Source: Bacteroidia bacterium
GTDB taxonomy: Bacteria > Bacteroidota > Bacteroidia > UKL13-3
NCBI GenBank assembly: GCA_025454875.1
Contig: JALONP010000017.1
Coordinates: 1-64,000, forward strand
Reading direction: 5' to 3'
DNA length: 64,000 bases
The translations under genes and the position numbers were made by a program. Under the pieces are notes generated by a model. That model saw nothing but the letters and a program-made list of their open reading frames with translations, was not told the DNA's origin and made no database searches. Of the stretch, positions 1 through 64,000 are shown one piece after another. Each line of letters starts with the position of its first letter. The first letter of the stretch is position 1.

Positions 1-7
1 TGGGAGT

Positions 8-90
8 CCACCAATTGAGCGAAATCAACCCGAATTAGCCTGAGTGGCGTTGGGCATAGCAAAGAATGAGGGTTGATTTGGAATTGGTGG
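8..90. repeat. Imperfect inverted repeat at left edge
   Basis: The arm at 8-31 reads CCACCAATT, five bases, then AAATCAACCC. The arm at 70-90 is its reverse complement except that the central spacer is two bases. About 38 nt lie between the arms. Region 1-220 shows no credible gene; this repeat and the palindrome at 95-135 are all I see in it. A single-stranded copy could fold into a long hairpin. Dispersed palindromic repeats are common in Bacteroidota intergenic DNA, but copy number cannot be judged from this window. Confidence 0.65.
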
Positions 91-94
91 TCTG

Positions 95-135
95 CTTTTT
101 TGTTACCTTTTGCAGAACCAAAAGGTAACAAAAAG
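95..135. repeat. Perfect 17-bp palindrome with 6-nt loop
   Basis: Left arm 96-112 and right arm 119-135 (CAAAAGGTAACAAAAAG) are exact reverse complements around the loop CAGAAC. It lies next to the repeat at 8-90, so the two together form a compound repeat. The hairpin ends in a run of A on one strand and T on the other. It could therefore also act as a bidirectional terminator for whatever lies left of the window and for the minus-strand gene ending at 221. Confidence 0.7.
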
Positions 136-220
136 AACAGTTAAAGAACTTACAAGCCCCTTTTCCATCATTTGAATGTTATTAGCATAGTTGTGGATAT
201 TCATTTTAAGTAAAAAGGTT

Positions 221-529
221 TTATTCGAGGTTCACACTGTAAATAGCGTGCATGGGAATGAACACGTTGGACTCTATAACCACACCTTCCATATTAAGAG
301 CAAGAACACGCGACTCAATTGCAATCATACCTTGTGTGGTATTTACAGCCAGCAATGTTTGTATGTTAGGATCTCTTCCTAAAATAACTGCTTTATCCAA
401 TGCAACTATGCGCACCCTCATATCTTCGGGTCGTGTATACACTTCAGTTATTGCAAATTGTACTCCTGCCAGTTGGGTAGAATTTAATCGAGGCAAGTCT
501 CGTAAATTAAGTGCCGTATCCATCATCAT
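221..529 (-). CDS. Conserved-looking small hypothetical protein, SOD partner
   Basis: A soluble protein of about 100 aa. Three successive ATG codons (529, 526, 523) allow alternative starts. It begins 3 bp after the superoxide dismutase stop codon, so the two are almost certainly co-transcribed. I see no signal peptide, membrane span or known motif. The second half alternates hydrophobic and polar residues as in a small beta-rich domain (ILGRDPNIQTLLAVNTTQG). I do not recognise the family and assign no function; the link to oxidative stress rests only on operon position. Confidence 0.7.
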   Translation of the reverse strand: MMMDTALNLRDLPRLNSTQLAGVQFAITEVYTRPEDMRVRIVALDKAVILGRDPNIQTLLAVNTTQGMIAIESRVLALNMEGVVIESNVFIPMHAIYSVNLE

Positions 530-532
530 TAA

Positions 533-1138
533 TTACAAAGCTACTTCGTATCGTTTGCTTACTTCATCCCAATTTACCACATTCCAAAATGCGGTAATAT
601 AATCAGGTCTGCGGTTTTGGTAATGCAAATAATAAGCATGCTCCCACACATCGAGCCCCAAAATTGGTGTTCCATTACAATCCGTAACGACATCCATTAG
701 TGGATTATCTTGATTGGGGGTAGAGCATATTTTTAACTTACCCTGCTCCACGCAAAGCCATGCCCATCCAGATCCAAATCGGGTAGTGGCAGCTTTGTTA
801 AATTCTTCTTTCAACTTATCCATTCCACCCAAATCAGAAGCAATCGCAGCTTCAAGCTTTGCAGAAGGCTTTCCAGGTGTAGCACTTAAAATAGACCAAA
901 ACAAAGAGTGGTTGTAATGCCCACCTCCATTGTTGCGCACTGCCATTGGGTATTTGCTAATATTTTTGCAAATCGTTTCAATCGTGAGTTGCTCCGCATC
1001 GGTTCCAGCAACTGCATTGTTTAAATTGGTAACATATGCATTGTGGTGCTTGCTATAGTGAATCTCCATCGTGCGTGCATCAATATGTGGTTCAAGTGCC
1101 GCATAATCATAAGGTAGTTTAGGTAGTTCAAATGCCAT
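533..1138 (-). CDS. sodA: Superoxide dismutase, Mn-type features
   Basis: Converts superoxide to hydrogen peroxide and oxygen in the cytoplasm. The 201-aa length is typical of the Fe/Mn family. The N-terminal helical hairpin carries the first metal ligand, His27, in [11 protein letters not shown]. The [10 protein letters not shown] segment holds the second His, and [20 protein letters not shown] holds the Asp and His that complete the site. A Gly at the start of the second motif and the NQDNP segment resemble Mn-using members more than Fe-using ones, but metal choice cannot be settled from sequence. It heads a probable two-gene unit with the small gene at 221-529. A TATATTCG element lies 48 bp upstream on the same strand. 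Confidence 0.97.
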
Positions 1139-1185
1139 AATTTTACTATTTAAATAAATGAATTAAGTGTTCGGTAAATAGACTG

Positions 1186-1193
1186 CGAATATA
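1186..1193 (-). promoter_or_regulatory. Candidate -7 element of sod
   Basis: On the minus strand this reads TATATTCG, a TAnnTTCG variant of the Bacteroidota -7 box TAnnTTTG. It sits 48 bp upstream of the sod start. No clear -33 TTG was found at the usual spacing. Confidence 0.45.
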
Positions 1194-1304
1194 GACCAAA
1201 ACAAAAAATTAACACCTTAAACCAAATTAAGTTTATGCAAAGTACCAAGGTTTGCAGTTTTGGGGATAAATCTTAATTTTACATTACTCTAACTACTCAA
1301 CACA

Positions 1305-1841
1305 ATGATTAAAGGATTTGCTCTACCACTTGTTATTTTAGGATTGGTTCCATTTTTATTTGGATTCATTGCTGTTACAGCCCCAAACATGACGCCAACC
1401 ACCTTAATGTATTATTTGGCATACATGCTTATTGCAGTAGGTGCAGTTTCAGGCGGAGTTGGGATTTTGATACGCAAAAGCCGCAGCAATTGGTATGTAA
1501 GTGTGCTGATGGGTGCAGTATTTTTGGTGTTAGGATTTATTGTTTTTTTAAATGACGACATCGCAGCAAAGTACTATACACAATTTATCGCTTTATGGGC
1601 TGCGCTTATGGGCTTTTCGCTAGTTGCCGCATCTATATTTCAAAAACAATTACGCGTGGTTTTAATTATTAATGGACTCATGTCGTTGGGATTTGGTGGA
1701 GTTATTTACTTTAATCCTTTTTCGGGTTCCACGCTCAATTTTATGATCGGATTTTATACCATTTTATTAAGCATCACCATTTTGTATATGGCAGTGAAAA
1801 TCATTCGCCATAAAAAAGAAGAAATTACCGCAGACGCTTAA
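1305..1841 (+). CDS. DUF308/HdeD-like multi-pass membrane protein
   Basis: A 178-aa protein built from about six hydrophobic helices in pairs, with short polar turns such as RKSRSNWY and a basic tail (RHKKEE). The pattern of repeated two-helix units of about 55 residues resembles the HdeD/DUF308 family, where a role in acid or membrane stress has been proposed for some members. I cannot see a catalytic motif. Its last 17 bp overlap the 3' end of tadA on the other strand, so the two genes are convergent. Confidence 0.75.
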   Translation: MIKGFALPLVILGLVPFLFGFIAVTAPNMTPTTLMYYLAYMLIAVGAVSGGVGILIRKSRSNWYVSVLMGAVFLVLGFIVFLNDDIAAKYYTQFIALWAALMGFSLVAASIFQKQLRVVLIINGLMSLGFGGVIYFNPFSGSTLNFMIGFYTILLSITILYMAVKIIRHKKEEITADA

Positions 1842-2265
1842 AAAACTGTTTAACCAAATCGGAGCATTCTGTTTCCATAATCCCGCCAAGCACTTTGGTT
1901 TTTGGATGCAGTTGGTTACCCGCTTTTTTGTATCCCCTTTTCTCATCAAGTGCTCCAAATACCACTTTGCCAATTTGGCTCCAGTACAATGCGCCACCGC
2001 ACATAATACATGGCTCAAGGGTTACATACAAGGTGCAATCCCATAAATATTTTGCCCCAATAAAATTTGACGCTGCCGTAATGGCTTGCATTTCGGCATG
2101 AGCTGTTACATCATTTAACCTCTCGGTAAGGTTGTAACCTTTTCCAATAATTTGGTGGTTGTGAACAACAATGGCTCCAACAGGCACTTCACCTTCATCA
2201 AAAGCTTTTTGCGCTTCCGCCAAAGCCAATCGCATAAAATATTCGTCTGAAAACAACTCAACCAT
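1825..2265 (-). CDS. tadA: tRNA(adenine34) deaminase TadA
   Basis: Deaminates adenosine 34 to inosine in the tRNA-Arg anticodon; an essential step in most bacteria. The 146-aa protein has the cytidine/deoxycytidylate deaminase zinc site: HAE at residues 56-58 (ligand His56, catalytic Glu58) and PCIMC at 85-89 (Cys86, Cys89). The ATG at 2265 is chosen because a longer reading to 2283 would need a TTG start and adds six residues absent from the family. A free nucleoside deaminase of similar fold cannot be fully excluded. The gene overlaps the convergent membrane-protein gene by 17 bp. Confidence 0.92.
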   Translation of the reverse strand: MVELFSDEYFMRLALAEAQKAFDEGEVPVGAIVVHNHQIIGKGYNLTERLNDVTAHAEMQAITAASNFIGAKYLWDCTLYVTLEPCIMCGGALYWSQIGKVVFGALDEKRGYKKAGNQLHPKTKVLGGIMETECSDLVKQFFKRLR

Positions 2266-2280
2266 CACGTGCAAACATAA

Positions 2281-2312
2281 CAAAAACCGCCCCCTTTCGG
2301 AAAGCGGTTTTG
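2281..2312 (-). terminator. Rho-independent terminator of T9SS gene
   Basis: Read on the minus strand, AAAACCGC pairs with GCGGTTTT around a 13-nt loop and is followed by further T residues. It lies 41 bp beyond the stop codon of the gene ending at 2353 and just upstream of tadA. Confidence 0.7.
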
Positions 2313-2352
2313 CTCTTGAAAAAACTACTTACTATCTAAGTAGCTTCTTAAA

Positions 2353-4137
2353 TCAATGCTTTACCAACTTACTATACCCAATTGCTTGAGGAGTAAGAAC
2401 GGCAATACAGTACACGCCTGCTTGCAGCATTTCAGTTTCAAGTATTATCTCTGCGGTGTTTGTAAATATTTGACTATAAACTAATTTACCATCAACCCCC
2501 ATCAAATGAATTGTTCCTGAGGTAGATTGGGCTAGCTGAATCGTTGCATGAGACCTAACTGGATTCGGATAAATCTGCAATGCAAGTTCATTTTGTTTAA
2601 CCGTTTTTAATCCAGTTGTGGTATCAGGCATGGTAAATTCAATGGTATCGCCACAGCCATTTGCATCCGTAATGGTAAGCATATAAGTAGCTGGGCAAAG
2701 GTTGGGTAAAATAATTTCATTTGAACCTGTATTGTATTGCTCCCCCAACATTGAGCCAACAACTTTAAAAATACCGTAATAAGGAGCAGTACCATTTGTG
2801 ATGGTGAATTCTGCATTATCACAAGGCTGTGAAGTGGGCTGTGCGCCCGAAAATTGTACTTGCAACGCGCAAGTAACGTCAGCACCGATGGTGAATGTAA
2901 TAGTATCTGTGCACGTTAAACGTGTTCCAGCATCATCACCTGATATTTCCCACACGTGCCATGTCTTAGTACCTGATGTTAATCCAAAAATTACCAAGGT
3001 GTCTGATACAAAGTCGCGGGCAATAACAGTATCCGTTGGCTTAGCAGTATCTACAATTTTCAAAAACCGTCCTTTGCTAATCAATAATTGAACAGCGCCT
3101 GTATTCGATTGGCTGCTTGTTGCATTGGTTGTTCCTACAACAGGAACCGTAAAACCGCATCCTGAGGTATACCTGTAAATTTTGCCAACAATCTCGCTTG
3201 TTCGGCCACAAACCAATCCGTTTTGTGCACTTGTAAAATCAACGCCATTGGCTATTACATTTCCATTACCCAATCCTGTAAAGTTCCATGTGGTAGCTCC
3301 ATCATTGGTTTGAAAGATTCCGTTTTCATTTACTAAAAAACCAATGTCTGCCGATACAAAGTCGATTGCTGCTGTGGTGTTAAAAACATTATTTCTGCCA
3401 ACTAATGACTGTCTGTTCCATGTAATACCACCATCAGTTGTTTTGTAAATGATACCACGGGTTGTAAAGTTCACAAACGTATCACCTGCTGCATAACCTA
3501 CTGTTGGGGTTGGAAACTGCACATCAACAAAGTAACGGTTAAAGTTAACAGCGCTCAAACGTTGCTGGAAACTGGCATTTCCTGTTTTGGTGATAATACC
3601 GCCATCATTGTGCGCAACAACAACCGTATTGGTGCTGCTGATATACGTTCCGGCCACTGAAGTAAAGTTGAGTCCAAAACCATTCTCTGTCCATGTTTCT
3701 CCACCATCTGTTGTTGTGTAATAACTTGAAGCATTTGTTCCAAATGCATACCCGTTTTGTGAACCATCAAAAAGTACCTTATGCAAATCCTTAGATCCAC
3801 CTGTTGAGTTGAATGTTTTTGTAGACCAAGTAGCTCCACCATCGGTAGTTTTCAAAACCGTTCCAAAATCACCAACTACCCAACCAACCTGTGATGTTGC
3901 AAAATACACATCATTTAAATCAACAGTGGTTCCACTTGAAAGTGTAATCCATGAAACTCCGTTGTTACTAGATTTTACAATCACACCATTGTTGCCAACG
4001 GCAAATGCAATATTGGTATCAGGAGTAAAAACAACAGCATTTAAGCTAACATCTGACGCGGTATAAACCTCGGTCCAATTTTGGGCTACTGCATTTAATC
4101 CATAAATACTAAGTAGCATGAGTAAAAGTTTTTTCAT
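2353..4137 (-). CDS. Secreted Ycf48-like propeller protein with T9SS sorting domain
   Basis: A 594-aa exported protein of unknown substrate. Residues 1-18 form a signal peptide ending AVAQ. Residues about 20-330 hold repeated units with the signature VGxxGxIxKTTDGGxTW (for example IYKTTDGGITW), typical of Ycf48/BNR-like beta-propellers. A cysteine-containing middle region follows, with two copies of a C-x-n-FTI-type beta-sandwich. The last roughly 75 residues (IYPNPVRSHATIQL to the C-terminus) match the T9SS type A sorting domain that directs cleavage and attachment at the cell surface. It is divergent from the sensor kinase at 4263. Terminator at 2281-2312. Confidence 0.9.
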   Translation of the reverse strand: MKKLLLMLLSIYGLNAVAQNWTEVYTASDVSLNAVVFTPDTNIAFAVGNNGVIVKSSNNGVSWITLSSGTTVDLNDVYFATSQVGWVVGDFGTVLKTTDGGATWSTKTFNSTGGSKDLHKVLFDGSQNGYAFGTNASSYYTTTDGGETWTENGFGLNFTSVAGTYISSTNTVVVAHNDGGIITKTGNASFQQRLSAVNFNRYFVDVQFPTPTVGYAAGDTFVNFTTRGIIYKTTDGGITWNRQSLVGRNNVFNTTAAIDFVSADIGFLVNENGIFQTNDGATTWNFTGLGNGNVIANGVDFTSAQNGLVCGRTSEIVGKIYRYTSGCGFTVPVVGTTNATSSQSNTGAVQLLISKGRFLKIVDTAKPTDTVIARDFVSDTLVIFGLTSGTKTWHVWEISGDDAGTRLTCTDTITFTIGADVTCALQVQFSGAQPTSQPCDNAEFTITNGTAPYYGIFKVVGSMLGEQYNTGSNEIILPNLCPATYMLTITDANGCGDTIEFTMPDTTTGLKTVKQNELALQIYPNPVRSHATIQLAQSTSGTIHLMGVDGKLVYSQIFTNTAEIILETEMLQAGVYCIAVLTPQAIGYSKLVKH

Positions 4138-4262
4138 TGAATTTATTTTGATTCAAAACAACCCATGAATATTCATAACTAGGATGTTCAATTCACAATC
4201 AGCTCATTTGAATTCATAAACGGTATAGGTAGATTTTTGTAGTAAAGATTACCTTGCATGGA

Positions 4263-7235
4263 ATGAAAAACTGGCTACTAAGTATCTTTTGGATTGTATC
4301 ATTGGTAAGCAAAGCTCAACAACCTTATATGTGGCAACTTACCGATGACGATGGTTTGCCCAGCATGGAAGTGTTTAGCGTCCTACAAGATAAACATGGA
4401 TTTATATGGGCAGGAACCGATAACGGTATTTGTAGGTATGACGGGGTTCGTTTTAAAACATATTACCATCCAAAGCAACGAGGTAAAGCGTTTTCACACT
4501 TACAGCAAGATGCAATTGGCCGTATTTGGTGTGTAAACTTTGCTGGCCAAATTTTTATTATCGAAAATGACTCGCTTAAACTGTATGAGCCATTTGAACG
4601 AATACAAAAAACCGGTTTCCCATCCATTCAAATTATCGGAAACGAAATTTGGATTATTGCTTCCAACCAATCGCTTTGGTATGCTCATTACAACGATACC
4701 GTATTACATCAATTTAAGGATTTGCCAAAGGATAGCTATTTATTAACACTCGCTGGCAGCCCGTTATCCAAATCCATCATGGTTACTGGTGATTCCATTT
4801 ACGCAATTCAAAAACATAAACGCATACAAACATTTACAAAAAAGTATGACGGATTAATGCATGCTCCGAAAATGAACGCATTTTTACAATTTTCAGTCGG
4901 TAAAACGAACCTCAAAATAGACGGTTACTACAAAAATAATTGGAAAGCAATCAATACACAGTCGCTCCAGTCTTTACAAGCCCGGGTTATTAAAGTACAG
5001 GAAACAGAGCTAAACGAATATTGGCTTTTAACGTATGATGGTGCACACCTCTTTACTATTGATAACAACAACCAATGTATGCTAAAGCTTTCGATATTAA
5101 AGGGTAATGCCGTTTCAGATGTATTAAAAGACAGAGAAGGAAACTACTGGTTCACTACTTTAAAAAATGGCATCATGGTAATGCCTTCTAAGGAGGTTTG
5201 GTTGTTAAATACCAATAATAGTTCGTTACCGGATAACCGGGTTACCAGAATTGAATCGATTGAAAACGGGAATTTGGTTATCGGAACAGGACAGGGTTAT
5301 TTAAACCAGTTTAATCCCCATAATGCTGTAATTAGCACTAAGCTTAAACTAAACAATACTCAACAAGATATTGAATTGCTTCAATACAATCCACGTACAC
5401 AAAAGCTAATGGTGCTTAATGCAGATTTGTATGCTGTAAACCAACAACTAAACCAATTTAAAATTGAACCCTCCTTATCAGCAGTAAAACACCTGAGCTA
5501 TGATGGTTGGGGAAATGCCTTGGTGAGCAATGCGGCTTCATGTATGTTTATTCCTTCAACTACCGGTAACCAATCACCTTATTGCCAATTATACCCAGCC
5601 AACAGCATGTTTAACAGCTATAAAGCACACGTATTTAGAAACCAACGAAGCAACTGTAATTTATTTAACGAACATGATACAAGTATTTGGATTGCGTTTA
5701 CGGATGGTGTTTACATCTACCAAAAAGGCAAACACAGAGTATTAACATCATCAACAGGAGATACCATTTTTGCTACTTATTTACACAAAGCCCCTGATAA
5801 CACTATTTGGATAAGCACCGTTCAACAGGGAATATTTGCATTCAAAAATGGCAAGCAGGTAAAACAGCTCACTACAAAAGATGGATTAATCTCTAACCAT
5901 GTACGAAAAATAAAAACGAGCGCAAAAACTTTATGGATTGTTACAGATAAAGGTGTTCAAGGTTACCACAGCTCAACTGGTGCGTTCTATTTGTTTGCCA
6001 AAGCTGACGGGCTTGTAACTACTGATGTACTTGATATATTTGTGAAAGACCAAACTGTGTATTTGGCAACAACAAAGGGTTTGCAGTGGTTCAACGAAAC
6101 AGCTTCGTTTGTGAATAAAATACCTCCATTGGTTACTATTGAATCCGTACTTGTGAACGATGAGCTCTCTTTAAAAACGGGAAGTACACTTGACTATTCC
6201 CAAAACAATATCTCCTTTACCATTACCGGAATCGCATTCAAAAGCAGAGGGGCATTTACCTATTGGTATCGTTTGAATGGATTAGATTCCAATTGGAAAA
6301 AGGCTGCATCCAGTGAAAATAATATCCGATTTGTGTCGGTACCTCCCGGACAATACATATTTGAAGTTGTAACTATTAATGAAGATGGAATCCGAAGTTT
6401 AACCCCTGCACGATTTAATTTTGCAATAGCCACACCTTACTGGCAGCGTTGGTGGTTTATTGCGCTCCTTCTCCTATCTATTATTGTATTCGTAAGTTTT
6501 GTGTTCTTACTTAGGATGAAACAAATTGCAAAACGCAACAAGTTACAATCTGACAAAAAAGAGTTGGAGATGGCACTTCGTACCTCACAATTGTCTGCCC
6601 TCAAAGTACAAATGAATCCTCATTTTATTTTTAATGCACTTAATTCCATCCAAGAATATATTTTAACAAATGAGAAAAAACTGGCGAATAGCTATCTTGG
6701 GAAATTCAGTGACTTGATGCGCATTTACCTTGATATGAGTAACCAAACACAAGTATTGTTAAGTGCAGAACTCAAAGCCATGCGTCTTTATCTAGAGCTC
6801 GAAGCCATGCGATTTGAAGACAATTTTGAGTACAACCTTCATGTGTCTGAACAATTGGCTCCAGACGAAATTCAAATTCCTGCCATGATTATTCAACCTT
6901 ATATTGAGAATGCATTAAAACATGGATTGCTACATAAAAGAACTGACCGCAAATTGGCAATTTGGTTTAAGGAACATACAGAGCGTACCATTGTATGTGA
7001 AATACGAGATAACGGAATTGGACGTAAACAATCAATGGAACTCAATGCAATCCGCAACAAATCGTATACATCTTTTGCAACCCGCGCTACCGAAAAAAGA
7101 TTGGAACTTTTAAATGCTGGTTTAAACGATCCAATTGGAATTGCCTATGATGATTTGCTCCATCATGATGGACAGGCTGCTGGTACACGTGTAGTCATAA
7201 CCATTCCAATTGTAAAAAAAGAGAGTGATATATAG
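4263..7235 (+). CDS. LytS-type sensor histidine kinase with reg_prop/Y_Y_Y sensor
   Basis: A membrane kinase of 990 aa. A signal peptide (residues 1-19) precedes a periplasmic two-propeller sensor of reg_prop repeats, such as GFIWAGTDNGICRYDG near residue 45. A Y_Y_Y domain at about 640-725 (FTYWYRLNGLDSNW) follows, then one transmembrane helix at about 730-752. A short helical linker leads to the His_kinase domain, with the phospho-acceptor His787 in MNPHFIFNALNSIQEYI. The HATPase_c domain shows the N box IENALKHG and NGIGR. The ATG at 4263 is preferred over an upstream TTG at 4254 because it begins directly with the signal peptide. The LytTR regulator at 7336 is its evident partner. Unlike Bacteroides hybrid systems, it carries no receiver or DNA-binding domain. 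Confidence 0.95.
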   Translation: MKNWLLSIFWIVSLVSKAQQPYMWQLTDDDGLPSMEVFSVLQDKHGFIWAGTDNGICRYDGVRFKTYYHPKQRGKAFSHLQQDAIGRIWCVNFAGQIFIIENDSLKLYEPFERIQKTGFPSIQIIGNEIWIIASNQSLWYAHYNDTVLHQFKDLPKDSYLLTLAGSPLSKSIMVTGDSIYAIQKHKRIQTFTKKYDGLMHAPKMNAFLQFSVGKTNLKIDGYYKNNWKAINTQSLQSLQARVIKVQETELNEYWLLTYDGAHLFTIDNNNQCMLKLSILKGNAVSDVLKDREGNYWFTTLKNGIMVMPSKEVWLLNTNNSSLPDNRVTRIESIENGNLVIGTGQGYLNQFNPHNAVISTKLKLNNTQQDIELLQYNPRTQKLMVLNADLYAVNQQLNQFKIEPSLSAVKHLSYDGWGNALVSNAASCMFIPSTTGNQSPYCQLYPANSMFNSYKAHVFRNQRSNCNLFNEHDTSIWIAFTDGVYIYQKGKHRVLTSSTGDTIFATYLHKAPDNTIWISTVQQGIFAFKNGKQVKQLTTKDGLISNHVRKIKTSAKTLWIVTDKGVQGYHSSTGAFYLFAKADGLVTTDVLDIFVKDQTVYLATTKGLQWFNETASFVNKIPPLVTIESVLVNDELSLKTGSTLDYSQNNISFTITGIAFKSRGAFTYWYRLNGLDSNWKKAASSENNIRFVSVPPGQYIFEVVTINEDGIRSLTPARFNFAIATPYWQRWWFIALLLLSIIVFVSFVFLLRMKQIAKRNKLQSDKKELEMALRTSQLSALKVQMNPHFIFNALNSIQEYILTNEKKLANSYLGKFSDLMRIYLDMSNQTQVLLSAELKAMRLYLELEAMRFEDNFEYNLHVSEQLAPDEIQIPAMIIQPYIENALKHGLLHKRTDRKLAIWFKEHTERTIVCEIRDNGIGRKQSMELNAIRNKSYTSFATRATEKRLELLNAGLNDPIGIAYDDLLHHDGQAAGTRVVITIPIVKKESDI

Positions 7236-7335
7236 CGTTTGTGTATTCAAATCTACCATTAATGAACTCCTTAAAACAGTTACCTATTTACCAATTACCT
7301 TACCTAACTAAAAATTGCTATTTGCAAAAGAAACC

Positions 7336-8088
7336 ATGATTAAAGCAATCATTATTGATGACGAAGCCAAAGCAAGGCGAATTATGGAAGTGCTCCTAAC
7401 AGAGCATTGCCCAACTGTGACGGTAATGGAATCGGCCGAAGATGTGTTAACTGGAATTAAAGCCATACATAAACACCAGCCCGATTTGGTTTTTTTAGAT
7501 ATCGAAATGCCAGGTTATACAGGTTTTCAGTTACTTGATTTTTTTGAAGAAATTCGCTTTCAAGTAGTGTTTACTACAGCATACAGTGAATACGCGTTGC
7601 AAGCCTTTCAAGTAAGTGCTGTTGATTACTTGCTAAAACCCATTCAAATTGATCAGTTGGTGCATGCTGTAGAAAAGGCCAAAAAGTTAATTGGAAGCGC
7701 CCACCCATCTGAGACCATTATTGCTTTGAAAGAAAATTTAGAAGCACATGAAGTTAAAAAACTGGCCGTACCAACCTCAAGTGGACTCTCATTTATTGCA
7801 ACGGAACATATTGTGCTAATGGTGGCAGATGGATCGTATACTCATATTTACCTAACTGATGGAACGAAGATGCTTATCAGTAAAAAAATTAAAGAGTTTG
7901 AATTGAATTTAGCATCCAATAGTTCATTCTTCAGAACACATCGCTCTTACCTCATCAATCTCGCACATTTAAAGCAATACGTAAAACAAGATGGCGGGCA
8001 TTTGTTAATGGATAACAATCAAATTGCCCATTTGGCCCGCGAACGAAAAGATGCCTTTCACAAACGCATTGAACACCTTAAGTTATAA
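7336..8088 (+). CDS. LytTR-family response regulator
   Basis: A 250-aa two-domain regulator. Residues 1-120 are a receiver domain: acidic pair DD at 8-9, phospho-acceptor Asp55 in FLDIEMPGY, and the conserved Lys in VDYLLKPI. Residues about 150-250 are a LytTR DNA-binding domain, ending in the typical FFRTHRSYLINL segment. The ATG at 7336 starts directly at MIKAIIIDDE; the longer reading from 7315 needs a TTG start. It lies 100 bp after the LytS-type kinase, with which it should form a two-component pair. The target genes are unknown; the divergent T9SS gene at 4137 is a positional candidate only. Confidence 0.95.
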   Translation: MIKAIIIDDEAKARRIMEVLLTEHCPTVTVMESAEDVLTGIKAIHKHQPDLVFLDIEMPGYTGFQLLDFFEEIRFQVVFTTAYSEYALQAFQVSAVDYLLKPIQIDQLVHAVEKAKKLIGSAHPSETIIALKENLEAHEVKKLAVPTSSGLSFIATEHIVLMVADGSYTHIYLTDGTKMLISKKIKEFELNLASNSSFFRTHRSYLINLAHLKQYVKQDGGHLLMDNNQIAHLARERKDAFHKRIEHLKL

Positions 8089-8090
8089 CC

Positions 8091-10217
8091 TTACTCCTTA
8101 ATATTGAGCATTAAAAAGATAAAGTTGTATTCAAAAGCTACTTCTTTTAACGCGCTAAACCTACCCGAAGCACCACCATGTCCAGCCTCCATATTGGTTT
8201 TAAATAACAAAATATGATCATCTGTTTTGTGGGTTCGCAGTTTGGCAACCCATTTAGCAGGTTCCCAATACTGTACTTGCGAATCATGTAAACCAGATGT
8301 AACAAGCATGTTTGGATACGCTTGCTTTTTTACCTGGTCATATGGCGAATAGGACAACATGTAATCGTAGTACTTTTTTTCATTCGGATTTCCCCACTCA
8401 TCATATTCATAAGTAGTAAGCGGAATACTGCTATCCATCATGGTTGTAATTACATCTACAAACGGCACATCTGCTACAATCACTTTATACAAATCAGGTC
8501 GCATATTGCTGATGGCACCCATTAACAAACCACCTGCACTACCACCCGATGCAACCAAACTCTTACTCGAAGTGTACTTTTCGTTGATTAAAAATTCTGA
8601 ACAGGCGATAAAATCAGTGAATGTATTTTTCTTCTTCAACAGTTTTCCATCTTCATACCATTGCCTTCCCATTTCTTGTCCGCCACGTATGTGGCAAATA
8701 GCAAATACAAAACCCCTATCCAATAAACTTAAACGCGAAGCGCTAAAATATGCATCCATACTCGCGCCATAACTTCCATATGCGTATTGGTACAATGGGG
8801 CTGAACCATCCTTTTTCAACCCTTTGCGGTATACCAACGAAATGGGGATTTTAACTCCATCTGCTGCAGTAGCATACACACGCTCACTGATATAATTGGT
8901 TTTATCAAAAGCACCTCCCATAATAGCTTGTTCCTTCAATAATTGCTTTTCACGGGTTACCATATTGTAGTCGTACGTACTCACTGGTGTTGTCAATGAA
9001 GTGTATCGGTACCGAATAATATCAGTATCATATTCTGGGTTATAAGAAGTGAATGCTGCATAAGTGGGCTCTCCAAAATTGAGGTAATGTTCCTCATTGG
9101 ATATACGATTGATAAAACGCATTTGTAATAAACCTTCTTTACGTTCTTCAACCACCATATAATTTTTGAATACATCAACCCCTTCCAACAATACATCTTT
9201 ACGATGTGCAATTCGCTCTTTCCAGTTGTTTTTTGTTTTGTTAAATGGTTCGGTAGTGGTCATCAACCTAAAGTTTTGGGCCTGCCAATTGGTCACCACA
9301 AGAAAGGTGTTGCCATCATGGGTAAGTGAGTATTCATGGTCTTCTTCGCGCGGCAAAAAAGGTTTAAAAGCCCCCTCAGGTTTATCCGCATCAAGCAATA
9401 AAACTTCGGTGCTTAGGGTGCTGTTCGCAAATATTTCAATGTACTTTTTTGATTTTGTTTTGGTGATGGATAATGAAAACTCTTCATCTTTCTCTTCATA
9501 AACAAGCACATCTTTGCTCTGCGGTGTGCCTAGAAGATGTCTGAATACCTTACGCTCTTGCAAGGTTTCTGTATCTTTATGTACATAAAAAAGTGTTTTG
9601 TTGTCGTTGGCCCAAACAACTTCACCCGTTGTATTTTGCAATACTTCTTCATATTCACTCCCCGTTTCTAAGTTGCGAAAACGAATCGTATATAACCTGC
9701 GGCTAACCGTATCTTCACTGTAAGCGAGCAGTTGATCATTCGGGCTCACCTCAAGCGACCCTAAATCATAATAAGAATGACCGCTGGCCCGTTCATTTTC
9801 ATCCATCAATAATTCTTCAGCGGCCTGCATGTTTCCCTTTTTGCGGTAATTGATGGCATAATCTTTCCCTTGTTGGTATTTATTATAATAGTAATATCCT
9901 CCATCTTTATACGGAACCGATTCGTCATTTTCTTTTACACGCGCTTTCAACTCATTAAACAAAGCTTCTTCTCTTTGCTTAACGGGAGCCAGTACATCAT
10001 CGCAGTATTTATTTTCGGCATTAAGGTAGGCTATTACCTCTGGGTTTTCGCGCTCTTTTAGCCAAAAATAGTTGTCGATTCGGGTTTGCCCATGTTCGGT
10101 AAATGTATGCGGCTTAATTGCAGCAACGGGTGGTTGTATGTCTTTCATGTTTGATTGGCAGGCGGCAAATGTAATCACGCAAATAACTAAATAAGAATTC
10201 TTGTTTCGCATACGCAT
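8091..10217 (-). CDS. ptrB: Prolyl oligopeptidase family S9A protease (oligopeptidase B-like) lipoprotein
   Basis: A serine peptidase of 708 aa that should cleave short peptides after basic residues or proline. An N-terminal beta-propeller (about 80-430) caps a C-terminal alpha/beta-hydrolase domain. The nucleophile Ser560 lies in SGGSAGG, the Asp in SGLHDSQVQYWEP, and the His in EAGHGGASGR, giving a complete triad. The N-terminus has a lipoprotein-type signal with the lipobox cysteine in FAACQ, so the enzyme is probably membrane-anchored in the periplasm, unlike cytoplasmic E. coli PtrB. Two ATGs (10217, 10211) are equally possible. It ends 2 bp from the convergent regulator gene. Confidence 0.93.
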   Translation of the reverse strand: MRMRNKNSYLVICVITFAACQSNMKDIQPPVAAIKPHTFTEHGQTRIDNYFWLKERENPEVIAYLNAENKYCDDVLAPVKQREEALFNELKARVKENDESVPYKDGGYYYYNKYQQGKDYAINYRKKGNMQAAEELLMDENERASGHSYYDLGSLEVSPNDQLLAYSEDTVSRRLYTIRFRNLETGSEYEEVLQNTTGEVVWANDNKTLFYVHKDTETLQERKVFRHLLGTPQSKDVLVYEEKDEEFSLSITKTKSKKYIEIFANSTLSTEVLLLDADKPEGAFKPFLPREEDHEYSLTHDGNTFLVVTNWQAQNFRLMTTTEPFNKTKNNWKERIAHRKDVLLEGVDVFKNYMVVEERKEGLLQMRFINRISNEEHYLNFGEPTYAAFTSYNPEYDTDIIRYRYTSLTTPVSTYDYNMVTREKQLLKEQAIMGGAFDKTNYISERVYATAADGVKIPISLVYRKGLKKDGSAPLYQYAYGSYGASMDAYFSASRLSLLDRGFVFAICHIRGGQEMGRQWYEDGKLLKKKNTFTDFIACSEFLINEKYTSSKSLVASGGSAGGLLMGAISNMRPDLYKVIVADVPFVDVITTMMDSSIPLTTYEYDEWGNPNEKKYYDYMLSYSPYDQVKKQAYPNMLVTSGLHDSQVQYWEPAKWVAKLRTHKTDDHILLFKTNMEAGHGGASGRFSALKEVAFEYNFIFLMLNIKE

Positions 10218-10286
10218 TTGGGTTTCTGTTTTGGTAAAATAATAAGCAATCTACTTAGAATTATTGAAGATAAGTAATTTAAGGAA

Positions 10287-10799
10287 TCACTTACGTTTCC
10301 AAATAGGAACATTACTACATGCCTCACCATACATAATACTTTTAGCATATGGCGCGAGCTTATGGGTAATTTCTACATAAGCGCTTACGGGCACTGGAAC
10401 ATCACTGCATCCCTTTACAATCACACGAACATCTTGATATTGTTCAAAATCAATTTTTGCCAAGGCATCTTGGTATAAAATAGTTTCCAATGCGGCTAAA
10501 TCTCCAAAAACATAGCGATGAGCATACGGTTCGATATGCACGGAAAGAAGCATGTACGCCCATGTAGGAATAATGGCATCAGCAGAACAAATAAACGCTA
10601 CATTTTTTCCCTGATACTGCTGCCAATTATGGTTTTTAACAAACTCTCTAAAGTCTTTTTCTTTGAGAAGTAGTTCCCTAAACAACCAAGGTTTAATGTC
10701 CAAAACAACCCGTTCTCCTTGATGGAAATAATCTTCTAAGTTCAAGGTAATTAAGCCGCTATTGGCTACTTTGTTTTCTATTGGTTCAATGCTTTCCAT
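10287..10799 (-). CDS. DUF2480 family protein
   Basis: A 170-aa cytoplasmic protein matching the Bacteroidota-restricted DUF2480 family. It shows the N-terminal ANSGLITLNLEDYF segment, a central AFICSADAIIPTWAYMLL stretch, and a C-terminal region with conserved Cys in KGCSDVPVPVSAYVEI. The cysteine and acidic pattern suggests metal or cofactor binding, but no activity is known to me. It stands between the oligopeptidase and the GxxExxY unit and begins 8 bp before the first repeat of that unit. Confidence 0.9.
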   Translation of the reverse strand: MESIEPIENKVANSGLITLNLEDYFHQGERVVLDIKPWLFRELLLKEKDFREFVKNHNWQQYQGKNVAFICSADAIIPTWAYMLLSVHIEPYAHRYVFGDLAALETILYQDALAKIDFEQYQDVRVIVKGCSDVPVPVSAYVEITHKLAPYAKSIMYGEACSNVPIWKRK

Positions 10800-10806
10800 A
10801 CTTTTA

Positions 10807-10840
10807 TTTCCCGCAGATTTCGTTGAGTTTCGCAGAATAA
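10807..10840. repeat. Short repeat copy 1 beside GxxExxY gene
   Basis: TTTCCCGCAGATTTCG followed by TTGAG and TTTCGCAGA. It shares its first 14 bases with the copy at 10862 and with the reverse complement of the copy at 11285-11304. The element also contains an internal echo (GCAGATTTCG and TTTCGCAGA). Confidence 0.75.
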
Positions 10841-10860
10841 AAATTCAATATTTCTATCTT

Positions 10861-10895
10861 TTTTCCCGCAGATTTCTCAAATTTTCTCAGATTAA
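10861..10895. repeat. Short repeat copy 2 beside GxxExxY gene
   Basis: TTTTCCCGCAGATTTCTC, then AAATTTTCTCAGATTAA. It is a diverged direct copy of the repeat at 10807, spaced 55 bp from it, and overlaps the last codons of the GxxExxY gene ending at 10892. Confidence 0.7.
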
Positions 10896-11269
10896 AGATT
10901 CATGACTTTTCTATAAATACTCTTTGATATGTTATCTGTATTAAAGTTAACAAGTAGACCTAGCTTTTTGTTACACAATTTAAGGTACGTGAGAACTTGT
11001 TTATGATGAACTTCCGCTAAATTTTCAACTGATTTTACTTCTATTATAACTTTATCATTCACCAACAAATCAAGCCGAAATCCTAAATCTAATTTAACTC
11101 CATCATAACTCACTGGTACCGCAACTTCTTTTAGCACATCTAAGTTTTCTTTAAGCAATTCGTGCATTAAAGCCGCCAGATAAACAGACTCTAGCAAACC
11201 AGGCCCAAGTTCTTTATAAACTTTGAATATGGCTCCACGTATTTTGTATGAAATATCATTTTCGTTCAT
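10892..11269 (-). CDS. GxxExxY protein, PD-(D/E)XK nuclease-like
   Basis: A 125-aa cytoplasmic protein. The name motif is visible as GPGLLESVY at about residues 22-30. A PD-(D/E)XK-type core follows: Asp in LGFRLDLLV, then VIIEVKSVENL giving the Glu-x-Lys pair, and a trailing helix with HHKQVLTYLKL. Family members are widespread in Bacteroidota and Cyanobacteria; the fold predicts a nucleic-acid-cleaving or binding role, but to my knowledge the function is undetermined. The gene is closely bracketed by inverted copies of a CCCGCAGATTT repeat, unlike any other gene in the window, hinting that gene and repeats move together. Confidence 0.92.
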   Translation of the reverse strand: MNENDISYKIRGAIFKVYKELGPGLLESVYLAALMHELLKENLDVLKEVAVPVSYDGVKLDLGFRLDLLVNDKVIIEVKSVENLAEVHHKQVLTYLKLCNKKLGLLVNFNTDNISKSIYRKVMNL

Positions 11270-11284
11270 TTCTTTCAGCGCCTA

Positions 11285-11304
11285 TCTGCGAAATCTGCGG
11301 GAAA
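11285..11304. repeat. Inverted repeat copy 3 upstream of GxxExxY gene
   Basis: TCTGCGAAATCTGCGGGAAA, the reverse complement of TTTCCCGCAGATTTCGCAGA. It is the best preserved copy and stands 16 bp upstream of the GxxExxY start and 2 bp from the glyS stop codon. Confidence 0.8.
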
Positions 11305-11305
11305 C

Positions 11306-12775
11306 TTACACCAACAATTTTCCCCAACTAATTTCTTGTGCCAGTATTTCTTTCACTTTGCTCATCGCAATACGTTCTTGTTGCATGGTATCCCGGTAAC
11401 GTATGGTTACCGTTTGGTTTTCCAAACTCTCGTGGTCAACAGTAATGCAAAATGGTGTTCCCAATGCATCTTGTCTGCGGTAACGTTTGCCTATCGCGTC
11501 TTTTTCTTCGTAAAAACAGGTATAATCCAACTTTAACTCATCCATCAATTTACGAGCTACTTCTGGCAATCCATCTTTTTTAGTAAGTGGAAAAATGGCC
11601 ACTTTATAAGGTGCCAAAACTGGAGGTAACGTTAACACTACACGCGTGTCTTTTTTATCTTCTTCACCCACTTCTTCTTCTTTATAGCTTGCACACAGAA
11701 CCGATAAAAACAAACGATCTAATCCAACAGAAGTCTCCACAACATAAGGAATATAGTTACCATATGGTTTCCCATTTTCGTCCAATTCTGCATCAAAGTA
11801 TTGGAGTTTTTTACCTGATAACTCTTGGTGATTTTTTAAGTCAAAATCAGTACGCGAGTGGATGCCTTCCAACTCTTTGAAACCAAATGGAAACTCAAAT
11901 TCAATATCCACCGCAGCATCCGCATAATGGGCCAACTTCACATGATCATGGTAACGGTATTTGCTATCACCCAAACCCAATTTATGGTGCCATTTTAAGC
12001 GAGCTTCTTTCCAATATTCATACCATTGCTTTTGTGTACCTGGGCGCACAAAAAATTGCATTTCCATTTGCTCAAACTCACGCATACGCATAATAAATTG
12101 ACGAGCAATAATCTCATTGCGAAATGCTTTGCCTGTTTGGGCAATTCCGAAAGGGATTTTCATCCTTCCGGTTTTTTGAACATTTAAAAAGTTAACGAAG
12201 ATTCCTTGTGCCGTTTCGGGACGCAGGTATATTTTATCAGCATCTTCAGCCATCGCACCCATTTCGGTGCTAAACATCAAATTAAATTGGCGCACATCGG
12301 TCCAATTCCGGGTACCGCTAATTGGGCAAACAATCTCATGTTGTTCAATAAGTGATTTCAACTGCCCAAGGTTATTCTCCAACAAAGCTTGATCTAAACC
12401 GAGTTGAAGTTCTTGTGCCTTTTGGGTTTTCCCGTCCTTTTCATAACGTGCAATTTTATCTTCGAGCAACTGATCGGCACGGTATCTTTTTTTACTGTCT
12501 TTGTTATCAATCATTGGATCGCTAAAACCATCCACATGCCCGCTGGCCTTCCACGTTTTTGGGTGCATAAAAATTGCAGCATCAATGCCCACAATGTTTT
12601 CGTGCAATTGTACCATGGCTTTCCACCAATATTGGCGAAGGTTGTTTTTCAGTTCAACCCCATTTTGTCCATAATCATATACTGCTCCAAGTCCATCATA
12701 AATTTCGCTGCTCGGAAATACAAAACCATACTCTTTGGCGTGGCTTACCACTTTTTTAAACAGTTCTTCGCTCAT
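11306..12775 (-). CDS. glyS: Glycyl-tRNA synthetase, alpha2 type
   Basis: Charges tRNA-Gly with glycine. The 489-aa single-chain class II enzyme is the eukaryote/archaeal-like alpha2 form, not the alpha2-beta2 form of E. coli. Motif 1 region: FPSSEIYDGLGAVYDYGQNG near residue 20. Motif 2: FRNEIIARQFIMRMREFEQM with the catalytic Arg. Motif 3: ETSVGLDRL. The C-terminal anticodon-binding domain spans about 390-489 (LAPYKVAIFPLTKKDG and DALGTPFCITVD). The ATG at 12775 is the first in frame. A TATTTTCG element only 9 bp upstream suggests a very short leader. The gene stands alone, with the GxxExxY unit inserted just downstream. Confidence 0.97.
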   Translation of the reverse strand: MSEELFKKVVSHAKEYGFVFPSSEIYDGLGAVYDYGQNGVELKNNLRQYWWKAMVQLHENIVGIDAAIFMHPKTWKASGHVDGFSDPMIDNKDSKKRYRADQLLEDKIARYEKDGKTQKAQELQLGLDQALLENNLGQLKSLIEQHEIVCPISGTRNWTDVRQFNLMFSTEMGAMAEDADKIYLRPETAQGIFVNFLNVQKTGRMKIPFGIAQTGKAFRNEIIARQFIMRMREFEQMEMQFFVRPGTQKQWYEYWKEARLKWHHKLGLGDSKYRYHDHVKLAHYADAAVDIEFEFPFGFKELEGIHSRTDFDLKNHQELSGKKLQYFDAELDENGKPYGNYIPYVVETSVGLDRLFLSVLCASYKEEEVGEEDKKDTRVVLTLPPVLAPYKVAIFPLTKKDGLPEVARKLMDELKLDYTCFYEEKDAIGKRYRRQDALGTPFCITVDHESLENQTVTIRYRDTMQQERIAMSKVKEILAQEISWGKLLV

Positions 12776-12783
12776 AAGTGGCG

Positions 12784-12791
12784 CGAAAATA
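12784..12791 (-). promoter_or_regulatory. Candidate -7 element of glyS
   Basis: Reads TATTTTCG on the minus strand, 9 bp before the glyS ATG, implying a leader of only a few nucleotides. It is one of seven TAnnTTCG boxes found upstream of genes here. Confidence 0.4.
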
Positions 12792-12876
12792 AGGCATAGG
12801 TGCCATTTCAGGAAAAATTGTTTTTATCCCTGCCTATTGACAATAGGTACTTATTGTTCTTAACTTGCGAAAGTAG

Positions 12877-14169
12877 ATGTTATTGTATGCTGAACTGATA
12901 ACGCCCAGACTCGAATACATTGTAAAGGAGTTGTTTCACCGAAGAATGGGTGTTAATGCAGCAATCACAACCTCGGTACAAGCCATCGAAACTTACCAAG
13001 GACCTAAAATTAACTACAGCCATCACATATTAAACGGTTGTTTGCATCTTAAACCGCACGAAATTCTATTCGATTCAGAAATTGTGCATTATGCGGTTGC
13101 GGCAAAGCACCATCATGTTTGGGATACATTAATTTGGGAACAACAAGGTGTGGTTCCTTTTGATTTGTTGGCTGCCTCATTTTACCTACTTACCCGCTAT
13201 GAAGAATACCTACCTCATAAGATGGACGATCATGGCAGATTTGACCCCGAACAAAGTTTGGCAGTTGAGTATGGATTTATCGAAACACCATTAATTGACA
13301 AGTGGGTACTTCAACTTAAATTGGTATTAGAAAAACAATTCGGGTTATTTAAAACAGTTACCCCTCAATACACCTTTATTTCAACCTACGATATTGATAC
13401 GGCATACTTATACAAGGGTCTAGAGAATCTTAGGCAGTTGCGCAAAACCATTAAATCAGCTACCCTTTTGCGGTTTAACCAACTTGCTGAACAAGTGCAA
13501 GTGTTACATGGGAATTTGACCGACCCTTATGATACATTTGAATACTTGAATGCATGGAATCAAAATCAAAACTGCATCTACTTTGTATTAAGTGGCGGTG
13601 ATACTGAGTTTGACGAGGCTATTCCGCTTCATACCCCTGAGATGCAAGGGTTATTAACCCAACTCAAAACAGAATACCCACTTGGGCTGCACCCATCATA
13701 CGGTAGTTATGACCATCCCGAATTAATTGCGAATGAAAAACAACTTCTCGAACAATTGCTTGGGCAAAAAGTAACCAAAAGTCGGCAACACTTTTTACGT
13801 TTTCGTTTACCCTTAACCTACCAAACCTTATGGGAACAAGGAATTGAAGAAGATTATTCAATGGCATATGCAAAAGTTTGTGGTTTCAGGGCTTCAACTG
13901 CGCATCCTTTTTATTTTTTCAACCTCGAAACAAACAAACAAGTTCCATTGCTTATTTACCCTACAACCATTATGGACGTGAGCTTACGTCATTTAATGAA
14001 CTTAACGATTTCATCTGCTATACAAAAAATAGAGCAACTGGTGCAAGAGGTGAAAAACGTAAATGGTGTACTCGTGAGTATTTGGCACAATAGCAACTTG
14101 AGCGAAACAGATGGTTGGCTCGAGTGGAAATCGGTATTTGAGGCGTTGCAAAAGGAGGCTACAAAATGA
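12877..14169 (+). CDS. Polysaccharide deacetylase family protein
   Basis: A 430-aa protein with no signal peptide. An N-terminal region of about 130 residues, found in Bacteroidota members, precedes a divergent NodB-like domain. The domain starts at YTFISTYDIDTAYLYKG (around residue 170), whose DID stands where the metal-binding Asp pair is expected. GLHPSYGSYDHPE (around residue 270) could supply His ligands. A final motif with IWHNSNLSE sits near the C-terminus. It should act on an N-acylated or O-acylated carbohydrate, but its substrate is unknown. It overlaps the following acyltransferase-like gene by 4 bp (ATGA), so the two are translationally coupled. Confidence 0.85.
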   Translation: MLLYAELITPRLEYIVKELFHRRMGVNAAITTSVQAIETYQGPKINYSHHILNGCLHLKPHEILFDSEIVHYAVAAKHHHVWDTLIWEQQGVVPFDLLAASFYLLTRYEEYLPHKMDDHGRFDPEQSLAVEYGFIETPLIDKWVLQLKLVLEKQFGLFKTVTPQYTFISTYDIDTAYLYKGLENLRQLRKTIKSATLLRFNQLAEQVQVLHGNLTDPYDTFEYLNAWNQNQNCIYFVLSGGDTEFDEAIPLHTPEMQGLLTQLKTEYPLGLHPSYGSYDHPELIANEKQLLEQLLGQKVTKSRQHFLRFRLPLTYQTLWEQGIEEDYSMAYAKVCGFRASTAHPFYFFNLETNKQVPLLIYPTTIMDVSLRHLMNLTISSAIQKIEQLVQEVKNVNGVLVSIWHNSNLSETDGWLEWKSVFEALQKEATK

Positions 14170-15074
14170 TTACCTATCTAAAACATAGCGAAATTGACCA
14201 ACAACAGTGGGATCTATGTTTAGACCAATGCAACAACAGCTTGGTTTATGGCTACAGTTGGTATTTGAATATTGCGGCACCGGGCTGGGATGCTTTGGTA
14301 TTAAACAACTACGAGGCGGTTATGCCGTTAACACATCATACCAAACTGTTTATCCCATATTTATACCAGCCTTATTTTACGCAACAACTTGGTGTATTTT
14401 CTAAAACTTCACTATCGCCCCAAATGATACTTGCGTTTATAGATGCTATTCCTATTAGGTTTAAATTTATTGATATCAACTTAAACGAAAGCAACGAAGT
14501 TCCGCGTAACCTTTATAAACTCAAAAAACGTAAAAACTATTTGCTCAACTTACAATATACGCACGCTGTTTTGTCGGGCGGGTATGACGAGCATTGTAAA
14601 CGCAACATTAAAAAGGCAAAAAAAAACAACTTACTCATACAGCCAATCGACATAGCACTTGCTGTTGCATTCTACCAAAAATACAAAGGCGATGTTACAC
14701 AACAACTCGAAGACAAGGACTACCAAAGACTGGTTCAAATATTGGTTGCCGCTGAACAACGAAAACTTGTAATTGCTCGTGGCGTATTCAATGCCCAAAT
14801 GGAATTGCTTGCGGTAAGCATTTTTGTGATTCACAAAGGCAGGATGATTTATTTGTTGGGAGGTGCTTCGGAGCAAGGCCGTGAAGCCCGTGGTATGTAT
14901 TTATTGTTTGATGATATCATTTTACACTTTAGTGAACACCCAATGATATTGGATTTTGAAGGGTCGGAAATACCTGGCATTGCGCGATTCTTTAAAGGAT
15001 TTGGCGCACAAAAACGCAACTACTACAAGCTGCGCATCAACAGGTTGCCTTGGATTGTTCGTTGGTTAAAGTAA
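14166..15074 (+). CDS. FemAB/GNAT-like acyltransferase
   Basis: A 302-aa cytoplasmic protein. The N-terminal half shows a YGYSWYL motif and the PYFTQQLGVF stretch seen in GNAT proteins of the FemAB/BioF2-like type. The C-terminal half carries RNIKKAKKNNL, then a beta strand and GRMIYLLGGASEQGREARG, resembling the acyl-donor binding region. Length and layout fit this group. The donor (acyl-CoA or aminoacyl-tRNA) cannot be told from sequence. The 4-bp overlap with the deacetylase-like gene suggests that the pair modifies one surface carbohydrate or peptide, which is inference from context. Confidence 0.75.
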   Translation: MITYLKHSEIDQQQWDLCLDQCNNSLVYGYSWYLNIAAPGWDALVLNNYEAVMPLTHHTKLFIPYLYQPYFTQQLGVFSKTSLSPQMILAFIDAIPIRFKFIDINLNESNEVPRNLYKLKKRKNYLLNLQYTHAVLSGGYDEHCKRNIKKAKKNNLLIQPIDIALAVAFYQKYKGDVTQQLEDKDYQRLVQILVAAEQRKLVIARGVFNAQMELLAVSIFVIHKGRMIYLLGGASEQGREARGMYLLFDDIILHFSEHPMILDFEGSEIPGIARFFKGFGAQKRNYYKLRINRLPWIVRWLK

Positions 15075-15198
15075 CGCATACTCGCCATTTTTTGCTATGA
15101 AGTTTGAACAGGCTAGAACACTTTCAACTAGCACAATTTTGATTTTTCTTTTTACATTTTCACAAATACATGTATACTTGATTTGAAATCATACCCAC

Positions 15199-16068
15199 AT
15201 GAAAATTGCCGCTATCGATATTGGATCTAATGCAGTGCGCCTGCAAATAGCTCGTGTGAATCCTGAACATGAAAACGAACCCTTTAAGAAAGTAGAGTTT
15301 GTGCGCATACCCATCCGATTGGGTGATGATGCATTTAACCATGGCAAAATTAGCGATGAAAAAAAAGCAACTTTCTATAAAGCCATGCAATCATTTGCAT
15401 TGATGATGGAAGTATTTGAGGTAGAACATTACATGGCTTGTGCTACTTCGGCAATGCGTGAGGCTAAAAACGGACCTAAGATTGTAGAGAAGGTCTTTAA
15501 AAAAACGGGGCTTCAAATTGATATTATCAATGGCAAACGCGAATCTGAACTCATCCTCAAATCAATTGACCAACACTTAATTCCAGGGCAAAGCTACCTC
15601 ACCATAGATGTTGGTGGAGGCAGTACTGAAATGACGGTTATCAAAAATAGAAAGGCATACGACTCTGTTTCATTTGACGTGGGTACAGTACGCTTGCTCG
15701 ACAATGCCGTAAAAAAGAAAAGCTGGGAAGAACTGGAGCAATATGTTAAAAGCCATATCGATGATTTTAAAGGAGCGGAAGCCATTGCCACCAGCGGAAC
15801 CATTAACAAAATTGCAATGATCATTAATCCAGCTGTGGACCCCCATATTACAACTGCACAATTGGAAGCATTTTATAAAGATGTAAAAAAATTAAGCATG
15901 AAAGAACGTATTGAAAAGTATAAACTCAATCCAGATAGAGCGGACGTAATTGCTCCTTCGGCAAGCATTTATTTAAAAATACTAGGTTGGGGAAACATTG
16001 ATAAACTACACGCTCCAAGTGCCGGCCTTAAAGATGGAATTTTGTACGAGTTGTTAGAGAAAATCTAA
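15199..16068 (+). CDS. Ppx/GppA-family exopolyphosphatase (short form)
   Basis: Hydrolyses polyphosphate and/or pppGpp; cytoplasmic. A 289-aa ASKHA-fold protein with the phosphate-1 motif IDIGSNAVRLQIARV at residues 6-20, the ATSAMREAKNG segment, and the phosphate-2 motif IDVGGGSTEM near residue 136. It lacks the C-terminal HD-like domains of the roughly 500-aa E. coli Ppx, matching the short type common in Bacteroidota. The two activities cannot be told apart here. It ends 3 bp from the convergent membrane-protein gene. Confidence 0.9.
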   Translation: MKIAAIDIGSNAVRLQIARVNPEHENEPFKKVEFVRIPIRLGDDAFNHGKISDEKKATFYKAMQSFALMMEVFEVEHYMACATSAMREAKNGPKIVEKVFKKTGLQIDIINGKRESELILKSIDQHLIPGQSYLTIDVGGGSTEMTVIKNRKAYDSVSFDVGTVRLLDNAVKKKSWEELEQYVKSHIDDFKGAEAIATSGTINKIAMIINPAVDPHITTAQLEAFYKDVKKLSMKERIEKYKLNPDRADVIAPSASIYLKILGWGNIDKLHAPSAGLKDGILYELLEKI

Positions 16069-16071
16069 CGT

Positions 16072-16536
16072 TTACTTCAACCAAGCTTGCACATCAATAT
16101 TGAGGAGTGAGCTCAGGCCTGATAAAAACAAGGCCCATCCCAAAAACGAAATAAACATAAACCGTTTAATTCTCCATTTATCTTCTTCAAAAGCGAGTGC
16201 AATCAACACTCCGCCCGGAACCGATAACAACGGTGGGGTTAAAAATGCCACTCCATATAGTTCGTACTTTTGAATCACTTTAACCAACAAACGCAAACGC
16301 TTGTTAATGCGAATTCCATCTATTGTTTTTATTTTTTGCGGAACTACCTTTCGGTAAATCCATACCAATGCTTCCCATAAATACATATAAACGATAACAC
16401 CCAACATACCTCCACCAACAGTTGTAACAAGTATTTCTATAAGTGAAAACCCAGCCGCAATTGATGCAAGCACACCAAAAATAAATTTAACACTACTGGT
16501 TAATACCACGCTTATGTATTGTGCTAATGAGTCCAT
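16072..16536 (-). CDS. Conserved hypothetical four-helix membrane protein
   Basis: A 154-aa protein with about four transmembrane helices (residues about 5-55, 95-115, 125-145) and a basic cytoplasmic loop (IRINKRLRLLVKVIQKYELY). The segment FLTPPLLSVPGGVLIALAF resembles the re-entrant GxPGG-type motif of small-multidrug-export/SNARE-associated-like proteins, but the match is weak. It begins 2 bp after the CtpA stop codon and is probably co-transcribed with it. I do not assign a function. Confidence 0.75.
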   Translation of the reverse strand: MDSLAQYISVVLTSSVKFIFGVLASIAAGFSLIEILVTTVGGGMLGVIVYMYLWEALVWIYRKVVPQKIKTIDGIRINKRLRLLVKVIQKYELYGVAFLTPPLLSVPGGVLIALAFEEDKWRIKRFMFISFLGWALFLSGLSSLLNIDVQAWLK

Positions 16537-16538
16537 TG

Positions 16539-18143
16539 CTACAAAGCTGTTGGGTTAAGTAATTGACGGTAATTGTTGAATCCTTTTAAAGCTTGCTGTA
16601 CCGTTGGGTCTGTAGCATTTACTACCGTAAAATAACCCATATCTCGCCAAAGTTGGCGGGCAATTAGTGCCTTTAATTGTTTTTGCAAATAAGGAGTTGC
16701 TTCTTTAATTAGCGTTTGGTTAGCATGTATACCTTTACTTGCTGCAAATCCAATAAATACAGTCGTAACATTTTCGGCAAACCGCCTTTGAAAATCAATT
16801 GGGTTGGAATAAACGGACAAACGTTTTCGGTTCTTATCTACAAAAGAAAATGCAAATTGATTAAGCAGGCCCGCTTCAAGCAAACGAATGGTATACTCAT
16901 TTCGGTAGCTTGTATCAATTGGTACAAAAACATCTGGCATGATACCGCCTTTGCTAAACACAACCCTGCCCGAAGCAGTTCGATACTTGGTTGTATCTAC
17001 TTGTTTTACTTTTGATGAATCAATTAACTCCCCATCTTCAAAACGATGGTACACCTCACCTTCGTAAGCATCATAGCCTTTATCATAAGGTTTTTGGATG
17101 CTTCTTCCCGAAGGTGTATAATAACGTGCCACGGTAATGCGCACCATCGAACCATCTGATAGTTCAAATGGCTCTTGAACCAAACCTTTACCAAACGACC
17201 TGCGGCCAACAACAATTCCTCGATCCCAATCTTGAACTGCACCCGAAACAATTTCACTTGCAGATGCCGATTGTTCATTAATTAAAACAGCCAAACTTCC
17301 CTTTTCAAAAATGCCCTTGTTGGTTGACTTATAATCCTTTAACGGTTGCTTACGTCCTTTGGTGTACACAATCATTTTGTTTCCAGCCAACAGTTCATCA
17401 CATATATCAATTGCTGCGGTAAGGTACCCTCCAGGATTGTCTCGCAAATCGAGCACCAACTGCTTCATTCCTTGCAATTGTAGCTTTTGCAATGCGTTAA
17501 TAAACTCTTGATGGGTGTTAGCCGCAAATCGATTAATTTTAATAAATCCAGTTAGGGTATCCAACATCATGCTTACCTCTACACTGTGTAATGGTATTGT
17601 ATTGCGTATAAGGTTAATGTTTTTTGTTGTACCCAATCTCAATATAGTGACCATAACAGTCGAACCTTTAGGACCACGCAATTTTTTAAAGACCGTGTCG
17701 GTTGTAATTCCAATTCCTGCAACCCCAATAGAGTCGACCTTAATAATGCGATCGCCAGCTTGAATACCCGCTTGTTCAGAAGGTCCACCAGGGATTGCTG
17801 ATACAACCATAATGGTATCGTTGTACAACGTAAACTCAACACCAATGCCTTCAAAATTGCCTTCAAGTGGCTCGTTAGCTTTTGCTACATCTCCTGCATC
17901 AATATAAACCGAATGGGGATCAAGTTGTGTAAGCAGCTGGTTGTATGTTTCAGATTCAATTGCCTTTGTATCAATAGAATCAACATAGGTTTGGTCGAGT
18001 AAATTGAGAATTTCTGCTAGTTTAAACCTTCCTGCATTACCCCAAGAACCAACTGTACCAGGCCTAAGCCATATACCTATTAAAATTCCCAGAGCTATCA
18101 ACACTCCGTATATAAATGGTTGCCATTTGCTACTCTTGTTCAT
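16539..18143 (-). CDS. ctpA: C-terminal processing peptidase, S41 family
   Basis: A periplasmic serine protease that trims the C-termini of substrate proteins. The 534-aa protein starts with an N-terminal anchor helix (FIYGVLIALGILIGIWL). A PDZ domain at about 85-175 (GIGVEFTLYND, GGPSEQAGIQAGDRI) is followed by the S41 catalytic core. SASASEI at residues 292-298 holds the catalytic Ser (probably Ser294) and FGKGLVQ holds the general base Lys319, 25 residues later as in other members. A C-terminal region of about 100 residues ends the protein. It is transcribed from a strong TTTG-N18-TATCTTTG promoter that overlaps the start region of the divergent kinase gene. Confidence 0.95.
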   Translation of the reverse strand: MNKSSKWQPFIYGVLIALGILIGIWLRPGTVGSWGNAGRFKLAEILNLLDQTYVDSIDTKAIESETYNQLLTQLDPHSVYIDAGDVAKANEPLEGNFEGIGVEFTLYNDTIMVVSAIPGGPSEQAGIQAGDRIIKVDSIGVAGIGITTDTVFKKLRGPKGSTVMVTILRLGTTKNINLIRNTIPLHSVEVSMMLDTLTGFIKINRFAANTHQEFINALQKLQLQGMKQLVLDLRDNPGGYLTAAIDICDELLAGNKMIVYTKGRKQPLKDYKSTNKGIFEKGSLAVLINEQSASASEIVSGAVQDWDRGIVVGRRSFGKGLVQEPFELSDGSMVRITVARYYTPSGRSIQKPYDKGYDAYEGEVYHRFEDGELIDSSKVKQVDTTKYRTASGRVVFSKGGIMPDVFVPIDTSYRNEYTIRLLEAGLLNQFAFSFVDKNRKRLSVYSNPIDFQRRFAENVTTVFIGFAASKGIHANQTLIKEATPYLQKQLKALIARQLWRDMGYFTVVNATDPTVQQALKGFNNYRQLLNPTAL

Positions 18144-18162
18144 GGATATTTGCGTGAGGTTT

Positions 18163-18192
18163 CAAAGATAATAAGTATCAAACACCAACAAA
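18163..18192 (-). promoter_or_regulatory. Promoter of ctpA (TTTG-N18-TATCTTTG)
   Basis: Read on the minus strand, TTTG (18192-18189) is followed after 18 nt by TATCTTTG (18170-18163), a full match to the Bacteroidota housekeeping promoter. It ends 20 bp before the ctpA ATG and lies within the leader of the divergent kinase gene. Confidence 0.75.
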
Positions 18193-18199
18193 GCAATAC

Positions 18200-19048
18200 A
18201 TGAAATTGATAGCTGATAGCGGTTCAACTAAAACACATTGGGTAGTGCTCAATAACAATGAAGTGGTGCTTGAACACCATACACAAGGAATCAATCCGTA
18301 TTACCAAAACACAGAAGCAATTGAAACATTATTGCGAGCAGAATTAATACCCGCCTTATCACCCAATATTTGCAGTGCATTAAAGCAAATTTTTTACTAT
18401 GGTGCCGGCTGTTCATCTCCATCATTATGCACAATCGTAGAAAATTCATTACGTTCCTTAATTGATAATGCAGACATCACTGTTAACCATGATTTGCTTG
18501 CTGCTGCTCGTGCCGGTTGTGGCAATCAAAAAGGTATTGCCATTATATTAGGAACGGGCTCCAATTCTTGCCTTTACAATGGAACAGACATTATTGCCAA
18601 CCAACCATCTTTAGGGTTTATGTTAGGTGACGAGGGCAGCGGTGGATATATTGGCAAACAACTATTGATACATTATTTATACCGAGAACTTCCAACTGAT
18701 TTGGCGGAAGCATTCAGCAACACTTACCAACTGAATAAAGAAAATATCTTAGAACATATTTACCAAAAACCGATGCCAAATAGGTTTGCTGCAAGTTTTA
18801 CTCCTTTTATCTCAAAACATCTAGCACATCCATATTTGCAGCAGCTTGTATCAGACGCCTTCGATGCTTTTTTTAAGCATCATGTTTCATCGTATAATCA
18901 ATACCAACAGTATCCCTTGGCGGCAATCGGATCAATTGCTACTGTTTTCGAGAAACAACTTAGAACCACTGCAAAACGATATGGTGTGAACATTAGCCAA
19001 ATTATTAAAGAACCTATTCAAGGACTTATTCAATTTCATACCTTATGA
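18200..19048 (+). CDS. BadF/BadG-type N-acetylhexosamine kinase (MurK-like)
   Basis: An ASKHA-fold sugar kinase of 282 aa. Phosphate-1 motif IADSGSTKTHWVVL lies at residues 3-16, the acidic Asp-containing NHDLLAAARAG segment near residue 94, and the GTGSNS loop plus LGDEGSGGYIG around 117-153. Family members phosphorylate N-acetylglucosamine and, in Tannerella forsythia, N-acetylmuramic acid (MurK, in an operon with murQ). Here it overlaps murQ by 4 bp, so MurNAc kinase is the best guess: it would make MurNAc-6-phosphate for MurQ. A GlcNAc kinase remains possible. No transporter gene is adjacent. Confidence 0.85.
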   Translation: MKLIADSGSTKTHWVVLNNNEVVLEHHTQGINPYYQNTEAIETLLRAELIPALSPNICSALKQIFYYGAGCSSPSLCTIVENSLRSLIDNADITVNHDLLAAARAGCGNQKGIAIILGTGSNSCLYNGTDIIANQPSLGFMLGDEGSGGYIGKQLLIHYLYRELPTDLAEAFSNTYQLNKENILEHIYQKPMPNRFAASFTPFISKHLAHPYLQQLVSDAFDAFFKHHVSSYNQYQQYPLAAIGSIATVFEKQLRTTAKRYGVNISQIIKEPIQGLIQFHTL

Positions 19049-19896
19049 AAAAAACCAGTATTGAACGTATTACCGAAAAAAGCTCAAAGTACAATCATCT
19101 TGAAAAAATGAGCACGGCACAATTGATTAAAAACATCAATAAAGAAGATCAGTCAGTACCTAAAGCCGTCAAAAAAGCATTTTCACAAATAGAACAACTC
19201 ATTGAAGCAACCTATACCCGAATGAAAAAAGGTGGAAGGCTTTTTTACATTGGCGCAGGAACAAGCGGCAGATTAGGTATTGTGGATGCGAGCGAATGTC
19301 CACCTACTTTTGGGGTGCAGCATGGGTTGGTGATAGGTATTATTGCTGGCGGTGATAAGGCCATTCGCAAAGCAGTTGAATTTGCAGAAGATGATACCAA
19401 GCAAGGATGGAAAGATTTAAAATCATTTAACATTACCAAAAAAGACATGGTTGTTGGCATAGCGGCAAGTGGAACCACTCCATATGTAGTTGGAGCATTA
19501 AAACAGGCGGCTAAAGCAGGCGTTGGAACAGGTTGTATTGTATGCAACCAAAACTCTCCAGTTGCAAAAGCTGCGCAGTTTCCTGTTGAAATTATTGTAG
19601 GACCAGAGTTTGTTACCGGTAGCACTCGAATGAAAAGTGGCACGGCTCAAAAAATGGTCTTGAATATGCTAAGCACTGCAGTGATGATTAAACTTGGACG
19701 TGTAAAAGGAAATAAAATGGTGGATATGACACCAACCAATAACAAATTGGTTGAACGAGGTGTGCTGATGATACAAGAAGAGTTGCATGTAAGTATCAAA
19801 CAAGCAAATGCGTTGTTACAAAAACATGGTAACGTTCGCAAGGCAGTTGCTGCGGCAATGGTATCTAAAAAACGCATACCACCAAAACGTAGTTAA
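19045..19896 (+). CDS. murQ: N-acetylmuramic acid 6-phosphate etherase
   Basis: Cleaves the D-lactyl ether of MurNAc-6-phosphate to give GlcNAc-6-phosphate, in cell-wall recycling. The 283-aa protein has an SIS domain with GAGTSGRLGIVDASECPPTFG near residues 70-90, including the catalytic Glu of SECPP, and the second-domain motifs AEDD and GSTRMKSGTAQKMVLNML. It is about 15-20 residues shorter than E. coli MurQ at the C-terminus, where it ends in a basic tail (KKRIPPKRS). Translation is coupled to the upstream kinase by an ATGA overlap. Confidence 0.95.
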   Translation: MKKTSIERITEKSSKYNHLEKMSTAQLIKNINKEDQSVPKAVKKAFSQIEQLIEATYTRMKKGGRLFYIGAGTSGRLGIVDASECPPTFGVQHGLVIGIIAGGDKAIRKAVEFAEDDTKQGWKDLKSFNITKKDMVVGIAASGTTPYVVGALKQAAKAGVGTGCIVCNQNSPVAKAAQFPVEIIVGPEFVTGSTRMKSGTAQKMVLNMLSTAVMIKLGRVKGNKMVDMTPTNNKLVERGVLMIQEELHVSIKQANALLQKHGNVRKAVAAAMVSKKRIPPKRS

Positions 19897-19908
19897 TTCA
19901 TATAGCGT

Positions 19909-20325
19909 TTACACCTTTTTTTGAACCAACAATGTAGCGAGGTAAACCATTGGCAAATAACCGAACACCAAGTCTAGTATTGTAAACCAAACAGGTGATG
20001 GCAACATGATAACATTGATAATACCACCTAATAGAAAAAACATACCTACAATGATAGCCACTGCATATCTGCCGTTATTCGCTACTTTAAGGGCGATCCA
20101 AGCTCCAAGCAAAGTTCCCAAAGCGTGAGCCAAAAAAGGCATCACAAAATGTTCAGGACCCATTAAGTGCATAGATGCTTTAAGCCCTTCCATTGTATTT
20201 AAATCCGCTCCCTCTGGTGGTGGAATAATGAATGAGCCAATATTGAGTATTCCCATATTGAGGATACTACCGCCAACTAATCCGAGTACGACTGCAAGGA
20301 TATTTTTGATAACTGGATTTTTCAT
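19909..20325 (-). CDS. Hypothetical four-helix membrane protein
   Basis: A 138-aa protein with four hydrophobic helices and a short periplasmic-type loop (PPPEGADLNTMEGLKASMHLMG). The ATG at 20325 is preferred to the upstream 20361 because it starts immediately before the first helix (KNPVIKNILAVVLGLVGGSI). Similar small membrane proteins occur in other Bacteroidota, but I know no function. It follows FTCD by 43 bp on the same strand and may share its transcript. Confidence 0.7.
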   Translation of the reverse strand: MKNPVIKNILAVVLGLVGGSILNMGILNIGSFIIPPPEGADLNTMEGLKASMHLMGPEHFVMPFLAHALGTLLGAWIALKVANNGRYAVAIIVGMFFLLGGIINVIMLPSPVWFTILDLVFGYLPMVYLATLLVQKKV

Positions 20326-20368
20326 ACAGCAATATACTATTTTGATCACAGAAGGTAACAATCGCCCA

Positions 20369-22060
20369 TTAGGCCACTGCAGCTTCCACCTGTTGAACCA
20401 ACTTAGCTGCTCGTTGCTCGTGTTGTTTTAATATGGTGGTGGCTTCCGTTATAAAAGTTGTTGCACGTGATTTATCTTTTAACGATTTGGCGTTAACCAA
20501 TACATTGAGGTATGCCCCTTTAACGGCAGTTACCGTACATAATACGCCAACGCCTGCATCTGTTATTGAATTTGGATTTCCTTTTTCAATCATTGCGGCT
20601 AATAAATCCAATGCGGCATTTGCCAATTGCATGGTGCGCAAGGGCACTTCACACGCATACACCGTTGCCGATTCAATGGCGCTTGTTCGAATCGCTTTTT
20701 CAGCATCGGTTTGTTTAGGTAATCCAAATGCATTCATAATTGCATTAAATGCTGCGGTATCTTCATCTACAATTTGCAACAACGAAGCTTGCAAGGTTTG
20801 TCCTTTCTCAGCCCAATCACTAAAGAATGTTACTTGATCTTCCCAACCGCGTTTACCGGCAGAAAGATTAGCAACCATATTGCCTAAAGCTATACCCATG
20901 GTGCCCGCATACGCGCTAATTGAACCTCCACCTGGAGCAGGGCTTTCGCTTGCGGTTTCATTTGCAAACGACCGTAAATCCATGCGAATGAGTTTTTCAT
21001 TTTGGGCATTGCGCAACTTGTATTCAATAATTTTTTGATTGGGATCAAACGGAGCAAGTTCGTCTAGCCCCAAAGATTTAACTGCAATATGAATCAACTC
21101 AGCTTCGCTTACACCAACACTCCTGCCTTGTTTGCGTAAGTAATGCTTGCCAGCATCCAATAATGCATTTAATGGGATGAGTCCCACCAATTCAGATCCC
21201 GTAACCCGTACGCCTCTGCTTTGAGCGCTTCTGCATACTTCATCAAAAGCTTGGTGAACCGAAGTGACTTTATAATTGATGAGGTTCATTGAAATCTGCG
21301 CAATCTTGTACTCTTCAATATACCAGCCAATTGCTTTTACTGCTTTTAATGTTCCTGGAATGCGCACATCATTCCCTGCTTCATCTTTCACAACCTTACC
21401 AGTAACAGGATGTCCTTCACGCTTAACTCTTCCTGCTTCCCGCACATCAAAAGCTATTGAATTGGCCAATCTTACTGATTGGGTATTTAAATTCACATTA
21501 TAGGCAATTAAAAAATCGCGCGCCCCAATTACTGTTGCACCTGCTTGTACATGCATTTGAGCAGGGCCAAAATCTGGTTTCCACTCTGGCAATTTAATTT
21601 TATCAAAAAAACCTTCGTATTCTCCTGCACGAATAACGGATAAATTATTGCGGGAGGCATTGGGTTGTGCAGCTTCATATAAGTAAACTGGTATCGACAA
21701 TTGTTCACCAACACGTTTTGCCAATTGCACAGCATAAGCAGCAGTTTCTTCCATCGAAATACCGCTTACGGGTATCAATGGGCACACATCTGTTGCGCCC
21801 ATACGTGGATGCTCTCCTTTATGCTTACTCATGTCAATGACCTTCGATGCTTGCTCAATGGCCCTGTATGCTGCTTCTATAACAGCATCGGGGTGACCAA
21901 CAAACGTAACAACAGTTCTGTTAGTCGCTTTGCCGGGGTCTACATCCAATAACTTAACGCCTTCCACCTGTTCAATAACAGAAGTAATTGATTGGATTAC
22001 TGACATATCATTGCCTTCACTAAAATTAGGCACGCACTCAATTAAAGCATGTTTATCCAT
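20369..22060 (-). CDS. ftcD: Bifunctional glutamate formimidoyltransferase/formiminotetrahydrofolate cyclodeaminase
   Basis: Last step of histidine degradation. The formimino group of formiminoglutamate is passed to tetrahydrofolate, then cyclised with release of ammonia. The 563-aa fusion carries the transferase in residues about 1-325 (ECVPNFSEGND, HKGEHPRMGATDVCPLIPV). The cyclodeaminase occupies about 360-563 (SESPAPGGGSISAYAG, GNPNSITDAGVGV). The ATG at 22060 matches the conserved MDKxLIECVPNFSEG start; the reading to 22096 is less likely. In many bacteria the two activities are separate genes; the fused form occurs in animals and many Bacteroidota. No other hut genes lie nearby. Confidence 0.95.
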   Translation of the reverse strand: MDKHALIECVPNFSEGNDMSVIQSITSVIEQVEGVKLLDVDPGKATNRTVVTFVGHPDAVIEAAYRAIEQASKVIDMSKHKGEHPRMGATDVCPLIPVSGISMEETAAYAVQLAKRVGEQLSIPVYLYEAAQPNASRNNLSVIRAGEYEGFFDKIKLPEWKPDFGPAQMHVQAGATVIGARDFLIAYNVNLNTQSVRLANSIAFDVREAGRVKREGHPVTGKVVKDEAGNDVRIPGTLKAVKAIGWYIEEYKIAQISMNLINYKVTSVHQAFDEVCRSAQSRGVRVTGSELVGLIPLNALLDAGKHYLRKQGRSVGVSEAELIHIAVKSLGLDELAPFDPNQKIIEYKLRNAQNEKLIRMDLRSFANETASESPAPGGGSISAYAGTMGIALGNMVANLSAGKRGWEDQVTFFSDWAEKGQTLQASLLQIVDEDTAAFNAIMNAFGLPKQTDAEKAIRTSAIESATVYACEVPLRTMQLANAALDLLAAMIEKGNPNSITDAGVGVLCTVTAVKGAYLNVLVNAKSLKDKSRATTFITEATTILKQHEQRAAKLVQQVEAAVA

Positions 22061-22085
22061 TGTGTTTGTTTTTGGTAGTAAGCCG

Positions 22086-22093
22086 CGAAAGTA
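22086..22093 (-). promoter_or_regulatory. Candidate -7 element of ftcD
   Basis: Reads TACTTTCG on the minus strand, 25 bp upstream of the chosen ATG at 22060. If real, transcription starts after the alternative ATG at 22096, supporting the shorter protein. Confidence 0.45.
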
Positions 22094-22103
22094 CATAAAA
22101 AAA

Positions 22104-22135
22104 CAATAGCCCGAAGCGGATGCTTCGGGCTATTG
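22104..22135 (-). terminator. Strong rho-independent terminator
   Basis: A perfect 14-bp stem (CAATAGCCCGAAGC) with a 4-nt loop. Read on the minus strand it is followed directly by TTTTTTT. It terminates the giant T9SS gene ending at 22157, insulating ftcD. Confidence 0.92.
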
Positions 22136-22156
22136 AAAGGCTATAGCCTTACGCGA

Positions 22157-25100
22157 TTATTCTTTTAACAATTTTTGTGTTTCAGTAATACCGTTCAGTT
22201 TAGTACGAACAATGTACATCCCGTTGCCAAGTTTTTGCAAACCAGTTGTTTCAATATTTGACAACCCTGCTTTAACTGACTCTGAGGCTTGGTACACTAT
22301 TCTACCTGTAACATCCAATACAGTTACTTCCAATATTCCGTCACGCTCACTATCAACCGCAATTGAAACTTCATTGCTAAATGGATTCGGGTATGCAGTA
22401 GCCTTATTCGTAATAGCTACTTCTGATAGTACGGTAACGATTGGCGTAGTTGTTTGCGCTCCACTAAAATCGCGTTGCACAAGTCGGTAATAGAGTTTAC
22501 GTGCACCTGCTGTTACAAATGCGTTTTGATCAACCCAAGCATATCGGGTATTTGAATTGGTTGTTCCTTTACCTTGAACAAACCCAACTTGGGTAAAGTT
22601 ACGTCCGTTTGTAGAGCGTTCAACATAAAACCCTGCATTATCCAACTCGTTTGCTGTAGCCCAATTTAAGGTAACATCTGTACGCGTATTTTTACCAGTA
22701 AAGTATAAAAGCGATACAGGAAGCACCATACCTGTTGCACCTAAAGTTATTTGTTTCGTAAAATCTCCTGCAATCAAACGCATGGTTACCGTTTGCAAAG
22801 CTGGATCAACCGCATTGGCAGTATCTGCTTCTATCCACCCCCCGTTGGCGCCATTTGCCCTTGTAAACATACGCAAGTCGGTTTGTACTGCAGCTAATGA
22901 TACGCCTGATATAGAAAATGTTGCTTCAGCACTATCCATTGTACCAGAACCATAACGGTATACAACCCAGTTGTTAATATTGGTATTGGTTACGGTACCT
23001 GGAGAAACACTTGGCAAGGTTCCTCCTGGCAAACCACTAAATCTGTGAATATATACCTGGTTAGAATCAACTTGATTAAATACATTAAGAGCAATATTAG
23101 TTCCAGCAAAATTAAATACACCAGAGGCATTAACTGTTTGATTGCTAACAACCGGAAGGCCTAACGGAATACTTGAAGTTGTAAATGTTGGGTTACTAAT
23201 TAAGGCTGCTGCATTGCAATTACCAGAAGCATCAGCCATTGATGTAGAAACTATTTCGTCAGCCCTCCAATAAACCTTTAAGTGTGAGTTGGCAAAATTA
23301 GCCAATCGGGTATGCATCTGACTTCTAATTTCATGTTGGCTTCTAACTGTATCCCATATTTTAATTTCATCCAAACTTCCTATAAAATAATTTGAAGCTC
23401 CATTAGTACCAGCACCCACGTATAGCGGTCTGGTATTACCCATAATGGTTCCAGTAATTGCTTTTACTCCAGCTAATTCTCCATTAATGTACAAACGAGC
23501 CTCGGCTCCATCATAAACAGCCGCAACATGCGCGTAAGTTAAAAATGGAACTGCACGATTGGAAACAACAGAGTCTATACCATTTGTCGTTAGCATTTTA
23601 AATACAAGCGTGTCTCCTGCCTTTAAATAAAGCGAATATTCAGGAACAGCGGCAGATGAATCTTTATTGAGGATTACACGGGTACCTGTGGCTGCCGAAT
23701 TAACCCAGGCTTCAAGTGTTAATTTATCAGTAGTAATATCAATAGAAGGTTTGTTCTCAACAAAACCATATTGTCCAGAACTAATGTTTAATTGATTACC
23801 TGCATTTGTATAAGTATTGATATCAGAAACTGTAAATTGGTAGGTAAACGTATCATTACCTATTTGAGCGTCTGCAGCCATTACTGTCCAAACCTTCATA
23901 GTGTATGTTCCAACGGTTGTTGGATTAAATAATGTAGATAAATTGAATGCCAAAGTTGCTCCACTATTTAAAGTTGTTGTGAAGGTATCTGAGGACGTTG
24001 AACTAACAGGGCCTGTAATTGAACTTTGAACAATAAAACTTGATTGAGCATTGATACCATAATTAAAAACATTCACTTCAGGATTGAATGCTGGCGTGCC
24101 CTGAATTACGTTTATGCATGGCAAGATAACACCTGTAGCTCCTATATCATTTGCTTCTTGCAAACGCGGCTCAATCATAAAACGGAAAGGATTATTTGGC
24201 GCAAAATCATTCCAAGTTGTTGAGCCAGTTGGTGAAGCAAAATAAAATGTTGCCGGCCTTATTGGTGACTCCGTTTGGTAAGCAAATGCTGCATTGGTTG
24301 TACCAGTTTGTCGAACACCAACAAAAAAGCTACCGCTAATTGGTACTGGTGGATTTACAATAATTGTGTTTAAACCTGTAACAGAAGTAAATGGAGCAGA
24401 GGTCCATAAATTAGTGCCTGGAACACCAGTAACAGCAGTATCCCATATTCCTATACTTAAGGTTTGTCCTCCAGTATTAAAGTTTACACCAATTTGATTG
24501 ATGCTATTGGAACCAGTATAAGGAAACTTGGCTACGAAATCACCTGTTCCTCCAGTAAAACCAACACCACCATCAGATGGCCTAAATGGCTCAGCATAAC
24601 CATAGGTATTTGAAGTGATTACTTGAATAAGGGATAATCTGTTGTTTGTGTTATTCGAATCCGTTTCTACACTTACTATAACAGTATCAACCCCAAGATT
24701 AGAATAATTAAAAGCAGGTAAATCAACTGTTGCCGACCCACCAGGTGCCAGAGGAGGCAGACTCACCGAATCGAGAAAGCTATTCACCCCAGAAATTTGA
24801 ATATAAGCCTTGTAGCCAACATTTTCATTTCCTAAGTTAAAAATACGAGCCCTAACAGTATGCGGATTTGCATATGGTATTGCTACTTTTCCTAATGTGT
24901 AAATGTTAGTAGGTTGAAAGTCGATATAGGCAGATGTTCCCTCATACGCACCTATACTTGGGTTTGGTCCTCTTAACGCACCTGTAATATCTGTTGTGAT
25001 ACCTGTTGCGATAGGCCCAACCAATAATGCAGGAGTTGTTGTTCCAATTTTACCCCTTCCCCCACTTGTAGTTGCTATAATTGGATTCGTCCCAAGCGAT

Positions 25101-26476
25101 CCCAAATCTTGTGCTGTACCTACCTGCCAATCTGCAAACGTATTCCTGTTTAAGCCCCCTATAAATCCTACCACAAAGCGAGCATTGGCTGGAACTACAT
25201 AATAAATATTTGTATCAATGGTAATATTTGTATTAGCAGTTGCACTTCGCACGCAATAACTTGTTCCTGTTGCATTATTACCAGGTTGACGTGTATTAAA
25301 AAAGATATTGCCTCTTATTTGAACAGTAGTTGAAGCAGCGCTGTTTAACAATAAACACCCACTTAAATCACTAGAACCGGTATTAGCAGCAGAACCAGTT
25401 AAAGCAATGGTATTAAACAATATTCGAACACCTCCACCTGCATTTAAAAGAATACCCCATGTATTATTGGTAATTGTATTAGAACCATGTCCATTCAAAT
25501 TGGTTATAACATTGTTTGAGATAACAGTATTAGAAGCAGCAGTAGTTGCCAAAAAAATACCCTGACCCGACCGAAACAATGTAATTGTTGTATTTCTAAT
25601 ATTGTTTATGTAGTTACCATTAATGGTAGTGTTAATGATGTTAGCTCCCAAATCCATTCCACGTACTATCGCTGTAAAATTCGTTTCGAACATATTAATA
25701 ATTTGGTTACCTTCAATACGCATCGAATCCATATTCTGGCAATTAATTCCATTAAATGACACATTTAAGGAATCAGCATCACTGCCAATCGTGTTGTTGG
25801 CAATGTAAATTGACTTACTGTAGTTGGCTACAGCAACAGCATTACCCCTTGCATAAATACCAAACCTGCATTTCATAATATTGTTACCTACAAAAGCATT
25901 GTAGTTGTTATTGATACCGCTTCCTGTAGCACTGATAACTGAGTCTGCCATGAAAATACCGAAAGTATTAACACCCCCAGTATGTCCCCCAGCTTTGATA
26001 TTACAAAACATGACCGTGTCAAATACACAACCCAAACCTGCTCCTTTGGTTGAAAGTTGAATAACTGCCGTGTTCAATGTTGAATTGGTGTTCTCGAAGG
26101 TGAGTTCGTTACCTGGATTAGTTCCAACACGGCCATCAATAGTCACGTTTTCTGCCCCTCTTAAATGAACCAGAGCACCAACAATATTACCCGAAACGGT
26201 AGCTGTTGCGCTTGGTTTAATTGTAACCTTAGTGTAAGAAGCTGAATTAAAGCCACTGCGTTCCAATCGAGCCGATGCCGACTCAATGGTGTTTGCCGAG
26301 ATAACAATGTCAACAACTCCTTGATGACTTCCGTTGTTGATGTTATCGAATGCATCCTTTAATGTACTGTACGAACCCGAAAGCGTCCCTGCGCTCGCAG
26401 ATACTGTTACTTGGGCATGAATGTTCATTGCACTGAGTAACAACAATGTGGTGATGAGATAGTAGATTTTTTTCAT
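22157..26476 (-). CDS. Giant T9SS surface protein with beta-helix and LamG domains
   Basis: A 1439-aa exported protein. Signal peptide at about 1-21 (ending NIHAQ). Residues about 30-510 form a right-handed parallel beta-helix, rich in NNTI/GNxI repeats (YINNIRNTTITLF). Then come immunoglobulin/CARDB-like sandwich segments (about 520-900), a LamG/concanavalin-like domain around 920-1090 (LEAWVNSAATGTRVI, VAAVYDGAEARLYING), and a fibronectin-like segment (LNWATANELDNAGFYVERS). The C-terminus is a T9SS type A sorting domain (AYPNPFSNEVSIAV to QKLLKE). The ATG at 26476 begins the signal peptide; an upstream GTG at 26500 is less likely. Probable adhesin or polysaccharide-binding protein; the ligand is unknown. 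Confidence 0.9.
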   Translation of the reverse strand: MKKIYYLITTLLLLSAMNIHAQVTVSASAGTLSGSYSTLKDAFDNINNGSHQGVVDIVISANTIESASARLERSGFNSASYTKVTIKPSATATVSGNIVGALVHLRGAENVTIDGRVGTNPGNELTFENTNSTLNTAVIQLSTKGAGLGCVFDTVMFCNIKAGGHTGGVNTFGIFMADSVISATGSGINNNYNAFVGNNIMKCRFGIYARGNAVAVANYSKSIYIANNTIGSDADSLNVSFNGINCQNMDSMRIEGNQIINMFETNFTAIVRGMDLGANIINTTINGNYINNIRNTTITLFRSGQGIFLATTAASNTVISNNVITNLNGHGSNTITNNTWGILLNAGGGVRILFNTIALTGSAANTGSSDLSGCLLLNSAASTTVQIRGNIFFNTRQPGNNATGTSYCVRSATANTNITIDTNIYYVVPANARFVVGFIGGLNRNTFADWQVGTAQDLGSLGTNPIIATTSGGRGKIGTTTPALLVGPIATGITTDITGALRGPNPSIGAYEGTSAYIDFQPTNIYTLGKVAIPYANPHTVRARIFNLGNENVGYKAYIQISGVNSFLDSVSLPPLAPGGSATVDLPAFNYSNLGVDTVIVSVETDSNNTNNRLSLIQVITSNTYGYAEPFRPSDGGVGFTGGTGDFVAKFPYTGSNSINQIGVNFNTGGQTLSIGIWDTAVTGVPGTNLWTSAPFTSVTGLNTIIVNPPVPISGSFFVGVRQTGTTNAAFAYQTESPIRPATFYFASPTGSTTWNDFAPNNPFRFMIEPRLQEANDIGATGVILPCINVIQGTPAFNPEVNVFNYGINAQSSFIVQSSITGPVSSTSSDTFTTTLNSGATLAFNLSTLFNPTTVGTYTMKVWTVMAADAQIGNDTFTYQFTVSDINTYTNAGNQLNISSGQYGFVENKPSIDITTDKLTLEAWVNSAATGTRVILNKDSSAAVPEYSLYLKAGDTLVFKMLTTNGIDSVVSNRAVPFLTYAHVAAVYDGAEARLYINGELAGVKAITGTIMGNTRPLYVGAGTNGASNYFIGSLDEIKIWDTVRSQHEIRSQMHTRLANFANSHLKVYWRADEIVSTSMADASGNCNAAALISNPTFTTSSIPLGLPVVSNQTVNASGVFNFAGTNIALNVFNQVDSNQVYIHRFSGLPGGTLPSVSPGTVTNTNINNWVVYRYGSGTMDSAEATFSISGVSLAAVQTDLRMFTRANGANGGWIEADTANAVDPALQTVTMRLIAGDFTKQITLGATGMVLPVSLLYFTGKNTRTDVTLNWATANELDNAGFYVERSTNGRNFTQVGFVQGKGTTNSNTRYAWVDQNAFVTAGARKLYYRLVQRDFSGAQTTTPIVTVLSEVAITNKATAYPNPFSNEVSIAVDSERDGILEVTVLDVTGRIVYQASESVKAGLSNIETTGLQKLGNGMYIVRTKLNGITETQKLLKE

Positions 26477-26625
26477 ATTCGACTGGTTTAAATGTTGCAC
26501 TAAATTATAACTAAAAACTGATAAAAGTCAATAATATTTAATGCTTTCTTAATTTTTAAGAAATCCTGATTCATTCCACTTAAGATATGCTAAATGCCAC
26601 CGAGATAATTTTGGTAAAATAGCCT

Positions 26626-26633
26626 TACTTTTG
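26626..26633 (+). promoter_or_regulatory. Candidate -7 element of homocysteine methyltransferase gene
   Basis: TACTTTTG matches TAnnTTTG and lies 20 bp upstream of the ATG. No TTG is seen at the normal -33 distance. No S-adenosylmethionine riboswitch could be recognised in the 177-bp region 26477-26653. Confidence 0.45.
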
Positions 26634-26653
26634 AATCTTAATTTCATAGCAAA

Positions 26654-27658
26654 ATGAGCCTTCAAACTGAACTAGCCAAACGAATTTTAATCCTTGATGG
26701 AGCAATGGGTACCATGATTCAACGATACAAATTGGAAGAAGCTGATTTCAGGAATAAAGCTTTAAGCTCCCACAACCATCAATTAAAGGGCAACAATGAT
26801 TTACTTTCAGTTACACGCCCTGATGTGATTAAAGCAATACACGCACAATACCTCGAAGCAGGTGCTGATATTATCGAAACAAATACATTTAGCGGAACAA
26901 CCATCGCACAAGCTGATTACGGACTTGGTGAAGACTGGGTATACCAAATCAATTACCAATCGGCCAAAATTGCACGCGAAGTGGCTGATGAATTTACCGC
27001 GAAGAACCCTTCCAAACCTCGATTTGTTGCAGGCTCGATTGGCCCAACAAATAAAACGGCATCTATTTCTCCAGATGTAAACGATCCTGGTTTTAGAGGT
27101 ATCACTTTTGATGAGTTGGTGATTGCATTTAAAGCGCAGTGCAAAGCACTTATTGAAGGTGGAGTTGATATTTTATTGTTTGAAACCATCATTGATACCT
27201 TAAATGCAAAAGCCGCTTTATACGCTGCCCAGGAATTGTTTGATGAAATGGGTAAAACCTATCCAATCATGATTTCGGGCACCATCACCGATGCTTCTGG
27301 CCGAACCTTAAGTGGTCAAACAACCGAAGCGTTTCTTATATCAATGGAGCACGTGCCATTGTTAAGTATTGGTTTAAACTGCGCACTTGGCGCAGAAGCC
27401 TTGCGCCCTTATTTGCAAGTACTTGCTTCTAAATCTTCCTTTTTTGTAAGTGCATACCCTAATGCAGGCTTACCAAACGAGATGGGTCAATACGACCAGA
27501 GTGCTGAAGCAATGATGAAACAAGTAGAAGTATTTTGCAAAGAAGGTTTGGTGAATATCTTAGGTGGATGCTGCGGTACAACACCCGACCATATTAAAGC
27601 CATTGCTGATATGGCTGCTCAATACGAACCACGAAAAATTGCTCTGGCAAATAACTAA
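26654..27658 (+). CDS. Homocysteine S-methyltransferase module (MetH N-terminal domain)
   Basis: Transfers a methyl group to homocysteine to make methionine. The 334-aa protein corresponds to the first domain of cobalamin-dependent Met[11 protein letters not shown] near residue 17, [13 protein letters not shown], and the three zinc-binding cysteines Cys243 (GLNCALGAE) and Cys306-Cys307 ([11 protein letters not shown]). The folate, cobalamin and reactivation domains are absent and are not encoded downstream. Bacteroidota often split metH into two genes, so the remainder may lie elsewhere. Alternatively it may use another methyl donor, such as S-methylmethionine. Confidence 0.92.
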
Positions 27659-27682
27659 TCAGTTTTAACAGATTCGTTTTAT

Positions 27683-27829
27683 ATGCAAGCTGCTATAGTA
27701 ATATTGATTGTTGGGGGTGCGATTGTATTTGTTGCCCGCACCCTTTACAAAAATGCAAAGGGTCATGCGTGTGAAAGTGGAGCATGCGGATGCGCAAAAC
27801 CCATAACAAAAAAACAAAGGATTGGTTAG
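27683..27829 (+). CDS. FeoB-associated Cys-rich membrane protein
   Basis: A 48-aa peptide: one N-terminal transmembrane helix (AAIVILIVGGAIVFVARTLY), then a short cytoplasmic tail HACESGACGCAKP with three cysteines in a C-x4-C-x-C arrangement, ending in basic residues. This layout fits the FeoB-associated Cys-rich family, usually encoded beside feoAB for ferrous iron uptake. No feo gene is present within the window. It begins 24 bp after the homocysteine methyltransferase stop codon, so it is probably transcribed from that gene's promoter. A metal-binding accessory role is inferred. Confidence 0.8.
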   Translation: MQAAIVILIVGGAIVFVARTLYKNAKGHACESGACGCAKPITKKQRIG

Positions 27830-27865
27830 CTATAAGTTGCGAGTAGTAAAAAACTGTTATATTGG

Positions 27866-29581
27866 TTGCAAATAAAGCATACCGTGAGCCAACTGCTATT
27901 CCGCAAAAAAACAATCAAGCAAATACAAAGCGAAGCTGACGCTAACAACACTGGTGAGCATCGCCTACACAAAACACTTTCATTACGCGACCTTACTTCA
28001 TTAGGCATAGCTGCAATTATTGGGGCTGGTATTTTTAGTACCATTGGTAATGCCAGCGCTGCTGGTGGACCTGCGGTGGTATTCCTTTTTATCTTTATCG
28101 CATTTGCGTGTTCGTTCTCAGCAATGAGTTATGCTGAATTTGCTTCAAGCATTCCTATTTCGGGTAGTGCTTACACCTACGCATATGCTTCCTTTGGTGA
28201 ATTAATTGCTTGGATTATTGGCTGGGCATTAATTGTTGAATATGCAATTGGCAATATTGTGGTAGCCATCAGTTGGAGTGATTATTTTACCGGGCTCATG
28301 CAAGGTATCGGTTGGCATATTCCTGAGTATTTTTGCATGGATTACATCAGCGCAAAAAACGGATTTATTGAAGCGCAACAAGCCATCACAAATGGTCAAA
28401 TACTCACGCATTACTTACAGGAACAATCACTCGCATGGCAAAATGCACCTGAAGTATTCGGACTTAAAATTATTTGCGATTTGCCTGCTTTAGCAATAGT
28501 TGGTGCTATAACTGCACTCATTTACCGTGGTGTGCACGAAACCAAAACAGTGGGTAATTACTTTGTTGCACTCAAACTTTTTGTAATCGTTCTTGTGATT
28601 ATTGTCGGAGCCTTTTATGTACAACCCGAAAACTGGAACCCTTTTACCCCAAATGGCCTTAAAGGAGTTTTACAAGGTGTAGCATCTGTGTTTTTTGCAT
28701 ATATAGGTTTTGACGCATTGGCAACAACAGCCGAAGAATGTAAAAATCCCAAACGTGATTTACCCAAAGCCATGATGGCTTCGCTTATCATTTGCACAAT
28801 TCTGTACATATTAATTGCCCTTACACTAACTGGTATGGTTTCTTATACACAACTTGGAGTAGGCGATCCATTGGCCCATGCTTTTAGCTTAATTAATGTT
28901 AATTGGATGAGTGGTATCGTTGCAGTGAGTGCCGTGATAGCAATGGCAAGTGTATTGCTTGTTTTTCAAAACGGCCAACCTCGCATTTGGATGAGCATGA
29001 GTCGAGATGGATTATTACCCAAAAGGTTTAGTGCGATTCATCCTCAATTTAAAACGCCTGGGTTCTCAACCATCATCACAGGGTTGTTTGTAGCTACGCC
29101 TGCTTTGTTTTTAAACCTAAAGGAAGTAACTGATTTGTCAAGCATCGGAACATTGTTTGCCTTTGTGATTGTGAATGCAGGAGTTATTCAAATGCAAAGC
29201 CACCGCAATGAACAACATACGGGTTTCAAAGTACCTTATATTAACGGCAGGTTGCTTGTTCCGTTGTTATGCCTCATCTCCATTTTTACCTTTATTGTTT
29301 ACGATGCGGATCAAATCTTTTTGCATCCCAAATTCGAATACCTACCTCTTTTTTTGTTTTGGTTATTGTTTATCGTACTAAGCGTCCTCACGTTTATCAA
29401 AAGATACTCAACCATTCCCGTGCTAGGCATGATTACCAATTTTTACCTGATGACCCAACTTAACTTTACCAATTGGGCTGCTTTCTTTATTTGGCTTTTC
29501 ATCGGGTTGATTGTATACCTGATGTATGGAAGACATAAAAGTAAATTAGCTATCCAAGGGAAGACCAACCAAAATATTTGA
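27866..29581 (+). CDS. Amino acid permease, APC superfamily (cationic-type)
   Basis: An inner-membrane transporter of 571 aa with about 14 hydrophobic helices, in the range of the cationic amino-acid transporter branch (14 TM) rather than the 12-TM permeases. The conserved first helix GIAAIIGAGIFSTIGNASAAGGPA contains the GAGIF unwinding motif that binds the substrate amine. YIGFDALATTAEECKNPKRDLP matches the family's cytoplasmic loop. The cytosolic N-terminus is basic and hydrophilic. A GTG at 27883 is an alternative start. Substrate unknown; cationic or neutral amino acids are likely. Confidence 0.92.
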   Translation: MQIKHTVSQLLFRKKTIKQIQSEADANNTGEHRLHKTLSLRDLTSLGIAAIIGAGIFSTIGNASAAGGPAVVFLFIFIAFACSFSAMSYAEFASSIPISGSAYTYAYASFGELIAWIIGWALIVEYAIGNIVVAISWSDYFTGLMQGIGWHIPEYFCMDYISAKNGFIEAQQAITNGQILTHYLQEQSLAWQNAPEVFGLKIICDLPALAIVGAITALIYRGVHETKTVGNYFVALKLFVIVLVIIVGAFYVQPENWNPFTPNGLKGVLQGVASVFFAYIGFDALATTAEECKNPKRDLPKAMMASLIICTILYILIALTLTGMVSYTQLGVGDPLAHAFSLINVNWMSGIVAVSAVIAMASVLLVFQNGQPRIWMSMSRDGLLPKRFSAIHPQFKTPGFSTIITGLFVATPALFLNLKEVTDLSSIGTLFAFVIVNAGVIQMQSHRNEQHTGFKVPYINGRLLVPLLCLISIFTFIVYDADQIFLHPKFEYLPLFLFWLLFIVLSVLTFIKRYSTIPVLGMITNFYLMTQLNFTNWAAFFIWLFIGLIVYLMYGRHKSKLAIQGKTNQNI

Positions 29582-29686
29582 GATTCTTCAAAAAGAACAA
29601 ATACCTTTTAGCCTATCTAAAATACCGCTTAACCGATTTATTCAATAACTTAATCTAAGTGTGGTTCAATATTAAGTCGGCTTAAT

Positions 29687-29694
29687 TACTTTCG
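29687..29694 (+). promoter_or_regulatory. Candidate -7 element of TonB receptor operon
   Basis: TACTTTCG, 9 bp before the ATG at 29704; this would leave a nearly leaderless transcript. A weak GTTC lies 19 bp upstream in the -33 position. Confidence 0.4.
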
Positions 29695-29703
29695 TGCCGC
29701 AAT

Positions 29704-32091
29704 ATGAAAAACCTACTTTTATCTAACACCTTACTTTTGCTACTATCGCTTATAGCGTCAATTGGACACGCCCAAACTAAATATACGGTGAGTGGTAATA
29801 TTACCGACTCCAAAAATGGTGAAGAATTGATTGGCGCATCAGTTGTTGTTAAAGAGTTGCAAACAGGGGTGCTCACCAATGCATATGGTTATTATGCATT
29901 GAATTTACCGGCAGGTAAATACACTTTGGTATGTACGTATATCGGTTATGCAACCATTACAAAGCAAATAGACTTATCAGCAGCAAATATTCGTTTGAAC
30001 CTCGAACTAACGGAAGAAAAGCGTGAACTAAAAGAGGTAGTTATTAATAGCGATAAGCCAAATGCGAATAATGTAGAACAAAACAAGATGAGTGTAATTA
30101 AGATGGATATGAAAGAGGTTAAGAAGATTCCCATTTTGCTAGGAGAAACAGATATTATCAAAGCCATTCAGTTATTGCCCGGAATACAAGCTGCAGGGGA
30201 CGGTAATACTTTGTTTATTGTACGTGGTGGCAATGTGGATCATAACTTGGTACAGTTAGACGAAGCTGTGGTGTACAATCCTTCTCATGTTGTTGGTTTT
30301 TTCTCCGTGTTTAACGGTGACGCCATCAAAGATTTTGAAATTTACAAAGGTGGCATTCCATCAAACTATGGTGGTCGGTTGGCTTCGGTTCTTGATGTGC
30401 GGATGAAGGATGGAAATGCTAAAACTTTTGGTGTTTCAGGAGGCATTGGCTTGTTATCTTCACGTTTGCTCATCGAAGGGCCATTGGTTAAAGACAAAAG
30501 CTCTTTTATGATTTCGGGTAGAAGAAGTTACTTTGATTTGTTTTTCCCCTTATCCTCAGATAATGCTGTTAAAGATGCAAAAGCTAATTTTGGTGATTTG
30601 AATGTAAAGTTCAATTACCAACTTAACGAGCGAAACAAATTATTTGTTTCAGGATATGCCGGGCAAGACGTATTTGGTAACGGGGGCCTTTTTGGTCTAG
30701 GATGGGGCAACACGACCGGAACAATTAGGTGGAACCATATCTTCAACGCCCGTTTATTTTCGAATACCAGTTTTATCTTCAGCAGGTACAATTATGAGTT
30801 TGAGTTTAACCTTTCACCTAACTTAAATTTAAATAGGAGAAACTATATTATTGATTACAGCATCAAACAAGACTTTAACTATTACGCCAATCCTAAAAAC
30901 AATTTTAAGTTTGGCTTCTTAGCTACACACCATACGTTTTCGCCTGGCGAAATCAAACCACTAAAACCAGAGTCGGTAATCACAGCTGATAAACTCACAA
31001 AAAAACACGCACTCGATTATGCTGTTTATGGAAGCCACTCAATTAAATGGACTAGCCGGCTAACCACTGAATACGGTTTAAGGGTTTCTGTTTTTCAAAA
31101 TATTGGTAAAGGAACCGAATTGCAATATGCCAATGGCCAACCTAACTTTTTCGACAATGGTTTTATGAACGCTGCCAAACCCATTGACACAACAATATAT
31201 AAATCAGGTACAATTTACAATACCAATATTGGATGGGAGCCTCGATTAAATATCACATATATTGTAAATAGCAGCAGTTCGGTAAAAGCTTCTTATAACC
31301 GGATGTACCAATACATGCATCTAATTCAACCAACCAATGCCAGCACTGGTCAAGAGTTTTGGATTCCTACTGATAAATACATTAAACCCCAATCAGCTGA
31401 TCAAGTAGCAGCAGGTTATTTTAAAAATATTTTGGAAAACACCATCGAGTTATCAGGAGAGGTTTATTATAAGTGGATGCACAATACCGTAGAATTGATT
31501 GACAATGCTGATGTGCAATTCAGAGAAGATATCGAAACACAATTGGTATCTGGTATTGGTCGTTCATACGGACTTGAGTTGTTAGCCCGTAAACAACGGG
31601 GCAAAACAACAGGATGGGTATCATACACTTTGTCTAAATCAGAACGTAAAGCCGAAGGCGTAAACAACAATGAGTGGTATCAATTTCGATTTGATAGGAG
31701 GCACTATGTAACATTTGTTATTAGCCATGAGTTTTCTAAGCGTGTAAGTGTGTCCACCAATTTTATTTACGCAACTGGTGATACGTACACTCCTGCCGTT
31801 GGTTATTTTGAATTTGAAGGAAAACGTATTATTGAATATGGTGATCGCAATAGTGCTAGAGTACCGTCTTATCATAGGATGGACATTTCACTTACACTAG
31901 GTCGGAAAATAATACCTGGTAAAGTTTATAAAAACGAAAGTAGCTGGGTATTCTCTGTATTTAACTTATATGGTCGCAAAAACCCATACAGTATTGACTT
32001 TAGAGAAAATCCAGAGACCGGCAAAAACGAAGCCGTAAAAACTTGGATCTTACCAATCATTCCATCTGTTACTTATAACTTTAAATTCTAA
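29704..32091 (+). CDS. TonB-dependent outer-membrane receptor with carboxypeptidase-like N-domain
   Basis: A 795-aa outer-membrane protein. A signal peptide (1-24, ending GHAQ) precedes a CarboxypepD_reg-like domain at about 27-110 (GNITDSKNGEELIGASVVVK). The TonB plug at about 120-240 includes LLPGIQAAGDGNTLFIVRGG, followed by a 22-strand barrel. The last strand ends in an aromatic residue (VTYNFKF), as required for Bam-mediated insertion. It lacks the extra features of SusC and pairs with a DUF4249 lipoprotein rather than SusD. Such pairs probably import or sense a ligand that is still unknown. The gene lies 5 bp before its partner. Confidence 0.95.
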   Translation: MKNLLLSNTLLLLLSLIASIGHAQTKYTVSGNITDSKNGEELIGASVVVKELQTGVLTNAYGYYALNLPAGKYTLVCTYIGYATITKQIDLSAANIRLNLELTEEKRELKEVVINSDKPNANNVEQNKMSVIKMDMKEVKKIPILLGETDIIKAIQLLPGIQAAGDGNTLFIVRGGNVDHNLVQLDEAVVYNPSHVVGFFSVFNGDAIKDFEIYKGGIPSNYGGRLASVLDVRMKDGNAKTFGVSGGIGLLSSRLLIEGPLVKDKSSFMISGRRSYFDLFFPLSSDNAVKDAKANFGDLNVKFNYQLNERNKLFVSGYAGQDVFGNGGLFGLGWGNTTGTIRWNHIFNARLFSNTSFIFSRYNYEFEFNLSPNLNLNRRNYIIDYSIKQDFNYYANPKNNFKFGFLATHHTFSPGEIKPLKPESVITADKLTKKHALDYAVYGSHSIKWTSRLTTEYGLRVSVFQNIGKGTELQYANGQPNFFDNGFMNAAKPIDTTIYKSGTIYNTNIGWEPRLNITYIVNSSSSVKASYNRMYQYMHLIQPTNASTGQEFWIPTDKYIKPQSADQVAAGYFKNILENTIELSGEVYYKWMHNTVELIDNADVQFREDIETQLVSGIGRSYGLELLARKQRGKTTGWVSYTLSKSERKAEGVNNNEWYQFRFDRRHYVTFVISHEFSKRVSVSTNFIYATGDTYTPAVGYFEFEGKRIIEYGDRNSARVPSYHRMDISLTLGRKIIPGKVYKNESSWVFSVFNLYGRKNPYSIDFRENPETGKNEAVKTWILPIIPSVTYNFKF

Positions 32092-32096
32092 ACAAT

Positions 32097-32897
32097 ATGA
32101 AACAATTATTTTATACCATCGCTTGTGTATTCGTATTGGCTTCGTGTACTGAAGTAATAGATGTTGAAGTGCCAGAGAACACTGTAAAGCTCGTTGTTGA
32201 AGGTGCCATTACAACTGAAACAGATAGTTCGTTTGTAAGGCTTACCCAATCCGTTGGTTTTTTCGACAACACCTCGCAAACACCTTATGTAACCAACGCA
32301 ACTGTTACAGTAAATGGTATTCCATTTAGCTATACTGATAGTGGATATTACAGGCCAACTGCTGGATACGTTGGCGTTATTGGAACCAATTACCAACTCA
32401 GTGTAAATCATAACGGCAAACAGTATACTTCAAGTTCTTTACTTGAACCCATGTTTCAAATTGATACCATTATTCCTGTATTTAAACAAGCCGAAGGCTT
32501 TTTAGATGAAGGATATACGGTAGCTTATTTCGGTACAGATACACGTCCGCAACTCAAGTATACCTACTTGCGTTTTGGATTTAAGGGTAAAGATTCTATC
32601 CAAGACTTTATTGATGATTTTAGGGTTTTGTTTGACAATAAAGGACAAGATCCGAATAAGCCCGTTGTGTTTGAAGTACCCTTTGTACGATTGCAACCAG
32701 GTGATACCAATATCCTTGTTTTCCGATCTGTAGACGAATCGGTGTACCGTTACTTTTTGGCCTTAAACAACCGAACTGATGGAGGCGGACCTTTTTCTAC
32801 ACCTCCGGCTAACCTGCCTTCAAATGTGAGAGGAGAAGATGTACTTGGTTTGTTTGCCGCTTATGATGTTAAGCGTTACCGAACAGCTATACCTTAA
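32097..32897 (+). CDS. DUF4249 lipoprotein, TonB receptor partner
   Basis: A 266-aa protein with a lipoprotein signal and lipobox cysteine at residue 17 (FVLASCTEVID). It then has the typical DUF4249 opening (KLVVEGAITTETDSSFVRL) and a beta-rich body. Members always follow a TonB-dependent receptor in Bacteroidota and are thought to cap it at the outer surface, in the way SusD caps SusC. The sequence ends shortly after ADYDVK-like residues (FAAYDVKRYRTAIP). The stop codon overlaps the convergent NTF2-like gene by 4 bp. Confidence 0.92.
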   Translation: MKQLFYTIACVFVLASCTEVIDVEVPENTVKLVVEGAITTETDSSFVRLTQSVGFFDNTSQTPYVTNATVTVNGIPFSYTDSGYYRPTAGYVGVIGTNYQLSVNHNGKQYTSSSLLEPMFQIDTIIPVFKQAEGFLDEGYTVAYFGTDTRPQLKYTYLRFGFKGKDSIQDFIDDFRVLFDNKGQDPNKPVVFEVPFVRLQPGDTNILVFRSVDESVYRYFLALNNRTDGGGPFSTPPANLPSNVRGEDVLGLFAAYDVKRYRTAIP

Positions 32898-33331
32898 CTG
32901 CTGTGATCGCTAACGATGCGCCATTGGTCGTTTATTTTTTTAAACAACAAGGTAAAATGGCCCTGCAAATCGCCTAAAACTGGGTTTCGCTGTAAATGCC
33001 ATTTACCAATTACATAAGCCGTTTCATGATTGATTTGTTCAATAGATATGATGTCAAATAACAAAGTGCCCATCGCACTTTTATCCGGATACGATTTTTG
33101 ATATTGTGTATAGGTTTGCTGCCAACCTTTGGTTACTCCTTTCTTACCAACAAAAACCAACGAATCACTTTTCCAATAACCTTGCATATAACCATCAAGG
33201 TCTCCATTGTTCCATGCATGCTGTTGTAAATGCAGTACGTTACGTATTAGCGCGGTATCTTGTTGCTGTGCATTTGAAGATGCGCTCCATAAAAATAAAA
33301 ACCAAAGAATAACGATCCGATTAAATATCAT
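32894..33331 (-). CDS. Exported NTF2/SnoaL-like (DUF4440-type) protein
   Basis: A 145-aa protein with signal peptide (residues 1-21, ASSNAQQ) and a cone-shaped NTF2-like fold: WNNGDLDGYMQGYWKSDSLVFVG, followed by the GWQQTYTQYQKSYP helix and beta strands ending in DQWRIVSDHSS. The start at 33331 (ATG) is preferred over a GTG at 33355 because it directly opens the signal peptide. It follows kmo by 5 bp and so probably shares the kynurenine transcript, although its function is unknown and could be unrelated. Confidence 0.8.
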   Translation of the reverse strand: MIFNRIVILWFLFLWSASSNAQQQDTALIRNVLHLQQHAWNNGDLDGYMQGYWKSDSLVFVGKKGVTKGWQQTYTQYQKSYPDKSAMGTLLFDIISIEQINHETAYVIGKWHLQRNPVLGDLQGHFTLLFKKINDQWRIVSDHSS

Positions 33332-33336
33332 CCTTT

Positions 33337-34662
33337 TTATTGAATCAAATGCCACAATTGCTCCATGTAAACAGCATCTTTTATTTTTTCTTCACCACCA
33401 TCAGCAATTATTTTTTCAAGCAAAACATCGTTCTTTTGGCCCTGATCCCAAGCATACTTATATCCACTTAAACTAAAAGTAGTAAGTTCATACTGTGACT
33501 TAAACTTGTCTGGATACAATTCGGTTAATTCATGTTCAATATGCTTTTTATGCAAAAAATGTTTGTCGGCAACCTTATCCGCCATTTCATAATAATTTTG
33601 AACAGCTAAGTCAGCAATTGCATCTGCATTAGGCTTTCGTTCTTTTTGGTATGCATCAAATATGGCATTCCAATCATCTCCAAAACGATCAATCATTTGG
33701 TCAAATACCACAACATCCTCAAAGCTGCAGTTCATGCCTTGGCCGTAAAAAGGAACTATCGCATGTGCAGCATCGCCCATTAAGGCAATCTTATCGGCTT
33801 TTACCCAAGGGTAACATTTTACTGTAACCAAATTGCCAATTGGGTTTTGTTTAAAATCTGCCAACAGTGTTGGCATTAATGGTACCGCATCTGCAAATTC
33901 CTGTTCAAAAAAATCAACGATGGATTTGTCAGTCTGCAACCGATCGAAAAGTTCGTAGGGGAAAAAGAGGGTACACGTAAAATCGCCTGCAGGATTAGGC
34001 AACGCAATCATCATAAATGAACCACGCGGCCAAATATGCAGTGCATTTTTTTCGAGCAAAAAACTTCCATTTTCACCCGCTGGAATAGCAAGTTCCTTGT
34101 AACCTACATGCAGATATGTTTGTGAATAATTGAATCGATCTGTGATTTGCAATTTACCCCGGGTTGCTGCAAATGCACCATCTGTTCCAATGATGCGGTC
34201 GCTTTGAACAGTATGGAGTGTACCGTCTTCTAGTTCAAATACAGCCTTTGCTTCATCAATATTTACGTCAATACACCTTGCATTAAAATGGATATTGATG
34301 TTCTCAAATCCATCTGCCAATTCAATCAACTTCTGGTTCAATCTTCCTCTTGATACCGAATTAATTGCTTGACCTTGTTTTCCGTAGGCATGATATGATA
34401 ATTCGCCAGTTTTACTATGCATCATTCGTCCGTACATAGGAATAGCATCAGCTAAAATTTCGGTATCTAATCCAATTTTTGCCAATGCGTTTAAACCTCG
34501 CGTACTTAAAGCCAAATTTATCGATCGGCCTTGGTATATAGCTGTTTTGCGCATGTCAGGTCTACGTTCAAACAACTCCACTTGGAAACCCCGCTTAGCC
34601 ATATAAATAGCCAATAAACTACCCGATAATCCTCCGCCAACAATGGTAATTTTTGTTTTCAT
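33337..34662 (-). CDS. kmo: Kynurenine 3-monooxygenase
   Basis: Hydroxylates L-kynurenine to 3-hydroxykynurenine with NADPH, FAD and oxygen. The 441-aa flavoprotein has the Rossmann motif GGGLSG at residues 9-14, the family segment GRSINLALSTRGL near residue 46, and GDAAHAIVPFYGQGMNCSFED, binding the FAD ribityl. The C-terminal region of about 60 residues has a helix suited to membrane association, as in other KMO enzymes. Together with kynU, 12 bp upstream, it supplies 3-hydroxyanthranilate for NAD synthesis from tryptophan or for degradation. Because oxygen is a substrate, it indicates aerobic life. Confidence 0.95.
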   Translation of the reverse strand: MKTKITIVGGGLSGSLLAIYMAKRGFQVELFERRPDMRKTAIYQGRSINLALSTRGLNALAKIGLDTEILADAIPMYGRMMHSKTGELSYHAYGKQGQAINSVSRGRLNQKLIELADGFENINIHFNARCIDVNIDEAKAVFELEDGTLHTVQSDRIIGTDGAFAATRGKLQITDRFNYSQTYLHVGYKELAIPAGENGSFLLEKNALHIWPRGSFMMIALPNPAGDFTCTLFFPYELFDRLQTDKSIVDFFEQEFADAVPLMPTLLADFKQNPIGNLVTVKCYPWVKADKIALMGDAAHAIVPFYGQGMNCSFEDVVVFDQMIDRFGDDWNAIFDAYQKERKPNADAIADLAVQNYYEMADKVADKHFLHKKHIEHELTELYPDKFKSQYELTTFSLSGYKYAWDQGQKNDVLLEKIIADGGEEKIKDAVYMEQLWHLIQ

Positions 34663-34674
34663 TAGGTATGGTTT

Positions 34675-35937
34675 TTATGTTGTAAAATAAGTTGATAATG
34701 CTTGCCCAATTTTATAAACATCTTCGAAAGAGTTGTACATAGGAACTGGACTCATCCTAATTACATCAGGTTCTCTCCAATCAGGTAAAATATGATGTGC
34801 TACCAAGTAGTCGAATAGTTTTTTACCATCTTGTTTTACAACTACTGATAACTGACAACCCCTTTGCTGAGGATCAGAAGGTGTAATGATGGTTAAGTGA
34901 TTTGAAAACTGGTTCAAAATGAACTCGAGGTAACCCGTTAACATAACACTCTTGGATCTTAATCGATCCATGCCCGCTTCTTCAAACAACATTAGTGAAG
35001 CATTGTGAATTGCCATTGGAAAAATTTGCGCATTACTCAATTGCCAACCAGCTGCACCTTCCATTGGAATAAATCCTTTTTTCATTAAAAAACGTTCTTT
35101 CTCATCATGTCCCCACCAACCCGCGAAACGAATCAAATCAGGATTATTGCCATGTTTCTCATGCACAAAAACACCACTTGTACCTCCCGGTCCTGAGTTT
35201 AGATATTTGTACGAGCACCAAACTGCAAAGTCTATATCCCAATCGTGCAATTGTAGTTTTAAATTACCTGCAGCGTGCGCACAATCAAATCCAACAGTTG
35301 CCCCTACTTGATGAGCAGCCGAAGCTATGGTTTTCATATCAAATGCTTGTCCAGTATAATAATTTACACCACCCATCATCACAATGGCTAATTCGTGTTG
35401 GTGTTCATTAATTTTAGCAACAATATCCTCTGTACGTAAAGTATACTCACCAGCGCGTGGTGTTAATTCAATAATAGCATCTTGTGGGTCGTATCCATGG
35501 AACCGAGCTTGTGTCTCCATGGCATACTGATCGCTTGGAAATGCCGACCCTTCCATCAATATTTTATATCGTTGTTTTGTTGGGCGGTAAAAACTCACCA
35601 TCATTAAATGCAGGTTAGCGGTCAAGTTATTCATCACAACCACTTCTTTAGGTTTAGCTCCAACTACTTTCGCTGCTTTCTCTGTTAAAAAATGATGGTA
35701 GTACATCCAAGGGTTCTTTCCTGCAAAATGACCTTCAACACCTAACTCCGCCCAATCTTTCAGTTCCTGCGCAATGGCTGCCTCCACACTAATGGGTTGC
35801 AATCCAAGTGAATTACCACACAAATAAATCAGGTTATGACCCTCATGTTTTAATAAATGAAATTGGTTCCTAAATCCAGCTAGCTCATCTTTAGAGTCGA
35901 GTTCTTGGGCAAAGGCCAATGTGTTTTCAAATTTCAT
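34675..35937 (-). CDS. kynU: Kynureninase
   Basis: A pyridoxal-phosphate enzyme of 420 aa that splits 3-hydroxykynurenine (or kynurenine) into 3-hydroxyanthranilate (or anthranilate) and alanine. Visible signatures: YLCGNSLGLQP near the N-terminus, the cofactor Asp in GFDCAHAAGN, and the Schiff-base Lys in WCSYKYLNSGPGG. The C-terminus has PDWREPDVIRMSPVPMYNS. The ATG at 35937 gives the normal length; a longer reading to 36042 adds an unrelated N-terminus. It is first in a kynU-kmo-NTF2 unit. Tryptophan dioxygenase and kynurenine formamidase are not in the window. Confidence 0.95.
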   Translation of the reverse strand: MKFENTLAFAQELDSKDELAGFRNQFHLLKHEGHNLIYLCGNSLGLQPISVEAAIAQELKDWAELGVEGHFAGKNPWMYYHHFLTEKAAKVVGAKPKEVVVMNNLTANLHLMMVSFYRPTKQRYKILMEGSAFPSDQYAMETQARFHGYDPQDAIIELTPRAGEYTLRTEDIVAKINEHQHELAIVMMGGVNYYTGQAFDMKTIASAAHQVGATVGFDCAHAAGNLKLQLHDWDIDFAVWCSYKYLNSGPGGTSGVFVHEKHGNNPDLIRFAGWWGHDEKERFLMKKGFIPMEGAAGWQLSNAQIFPMAIHNASLMLFEEAGMDRLRSKSVMLTGYLEFILNQFSNHLTIITPSDPQQRGCQLSVVVKQDGKKLFDYLVAHHILPDWREPDVIRMSPVPMYNSFEDVYKIGQALSTYFTT

Positions 35938-36300
35938 GAATTTAGAATGTCTGTTTCGGACAATGTTACTATCTTTTGAGGAATCATCAGCATGATATTT
36001 TGCAGTTGAGCACGTTGGCGTCAATATCATTTGTTTATACAAGTAAAGTTTTCTCCATAAATTATTCGAATGGGCGAATAACTAAATGTAAAGCATGTAA
36101 TACTGTGGATAACTTGGGGAATGTCGCATTAAAGCAGAATGGTAAAAAAATTAACAGCAGAATAATTATACGAACTACCCTTATTAGAAAACGGGAATTA
36201 GCTTGTGGTTTCAACGAATGACAGCATTAGTACAATTAAATTTCATTACCTACTTTCGACAGGCTAAAAATCGATTAACCTAAGATTATAAATTTAAAAT
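35938..36300. other. Gene-free divergent region
   Basis: This 363-bp interval between kynU (leftward) and the T9SS gene (rightward) holds no convincing gene; plus-strand ORFs here lack protein-like features. It contains a small palindrome TTATTCG-AATGGG-CGAATAA near 36062-36081, which could be an operator, and a TACTTTCG box at 36251-36258 for the rightward gene. I see no riboswitch or RNA gene. Confidence 0.6.
36251..36258 (+). promoter_or_regulatory. Candidate -7 element of T9SS gene
   Basis: TACTTTCG, 42 bp upstream of the ATG at 36301, identical to the box before the TonB receptor gene at 29687. No clear -33 TTG. Confidence 0.4.
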
Positions 36301-39054
36301 ATGAAACGAGTATTACTAAGCACCTGTATTGCATTAGCAGCTATCAACACCACCTTGTATGGCCAGGTATTGCTTTCAAGTAACTTTAACACTGGACCAG
36401 AGGGATGGACCACCTCACAAGATGCAATAACTTGCCAAGGCTTCAGCACCATTCCATCAACTTGGAACGTTAGCAACCAAAGTGGGGGTTCTAATATTGT
36501 AACATTTGCCTCAAACGCCTTTGGCACACCTAACGATGGTGCCCTTGGTGCTGAAAACTCATGGATACAATCGCCTGCTTTCATAGCAACTTCATCACCT
36601 TTGACCATTGAATTTGACTCATGGACATCAAACGAGGCTGGTTTCCCATGTTATTTTGATGCTGAGTATATTGAGATGACTACAGATAATGGCGCTACAT
36701 GGACAACCGTTCACAGTTATATAACAGCGATTCATGATGGTTATGAAGATAAAACATGGCGAAATGTATCACTTTCTGTTCCAGTAGTCCCAGGTACTTC
36801 TGTGCGCATCCGCTTCAGAATGGATACTGGAGATGATTACTCAGACATGTCTTCGCGTGGCTGGTTCATAGATAATGTAGTTGTAAAATCGACATTTGAT
36901 TTTGCATTCACAAGCGCCAATACTCCATGTGTAGGATCTGCTGACGGAAGTATTCAATTCACTTCCGTTTCTGGTGGTGTAACTCCATTGTCTTATTCAA
37001 TAAACGGAGGCGCAACGTTTTCATCTACATCAAGCTTTACTTCATTACCTGCAGGTACTTACACTTTAGTGGTAAAGGATGCCAACGGTGTTTTAACACC
37101 ATCAAGAACCACAACCATCAGCTCAAGCATCAGTGTGCTTAGCACAATTACATATACTTCACCATTACAATTCTGCCAAAACGGAAGTGTCCAACTCAAC
37201 GCATTCAATCAACCAGGTTACACTTTTCGTTGGCGTAAAGATGGAGCAAATATCCCTGGTGGAACGGTAACTTCACTCAACGCAACTTCAAGCGGAGTTT
37301 ATGATGTGGTTACCTCTAACGGACCATGCAGCGCGGTTTCAAACGCTGTAACTGTTACCGTAAATCCATTACCAACCGCTACCATTGCAACCACTGCAAG
37401 TTGCGCCAATACAAATAATGGAACTATTTTGGCGTCTGCCTCAGGGGCATCACCATTCACCTTTGCACTTAACAATGCAAGCCCTGTTCCTGTAGGTTCA
37501 TTTAATGCTTTGGCTGCTGGTAATTACACAATTACTGTTACCGATGCCCAATCATGTAGTGCCATTATTCCGGTAACGGTTGCTACCGAAAATGATTTGG
37601 TTGGCCCAACACTTATTGGTGTTCCAGACCCAATATTCACTATTCGTCCTGACCAAGATGTTACATTAGGTCAGTCTAGTTTGGTTAGTCAATTAAACGA
37701 TCAATGCGGCATTGCCTCTGTAACAATTACACCAACTGTATTAGACGCTACAAACGAAGGACTAAATCCAGTTACTGTTACAGCAACTGACTTTGCAGGC
37801 AACTCAACTTCAATTGTTGTCCTGGTTACAATCAATGTTATTCAGCCTCCTGTAGTAGTAGTAAAAAATTCAACCCTAGCACTTGATGCAAATGGTGTTG
37901 CTACTTTAGACCCATCAATGGTGGACAGTGGCTCACTTAATTTTTCAGGAATAGAGGTAGTTCCATCACAATTTGATTGCAGCAGCATAGGCTCGAATTC
38001 GGTAACTCTCAATATTTGGAATGCTTTTGGTGATACGGTTTCTGCTACTGCAATAGTTGAAGTTATCGATAATTTAGCACCAGTTGCTTCCGCACAAAAT
38101 GTTACCATCAATATGGTAGGCGGTGTAGCAGTTGTTGACGCAAATGAAGTTAATAATGGTACTACTGATAACTGTACGGTTAACAGTTTATCGGTATCTC
38201 CTAGCCAATTTACAACCGCTGGTACGTTCCCTATTATTTTAACTGTGACAGACTTAGCTGGTAACACAGCTTCTGCATCAGCAACTGTTACAGTAATTGC
38301 TCCCCCTTCAACAACTGTAGCCATAACTGCTACAAGAGGCAACGGTCCTGTTACCAACGTTCCAGCTACAACAATCTACTTGGGTTATGGTCCACAAAAT
38401 GTGAATCTATCAGCTAATGCTGCTGGCTCACCAGGTCCATTTACCTACTCGTGGTCTGGCTCAAACCGTTTTACCCATACCAACAGGGCAAATACAACTT
38501 TCAGACCTACAGTTCCTGGAAGCTATAACTTGGTTGCATCGGCTAACTCTGCTAGCGGCAGTGCTAATGCTACAATCAATGTTTGCGTAATTGATGCACG
38601 TCCTGTAACCAGCATCTCGTTTATCCGAAACAATTTTGTTTTGGGCTGCTACAATGGTATTTCTTTCTTAGTATTCGAGCCGCTCATGCCACTGTTTATG
38701 TGTTTGCCAAATGCAAGAGTTGGCCTTTGTAACGCAACTTGTGGAAACTCATTTAATAAAAACGATTTGGAAGTGGAAGACATGAGCACATTGCCAATGT
38801 ATGTTCCTACTGAAGTAACTGCTTACCCTAACCCATCTCAAAGTGATATCAACTTAAAGTTGACTTCGATGGATACAGATACAAAAGTTCATGTAATGAT
38901 TTATGATATTAATGGAAAACTTGTAAGCGAGTTCAAAGATGGTGAACCGAATGCGGAGATTGAAGTTGGAAGTAACTTGAACGCTGGTATTTATTTCGCA
39001 ATTGTGAAACAAGGCCAGTTTGAGCGTAAACTCAAAATCCAAAAACTGAACTAA
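36301..39054 (+). CDS. T9SS surface adhesin-like protein with SprB-type repeats
   Basis: A 917-aa exported protein. Signal peptide 1-21 (ending LYGQ). A MAM-like jelly-roll domain at about 25-200 (GWTTSQDA, WFIDNVVVKS) is followed by SprB-type repeats (GSIQFTSVSGGVTPLSYSIN, SLPAGTYTLVVKDANG) and an Ig-like segment with FRWRKDGANIPGG. HYR-like repeats at about 430-680 (TATDFAGNS) lead to the T9SS sorting domain (AYPNPSQSDINLKL to KIQKLN). Just before it, residues about 775-810 form an unusual hydrophobic, cysteine-rich stretch (see findings). Likely surface attachment or gliding-related adhesin; no enzymatic motif is visible. A hairpin terminator follows. Confidence 0.88.
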   Translation: MKRVLLSTCIALAAINTTLYGQVLLSSNFNTGPEGWTTSQDAITCQGFSTIPSTWNVSNQSGGSNIVTFASNAFGTPNDGALGAENSWIQSPAFIATSSPLTIEFDSWTSNEAGFPCYFDAEYIEMTTDNGATWTTVHSYITAIHDGYEDKTWRNVSLSVPVVPGTSVRIRFRMDTGDDYSDMSSRGWFIDNVVVKSTFDFAFTSANTPCVGSADGSIQFTSVSGGVTPLSYSINGGATFSSTSSFTSLPAGTYTLVVKDANGVLTPSRTTTISSSISVLSTITYTSPLQFCQNGSVQLNAFNQPGYTFRWRKDGANIPGGTVTSLNATSSGVYDVVTSNGPCSAVSNAVTVTVNPLPTATIATTASCANTNNGTILASASGASPFTFALNNASPVPVGSFNALAAGNYTITVTDAQSCSAIIPVTVATENDLVGPTLIGVPDPIFTIRPDQDVTLGQSSLVSQLNDQCGIASVTITPTVLDATNEGLNPVTVTATDFAGNSTSIVVLVTINVIQPPVVVVKNSTLALDANGVATLDPSMVDSGSLNFSGIEVVPSQFDCSSIGSNSVTLNIWNAFGDTVSATAIVEVIDNLAPVASAQNVTINMVGGVAVVDANEVNNGTTDNCTVNSLSVSPSQFTTAGTFPIILTVTDLAGNTASASATVTVIAPPSTTVAITATRGNGPVTNVPATTIYLGYGPQNVNLSANAAGSPGPFTYSWSGSNRFTHTNRANTTFRPTVPGSYNLVASANSASGSANATINVCVIDARPVTSISFIRNNFVLGCYNGISFLVFEPLMPLFMCLPNARVGLCNATCGNSFNKNDLEVEDMSTLPMYVPTEVTAYPNPSQSDINLKLTSMDTDTKVHVMIYDINGKLVSEFKDGEPNAEIEVGSNLNAGIYFAIVKQGQFERKLKIQKLN

Positions 39055-39080
39055 CATTGTATTTAGGTTTGACATAAAAA

Positions 39081-39110
39081 AAGCGACTGGGAACCCAGTC
39101 GCTTTTTTTT
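39081..39110 (+). terminator. Rho-independent terminator, bidirectional
   Basis: AAGCGACTGG pairs with CCAGTCGCTT around a 3-4-nt loop and is followed by TTTTTTTT to 39110; an A-run on the other side makes it usable in both directions. It ends the T9SS gene (27 bp after its stop codon) and can also serve the convergent dehydrogenase gene. Confidence 0.92.
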
Positions 39111-39150
39111 ATGCACTCTATGGCAGAATAATAGCTTAGCTCACGTTGAA

Positions 39151-40410
39151 TTATTTCACCAAATTTACCATGCTCATCTCCAAACCCTTTTTAAGCAACC
39201 CAGTATGTTTAGGGTTAAACTGATTTAAACGCATCAATGCTTGGCGAATAGTAATAGATGCATCCTTAAATATTGCTTCATCACTTAACTCAAACCCTTC
39301 ACTCATACAATACGCAAAAACCCTTGCCATACCGCAATTTGCTATAAAATCTGGAATAACAGCAACGCGGTCATCTGCATCGTTTCCAATCGGTCCTAAA
39401 AAAATCTCAGTATCTGCAAAAGGCACGTTTGCCCCACATGAAATTACTTCCAAATCATGTTCAATCATCGCATCAAGTTGTGCTTGTGTAAGCATTCGCG
39501 AGGCTGCTGCTGGAATAAATATCTCTGCTCCAGCGTTCCAAATTTGCTTGTTGATTGTATCGTAATCTAAAAATGTTAAGCCCATAGCGGCACATGTTGC
39601 TTTTGAAAGTTTATTGCCATCACGCTCCATAAACAATTGCTTAATGGTTTCTTTTGAAAGCCCTTTAGGTTCAATAATTCCTCCTTCACGATCAATAATA
39701 CCGACAACCATCACATTCATTTGAGAGAGGTAATAAGCAGCAGCAGCAGCTACATTACCCCATCCCTGTATTAGAGCGCGTTTATATGCAAAATTTGGTC
39801 CCCAAAAATCGTAATAATGACGAACTGCTTCTGCAACACCCCAACCCGTAATCATATCAGCCACCACATATGGTTTTGTCGTATCAGGTGAAAACCGCTC
39901 ATCATCCAATCGTTTTGATACACCTGCTCTCAAATTCTGAATCATGCGTGCTTTATCCGCCTCGTTTGGATGGTAATGTCCAACTGCAGTGCCTTCTTGT
40001 GGATGCTGCAGCCCGTATTGTTCCGTAATGGGTATTACTTCGTGAATTTCATCAATATTCAAATCACCACCTGTTCCATAGTACGTTTTTAGCAACGGCA
40101 TTACCGCCTTATACCAACGTTCCAAAACTCCCTTTTTACGAGGATCAGCCGGGTCAAAGTTAATTCCAGACTTAGCTCCACCAATAGCAGGACCAGAAAC
40201 GGTAAATTTAATTTCCATCGTTTTAGCCAACGAAACCACTTCGTTCTTGTTAAGCCCCTTACGCATACGCGTGCCTCCTCCGGCAGCTCCACCGCGCAAA
40301 GAGTTGATCACGACCCAGCCCTCTGCTTCAGTCTCAGAATCTTTCCATTCAAAAACAATTTCGGGTTGTTTTTCTTCGTAACGTTTAATGAGTTGTTGGA
40401 TATTCGCCAT
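39151..40410 (-). CDS. Glu/Leu/Phe/Val dehydrogenase
   Basis: An NAD(P)-dependent amino-acid dehydrogenase of 419 aa, linking amino acids with 2-oxo acids and ammonia. The N-terminal dimerisation and substrate domain contains GGGTRMRKGL and the catalytic-Lys region AIGGAKSGINFDP. The Rossmann domain starts near residue 200 (IQGWGNVAAAAAYYL, binding NAD). Length fits hexameric glutamate dehydrogenase, but the glycine-rich substrate motif GGAKSGI differs from the GGxKGG of classic GDH. Substrate choice between glutamate and branched-chain amino acids is therefore open. Single gene between the T9SS terminator and divergent gmhA. Confidence 0.9.
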   Translation of the reverse strand: MANIQQLIKRYEEKQPEIVFEWKDSETEAEGWVVINSLRGGAAGGGTRMRKGLNKNEVVSLAKTMEIKFTVSGPAIGGAKSGINFDPADPRKKGVLERWYKAVMPLLKTYYGTGGDLNIDEIHEVIPITEQYGLQHPQEGTAVGHYHPNEADKARMIQNLRAGVSKRLDDERFSPDTTKPYVVADMITGWGVAEAVRHYYDFWGPNFAYKRALIQGWGNVAAAAAYYLSQMNVMVVGIIDREGGIIEPKGLSKETIKQLFMERDGNKLSKATCAAMGLTFLDYDTINKQIWNAGAEIFIPAAASRMLTQAQLDAMIEHDLEVISCGANVPFADTEIFLGPIGNDADDRVAVIPDFIANCGMARVFAYCMSEGFELSDEAIFKDASITIRQALMRLNQFNPKHTGLLKKGLEMSMVNLVK

Positions 40411-40504
40411 TGTTTACTTAATTATTAAAGGTGGCGCAAGTTAGCCAATAACCGAGTTCATGCAATGATTTACATCAATCCAAGGTTCACAAAGGTGAAT
40501 CAAT

Positions 40505-40512
40505 TATATTTG
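40505..40512 (+). promoter_or_regulatory. Candidate -7 element of gmhA
   Basis: TATATTTG, an exact TAnnTTTG match, 21 bp before the gmhA ATG. The -33 is weak. Confidence 0.5.
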
Positions 40513-40533
40513 TTCAAAACATCCAAATTATAA

Positions 40534-41106
40534 ATGAGTTCCATTAAACAACACTTTATCGAAGCCGCTCAAATACTTGAACAATTCATGGCAAACCTAG
40601 CAAATTTTGATGCCATAGAGCAAGCCGGACAACTTATGGTGAGTGCTTTAAAATCAGGCAACAAAATTATCAGTTGTGGCAATGGAGGAAGCTTGTGCGA
40701 TGCAATGCACTTTGCGGAAGAACTCACTGGTAGGTACCGCGATAACCGAAAACCATTAGCGGCTATTGCAATAAGTGATGCATCACATATGGCGTGTGTA
40801 GGAAATGATTATGGATATGAATTTGTATTTAGCCGATACCTCGAAGCAGTGGGTAATACAGGTGATGTATTGCTTGCAATTTCAACAAGTGGCAACTCTG
40901 CCAATGTGCTTAAAGCAATTGAAGTAGCAAAGCAGAAGGGAATTTACGTTGTTGGGTTAACTGGCAAAGATGGGGGTAAAATGGCTTCATTATGCAACGT
41001 AGAGGTACGCGCTCCGCAAAGCAAATACGCGGATAGAGCACAAGAAATTCATATCAAATGCATCCATGCGCTTATTGATTACATTGAACGCAATATTGAT
41101 GCATAA
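40534..41106 (+). CDS. gmhA: Sedoheptulose-7-phosphate isomerase
   Basis: Converts sedoheptulose 7-phosphate to D-glycero-D-manno-heptose 7-phosphate, the first step towards LPS inner-core heptose. The 190-aa SIS-domain protein shows [20 protein letters not shown] at residues 49-68, in which the His and Glu belong to the zinc/active site, and [15 protein letters not shown] near residue 115. Usual neighbours (hldE, gmhB) are absent, as is common when LPS genes are scattered. It ends one base before the convergent dxs gene. Confidence 0.95.
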
Positions 41107-41107
41107 G

Positions 41108-43027
41108 CTAACCTACAAGTTTTAACTCAAGAAGCTGTTGAATGGCTTTGGCGATGCTTTGGGCATCAAACCCACATTCTGCATATAACTCCGCTTGTTC
41201 TCCGTGTTCCGTAATCGCATCAGGCATACCCAACATTGTTACTTGAGCGTTGTATTGATGTGCTGCCATAAACTCTAGTACTGCACTTCCAAAGCCTCCA
41301 ACAACAGTTCCATCCTCTACAGTTACAATCTTTGAGTATTTAGCAAACACTTCGTGTAACAATGCTTCATCAATTGGCTTTACAAAACGCATATCGCAGT
41401 GACCAATTTGTATTCCATCCTTTTCCAATTGAGCAATAGCTGACGCTGCTAAGTTACCTGCTGTGCCGAAGGAAAGTACCATTACCTCATTTCCGTCTTT
41501 TAACTTACGTCCTTTTCCTATTTCAAGTTCAGCAAGTGGTGTTTTCCAATCGGCCATTACCCCGTTACCCCGTGGATAGCGAATAGAAAATGGCCCAGCA
41601 TTTTGAGGTAAAGTTGCTGTGTACATTAAATTCCTGAGTTCTTCTTCGTTCATAGGTGCGCTTACAACCATATTGGGCACACAACGCATAAACGGAATAT
41701 CAAGCATGCCATGGTGTGTTTGACCATCGGCTCCAGCCAAACCAGCTCTATCCATGCAAAATACTACATGCAACTTTTGCAATGCCACATCATGTACCAC
41801 TTGGTCATACGCTCGTTGCATAAATGATGAATAAATATTACAAAACGGAATTAAACCTTGTGTAGCAAGTCCTGCACTAAACGTAACAGCATGTTGTTCA
41901 GCAATACCAACATCAAATGCCCTTTTTGGCATTGCTTTCATCATGATATTCATCGATGAACCAGATGGCATTGCTGGCGTAATGCCAACAATTTTTTCAT
42001 TTTGGTTTGCAAGTTCAACCAAGGTATGGCCAAATACGTCTTGGTATTTAGGTGGTTGGGGCTTTTCACTTACGGTTTTATAAATTTCGCCTGTTACTTT
42101 ATCAAATAATCCTGGGGCATGCCATTTGGTTTGGTCTTTTTCTGCCAAAGCAAAACCTTTTCCTTTAACAGTAACTACATGTAATAATTTAGGTCCTGGA
42201 ATTTTTTTCAAGTCTTTCATCACCTTTACCAAGTGGTCTACGTCATGTCCATCTATTGGTCCGAAATACCTGAAGCGTAAGCTTTCAAAGAGGTTACTTT
42301 GCTTAAGCAAACCTGATTTCATGGTATCATGTACTTTGCTTAAAATATCTTGAGAAATTTGGCCTACTTTACTCAATTTATCCAACGCTTTCCATACATC
42401 ATCTTTGAACTTATTGTAGGTTGGAGATGTTGTAATATCCGTTAAGTACTCTTTTAATGCGCCAACATTCGGGTCAATCGACATGCAATTGTCATTCAAA
42501 ATCACAATCATATTGCTGTCTTCAACGCCTGCGTGGTTTAATCCTTCAAACGCTAATCCGGCCGTCATGGCTCCATCACCAATAACAGCAATATGTTGCC
42601 TATCGAATTCCCCTTTGAGCCTTGAAGCAACGGCCATACCTAAGGCTGCTGAAATGGATGTTGAGGAGTGACCAACTCCAAAAGTATCATATTCACTTTC
42701 GGCACGTTTAGGGAAGCCCGATATCCCTTTGTAGGTGCGGTTGGTATGAAAACGCTCTCTGCGACCAGTTAAAATTTTGTGCCCATAAGCTTGATGCCCA
42801 ACATCCCACACCAATTGGTCGTAGGGAGTGTTAAATGCATAATGAAGGGCTACGGTTAATTCAACCACTCCAAGGCTGGCTCCGAAATGGCCTCCATAAA
42901 CAGAAACCATATCAATGATGTACTGCCGAAGGTCAGCACAAACCTTAACTAAATCTTCCTCCCGCACTTTGCGTAAATCAGCAGGATATAGGATGGGGTT
43001 TAAATACGGTCCGGGTTTTATCTCCAT
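41108..43027 (-). CDS. dxs: 1-deoxy-D-xylulose-5-phosphate synthase
   Basis: A thiamine-diphosphate transketolase-type enzyme. It joins pyruvate and glyceraldehyde 3-phosphate to start the MEP isoprenoid pathway, feeding menaquinone side-chain synthesis among others. The 639-aa length is typical. DVGHQAYGHKILTGR near residue 75, the ThDP-binding GDGAMTAGLAFEGLNHAG at about 150-167, and the C-terminal transketolase domain motifs (GIAEQHAVTFSAGLA, DRAGLAGADGQTHHG) are all present. The ATG at 43027 is the first in frame. A TATTTTCG box lies 43 bp upstream. Confidence 0.97.
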   Translation of the reverse strand: MEIKPGPYLNPILYPADLRKVREEDLVKVCADLRQYIIDMVSVYGGHFGASLGVVELTVALHYAFNTPYDQLVWDVGHQAYGHKILTGRRERFHTNRTYKGISGFPKRAESEYDTFGVGHSSTSISAALGMAVASRLKGEFDRQHIAVIGDGAMTAGLAFEGLNHAGVEDSNMIVILNDNCMSIDPNVGALKEYLTDITTSPTYNKFKDDVWKALDKLSKVGQISQDILSKVHDTMKSGLLKQSNLFESLRFRYFGPIDGHDVDHLVKVMKDLKKIPGPKLLHVVTVKGKGFALAEKDQTKWHAPGLFDKVTGEIYKTVSEKPQPPKYQDVFGHTLVELANQNEKIVGITPAMPSGSSMNIMMKAMPKRAFDVGIAEQHAVTFSAGLATQGLIPFCNIYSSFMQRAYDQVVHDVALQKLHVVFCMDRAGLAGADGQTHHGMLDIPFMRCVPNMVVSAPMNEEELRNLMYTATLPQNAGPFSIRYPRGNGVMADWKTPLAELEIGKGRKLKDGNEVMVLSFGTAGNLAASAIAQLEKDGIQIGHCDMRFVKPIDEALLHEVFAKYSKIVTVEDGTVVGGFGSAVLEFMAAHQYNAQVTMLGMPDAITEHGEQAELYAECGFDAQSIAKAIQQLLELKLVG

Positions 43028-43070
43028 AATAGAATAAAAACAGCGCTTATTGGTAAAAGTTTATAACGCA

Positions 43071-43078
43071 CGAAAATA
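43071..43078 (-). promoter_or_regulatory. Candidate -7 element of dxs
   Basis: Minus-strand TATTTTCG, 43 bp upstream of the dxs ATG; TAnnTTCG type, same spelling as before glyS and the PaaG-like gene. Confidence 0.4.
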
Positions 43079-43152
43079 ACGCTGTTGAAGGATAATGTTG
43101 GTATGTAACGTTATAAAAATAAGGAAACCTAAAGTAATTGCAAGATTCACAC

Positions 43153-43959
43153 TTACAATTTTGCTTCTGAAATCAACAGATCTTCACGCGGAGCGATACT
43201 CATTACAGGTATGGTAGATCGATTAACCATTTGCTGGGCAAATTTTCCCAAGAAAAAAGAGCCTATTTGAGGTTCTTGCTCGGTCATAATCAGAATAACA
43301 TCTGCTTTCACCTCTGATGCGTAAGCCATTGTGATTTGAGTAATATTTCCTCCCAATCGTTTATCGTGAACATAAGGAATGCGTTCATCATCGAGCGAGT
43401 GCAATACCTGCCTACAATAAGCGGCTACTTGGTATTCGGTTTCTTTATCTTTATCAACAGAAACGCCCAAAACATGAATTGTAGCTCCAAACTTTTTAGC
43501 AAGTGATACAGCATATGGAACCTTCTGCCTCGATTCGAAAGAAGTGTCTATTGGCAATACAATTGTTTTAAAGTCATTGGTTGCTCCATCTTCGCGCATG
43601 GTTAACACAGGGCACTTTGATGAACTTACTACTTTGTATGCATTACTGCCCATCCAAAACTCTTCAAAACCTGTCACCCCATGTGTCCCCATGATAATCA
43701 AGTTAGCATCTGTTTCTTCTGCTGCAGATAAAATTCCCTTGAACACAGAGCCTCGCTTATGAACATATCGGTACGAAACACCTTGCGCATCAGGTTCTAA
43801 CTTGGCCTTAAGCGCAGCCTCATCAAAATCTTCTTCTATATGCACAGCAGTTAGTTGTGAGCCAAATTTTTGGGTAAAGAAAATAGCGGATCTAAATGCT
43901 ACCATTGACTGGGAGGACCCGTCAACTGGAACTAAAATATTGTTAAATGAGGTTGGCAT
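43153..43959 (-). CDS. Universal stress protein, tandem UspA domains
   Basis: A 268-aa cytoplasmic protein of two Usp domains. The first (about 1-135) opens with NILVPVDGSSQSMVAFRSAI and includes the ATP-binding-type loop IIMGTHGVTGFEEFWMGSNA. The second (about 145-268) opens with KTIVLPIDTSFESRQKV, but its nucleotide loop is degenerate (LIMTEQEPQIGSFFLGKFAQ). The first domain may bind ATP while the second may not. ATG 43959 (MPTSFNN) is preferred over an ATG at 44001, which would add 14 non-family residues. Expected to respond to starvation or stress; the partner is unknown. Confidence 0.9.
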   Translation of the reverse strand: MPTSFNNILVPVDGSSQSMVAFRSAIFFTQKFGSQLTAVHIEEDFDEAALKAKLEPDAQGVSYRYVHKRGSVFKGILSAAEETDANLIIMGTHGVTGFEEFWMGSNAYKVVSSSKCPVLTMREDGATNDFKTIVLPIDTSFESRQKVPYAVSLAKKFGATIHVLGVSVDKDKETEYQVAAYCRQVLHSLDDERIPYVHDKRLGGNITQITMAYASEVKADVILIMTEQEPQIGSFFLGKFAQQMVNRSTIPVMSIAPREDLLISEAKL

Positions 43960-44005
43960 AGCAGTAGATTTTAGTAATGTCAAGTTAACACAATTCCACA
44001 ATATT

Positions 44006-44040
44006 CCAAACCTTTTGTTTGGGCAACTGGCTAGTTGCCC
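44006..44040. other. Two adjacent hairpins at PaaG-like gene end
   Basis: CCAAAC/GTTTGG (44006-44022, loop 5 nt) and a perfect GGGCAACT/AGTTGCCC (44021-44040, loop 4 nt) abut. The stop codon of the minus-strand gene (44031-44033) lies in the loop and stem base of the second. Neither has a T-run, so they may stabilise the mRNA end rather than terminate transcription. Confidence 0.5.
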
Positions 44041-44828
44041 GTAAACTGAGGCTTTCTTTTTTCGTTAAAGGCAGCAACTCCTTCTTTGTTGTCATTGGTA
44101 CGTCCAGCAATTTCTTGGCAGTGCATCTCGTACTCAAGCATTGTTTCCAAATCACTTTGAAAGGATTTATTCAACATCTTTTTCATTAAACCAATCGCCT
44201 TTGTTGGTGCCTGCGCATAGTATGTTGCAAGTTTTTCGGTTTCGGCATCAAGTTCTTCTGGTGATACCACCCTGTTCACAATACCCCACTCATATGCTTG
44301 CTTGGCGGTAACCTTGCTTCCCAAAGTTGCCAGTTCAAATGCTCTTGCTGACCCAACCAATCTTGGCAAAAAATAGGAAGAACCACTATCAAGCACCAAT
44401 CCTACATTTACAAAAACTTCAATAATAGAAGCCGCTTCTGAAGCAACAACCATATCACACGCCAATACCAAACTTGCCCCGGCACCAGCTGCAACCCCAT
44501 TTAACCGACAAATAATAGGTACTGGCAGATTGCGCATTGCTCTAATCATCGGATTGTATCGCTTCTGCAACGACTCAGCTAAAGAGCGTTCCTTCATTCC
44601 TGAAATCGCCTTTAAATCTTGACCCGAGCAAAATGCCTTGCCTGCGCCAGTAAAAACCAATACCCGTATGCTTTTATCCTTTTCTACTCTTTTTAAGGCA
44701 TCCAATACATCATAACTTTGTTGTTCGTTAAATGCATTAAACACTTCTGGTCTGTTTAAGGTTAAGGTCGCTATCCCATTATTTACATTAAATAGAATGG
44801 TTTCATATGTTGCGTTTGGTGTGCTCAT
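44031..44828 (-). CDS. Enoyl-CoA hydratase/isomerase family, PaaG-like
   Basis: A crotonase-fold enzyme of 265 aa acting on acyl-CoA. GKAFCSGQDLKAI and GVAAGAGASLVLACDMVVAS form the oxyanion hole and core. The segment VLDSGSSYFLPRLVG carries the Asp typical of PaaG (ring-1,2-epoxyphenylacetyl-CoA isomerase), whereas the Glu pair of classic enoyl-CoA hydratases is missing. This argues for an isomerase. No paaABCDE oxygenase genes are present here, so it may serve fatty-acid or aromatic breakdown. ATG 44828 matches the family start. It is followed by paired hairpins. Confidence 0.85.
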   Translation of the reverse strand: MSTPNATYETILFNVNNGIATLTLNRPEVFNAFNEQQSYDVLDALKRVEKDKSIRVLVFTGAGKAFCSGQDLKAISGMKERSLAESLQKRYNPMIRAMRNLPVPIICRLNGVAAGAGASLVLACDMVVASEAASIIEVFVNVGLVLDSGSSYFLPRLVGSARAFELATLGSKVTAKQAYEWGIVNRVVSPEELDAETEKLATYYAQAPTKAIGLMKKMLNKSFQSDLETMLEYEMHCQEIAGRTNDNKEGVAAFNEKRKPQFTGN

Positions 44829-44850
44829 GTTATTGGTATTGTTAAGTTGG

Positions 44851-44858
44851 CGAAAATA
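44851..44858 (-). promoter_or_regulatory. Candidate -7 element of PaaG-like gene
   Basis: Minus-strand TATTTTCG, 22 bp upstream of the ATG at 44828. The upstream ATG at 44861 would be left untranscribed, supporting the chosen start. Confidence 0.45.
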
Positions 44859-44907
44859 CACCTTCTATCGAAAAATCATTGATTGTGTAAGGTAAATAAT
44901 GGTATGC

Positions 44908-45507
44908 CTATAACAAAATAAACAATACAACAAACCCAAGTACCCATCCCAATATCACTTGACCAAGCTGATGTGCTTGTAAAAAAAGTCGCGCTGACAA
45001 TCCAATCCCTGAAGCTATAAACATACACCCAATAAGCCATCTCAATTCAAAAACCGATTGCTGGGCCAAGTTCATTGATACTGCCACACAAGCGCCCAAA
45101 GCAACACCATGTGCGCTAATTTTATAAAAATGGTTAATTACCGCAACCAAAACTACAACACATGAATTGGCAAGGACAAATTGTTGAATAATACCAGGGG
45201 CAGGTATGCGTGCAAGCACATAATATAAGATAAGGTAAGCGCAAGCCGTAAGCAGGTATGGTAAATTACGCTCATGCTGCTCATTTAATAGGATGGTAGA
45301 AATGCCTCCAACCAATCGAAGCAGCAGCACTGCTATCATTGGGATTACAGCCGTGAACCCGATAACAAAAAAAAGGTAAAAAGAAAGTGCGTTCGCAGTT
45401 AATGATTGAAGGTATGGAGAATAAGTGAATACGAGTAGCAAGCTGAATACATTCACAAAAATAGGGTGAAGCAATACCGAAAAACCAAGTGCAATTTGCC
45501 GATTCAT
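44908..45507 (-). CDS. PAP2-like membrane protein
   Basis: A 199-aa protein with six hydrophobic helices. The segment ISAHGVALGACVAVSM and the later SARLFLQAHQLGQVILGWVLG recall the second and third motifs of the PAP2 phosphatase family (SxxH and R-x5-H-x3-x2-G). The first motif (KxxxxxxRP) is not evident: NEQHERNLPYLL is the nearest match, with R-N instead of R-P. Catalytic competence for lipid or undecaprenyl phosphates is therefore uncertain. ATG 45507 is chosen because the reading to 45702 would overlap the MoxR gene and adds an atypical Cys-rich extension. It closes the PPIase-MoxR block. Confidence 0.7.
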   Translation of the reverse strand: MNRQIALGFSVLLHPIFVNVFSLLLVFTYSPYLQSLTANALSFYLFFVIGFTAVIPMIAVLLLRLVGGISTILLNEQHERNLPYLLTACAYLILYYVLARIPAPGIIQQFVLANSCVVVLVAVINHFYKISAHGVALGACVAVSMNLAQQSVFELRWLIGCMFIASGIGLSARLFLQAHQLGQVILGWVLGFVVLFILL

Positions 45508-45568
45508 ATTTAACCCTATCAGAATTTTTTCATTTGTACTTGTTAGGGGGAACAAATGAGTCCTGCAT

Positions 45569-46534
45569 TTACAACAAGCCTTCAATAATTTGTTCAACCG
45601 ATATTCCTTCTGCTTCAGCCTTGTAATTCTTAAGCAGCCTGTGGCGCAAAACATCTTTCGCAATTGCTCGCACATTTTGGATATCGGGCGAATAACTTCC
45701 ATTTAATACGGCATGGCATTTTGCCCCTAAAATAAGATATTGCCCTGCACGCGGACCTGCTCCAAACTCAAGGTAATTATTTACCTGCGTGGTTGCCATG
45801 GCAGTTCCTGGCCTCGTTTTGCTTACCAACTTCACTGCGTATTCAAGCACATTATCCGGAACAGGTACCTTCCGAACCAATTGTTGGTAATGCATAATCT
45901 GCTGAGCATTCATCAACTTGCTTACTTGAGGAATTGCAGCTGCAGTTGTATTTTTTACAACCTGTAATTCTTCCTCAAAAGTTGGGTAATCAAGTACCGC
46001 ATTAAACATAAACCTGTCTAATTGCGCTTCTGGTAATGGATAAGTACCTTCTTGCTCGATTGGATTTTGGGTAGCCAATACAAAAAATGGGCGTTCCAAC
46101 TCGTGAACCTTTCCGCCAACAGTCACACTTTTTTCTTGCATGGCTTCAAGCAATGCAGATTGTGTTTTAGGTGGTGTTCGGTTAATTTCGTCAGCAAGTA
46201 CAATGTTTGCAAAAAGTGGTCCTCGCAAGAACTTAAACTCACGTTTTTCATCCAATATTTCGGAACCAGTAATATCTCCTGGCATTAAATCAGGAGTAAA
46301 TTGAATTCTGCTGAACTGCAAATCAAGTACCTCCGAAATCGTGCGAACAAGTAATGTCTTCGCTAATCCCGGAACCCCAACAAGCAAGGTGTGTCCACCT
46401 GCAAAAATACTCATTAGCACAGCATCAACTACTTGATGTTGTCCAATAATCACCTTGCCAATCTCCTTCTTAAGCAGCTGGTAATCCCGATGCAATGAAT
46501 CTGCTACAGCAACGTCTGTTGTATTCGTTGTCAT
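45569..46534 (-). CDS. MoxR-family AAA+ ATPase
   Basis: A chaperone-like ATPase of 321 aa. Walker A GVPGLAKT is at residues 53-60, Walker B VLADEINR near 113, sensor 1 ATQNPIEQEGTYPLPEAQLD near 155, followed by the lid domain (GAGPRAGQYLILGAKCHAV). MoxR proteins usually act with a VWA-domain partner in metal insertion or complex maturation. No such partner gene lies beside it; instead it directly abuts a SurA-like chaperone gene (no gap). This suggests a link with envelope protein folding, which is inference. Confidence 0.93.
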   Translation of the reverse strand: MTTNTTDVAVADSLHRDYQLLKKEIGKVIIGQHQVVDAVLMSIFAGGHTLLVGVPGLAKTLLVRTISEVLDLQFSRIQFTPDLMPGDITGSEILDEKREFKFLRGPLFANIVLADEINRTPPKTQSALLEAMQEKSVTVGGKVHELERPFFVLATQNPIEQEGTYPLPEAQLDRFMFNAVLDYPTFEEELQVVKNTTAAAIPQVSKLMNAQQIMHYQQLVRKVPVPDNVLEYAVKLVSKTRPGTAMATTQVNNYLEFGAGPRAGQYLILGAKCHAVLNGSYSPDIQNVRAIAKDVLRHRLLKNYKAEAEGISVEQIIEGLL

Positions 46535-47917
46535 TTAATTTCCTTTAATAAATACCTGAACTGAGGGGCAGTTTGCATACTCATCGCTTACATGAATATA
46601 CACTGCTGATTTATGCTTTTGAATATAATCATTCATGGCCTTTGAACGCTTGCGGCTTTCGGCCATCATCTGAAACTTTTGGTAATCATCACGTAAGTTC
46701 GCCTGGTGCGGAGGAGTTTCCGATTTGAGGTACAATACACGCCACATTTGCTCCCGCTCAGGGCCAGGTTTTGATATCAACTCGGGTTGGCCAATCTCTC
46801 CAGGTTTCATTTGTTCAATTCGGAAGTACAAGCTTTTTTCAAGCTCATCGATTGGGACACGTGTTGTTCCAGTTCCATCTTCAGTAATAAATCCACCCTT
46901 GCCCTTTGTGTAAGAATCGTCAGAGAATTTTTTGGCAGCTGCTTCAAATGTCATTGAGTCTACTTTTACAAGCCACAAAATACTATCCAAAAATAGCCTC
47001 GATTTTTCAATATCAGAAGCAAAGATTTTTGGTCTGATTAAAATATGACGTACACTAATATTGTCACCTTTACGGTCGATTAATTTTAAAAAATGGTACC
47101 CAAATTTGGTTTCAATGATTTTGGAAATCGAATCTGGTCTTAACCGAAAAGCTGCAGCCTCAAATTCTGGAACCATGTCACCACGTCCAAAAAAACCCAA
47201 GTCGCCACCATTAATAGCAGAACCCTTATCATCCGAATAAATTAAAGCCAACGTTGCAAAATCTTCTCCTGCAAGTATGCGGTTGCGTAACTCCGTAATC
47301 TTCTCGAAAGCCAACTCCTTTGCTTCCTTGCTTACCTTTGGTTCGATAATAATTTGGGCAATTTCGACCTCGGCACTGTAAAAAGGCAAACTGTCAACCG
47401 ACTCCATTTCTTTGAATAAGTTTTTGATATCGGTAGGCGAAACCTTAATATCTTTTAGTGCCTTTTGTTGCATTTCTTGCACGAGCAAACCTTCCTTTAT
47501 TTTTTCTCGGTTTGTGTTTTTAATCTCTGTAATGCTTTTGCCATAATACTCTTCAAGTCCTTTAACGCCTCCTGGCGTTTGACTTGCAAAGTAGGCGATT
47601 CTTCGTTCAAGCTCTCCTTCAACCCTTTCTTCACTTACAACAACGCTGTCAAGTTGTGCCTTTGCAAGCAATACTTTTTCCATCATGCGTTGCCTTAATA
47701 AATCACATTTAATGCTATCGGGAGCGTTTGGAAATTCCTTGCGAACTTGGCTGTATTCCATTTCAATTTCCGATTGCATAATGACGTTATCACCTACCAC
47801 CGCTACAATTTTATCAATCAACATGCCTGGTTGGTTTTGGCCATAACTTTTGTACGACTTGAACATGCAAGTTGCAATTGCAAAGCCTAATACCAAATAA
47901 TGAATACGTTTTCTCAT
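46535..47917 (-). CDS. Periplasmic SurA-like peptidyl-prolyl isomerase
   Basis: A 460-aa secreted chaperone. Signal peptide, then SurA-type N-terminal helices with [20 protein letters not shown]. Two parvulin domains follow: about 190-300 ([29 protein letters not shown]) and about 310-420 ([22 protein letters not shown]). The order matches SurA, which escorts outer-membrane barrel proteins to the Bam complex. The ATG at 47917 starts directly at the signal peptide. It abuts the MoxR gene and lies 95 bp after a second parvulin gene, so one transcript is likely. Confidence 0.92.
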
Positions 47918-47968
47918 GGTTAACTCAATGCGCACAAGATAAGGATTATTGTGTTGCGGTTTCATACA

Positions 47969-47997
47969 AAAGGCTTACTTCGTTAAAGCAAGCCTTT
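47969..47997 (-). terminator. Hairpin between two PPIase genes
   Basis: AAAGGCTTACTT pairs with AAGCAAGCCTTT with one mismatch around CGTTA. On the minus strand, after the stem, comes TTTTGTAT, a modest T-tract. It lies 15 bp beyond the stop codon at 48012 and may partly terminate or protect the upstream transcript. Confidence 0.5.
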
Positions 47998-48011
47998 GTT
48001 TGATTAGCAAT

Positions 48012-50021
48012 TTATTTAAAGAGGTTTTGAACCACCGAGTCATTTACCTGAACAGGATACTTAGCCCTTAAGCTTGCAATCCATTCCTTTTCGAGGTAAG
48101 CCTGGTAATCTGATGTTACGATGCCACGTGTATCTTTGAGTGCTTTAGGTTCAGGACCTACAATGCCCGATACTACATAAAATTTCAAGCTGTTTGGTTC
48201 TGTTGCATCTACTACTCCTTTTTGGTTCCATAAGGTATTTCCCAACGCTTCCGACTTCTCGAGTTTTACTTCTGTTACCATCACGCTCCCTGCCAATTTT
48301 TTATTCAATTTAGCCTTAATTTGTTCTGCAGTTTTACCTGAGGCTGCCATTTTCATCGCCTCCTTTTTCACTTTTACGTCAAGGCAATTATAGGTTTCAA
48401 AACGTACGCGGTCTTTCCAGAGGTACTTTTGTTTGTTGGCTTCATAATAAGCTTCGAGTCCTACAGTATCTGTTACTGCTTTGCTCCACACTTTTTTATC
48501 AGTTAAATCAAATAACAAAATACCATCGTGGTACTCTTGCATCAAGTTCTTAAAGTCTGGATATTTTTGTTCCAACATATTCTCCTCATAGCTTAATGCC
48601 ATCTCATCACTGTACTTTTTAAACAAGCCATTTACCAGCATTTGAACAGACTCTCCAGGTCTACCTTCTTGGTTCCCTTTTAAAAACAAAGCAAAATCTG
48701 CGGCTGTATATACTTTGTCATTCAACTGCATAACGGCTTTGGTGTTGCTTAATAATTTTTCATTTGGTTGCCAAGTGGCCAGTAAGAATGTGCTGTCAAT
48801 ACCTTTTGCCACTTCTTGGATTACTGCTGGGAACGATTTGTAATTGTTTTGCGATTTGATTCGCTGAGCAACAACCAACTTACTACTTTCTGCTCGGCTA
48901 TCGCGACCAACTTTATTTTTAATGTTCTCTTCTACTTCTTTAAACTCAGCAATTCCTCTTTTATCAATTAACTTTAAAATATGGTAACCATATTCTGTTT
49001 GAAACGGTTTAGAGATTTCTCCTTTCGACAATCCAAAAGCTGTTTCCTTAAATAAATCAGGATAATTACTCATGCTGCTAAAGTAGTTCATGTTGCCACC
49101 ATTGTTTTTACTTCCTTGGTCTTGAGAATATTGTTCAACCATTTTTTCAAAAGCTGCACCCGCCATCAGCTGTGCATAAATACTATCTGCCTTAACCCTT
49201 GCATCTTGAATTACTTCTGTATTAGCGCTTCCACCTGTTTGCAACATAATATGCTGCACTTTCACCTCACCGCGAGCAGGTCGCCTATCAATTACCTTCA
49301 CAATATGGTAACCAAAACGCGTTCTGAAAGGCTGTGAAATTTGACCTTTAGGTGTATTGTATGCTTGGGTTTCGAATGGGTAAATCATGTTAAAAGAGGT
49401 GAACCATCCTAAACTGCCAAAATTTTTAATTGCTGATGGATCCTCAGAATTTTGCACTGCCAATGAGTCGAACGATTCTCCTTTTACTGCGCGATTGCGA
49501 ATGGCTGCAATCTTATTGTAAGCAGCGAGTGTGTCTTTAGGAGAAGCATTTTCCGCACAATTAATTAAGATATGTGAAGCATTAATCTCTTCTTTCATTC
49601 GCTCATATGCTTCTCTCACCAATGCATCCGAAACTTTCTTGTCTGTTAAATAAGGATTTGCCAACTGCTTGCGGTATCCTGCTAGTTCTTGTTTAAAAGA
49701 AGCTAGCGTATCTAGTTTCATAATCTCCGCCTCCTTTACCTTCATTTTAAAGTTTTGGTAAAGTTCAAGGTATTCTACAATTTCAGCTTGGGTTGGTACT
49801 TCCTTATCTTTTTTGTTTTTAGACAAGAGCCTTTCAAACTCTGCGCGATACACTGTATCCGATCCAAATGTAAATACCCACTGAGGCGGAGCAGGTATTG
49901 GCTTCGCAGCTGTAACAGGGGCTGGTTTTACAGCAGGTTTAGTCGACTTTTTTGGTTGTTGCGCTTGTGTTGTAACTGCCAAGGTAATGGCTACTCCAAG
50001 TAAAAATGAATATCTCTTCAT
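48012..50021 (-). CDS. Periplasmic parvulin-type peptidyl-prolyl isomerase (PpiD/SurA-like)
   Basis: A 669-aa exported protein. Signal peptide (1-20, TTQAQQ) is followed by a Lys/Pro/Ala-rich linker (about 21-46). An N-terminal helical region (DTVYRAEFERLLSKNKKDKE) precedes two parvulin domains at about 140-245 (NASHILINCAE, FGSLGWFTSFNMIYPFE) and about 250-350 (VKVQHIMLQTGG, NNGGNMNYFSSMSNYPD). A long C-terminal domain follows. Presumed outer-membrane protein folding helper together with the SurA-like gene downstream. A TATATTTG box lies 35 bp upstream. Confidence 0.9.
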   Translation of the reverse strand: MKRYSFLLGVAITLAVTTQAQQPKKSTKPAVKPAPVTAAKPIPAPPQWVFTFGSDTVYRAEFERLLSKNKKDKEVPTQAEIVEYLELYQNFKMKVKEAEIMKLDTLASFKQELAGYRKQLANPYLTDKKVSDALVREAYERMKEEINASHILINCAENASPKDTLAAYNKIAAIRNRAVKGESFDSLAVQNSEDPSAIKNFGSLGWFTSFNMIYPFETQAYNTPKGQISQPFRTRFGYHIVKVIDRRPARGEVKVQHIMLQTGGSANTEVIQDARVKADSIYAQLMAGAAFEKMVEQYSQDQGSKNNGGNMNYFSSMSNYPDLFKETAFGLSKGEISKPFQTEYGYHILKLIDKRGIAEFKEVEENIKNKVGRDSRAESSKLVVAQRIKSQNNYKSFPAVIQEVAKGIDSTFLLATWQPNEKLLSNTKAVMQLNDKVYTAADFALFLKGNQEGRPGESVQMLVNGLFKKYSDEMALSYEENMLEQKYPDFKNLMQEYHDGILLFDLTDKKVWSKAVTDTVGLEAYYEANKQKYLWKDRVRFETYNCLDVKVKKEAMKMAASGKTAEQIKAKLNKKLAGSVMVTEVKLEKSEALGNTLWNQKGVVDATEPNSLKFYVVSGIVGPEPKALKDTRGIVTSDYQAYLEKEWIASLRAKYPVQVNDSVVQNLFK

Positions 50022-50056
50022 GTTGCTATGTATATCGAATGTTTTTCAAAGGATTG

Positions 50057-50064
50057 CAAATATA
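50057..50064 (-). promoter_or_regulatory. Candidate -7 element of PPIase-MoxR block
   Basis: Minus-strand TATATTTG, 35 bp before the ATG at 50021; exact TAnnTTTG. The 270-bp interval 50022-50292 otherwise holds only this box and the divergent prfA promoter. Confidence 0.5.
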
Positions 50065-50235
50065 TCAAAATTGGTTTCATAACGTTGAGGTGTGCGCTGT
50101 ATTATCAATAAGCGCCTTGCAAACCTGAATATCAGCTTGTTTTATTTATTAAAAATACCTTAAACTCTTGATGCAAAACGGGGCAACAACCTTGCTTCTT
50201 CCTTACGGTGTGTTCATTCAATGCTAATTTACACA

Positions 50236-50267
50236 TTTGGCACAGTGCCGCCATCCTGCTATCTTTG
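50236..50267 (+). promoter_or_regulatory. Promoter of prfA (TTTG-N20-TATCTTTG)
   Basis: TTTG at 50236-50239 and TATCTTTG at 50260-50267, spaced 20 nt: a full Bacteroidota housekeeping promoter. Because it lies inside a longer upstream reading from 50221, it shows that translation starts at the ATG at 50293. Confidence 0.8.
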
Positions 50268-50292
50268 CCCTCCATTTTCAACAATCAGCCAT

Positions 50293-51366
50293 ATGTTAGA
50301 TAAACTCGAAGCCATTGAAAACAGACATATACAAGTAGGTGAACAACTCACCGATCCGGGTGTTTTGGCCGATATGAAAAAATTTAAACAACTCAATAAA
50401 GAGTACAAAGATTTAACCCGAATCGTTGAAAAATACCACGAATACAGAAACCTGCTTGGCAATATTCAAAACTGTAAACAGTTGCTTGCATCTGAAAAAG
50501 ACGAAGACTTGCGGGAAATGGCCAAAGGCGAATTGGATGAAATGGAACCCAAAGTTCCTTTAATGGAAGAGGAGATTAAACTACTACTGATTCCAAAAGA
50601 TCCAGGTGATGAAAAAAACGCCATTATTGAGATTAGAGGCGGTACAGGAGGGGATGAAGCAAGTATTTTTGCTGGCGACTTATACCGTATGTACACCCGT
50701 TATTGTGAAAAAAGAGGCTGGAAAGTGATTACTGTTGATTTTACAGAAGGAACTGCCGGTGGATACAAAGAGGTGATTGTTGAAGTAGAGGGAGAAGATG
50801 CCTATGGCATTTTAAAATACGAGAGTGGAGTGCATCGTGTGCAACGGGTTCCTGATACAGAAACCCAAGGTCGGGTGCATACTTCAGCGGCAACCGTAGT
50901 TGTATTGCCTGAAGCCGAAGAGGTAGACGTTGAAATCAATCCTGCCGATATTGAGATGCAAACTTCGCGCTCAGGTGGCGCGGGTGGGCAAAACGTAAAC
51001 AAGGTTGAAACTAAAGTACAACTTACCCATAAGCCATCGGGCATTGTTGTCGTTTGCCAAGTTGAGCGATCGCAGCTAGGTAACCGTGAAAGAGCTATGG
51101 CCATGTTACGTTCAAAATTGTATGAACTTGAACTTCAAAAATACAATGAAAAAGTAGCCAGTTCACGTAAAACAATGGTTTCAACAGGTGACCGCTCAGC
51201 AAAAATTAGAACATATAACTATCCGCAAGGACGTGTAACAGACCACCGCATTGGATATACCGTTTACAATTTACCGCAAGTAATGGATGGCGATATCCAA
51301 GACTTTATTGACCATTTACAAGTAGCTGAAAATGCCGAAAAACTAAAAGAAGGTTTATTGGCTTAA
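50293..51366 (+). CDS. prfA: Peptide chain release factor 1
   Basis: Recognises UAA and UAG stop codons and hydrolyses peptidyl-tRNA. The 357-aa length is typical. Catalytic GGQ at residues 231-233 ([14 protein letters not shown]) and the anticodon-like PxT-type region near residue 185 ([19 protein letters not shown], with PDT here and the PAT-position motif) identify RF1; RF2 would show SPF. The N-terminal coiled coil covers about 1-100. The start is fixed by the promoter at 50236-50267. It leads a plus-strand run with the LUD, LpxH and propeller genes. An adjacent prmC (release factor methylase) is missing. Confidence 0.95.
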
Positions 51367-51405
51367 ACAATCTTTGAAGGATAATAAGAAGCGCATGCTG
51401 GTAGC

Positions 51406-52104
51406 ATGTTCTTGATTTTTTTTATACCTTGCCACTCAGTGGAGCAGCAAACTACCTCGAAAGAGAAAATACTCAAAAAAGTTCGGCAAGCGCTTATTTT
51501 CAAATCTAAAAGCCGGTATGGCAATATTGATTTGGATAGTCAGGTGTTTGCAATTGCAGAAGGTGAATCGTTATACGAAACATTTGCAAGAGAGTTTACT
51601 ACCGTAGCTGGTCAGTTTGTAATTTGCGAAAACAAATTCGATTTCATTGATAAATTTATTACCCTTTGTGAACGAAGAAAGTTGAAGCAATTGGCTTGTT
51701 ATGACGAAACATTGCAACATGAGTTAAACGATATTGGGATACCATACTTAGACCAAAAACAACCCATCGAAAAAATGCAAGCTGCCATAACCCCATGTGA
51801 GTCGCTAATTGCACGCACCGGAAGTGTGGTTGTTACTTCGGGCAAAAACTCTCGTGTACTCACCATTTATCCACCCATTCATATTGTGGTTGCTTATACT
51901 TCACAAGTTGTGTTGGATATGAAAGATGCGTTGCAAGCCATTCGCAACAAATATGGAAAAGCAATTCCATCCATGATTTCAGTAATATCTGGACCAAGCC
52001 GCACCGGTGATATTGAAAAAACAGTAGTGTTAGGAGCTCATGGGCCAAAAGAAGTTTTTGTGTTTTTAATTGATGACCTTAAAGCGGATAGCCAACTCAC
52101 ATGA
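51406..52104 (+). CDS. LUD-domain protein (LutC/YkgG family)
   Basis: A protein of 221-232 aa of the LUD (LutB/LutC) fold. The N-terminal helix SKEKILKKVRQAL is the usual LutC opening. The core includes SLIARTGSVVVTSGKNSRVLTIYPPIHIVV and VISGPSRTGDIEKTVVLGAHGP, conserved in lactate-utilisation subunits. LutA and LutB are absent, so a role in lactate oxidation is doubtful; single LUD genes are common in Bacteroidota with unknown role. An ATG at 51406 gives a hydrophobic lead of about ten residues absent from the family; a GTG at 51439 may be the true start. It overlaps lpxH by 4 bp. Confidence 0.88.
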   Translation: MFLIFFIPCHSVEQQTTSKEKILKKVRQALIFKSKSRYGNIDLDSQVFAIAEGESLYETFAREFTTVAGQFVICENKFDFIDKFITLCERRKLKQLACYDETLQHELNDIGIPYLDQKQPIEKMQAAITPCESLIARTGSVVVTSGKNSRVLTIYPPIHIVVAYTSQVVLDMKDALQAIRNKYGKAIPSMISVISGPSRTGDIEKTVVLGAHGPKEVFVFLIDDLKADSQLT

Positions 52105-52847
52105 AGCAAAACATCTATTTTGCCTCCGACTTCCACTTAGGCATTCCCGATTTTAAAACTTCGCTCAAACGCGAACAAAAAATTGTTCGTTGGTTAGATT
52201 CCATCAAACACGATGCAAAAGCACTGTATTTGGTTGGTGATTTATTTGATTTTTGGTTTGAATACAAAACAGCCGTACCCAAAGGATTTACAAGATTACT
52301 GGGCAAGTTAGCAGAGTTGAGTGATGCAGGAGTTGAACTTCATTTATTTCATGGCAACCACGACTTGTGGCAGTTTGGTTATTTGGAGCAAGAACTTGGT
52401 GCTTTGGTGCATGCCAAACCAACACATTTTAACCTCTCAGGTAAAAATTTTCTAATTGCTCATGGTGATGGCTTAGGTCCAAATCAACGTTGGTTTAAAT
52501 TTATCTTAAGCATCTACCGCAATTATTTTTTTCAACGGCTATTTGCCTTTTTTCACCCCAATATTGGAATCCGAATTGCCAATTGGTTTTCGCAAAGAAG
52601 TAAGCAACACACCTTCGATGAAAACGCTTCTTACTTAGGCGATGATAAAGAGTACCTCATGCTTTTTGCTAAAGCGTATCTAGAAGAAAATCCGACAACT
52701 GATTATTTTGTTTTCGGCCACCGTCACTACCCCTTTCACAAGAAAATAGCCAACTCAACCGTTGTAAATTTAGGTGATTGGATAGGCTATTATACCTATG
52801 CAGTATTTGATGGGCAAACACTCGAACTTAAAACGTATGAAGGATAA
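52101..52847 (+). CDS. lpxH: UDP-2,3-diacylglucosamine diphosphatase
   Basis: Hydrolyses UDP-2,3-diacylglucosamine to lipid X in lipid A synthesis, at the inner face of the inner membrane. The 248-aa calcineurin-like phosphoesterase shows all metal-site motifs: SDFHLG (9-14), GDLFDFWFEY (about 46-55), HGNHDLW (about 88-94), HGDG (about 128-131) and FGHRHYP (about 213-219). The membrane-associated insertion lies between the last two. Overlaps of 4 bp upstream and 11 bp downstream indicate a tight operon. Confidence 0.93.
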   Translation: MKQNIYFASDFHLGIPDFKTSLKREQKIVRWLDSIKHDAKALYLVGDLFDFWFEYKTAVPKGFTRLLGKLAELSDAGVELHLFHGNHDLWQFGYLEQELGALVHAKPTHFNLSGKNFLIAHGDGLGPNQRWFKFILSIYRNYFFQRLFAFFHPNIGIRIANWFSQRSKQHTFDENASYLGDDKEYLMLFAKAYLEENPTTDYFVFGHRHYPFHKKIANSTVVNLGDWIGYYTYAVFDGQTLELKTYEG

Positions 52848-53682
52848 AGCAACTACGCTTCTGCTATTTGTTTTTTGCTCCTGTAACGTGTTATTGGCTC
52901 AGCAACCCATATTGCAACAGGAACAGCAACTAAAACAAGTTTCAGATTCTGCCTTGGTGCTTATTAAAACAATAACGCTTGATGTAAAAGACTTCGAAAC
53001 GGATCGTTTGGGCAATGTATATGTGGTGAGCAAAACTAACCAACTCTATAAATACAATTCTGAAGGAATACTTTTGAGTACCTTAAATTACAAATATGTT
53101 GGGCAAATTACCCATGTGGATGCAACAAATCCTCTCGAGATTTATGTTTTTTATAAAGAATTAAACTTAGTAGTATTTTTAGATAACAACTTAGCCTACA
53201 GAGGAGAATTAAACTTAACAAATGCGGGTATTGGCCAAGCTGCTGCTATTGCACGATCATATGATAACGGTATCTGGGTTTTTGACTTAGCCGATTTGCA
53301 ATTAAAACAACTCACCAAAGCTGGTGATGTATTGCAATTAAGCGGAAACGTAAAACAATACATTGCAACCAACAGCGCAGTTAACTTTTTATACGATAAC
53401 GATAACCGAATTTTTGTAAACGACAGTTCAAATGGCATTTTGGTATTTACCATTTTTGCAACCTATATTAAAACAATCCCAATTAAAGGATGCAAAGAAG
53501 TAAAAGTAATTGGAGACGATTTGTTTTATTGGGATCAAACAACGCTTCGAAAATACAACCTTATATCATTCACAACTGCGCGCATTCCATTGCCACCACA
53601 GCTCATATTTACCGATTTGAGCATAGAACAAAACAGGTTGTTTTTGTTTTCGGAAAATAAAATTCAGATTTATAAATACTAA
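52837..53682 (+). CDS. Exported beta-propeller-like hypothetical protein
   Basis: A 281-aa protein with a signal peptide (residues 1-21, CNVLLAQQ). The ATG at 52837 opens it and overlaps the lpxH stop codon by 11 bp. The body has regularly spaced strands of the form NVYVVSKTNQLYKYNSEG and NRIFVNDSSNGILVFT, as in NHL/WD-like propellers, with about six repeats. No catalytic residues are obvious. Co-transcription with lpxH suggests an envelope location, but the function is unknown. Confidence 0.8.
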   Translation: MKDKATTLLLFVFCSCNVLLAQQPILQQEQQLKQVSDSALVLIKTITLDVKDFETDRLGNVYVVSKTNQLYKYNSEGILLSTLNYKYVGQITHVDATNPLEIYVFYKELNLVVFLDNNLAYRGELNLTNAGIGQAAAIARSYDNGIWVFDLADLQLKQLTKAGDVLQLSGNVKQYIATNSAVNFLYDNDNRIFVNDSSNGILVFTIFATYIKTIPIKGCKEVKVIGDDLFYWDQTTLRKYNLISFTTARIPLPPQLIFTDLSIEQNRLFLFSENKIQIYKY

Positions 53683-53737
53683 ACGCTACTCATTAATTAA
53701 GCCACTATCGGCACTTGAATATGCGAAGTGTTGTACC

Positions 53738-53775
53738 AATTGTTAAGCGAAAGGCTCGCCTTTCGCTTAACAATT
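53738..53775. terminator. Long perfect hairpin between convergent genes
   Basis: A 17-bp perfect stem (AATTGTTAAGCGAAAGG) with loop CTCG, between the propeller gene ending at 53682 and the gcvH gene ending at 53782. The T-tract is weak on both sides, but its position and strength suit a bidirectional terminator. Confidence 0.8.
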
Positions 53776-53781
53776 AACAAT

Positions 53782-54162
53782 TTATGCGTTTACCAACTGC
53801 TTGTAAGCTGCTGCGTCTAATAAACCAGCTACTTCACTCGTATTCGTTATTTTTACTTTCACCATCCAACCATCACCGTAAGGATCATTGTTTACCAATT
53901 CAGGTGCACCATCTAATTTACCATTCATTTCAAGTACTTCTCCAGTAACTGGCATGAACAAATCAGAAACTGTTTTTACCGCTTCTACAGTACCAAAAAC
54001 ATCGTGTTGATTTACTGTTTTTCCTACCGTATTGATGTCAACATAAACAATATCACCTAACTCATGTTGAGCAAAATCCGTGATACCTACATAAGCCGTA
54101 TCGCCTTCTATGCGTACCCACTCATGGTCTTTCGTGTAAACTAATGTTTCTGGGAAATTCAT
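53782..54162 (-). CDS. gcvH: Glycine cleavage system H protein
   Basis: The lipoyl shuttle of the glycine cleavage complex, carrying aminomethyl groups between the P, T and L proteins. The 126-aa protein has the typical opening [20 protein letters not shown], and the lipoylated Lys63 in [17 protein letters not shown], followed by [22 protein letters not shown]. Full length. The P and T genes are not in the window. The ATG at 54162 is supported by the family start. Confidence 0.97.
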
Positions 54163-54271
54163 TGTGTTTTGTATTTTAAAGTGGGTGCTAAATTATCATT
54201 TTATAAGAATAAACAAATGAAATTCATGTCAAGTATTCCCCTTCTCCCCCAATATCTTGTATCTTGCAACC

Positions 54272-54997
54272 ATGGCTGGCATTTTGTACCTTGTTCCAAC
54301 TCCAATAGGCAATCTCGAAGATATCACGTTGCGTGCATTGCGTGTGTTGAAAGAAGCTGACGTTATCTTAGCCGAAGATACACGACAAAGCATCAAACTT
54401 CTTAAACATTATGAAATTGATCGTCCATTGGTAGCATACCATATGCACAATGAGCACCGCTCTTTGCAAAAGTTTGTTGATTTATTATTAGCTGAAAAAA
54501 ACGTTGCACTGATAAGTGATGCAGGAACTCCCGGCATCAGTGACCCTGGTTTTTTATTGGTGCGAGAGTGTTTGCGTAACCAAATTATAGTGAATTGCTT
54601 ACCGGGCCCTACTGCTTTTGTACCAGCTTTGGTTAAAAGTGGTTTGCCAAGCGACAGCTTCTCGTTTGAAGGTTTTTTACCAGAAAAAAAAGGACGCCAT
54701 ACCTTATTAACCGCTTTAGCAGCCGAAGAAAGAACAATCATTGTTTACGAATCGCCACACCGGTTATTAAAGTCTCTCCAACAATTTAAAACCTATTTTG
54801 GTGGCAACCGCACCCTTTCAGTTTCAAGAGAACTCAGTAAAATTTATGAGGAAACCGTTAATGGAACAATTGATGAGCTAATTGTACACTTTACCCAAAA
54901 ACCTGTTAAAGGTGAGATTGTGATTGTGATTGAAGGCGCCCCCAAACTTTCTAAAAAAGAAATGAAGGAACGTGATTTAGCACAAAAGATTGCTTAA
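54272..54997 (+). CDS. rsmI: 16S rRNA (cytidine1402-2'-O)-methyltransferase
   Basis: Adds the 2'-O-methyl group to C1402 of 16S rRNA, in the decoding centre. The 241-aa tetrapyrrole-methylase-fold protein has [19 protein letters not shown] at residues 5-23, [14 protein letters not shown], the SAM-binding [12 protein letters not shown], and [11 protein letters not shown] near residue 165. The ATG at 54272 gives the conserved [14 protein letters not shown] start; 54257 would be five residues longer. The last 4 bp overlap the menB stop codon on the opposite strand. Confidence 0.95.
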
Positions 54998-55818
54998 GGG
55001 AACTTAGGGAATTTTTTAAAATCAGGCTTGCGTTTTTCTAAAAACGAATTTTTACCCTCTTTGGCTTCATCACTTAGGTAATAAAGCAAGGTAGCATTAC
55101 CCGCCAACTCTTGAATACCTGCCTGACCATCAAGCTCCGCATTAAATGCGCTTTTAAGCATGCGCAGTGCAATCGGGCTTTTATCCATCATTTTCCGGCA
55201 CCATTCAATGGTTGTGTCTTCTAGCACATCTAGCGGAACTACCTTATTTACCAATCCCATTTCAAGCGCCTCTTGTGCATTGTATTGATCACATAAATAC
55301 CAAATTTCCCTGGCTTTCTTCTGCCCAACGATACGCGCCAAATAACTAGCCCCAAAACCTCCATCAAAACTTCCAACTTTAGGACCTGTTTGCCCAAATT
55401 TTGCATTCTCGGCAGCAATGCTCAAATCACATATTACATGCAGTACATGACCTCCTCCAATAGCCCATCCGGCAACCATTGCAACCACAGGTTTCGGTAT
55501 CCGCCTAATTTGCATTTGCAAATCAAGTACATTCAATCTAGGTACCCCATCTTTGCCAACATAACCTCCATGTCCACGTACACTTTGATCGCCACCACTG
55601 CAAAATGCTTCACCACCTTCTCCAGTTAATATCACACAATACACTTGCTCATCTTGTCTTGCCATTTCCATAGCTTCGCTCATTTCTTTTACCGTTAGTG
55701 GGGTAAATGCATTATGTTTTTCAGGTCTATTGATGCTGATTTTGGCAATACCTTCGTAAAAAGAGTAGTTGATTTCTTCAAACACTTTGATGGTCTTCCA
55801 AGGATATTTTGATTGCAT
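54994..55818 (-). CDS. menB: 1,4-dihydroxy-2-naphthoyl-CoA synthase
   Basis: Cyclises o-succinylbenzoyl-CoA in menaquinone synthesis. The 274-aa crotonase-fold enzyme has [20 protein letters not shown] (about 78-97), the active-site region [20 protein letters not shown], and [25 protein letters not shown], the last being specific for MenB. ATG 55818 is the usual start. It lies 66 bp after menD on the same strand, and both are probably one transcript. MenE, MenC and MenA are not in the window. Confidence 0.97.
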
Positions 55819-55884
55819 GTTGTTGTTGTTTAATTTTAATAAGCCGCGCAAATATCGAAATCATTTTCACATTATCACATCCCT

Positions 55885-57543
55885 CTAACCCAAACGAAGG
55901 TGTTTAAAGGTTTGAAGGTGTTTTGCGATTGAATTTGGCTCGAATGTAAGTTCAATTAACCGTGGTTTTGTAGCATATTGCTGCTCTTGCAATAACTTGG
56001 ATAACGCAGGAATAGACGTACACTGATAATAAGTTAACCCACGAGCTTGTGCCAATGCTTTTAATGATTGTTGGTGCGGTGTTGTAAAAAATGGCAATTG
56101 TTTTGGAAAACCTGATGGGCCTTCAATCCATTCAAAAATTCGACCTCCTTGGTTGTTCCATACGATAATGGTAAGCGAGTGCGGAACATTTGCCCATAAG
56201 CCATTGTAATCGTATAAAAAGGCGATATCTCCCGTTAGCAAGTATGTTGGCCGCTTGTTCACCAAGGCAGCCCCAACAGCCGTTGAGGTGCATCCATCAA
56301 TTCCACTTGTACCACGGTTGCTATTCACCACCCAGCTAGGGTTATAAATTCCTACACTTGCAGCATGTCTAATAATTGAACTGTTTCCCAGGTGAACATT
56401 AACAGCATCCCGTAATAACTTGAATACAGTGTGCATTGCATGCAACTCGCTCCAAATTGGTTTTGATAAATACGTTTGAGTGGCATTGTTAACGGCCTCA
56501 TTTGCATAAAGCCACGCTTGTTTGTACGCGGTAACTTCGGATTTTGATTCACCCTTTGTTAAAATACCCAATAAAGTAGGTGCATGAACCTGCCATTGAT
56601 ACGCATTGTGATTGTATGTATCAATGGTTTCGTTACGCTGGTTGATGCGTACATGAAATGACGGCTTAAGCGAACGCAACCAAAGTTTTAATGACTTTGA
56701 AAGCACCGGACCACCCAGTGAAATGATGCAATCAGGAGCAAGGAGTTGTTGCAATTCAGGTTCTGCTCGTGTTAAAATATAATCATAACAATTGGCAGTA
56801 TTTAATGTTACCAGGTTGGAAGTGATGTCCGCAATAACAACAACATCTGGTTGTTTGCTCAATTCACTCACTGCTATTAGCAAAGCAGCATCGCATGGGT
56901 GCTGACCAATCAAAACCAATTTTCGTTTTCCCAATTGCCATGCTTCCTGCAACTGTAAATTCATGCTTGCTGTTGGCAGCGGTAATTTTTGTTCTTTAAC
57001 TTGTACTTTTGGTAACGAAGGTTTGGGTTTAGAAAGCTGGTATAAAGGTTCCCTTAGAGGCACATTTAGATGCACTGGACCTTGGTTTTGAATTGCTGCA
57101 TCAAGCAGTTCATTTATTCGTTTGGTAGCAGAACTTGGTACATTTTGTCCATCTGGCCATTGATAGGTGTCGACTACGTGGTTTCCATACACATTGTGTT
57201 GGTCAATCATTTGCCCGTCTTGTTGGTTTAACAACTCGCGAGGTCTATCAGCTGTTATCACAATAAGCGGAACACGTTGGTAAAAGGCCTCCGCAATTGC
57301 TGGGAAAAAGTTAAGGGCTGCTGTACCTGAGGTACAAATAAGTACAACAGGCTTACGTAATTGGGTGGCCATTCCAAGGGCCATATAGGCTGCACTTCGT
57401 TCGTCTACTGCCGAAAAACAGGTAAACGGCATATTTGTAAATGCCAATACAAGTGGTGCTGAACGAGACCCTGGGGCTATTACAACATGCGAAACACCAT
57501 AGTGGTAACACGCATGTGCGATTAAATTAACAGATGAATTCAT
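55885..57543 (-). CDS. menD: 2-succinyl-5-enolpyruvyl-6-hydroxy-3-cyclohexene-1-carboxylate synthase
   Basis: A thiamine-diphosphate enzyme that adds succinic semialdehyde (from 2-oxoglutarate) to isochorismate in menaquinone synthesis. The 552-aa protein has VIAPGSRSAPL near residue 21, the ThDP-activating Glu in VDERSAAYMALGMA, PLIVITADRPRELL, and the C-terminal GTSGIDGCTSTAVGAALV and TGDIAFLYDYNGLW (ThDP diphosphate motif). Complete. menF, which supplies isochorismate, is not adjacent in the visible 186-bp upstream gap (57544-57729). Confidence 0.96.
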   Translation of the reverse strand: MNSSVNLIAHACYHYGVSHVVIAPGSRSAPLVLAFTNMPFTCFSAVDERSAAYMALGMATQLRKPVVLICTSGTAALNFFPAIAEAFYQRVPLIVITADRPRELLNQQDGQMIDQHNVYGNHVVDTYQWPDGQNVPSSATKRINELLDAAIQNQGPVHLNVPLREPLYQLSKPKPSLPKVQVKEQKLPLPTASMNLQLQEAWQLGKRKLVLIGQHPCDAALLIAVSELSKQPDVVVIADITSNLVTLNTANCYDYILTRAEPELQQLLAPDCIISLGGPVLSKSLKLWLRSLKPSFHVRINQRNETIDTYNHNAYQWQVHAPTLLGILTKGESKSEVTAYKQAWLYANEAVNNATQTYLSKPIWSELHAMHTVFKLLRDAVNVHLGNSSIIRHAASVGIYNPSWVVNSNRGTSGIDGCTSTAVGAALVNKRPTYLLTGDIAFLYDYNGLWANVPHSLTIIVWNNQGGRIFEWIEGPSGFPKQLPFFTTPHQQSLKALAQARGLTYYQCTSIPALSKLLQEQQYATKPRLIELTFEPNSIAKHLQTFKHLRLG

Positions 57544-57658
57544 TAAAAACTAAGCGCAAATATGAATAAAATACGCCTTACTACCATCTTTTACCAACCA
57601 AATGTATTCCAAGCAGTACAATGCGTGAATCATTGAGTAAAATTATGTGAATGGCGTA

Positions 57659-57688
57659 TTTGAAAAACGAATGGTTTTCATATTTTTG
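57659..57688 (+). promoter_or_regulatory. Promoter of DUF4468 gene (TTTG-N18-TATTTTTG)
   Basis: TTTG at 57659-57662 and TATTTTTG at 57681-57688, spaced 18 nt. It predicts a start near 57694, leaving a leader of about 35 nt before the ATG at 57730. Confidence 0.7.
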
Positions 57689-57729
57689 AACCCTTTACAA
57701 CCAAATGGTTTAATTGCTAAAACGTAACG

Positions 57730-58422
57730 ATGAAAAAGTACTCTATACTTGTTATTTGCTTTGTGCTGAGCTTTACAGTTTGGGCCCAACAAAATCCAGA
57801 TTCACCCGGCTTCGACTTCTCAACTGAAAATCCGGACTCTACTAATCTGGAATCAACTTCTGATAATTCAGAAGACCCTGAACAACCTACTGCTGCGCCT
57901 GTAAAACCATACGAGCGTATTGTACTCAATATTGATAGCCTTACCAATTTAATTACATATACTGGTATTATTGAACAAGAAGAAAGCAGCTCAGATTCAC
58001 TCTATATTCGATTTAAACTGTTTGCTCAAAAAGAGTTGGCTGGTGGACCTAAAGCCGATCCGAAAGCTTTGTTTGAAACAGACAAAAAAAATCAAAAAGT
58101 GGTGATTAATGCTACCATGCCGGCATATTCATATGCGAATAAATACGCTAAAAAATCAATTGGTAAGTATCAATTTAAAATGACGATTTTGTTTAAGGAA
58201 GGTCGTTATAAATATACCATTACCAATTTGGTTCATGAGGCTGAAAAACCAAATATTGGAACACCTGCCCGCAATTATTTTGAATATTATTACTCAACCA
58301 ACACCAGCATCAAAACAGTAGACGCGATTTTGCGTTGGGCAGACAAAGATATTCAGGCCATGCTCGACAATATGAAAAAAAGCATGAAAGAGCCTATTGT
58401 AGTAGATGAAGATGAGTGGTAA
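57730..58422 (+). CDS. Exported DUF4468 domain protein
   Basis: A 230-aa protein. Signal peptide 1-20 (VWAQQ), then an acidic low-complexity linker rich in Ser, Asp, Glu and Pro (about 21-60). The DUF4468 domain of alternating strands at about 65-190 (ERIVLNIDSLTNLITYTGII, YKYTITNLVHEAEKP) is followed by a helical tail that ends EPIVVDEDEW. DUF4468 proteins are Bacteroidota-restricted, resemble the TBP-like/START-type fold and have no known activity. It abuts the convergent DUF4834 gene without a gap. Confidence 0.85.
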   Translation: MKKYSILVICFVLSFTVWAQQNPDSPGFDFSTENPDSTNLESTSDNSEDPEQPTAAPVKPYERIVLNIDSLTNLITYTGIIEQEESSSDSLYIRFKLFAQKELAGGPKADPKALFETDKKNQKVVINATMPAYSYANKYAKKSIGKYQFKMTILFKEGRYKYTITNLVHEAEKPNIGTPARNYFEYYYSTNTSIKTVDAILRWADKDIQAMLDNMKKSMKEPIVVDEDEW

Positions 58423-58632
58423 TTACTCTTTAACTTCTTCGTAATCTACATATTCGCCTAATTGAGTTTTAGAGGTAGTGGTTTGGGTTCGTTGATTTGA
58501 CCTTTGCTTTGTTGGCTCTTGTTGTTGCTTATCGTTTACTTGATGCATGCGTGTAAAACGAACAACCCAACCTGAAACCAAAACCTTATAAACGAAATAA
58601 AGCAAACAGAAATAAAACAAAAACGAAATCAT
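58423..58632 (-). CDS. DUF4834 family small membrane protein
   Basis: A 69-aa protein: one N-terminal transmembrane helix (ISFLFYFCLLYFVYKVLVSG), a basic segment with Arg and Lys, a Gln/Thr-rich hydrophilic stretch, and a C-terminal GEYVDYEEVKE. This layout is that of the Bacteroidota DUF4834 family; no function is known. It is divergent from the gene at 58710. Confidence 0.8.
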   Translation of the reverse strand: MISFLFYFCLLYFVYKVLVSGWVVRFTRMHQVNDKQQQEPTKQRSNQRTQTTTSKTQLGEYVDYEEVKE

Positions 58633-58709
58633 AACAATAAGCCATTGAGTTAAAACACGGCAAAAGTAAATACTTTACCCTTGCCAGCCAATTGCTTTCG
58701 GTAAATACA

Positions 58710-59084
58710 ATGGAAAATGAGCACAACATGTTATTTGAGATGGATGAACCCACTAAAATGAAGTGGTACAAAATTATTTTTGCCCTCAAAAAAGATTTTG
58801 GTAAAAAACCTGATATGAACGGCTTGTTGTTTTTAATTGGTGTTCGAGAGTTGGGAAAAACAAGAGAATTTACCAAAGATGAAAAAATGGATTTAATGCA
58901 TATTGCTACTTGTGCGTTGTTAGCTATCGATGGTTATTATTCACTCGATTATTATGATAACGAAGGATGGCCACACTACACTCTGCAAAAAGAATTGCCT
59001 TACGGTGACCTTTTGCAGCAAGAGCATTTTTTGCGCAAACAAATTGTTAAATATTTTGAGGCAAACAACCTTTTACCCGAATAA
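58710..59084 (+). CDS. Conserved hypothetical protein (about 124 aa)
   Basis: A soluble 124-aa acidic/basic-mixed protein. GLLFLIGVRELGKTREFTKD and MHIATCALLAIDGYYSLDYY are hydrophobic helices followed by a D-x-E-G-W-P-H motif, and the C-terminus reads LRKQIVKYFEANNLLPE. I recognise it as a Bacteroidota hypothetical family but cannot name it. The ATG at 58710 is used; the longer reading from 58692 needs TTG. It is separated by 30 bp from the cyclophilin gene and probably co-transcribed with it. Confidence 0.75.
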   Translation: MENEHNMLFEMDEPTKMKWYKIIFALKKDFGKKPDMNGLLFLIGVRELGKTREFTKDEKMDLMHIATCALLAIDGYYSLDYYDNEGWPHYTLQKELPYGDLLQQEHFLRKQIVKYFEANNLLPE

Positions 59085-59114
59085 TCATCTGCCTATTAAT
59101 TACCATTACACGAT

Positions 59115-59930
59115 ATGAAAAAAGCATTCACCCGTTTGTTGTTATTCATTTCCTTGTTTACCGGCATTGCTTCTTTTTCACCCCCTACGCCCGAAACACA
59201 TGTATTAATTAAAACACGATTCGGAAACATTATTGTTAAACTATATAACGAAACACCCATTCACCGCGAAAACTTTATCAAACTAGTGAAACAAGGGTAT
59301 TACGATAGCTTATTGTTTCACCGAGTAATACCCAACTTTATGATTCAAGGTGGCGACCCTTTATCTAAAAATGCAAAACAAGGCACTGTACTGGGTAATG
59401 GTGATCCGGGTTATACATTGCCAGCTGAGTTTACGAGTAGAGGTTACCACAAACGTGGCGCATTGGGAGCCGCTCGAAACGATAACCCAACCAAAGCATC
59501 AAATGGAAGTCAGTTTTACATAGTGAGCGGACGCAAATTTGTACTCGATGAGTTAAACCGAATCATGAACCAAACTAACTTCAACACCAAGCAAGAGCTT
59601 TTTCAAAAAATAATAAAATCAGACACCATTGCTGCCCAAATGGGAAGTTATGTTGCAAGGGGAGATAATGATGGTTTGCAAGCTTATTTTAATAGCCTAC
59701 AACCTTTAGTTGAATCTGAATTTAGAAAAGTACAACTGCGTTATTCACCAGAACAAGCGCGGACTTATTCAACCAAAGGAGGAGCTCCTCATTTAGATGG
59801 GTATTACACTGTTTTTGGTGAAGTAGTAAGTGGAATTGAATTTGTAGATTCGATTGCATTGCAACCAAGAGACTCGAACGACAGGCCTTTACAAGACTTA
59901 CGCATTCGGATGAGCTTACTCAAAGATTAA
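59115..59930 (+). CDS. Exported cyclophilin-type peptidyl-prolyl isomerase
   Basis: A 271-aa isomerase. Signal peptide at about 1-20 (FTGIASF). The cyclophilin core is in two parts: residues about 28-145 with HRENFIKLVKQGYYDSLLFH, VIPNFMIQGGDP and GSQFYIVSG, and about 210-271 with YYTVFGEVVSGIEFVDSI. An insertion of about 65 residues between them is predicted helical and is seen in other Bacteroidota cyclophilins. The Arg and Gln active-site residues (FHRVIP, FMIQGG) are intact. Likely periplasmic folding helper. The last 4 bp overlap the SET gene on the other strand. Confidence 0.93.
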   Translation: MKKAFTRLLLFISLFTGIASFSPPTPETHVLIKTRFGNIIVKLYNETPIHRENFIKLVKQGYYDSLLFHRVIPNFMIQGGDPLSKNAKQGTVLGNGDPGYTLPAEFTSRGYHKRGALGAARNDNPTKASNGSQFYIVSGRKFVLDELNRIMNQTNFNTKQELFQKIIKSDTIAAQMGSYVARGDNDGLQAYFNSLQPLVESEFRKVQLRYSPEQARTYSTKGGAPHLDGYYTVFGEVVSGIEFVDSIALQPRDSNDRPLQDLRIRMSLLKD

Positions 59931-60322
59931 TGTGCTTTCATCGCATCCCAATAATCTTTTCCGTAACCAACCAATATTTCTTCTCCAGCTTTAATATTGC
60001 GAGAGGCAACGATATAAGGCTTGCGTTTAATAATTTCATATCGAGAGTTATTACGAAGTCCATTTACACGGCTTAGGCCGGCAGCATCATTCGCATAGCG
60101 ACCTAAAGCCCATAACGTATGTTGTGCATCAATACAATTTTGATTAGTGATGTGAAAAAAATAAGCTCCCTTACCTGGCATCGACTCATTCCTGCGCAAA
60201 CATTCCTTCCATGTTAATTGCTCACCTTCATACTCGCATACAATTTCACCCTTTTTTATATCGGTATCGGTAAATAAGCCCTTTCCAGCCTTTGGTAATT
60301 TTGATTTTTTTACAAACAACAT
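59927..60322 (-). CDS. SET-domain protein
   Basis: A stand-alone SET-domain protein of 131 aa, potentially a protein-lysine methyltransferase. SKLPKAGKGLFTDTDIKKGE (about 6-25) is the SET N-segment and VCEYEGEQLTW the next strand. The C-terminal half has GLRNNSRYEIIKRKPYIVAS, where NN replaces the usual NHS-type NH, then IKAGEEILVGYGKDYW with the conserved GEE and Tyr. Bacterial stand-alone SET genes of this size are often acquired by transfer, and substrates are unknown. ATG 60322 (MLFVKKS) is preferred; 60355 adds a hydrophobic segment. The C-terminus overlaps cyclophilin by 4 bp. Confidence 0.85.
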   Translation of the reverse strand: MLFVKKSKLPKAGKGLFTDTDIKKGEIVCEYEGEQLTWKECLRRNESMPGKGAYFFHITNQNCIDAQHTLWALGRYANDAAGLSRVNGLRNNSRYEIIKRKPYIVASRNIKAGEEILVGYGKDYWDAMKAH

Positions 60323-60472
60323 AGCGGCCGCGAAGATGATAAAAATCAAATACAATCAAAATAGATCCTGATATTTATTAGAAAGTGTATTTTTTACACT
60401 AACTAAATAACAAAAACCGCAACTCGTATAAATTGACTGAATCAAGGGCTTTAAAGTGCGTTTTGTACAACA

Positions 60473-60480
60473 TATCTTTG
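60473..60480 (+). promoter_or_regulatory. Candidate -7 element of RNA/exonuclease unit
   Basis: TATCTTTG, an exact TAnnTTTG match and identical to the prfA box. TTTA lies 19 nt upstream in the -33 position. Predicted start near 60486. It sits 135 bp before the xth ATG, too far for a plain leader. Confidence 0.55.
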
Positions 60481-60485
60481 CCGCC

Positions 60486-60602
60486 TCAATATCGTTATAG
60501 CACACAACTGTAAGGATAAAAAGTACCTACAATCTCAAATTTTCATAGGTTAGTTTAATTGAATAGTACAAAAAGCCTCACACCAAAATGTGGGGCATTT
60601 TT
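60486..60602 (+). ncRNA. Candidate small RNA or attenuator leader
   Basis: A predicted transcript of about 115 nt runs from the TATCTTTG box to the hairpin-plus-T-run at 60575-60602. It contains no ORF above 20 codons that looks coding, and holds one internal weak stem (ACCTA/TAGGT). It may be an independent small RNA or a 5' leader with an attenuator for xth. I match it to no known RNA family by eye; 6S RNA would be longer. Confidence 0.35.
60575..60602 (+). terminator. Terminator upstream of xth
   Basis: GCCTCACA pairs with TGTGGGGC (one G-T pair) around a 6-nt loop, preceded by an A-run and followed by ATTTTT. It lies only 13 bp before the exonuclease ATG and would stop transcription from the box at 60473. 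Confidence 0.75.
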
Positions 60603-60615
60603 GTTTATTTGTACC

Positions 60616-61371
60616 ATGCATATCGTATCATATAATGTTAATGGAATTAGATCAGCCCTTAACAAAGGTTTACTTACATGGATGGAAGAAAACCAGGCAG
60701 ACGTATATTGTTTTCAAGAAACCAAAGCTGATAGGTCGCAAGTAGATCTTGCTCCATTTGAGCAACTCGGTTACCAAAGCTATTGGGTATCGGCACAAAA
60801 AAAAGGCTACAGTGGAGTTGCTATATTTACCAAACTCAAACCAGACTCAGTGGTATACGGGTTTGGTGACTCAGCATATGATGCAGAAGGAAGAATTGTT
60901 CAAGCCAATTTTGGCAATACCTCTGTAATTAGTGTGTACATTCCTTCAGGTTCAAGTGGCGAAGAGAGACAAGCCTACAAGATGAAATGGCTAGCGTATT
61001 TTTTCGACTATATCCAAAACCTCAAAAAACAGTTTAGCAGACTAATCATTTGTGGTGATTATAATATTTGCCACCAACCCATCGATATCCACGATCCTGT
61101 TAGCAATAAAAATAGTTCTGGTTTTTTGCCTGAAGAACGCGAATGGCTTTCGGCATTTATTAATAGTGGCTTTGTGGATACCTTCCGAAAATTTAACCCT
61201 CAACCGCATGAGTATAGTTGGTGGACCTTTAGAGCAGGTGCACGCGAACGGAACAAAGGATGGCGCATTGATTACTGCTTAACAACACCCAATATTGAAC
61301 TCCGAAATGCAGGTATTTTGCAACAAGTAAAGCACAGTGACCACTGCCCGGTTTGGGTAAAAATTGGATAA
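60616..61371 (+). CDS. xth: Exodeoxyribonuclease III
   Basis: AP endonuclease and 3'-5' exonuclease in base excision repair. The 251-aa enzyme shows the conserved metal-site residues: YNVNGIRSALNKG (Asn), CFQETKAD (metal-ligand Glu), GDYNICHQPIDIHDP (Asp, Asn) and the C-terminal KHSDHCPVWV (Asp-His pair). ATG 60616 starts directly with MHIVSYNVNGIR; the longer reading from 60559 crosses the terminator hairpin and is rejected. Expression probably depends on read-through of, or a promoter inside, the 293-bp region 60323-60615. Confidence 0.96.
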   Translation: MHIVSYNVNGIRSALNKGLLTWMEENQADVYCFQETKADRSQVDLAPFEQLGYQSYWVSAQKKGYSGVAIFTKLKPDSVVYGFGDSAYDAEGRIVQANFGNTSVISVYIPSGSSGEERQAYKMKWLAYFFDYIQNLKKQFSRLIICGDYNICHQPIDIHDPVSNKNSSGFLPEEREWLSAFINSGFVDTFRKFNPQPHEYSWWTFRAGARERNKGWRIDYCLTTPNIELRNAGILQQVKHSDHCPVWVKIG

Positions 61372-61429
61372 CATTTAAACTATTTGGAACCATTGCGGTG
61401 AAAGAGTTTATTCACTTTCACTCAAGAAT

Positions 61430-62092
61430 TCAATCTTCAGAGTAGATATTATAATCATCAAACTGAATCCTACCAAAGTCTTTTATTGTTTTGATTCGAG
61501 TTTCGATTCTATTCGGTTCACTTACATGAAAGCTTTCAGAACCATCTTGGTGCAAAAACCAATCGTTTTCCTTTTTAGAAAACTTGAACGTTACAATTCT
61601 TGTCCATCGCCACGCACTTCCCCCATAATGTTCTATTGAAAAAAAACCATCTTTGATTACGATTCCAGTAAAAGGGTCACCCATCACACCACCACATTCA
61701 TAACAATATACTACGTTATCATTCCTTCTTGCGAGCTGATACCCTCTGTTTTCATTGGCCAAAATGATAAGTAATGGCCTACGAGTCGGGCTTTCGTTAT
61801 TAATAGATAAGGTATCTTCACCGTCTTGTTTTAATACAAGAAGGTAATCAATTCTTTTATCCTGATTTAAATCCCCGGCTACGGCAGCTAAGACCGAATA
61901 TTTTGGAGGCACAAAATTAGCTAGTTCTTTTGGTAGGTTGGCAATTATAGGATCATCTGATTGTGGTGGAATCGGGTTGCTTAATGATGAGAACAGACTC
62001 ATTTGATAAACTTCCAATAAACCTAGAGTAGGCTTGGGCATTAGGAAAGCGGTAAGGCTACTTAGCAAAACCATAACACGATTTGCCTTCAT
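61430..62092 (-). CDS. Exported FG-GAP-like hypothetical protein
   Basis: A 220-aa protein with N-terminal signal peptide (residues 1-24). One FG-GAP/VCBS-type calcium loop is visible: AGDLNQDKRIDYLLVLK near residue 80, whose D-x-N-x-D pattern is typical. The rest is beta-rich with a CYECGGVMGDPFTG segment containing paired cysteines (C-x2-C), and an aromatic FSIEHYGGSAWRW. No catalytic residues are recognised. ATG 62092 is preferred to the GTG at 62113. Together with the Rieske-like gene it follows 3-hydroxyacyl-CoA dehydrogenase on one strand. Confidence 0.75.
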   Translation of the reverse strand: MKANRVMVLLSSLTAFLMPKPTLGLLEVYQMSLFSSLSNPIPPQSDDPIIANLPKELANFVPPKYSVLAAVAGDLNQDKRIDYLLVLKQDGEDTLSINNESPTRRPLLIILANENRGYQLARRNDNVVYCYECGGVMGDPFTGIVIKDGFFSIEHYGGSAWRWTRIVTFKFSKKENDWFLHQDGSESFHVSEPNRIETRIKTIKDFGRIQFDDYNIYSED

Positions 62093-62131
62093 CTCATTTA
62101 ATTTATATTCCACATTCCAATCATGCAGGTG

Positions 62132-62617
62132 TTAAAGTGGATTGCTACTAATGAACAAAATATTGTTTGTGGCATCGTAAGAGGTAAAATAAGCGCGCAA
62201 CGGGCGAACAGCTGGTCCATTTATAACCACACCAGATTGTAAATCAAATACAGAAGTGCAACAAGCCTGAAAGCCGTTTTCATATTTACCACATCGGTAA
62301 CCAACAAAATTGCTATCTACTGTAACTTGTGCACAAGCATCGGTTGGATTATGAGAACACGTGCGATCAAACGCAACATATCCACCCGAAGGTCTATTAA
62401 ATACAACAATGCCTTTATTGCCTTCAGGTATGTAAACATGCCCTTGCGGAAAAGAAAGTGGAATGTATTGTGGCAAGTTCAAGTTCAATTGCGTGTTTAC
62501 TTGAACCGGAGGAAAAAAATCCACACCATTATCAATGGTTTTTGATTTTTTACATTGCTGTAGCCCAAAGAGTAAGGTCAGCAAGCCTAGTAATAACGGT
62601 ACTTTACGCATAATCAT
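62132..62617 (-). CDS. Rieske-like lipoprotein with altered cluster motif
   Basis: A protein of about 159-161 aa (two neighbouring ATG codons, 62617 and 62611). Lipoprotein signal with lipobox cysteine in LFGLQQCKKSK. The domain resembles the Rieske [2Fe-2S] fold: the first ligand pair is CSH in TCSHNPTDAC. The second motif, normally C-P-x-H-x-S-x-F-D, reads QACCTSVFDLQSG: the first Cys is Gln and the His is Cys. The end NGPAVRPLRAY matches Rieske C-termini. Cluster binding may be lost or changed. It overlaps the upstream dehydrogenase gene by 8-14 bp. Confidence 0.75.
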   Translation of the reverse strand: MIMRKVPLLLGLLTLLFGLQQCKKSKTIDNGVDFFPPVQVNTQLNLNLPQYIPLSFPQGHVYIPEGNKGIVVFNRPSGGYVAFDRTCSHNPTDACAQVTVDSNFVGYRCGKYENGFQACCTSVFDLQSGVVINGPAVRPLRAYFTSYDATNNILFISSNPL

Positions 62618-63455
62618 AAAACCCTTTCCCTGTTTTGCGTCCGTGATGACCTGCATCTACTTTTTGCTGTTGCAACCTGCTAGGCCTAAACTTCGGATCT
62701 TGGTGAAACAATTGGAACATTGATGAAGTAACCGAAAAGTTGGTATCGACACCAATTAAATCCATCAATTGAAAAGGCCCCATTTTAAATCCGCTCGCTT
62801 GCATTAACTGATCAATGGTTCGAATATCGGCTACTTGTTCTTCTGCTAGTTTTAACGACTCTACATAAAAATGTCTTGCCACACGGTTCACAATAAAACC
62901 TGGAGCATCGGCAGCCAGCACACAGGTTTTGCCCCAGCCTTCTATTAATACCTTGCATTGTTGAGCCAACCCCTTATCTGTTTCTACTCCCGAAATGATT
63001 TCAACCAATTTCATCATTGGGGCGGGGTTAAAAAAATGAATTCCCAAAACACGTTGAGGCTTGGGAACCCCAGCCGCAATTTGGGTAATGGGGATAGATG
63101 ATGTATTGGTTGCAAACACTGTTTGATCCGAATTGATTGCAGCCAATTTTGAAAACAACTCTTGTTTAGGCGCCAACTTTTCAATGATGGCTTCAATAAT
63201 CAAATCAGCTTTCAATTGTTGGATATCGCTGGTGAATTGAATACGATTCGCGATTTCGATTTGATCCGTTTCAGTTATCTTGCCTTTAGCCACCAAAGCC
63301 AATAATGACTTTTCGATGCTGACCTTTGCTTTGCCCAATACCTGATCGCTTAAATCAAACAATACAGTGCGGTGGCCTGCCTGGGCGGCAACCTGCGCAA
63401 TTCCGGCACCCATGGTACCCGCACCAGCAATGCCTATGGTTAAAATGGTTTGCAT
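62604..63455 (-). CDS. 3-hydroxyacyl/3-hydroxybutyryl-CoA dehydrogenase
   Basis: Oxidises (S)-3-hydroxyacyl-CoA with NAD in beta-oxidation, butyrate or phenylacetate metabolism. The 283-aa protein has the Rossmann GAGTMGAGIAQVAAQAG at residues 9-25, the catalytic His in VLGIHFFNPAPMMKLVEII, and the C-terminal dimer domain (DAPGFIVNRVARHFYVES, GHHGRKTGKGFYDY). The short monofunctional form rules out fused FadB/FadJ. The ATG at 63455 is the conserved start; the reading to 63545 adds 30 atypical residues. Divergent from the IscA-type gene. Confidence 0.95.
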   Translation of the reverse strand: MQTILTIGIAGAGTMGAGIAQVAAQAGHRTVLFDLSDQVLGKAKVSIEKSLLALVAKGKITETDQIEIANRIQFTSDIQQLKADLIIEAIIEKLAPKQELFSKLAAINSDQTVFATNTSSIPITQIAAGVPKPQRVLGIHFFNPAPMMKLVEIISGVETDKGLAQQCKVLIEGWGKTCVLAADAPGFIVNRVARHFYVESLKLAEEQVADIRTIDQLMQASGFKMGPFQLMDLIGVDTNFSVTSSMFQLFHQDPKFRPSRLQQQKVDAGHHGRKTGKGFYDYA

Positions 63456-63459
63456 AACG

Positions 63460-63467
63460 CAAATGTA
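63460..63467 (-). promoter_or_regulatory. Candidate -7 element of hydroxyacyl-CoA dehydrogenase gene
   Basis: Minus-strand TACATTTG, 4 bp before the ATG at 63455, with a TTTG 22 nt upstream (plus 63490-63493). It would leave a leaderless mRNA. Confidence 0.4.
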
Positions 63468-63527
63468 AATGAATGTTTGACCAAAATCACAAAACAAATG
63501 GGGGTTCCATTTGCTTATTGATTTATA

Positions 63528-63535
63528 TATATTTG
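63528..63535 (+). promoter_or_regulatory. Candidate -7 element of IscA-type gene
   Basis: TATATTTG, an exact TAnnTTTG match, 25 bp before the ATG at 63561. A TTTG at 63510-63513 is 14 nt upstream, shorter than usual. Confidence 0.5.
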
Positions 63536-63560
63536 TGGCCAACAATCAATCATCTTGCAT

Positions 63561-63887
63561 ATGATTACTGTAACTGAAAAAGCTAAAAACCGAATTAAAG
63601 ACCTAAAAGTAGAATCTCACTACTCAGAAGACTATTTCTTACGCGTAGGCGTGGACAGTGGGGGCTGCTCTGGCCTTTCATACAAACTTGATTTCGACAA
63701 CCAAGTAAAAGAGGGTGATGAAGTAATGGAGTATGATGGCGTGAAAGTGGTAACCGATAAACGTAGTGTGCTGTATTTGTTCGGAACCGAGCTTGATTTT
63801 ACTGATGGACTTAACGGAAAAGGATTTTCATTTAACAACCCCAACGCAAGCCGCACGTGCAGTTGTGGTGAGAGTTTTGCCGTGTAA
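63561..63887 (+). CDS. A-type iron-sulfur carrier (IscA/ErpA/SufA family)
   Basis: A 108-aa carrier or scaffold that delivers Fe-S clusters to apoproteins. All three conserved cysteines are present: Cys36 in DSGGCSGLSY and Cys100, Cys102 in the C-terminal CSCGESFAV. The opening MITVTEKAKNRIKDL is the family start, so the ATG at 63561 is preferred over a TTG at 63555. No isc or suf genes are adjacent, which suits ErpA or a stand-alone A-type carrier; the subfamily cannot be settled. Confidence 0.95.
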   Translation: MITVTEKAKNRIKDLKVESHYSEDYFLRVGVDSGGCSGLSYKLDFDNQVKEGDEVMEYDGVKVVTDKRSVLYLFGTELDFTDGLNGKGFSFNNPNASRTCSCGESFAV

Positions 63888-63908
63888 GCGAAATTTTTTT
63901 TCGAAAAC

Positions 63909-63938
63909 TTTGATTTTGAATTCGGAAACCTATATTTG
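63909..63938 (+). promoter_or_regulatory. Promoter of rpsT (TTTG-N18-TATATTTG)
   Basis: TTTG at 63909-63912, 18-nt spacer, TATATTTG at 63931-63938. This is one of the clearest promoters here, as expected for a ribosomal protein gene. A leader of about 26 nt follows. Confidence 0.8.
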
Positions 63939-63969
63939 CAGTCCTTTTTAAAAGAATAATCGAGAAGCA

Positions 63970-64000
63970 ATGGCAAACCATAAATCAGCTGAGAAAAGAA
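63970..64000 (+). CDS. rpsT: Ribosomal protein S20, 5' fragment cut by window edge
   Basis: The ATG at 63970 opens MANHKSAEKR, the conserved N-terminus of ribosomal protein S20 in the 30S subunit; only ten full codons are present before the window ends. A strong promoter at 63909-63938 supports an abundant product. Identification rests on ten residues plus context, but they are characteristic of S20. Confidence 0.88.
   Translation, partial: MANHKSAEKR

Follow-up and report, generated by a model that had tools for sequence, protein, structure and literature searches.

The window, a stretch of 64,000 nucleotides from a Bacteroidia bacterium, carries a short gene enclosed by inverted repeats, with glyS (stop at 11306) on one side and DUF2480 (start at 10799) on the other. 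The features of this unit are listed below.

10807..11304, minus strand: whole unit, consisting of a 5' arm, a GxxExxY gene, and inner and outer 3' arms (from the sequence and from orthologous sites in relatives)
10892..11269, minus strand: GxxExxY / PDDEXK_3 gene, 125 aa, with a predicted PD-(D/E)XK nuclease fold (profile matches, alignment and AlphaFold2 model)
11272..11304, minus strand: 5' arm, from outer to inner end TTTCCCGCAGATTTCGCAGATAGGCGCTGAAAG, tandem units of 9-10 bp (sequence and arm comparison)
10862..10893, plus strand: inner 3' arm, TTTCCCGCAGATTTCTCAAATTTTCTCAGATT (sequence and arm comparison)
10807..10842, plus strand: outer 3' arm, TTTCCCGCAGATTTCGTTGAGTTTCGCAGAATAAAA (sequence, arm comparison and the counterpart in genome G020)

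The repeats were arrays of two or three tandem 9-10 bp units. They formed one arm 5' of the gene and two arms 3' of it, the two sides being inverted with respect to each other. The 5' arm began 1 nt past the glyS stop codon, the inner end of the inner 3' arm overlapped the stop codon of the nuclease, and the outer 3' arm started 7 nt ahead of the DUF2480 start codon. The 5' arm could be split into the tandem units TTTCCCGCAGAT-TTCGCAGATAGG-CGCTGA or, as an array read from the outside inwards (11304 to 11272), into TTTCCCGCAGAT TTCGCAGAT AGGCGCTGA. The segments 10862-10882 and 11284-11304 were 90% complementary, and 10807-10842 and 11269-11304 were 75% complementary.

The initial annotation had placed three copies of TTTCCCGCAGATTT here and had noticed none elsewhere in the window. 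The window search reproduced this, with copies at 10807-10820 (+), 10862-10875 (+), and 11291-11304 (-) and no further match in the window with up to two mismatches allowed. The three copies were the outer ends of the longer arms, and the true repeats therefore exceeded 14 bp. The bare count in the window alone was only mildly unusual, as shuffled windows held 0.60 matches on average and three matches were reached in 3 of 100 shuffles. In the genome of the window (2.98 Mb), the exact 13-mer AATCTGCGGGAAA had four copies, three of them at this locus. The window-type double unit TYYCGCWGATNNCGCWGAT was found four times in the same genome, and contig C36 carried an inverted pair of this type without a gene. 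Its reversed control pattern gave 0 matches across all genomes searched.

The GxxExxY nuclease

The open reading frame matched TIGR04256 (139.8 bits, cut-off 35, E 4.9e-41) and PF13366 (137.1 bits, cut-off 22, E 4.6e-40), which confirmed the earlier assignment to the GxxExxY proteins with a PD-(D/E)XK core. Only PF13366 was detected as a domain of this frame, and the neighbouring genes encoded DUF2480 and glycyl-tRNA synthetase. The motifs RLDLLV and IIEVKS were present with all catalytic residues in place, and residues G24, E27, Y30, D67, E77, and K79 were invariant in an alignment of 64 sequences. The AlphaFold2 model had a pLDDT of 97.1. Its closest solved fold was the Cas4 nuclease SSO0001 (4ic1; Foldseek E 8.5e-5; VIA Z 9.8, 99 residues, rmsd 3.4), and the other structural matches were restriction-endonuclease-like folds and Hjc resolvases. 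A sequence search of the PDB gave no significant-scoring relative. Compared with Cas4 and the related RecB-like nucleases, the protein was shorter (125 versus about 200 residues) and held a single cysteine, so the four-cysteine iron-sulphur cluster of Cas4 was absent. Recombinase domains of the DDE, HUH, serine, or tyrosine type were not detected in the unit.

The gene was under purifying selection. Seven pairs had unsaturated dS, and in six of these dN/dS was 0.09-0.20. The remaining pair, L021/L024 at 1.6, involved very few changes and a predicted frame that included an N-terminal extension. The copy in the window was intact and, as an element, is probably functional.

Inverted arms at GxxExxY loci

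The generality of the arms was examined at 88 loci from 40 related genomes for which both flanks were available, and at 84 loci obtained by scanning genome and viral contigs, with a narrower GxxExxY alignment as the genome query. The arm score was the best ungapped inverted match of one flank against the other, with a threshold of at least 12. Inverted arms were present at 105 of the 168 pooled genomic loci (62.5%), so that repeats flanked most copies, as the initial annotation had proposed to check; the figures were 2.8% for 144 neighbouring ORFs and 0 of 30 for the DUF2480 loci used as a control. The scores at GxxExxY loci exceeded those of the controls (Mann-Whitney p = 5e-29, a guide only, as the loci were partly related) and the frequency of arms also exceeded that of a swapped-locus control. 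The hosts of the sampled loci included Bacteroidota, Nostoc, Acidobacteria, Chloroflexi, Nitrospiria, Akkermansia, and Methanosarcinales. The remaining loci, about 37%, were without a recognisable arm pair, which probably reflects decay. It is because of these controls across loci, not because of the count in the window, that the TTTCCCGCAGATTT repeats are taken to be more than chance. Chance or convergent low-complexity repeats near a gene, with which the shuffles of the window could agree, were refuted by the same controls and by the arms at all three GxxExxY loci of this genome, and the probability left to them is negligible.

In general, an arm consisted of two to four units of 8-11 bp separated by linkers of 1-4 bases. 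The unit motif CRCNRAG pointed inward 203 times and outward 18 times, and the unit types included CACAGAG, CGCAAAG, CGCAGAT, ACATAG, TATGATT, and ACGAAT. The three GxxExxY genes in the genome of the window were each bracketed by inverted arrays when inspected by eye. The array on C33 was CTTTGCGNCTTTGCGGT, and that on C26, between nuoE- and nuoF-like genes, was AATTAGCGGCT with AATTRNCG units. Since the three loci shared a layout and differed in their letters, the rule was one of architecture rather than of sequence. The initial annotation had regarded confinement of the repeat to this locus as evidence against a mobile unit. This was nearly true of the exact sequence, which had one other copy, but the architecture recurred elsewhere, and confinement of the exact sequence was the wrong test because each locus had its own repeat sequence.

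No description of repeats at GxxExxY genes was found in a literature search; the papers mentioning GxxExxY were silent on repeats, and a text search for the repeat sequences in papers gave no match. The possibility that the gene is phage cargo was rejected, as confirmed relatives were found in only 4 of 2.9 million viral contigs with the query used.

Matching of the arms to each other and to the protein

The arm sequence varied from locus to locus, but the left arm matched the right arm within a locus. The variable letters of the CRC.RA[GT] unit agreed between the two arms of the same locus at 0.89, 0.81, and 0.94, whereas the agreement between arms of different loci was 0.49-0.56. On the protein tree, the repeat type changed 29 times, compared with 43 times when the labels were shuffled, and none of 200 shuffles was as low; the labels were crude and many rows were unlabelled. 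The arm sequence broadly tracked the protein clade. An independent-pairs test for residues setting the A/G or G/T unit letter gave at most four supported pairs. The proteins of L089 and L105, both in genome G030, were 92% identical, and the units on both sides were of the CAC type in one and of the CGC type in the other.

In this pair, 8-10 units on both sides differed in concert by a CpG to CpA change. At one orthologous site (L001, L081, L021, L024, L017, and L028), most genera shared a single GxxExxY clade, but the protein of L028 in G002 belonged to a distant branch and its arms were different.

Alternatively, the arms could pair in RNA as a stem for RNase III processing or transcription termination, with the protein incidental. 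The location right past upstream stop codons would suit a terminator, and the S23 intervening sequences fold via terminal inverted repeats and are excised by RNase III (PMC4990558). However, the differences between arms showed no G-U bias (117 compatible with G-U pairing and 153 incompatible, a departure the other way at p = 0.03), and the conserved feature was the tandem unit rather than the stem. A role at the RNA level is therefore considered very improbable.

Gain, copying, and loss of the unit

glyS adjoined DUF2480 in 5 of the 30 DUF2480 loci examined. The gene with its arms lay between them in the genome of the window (G000) and in the sister species G001, where the orthologue carried an in-frame TGA. 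In G002, the site was empty except for a terminator-like hairpin. G009 and G020 carried a gene-less miniature of the window unit type exactly past the glyS stop codon, and the miniature of G020 had one 5' and two 3' arms, like the window. The empty site between DUF2480 and glyS that the initial annotation had suggested looking for was thus found in one relative, with miniatures in two others. The GxxExxY gene located directly 3' of glyS in G013 belonged to another clade and had different arms, which indicated that the site past glyS was occupied independently.

Presence and absence were compared at three further sites (L025, L094, and L099) among the 17 genomes of the genus that includes G036. 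Two genomes had an occupied L025 site, which held arms without the gene in G046 and was nearly empty in G040. At the L094 site, three genomes had the unit, three had none, and G055 had both arms around an internally deleted gene. The L094 insertion took out the last codons of the upstream gene, for which the arm provided a new stop, and appeared to replace some 30 bp. The L099 site held the gene in G036 and a disrupted copy in G040 and was empty in G046. The empty sites at L094 and L099 had no arms at all. No target-site duplication was seen at the L025 and L094 sites, where the junctions were blurred by divergence between genomes. Across 62 loci, the unit mostly started a few bases past the stop codon of the upstream gene, at a median of 6 nt. 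In G030, three pairs of paralogues were 90% (L101/L111), 85% (L089/L105), and 83% (L016/L129) identical over gene and arms, and the homology stopped at the arms, with unrelated flanks.

On the evidence of these sequence comparisons, the gene and its arms form a discrete unit that has been gained, copied, and lost. At the polymorphic sites, gain rather than loss is argued from parsimony only. Many GxxExxY loci were old and vertically inherited across genera, and movement must therefore be rare. In L317 (G047) and L320 (G044), the L025 insertion site was filled by the perfect palindrome GTGGTCTGTGTCGACACAGACCAC or a one-base variant of it.

An alternative is a homing-like selfish gene. Its nuclease would cut gene-less alleles and the gene would be copied in via homologous repair, the arms serving as recognition sites and recombination ends and gene bodies being swappable between pre-existing arm pairs. 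The near-identical proteins of L089 and L105 with their different units would fit, as either the gene moved between arm sets or the units changed together, and so would the miniatures that share an orthologous site with the gene. The arm-less empty sites at L094 and L099 and the homology of the paralogues, which covered the arms, speak against it, since together they indicate that the arms travel with the gene. A homing mechanism of this kind is accordingly regarded as improbable. Free-standing homing endonucleases, which include PD-(D/E)XK examples, resemble the unit in being small nuclease genes that act as selfish units, and differ in that the GxxExxY arms travel with the gene and the empty sites are arm-less.

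Gene-less pairs

The pattern CRCARAG-N(1-4)-CRCARAG had up to 111 matches per genome where a GxxExxY gene was present and no more than 9 where it was absent, with medians of 9 and 1 (p = 3e-5), where the counts included the arms of the GxxExxY genes themselves. Gene-less inverted pairs had a spacing of 10-190 bases, and G030 contained more than 20 copies of the 16-mer CACAGAGAGCACAGAG. The window-type pattern was found in 6 of 8 genomes with a gene of the window clade and in 3 of 33 without (Fisher 4e-4). Some genomes (G006, G017, and G033) carried arms without a gene of the matching clade. Taken with the arms at most loci and the joint presence and absence of gene and arms, the enrichment of gene-less pairs gave good support to the earlier proposal that gene and repeats are one moved or copied unit, similar to RAYT/REP pairs with a different protein fold.

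One candidate, L302, was rejected as a clean solo miniature and excluded as evidence on the ends of the GxxExxY unit, because the inserted DNA was a TA-flanked MITE with the arrays inside. In L302 and L303 of G036, CACAAAG arrays were nested in this IS630/mariner-like MITE (TIR AGAAGCCATCTCAAAA), and L302 had a clean empty site in three relatives.

S23 genes with the same architecture

The TIGR02436 genes of the same genomes, which encode the S23 four-helix bundle, were bracketed in a like manner by units of other sequence; 16 of 29 had arm scores no lower than the 99th percentile for the swapped control, and S23 and GxxExxY genes co-occurred in most of the same genomes. In the intervening sequence (IVS) of Coxiella burnetii, an S23 ORF is accompanied by tandem GACAGAT heptamers and a terminal stem of 28 bp, and the element has been termed selfish (PMC4990558), which makes a selfish reading of the GxxExxY units natural. 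The S23 genes share the architecture without a nuclease. The nuclease is thus not indispensable to the architecture, and arm recognition by a nuclease cannot be its sole possible logic.

Two unrelated protein families in the same layout, found together in most of the same genomes, could mean that arms and a small ORF are a general cassette moved by another machinery, with GxxExxY and S23 as cargo or arm-binding regulators. However, the kinds of unit were specific to the family (AGTTC/AGGTT/TGGCT for S23; CRCNRAK and relatives for GxxExxY), and the clustering of the GxxExxY repeat type on the protein tree was better fitted by recognition by the encoded protein. A general cassette is unlikely, although it is the strongest of the alternatives considered.

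The S23 loci in relatives (L216-L244) had inverted tandem-unit arms of AGTTCTT, AGGTTCT, TTTAGGTG, and GCCTCTGGCT. S23 and GxxExxY units were a few kb apart in several genomes (G032:C2:45163-50608; G006:C60; G010:C7), which suggests shared insertion hot spots.

A probable small selfish mobile element

The unit is best explained, with a probability of roughly 60%, as a very small (about 0.5 kb) selfish mobile element in which a GxxExxY nuclease gene lies between inward-pointing arms of tandem units. Such an element would consist of one nuclease gene and two arms (one and two in the window), each with two to four tandem 8-11 bp putative recognition units. The comparisons between genomes show that it inserts just past, or within the last codons of, an upstream gene and that it decays to gene-less miniature pairs, which are sometimes numerous. 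We infer that arm recognition and movement are both due to the nuclease: it would bind the tandem units of its own arms and cut the DNA there, and the cut would promote the copying of any segment between two such arms. The miniatures may then travel as passengers, depending on the nuclease as REPINs depend on RAYT transposases. Joining would fall to repair or replication enzymes of the host, as the unit encoded no transposase or recombinase that could be recognised and a fixed target duplication was not found.

Of the known systems, REPIN/RAYT is the closest in logic. In that system, a HUH tyrosine transposase, RAYT, is associated with palindromic REPs bearing a GTAG tag (PMC3116915, PMC2817692, PMC3733652). 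The likeness lies in a gene between inverted short repeats, in gene-less inverted pairs dispersed intergenically, mostly 3' of coding regions, and in the co-inheritance of repeat and protein. In contrast, the GxxExxY unit combines a PD-(D/E)XK nuclease with non-palindromic tandem 8-11 bp units, and its arms had neither a GTAG or CGTC tag nor a palindromic REP. Judged from its sequence, the unit is REPIN/RAYT-like in its logic and is not a member of that family, because the defining features, a HUH transposase and a tagged palindromic REP, are absent.

The S23p IVS is similar in its size of about 0.4-0.5 kb, its one small ORF, its terminal inverted repeats, and its tandem short units, which in the IVS are heptamers adjoining the ORF, and it has been called selfish and horizontally acquired (PMC4990558). 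It differs in that its ORF is all-helical without a catalytic site and in that the published cases sit in 23S rRNA and are excised as RNA, whereas the window unit had no S23 ORF and was located between glyS and DUF2480 rather than in an rRNA gene. Terminal inverted arms, non-autonomous internally deleted derivatives, and copies at unrelated sites are shared with MITEs and IS elements. Unlike these, the GxxExxY unit had an arm sequence specific to the locus, no known transposase or recombinase domain, and no identified target duplication.

Gene and arrays together seem to represent a previously undescribed class of very small, selfish mobile DNA, and the GxxExxY units have a fair chance of deserving a class of their own. 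More tentatively, and with the odds somewhat against it, they may be a new autonomous class in bacteria and archaea in which a small Cas4-like nuclease recognises the arms and copies the unit and its passengers, with S23/IVS as a parallel class with a non-catalytic protein, the two together forming a superclass of repeat-array elements. GxxExxY genes are annotated throughout bacteria and archaea without a function, and this would be explained if they were the engines of a selfish element. The same reading, if true, would account for the short tandem repeats (CGCAAAG, CACAGAG, and CGCAGAT types) that are dispersed close to genes in many genomes, and would add a mobile-DNA system based on a class of nucleases that are not known to mobilise DNA through terminal repeats of their own. 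With the diverse natural pairs of protein and arm, it would be possible to test directly how a nuclease of 125 residues recognises its target.

The BrickBuilt minisatellite of P. gingivalis differs from these arrays in its 23-nt units (PMC4596501). At G001:C1:2643399-2643877, five window-type repeat copies occurred every 115 bp, a minisatellite built from an arm.
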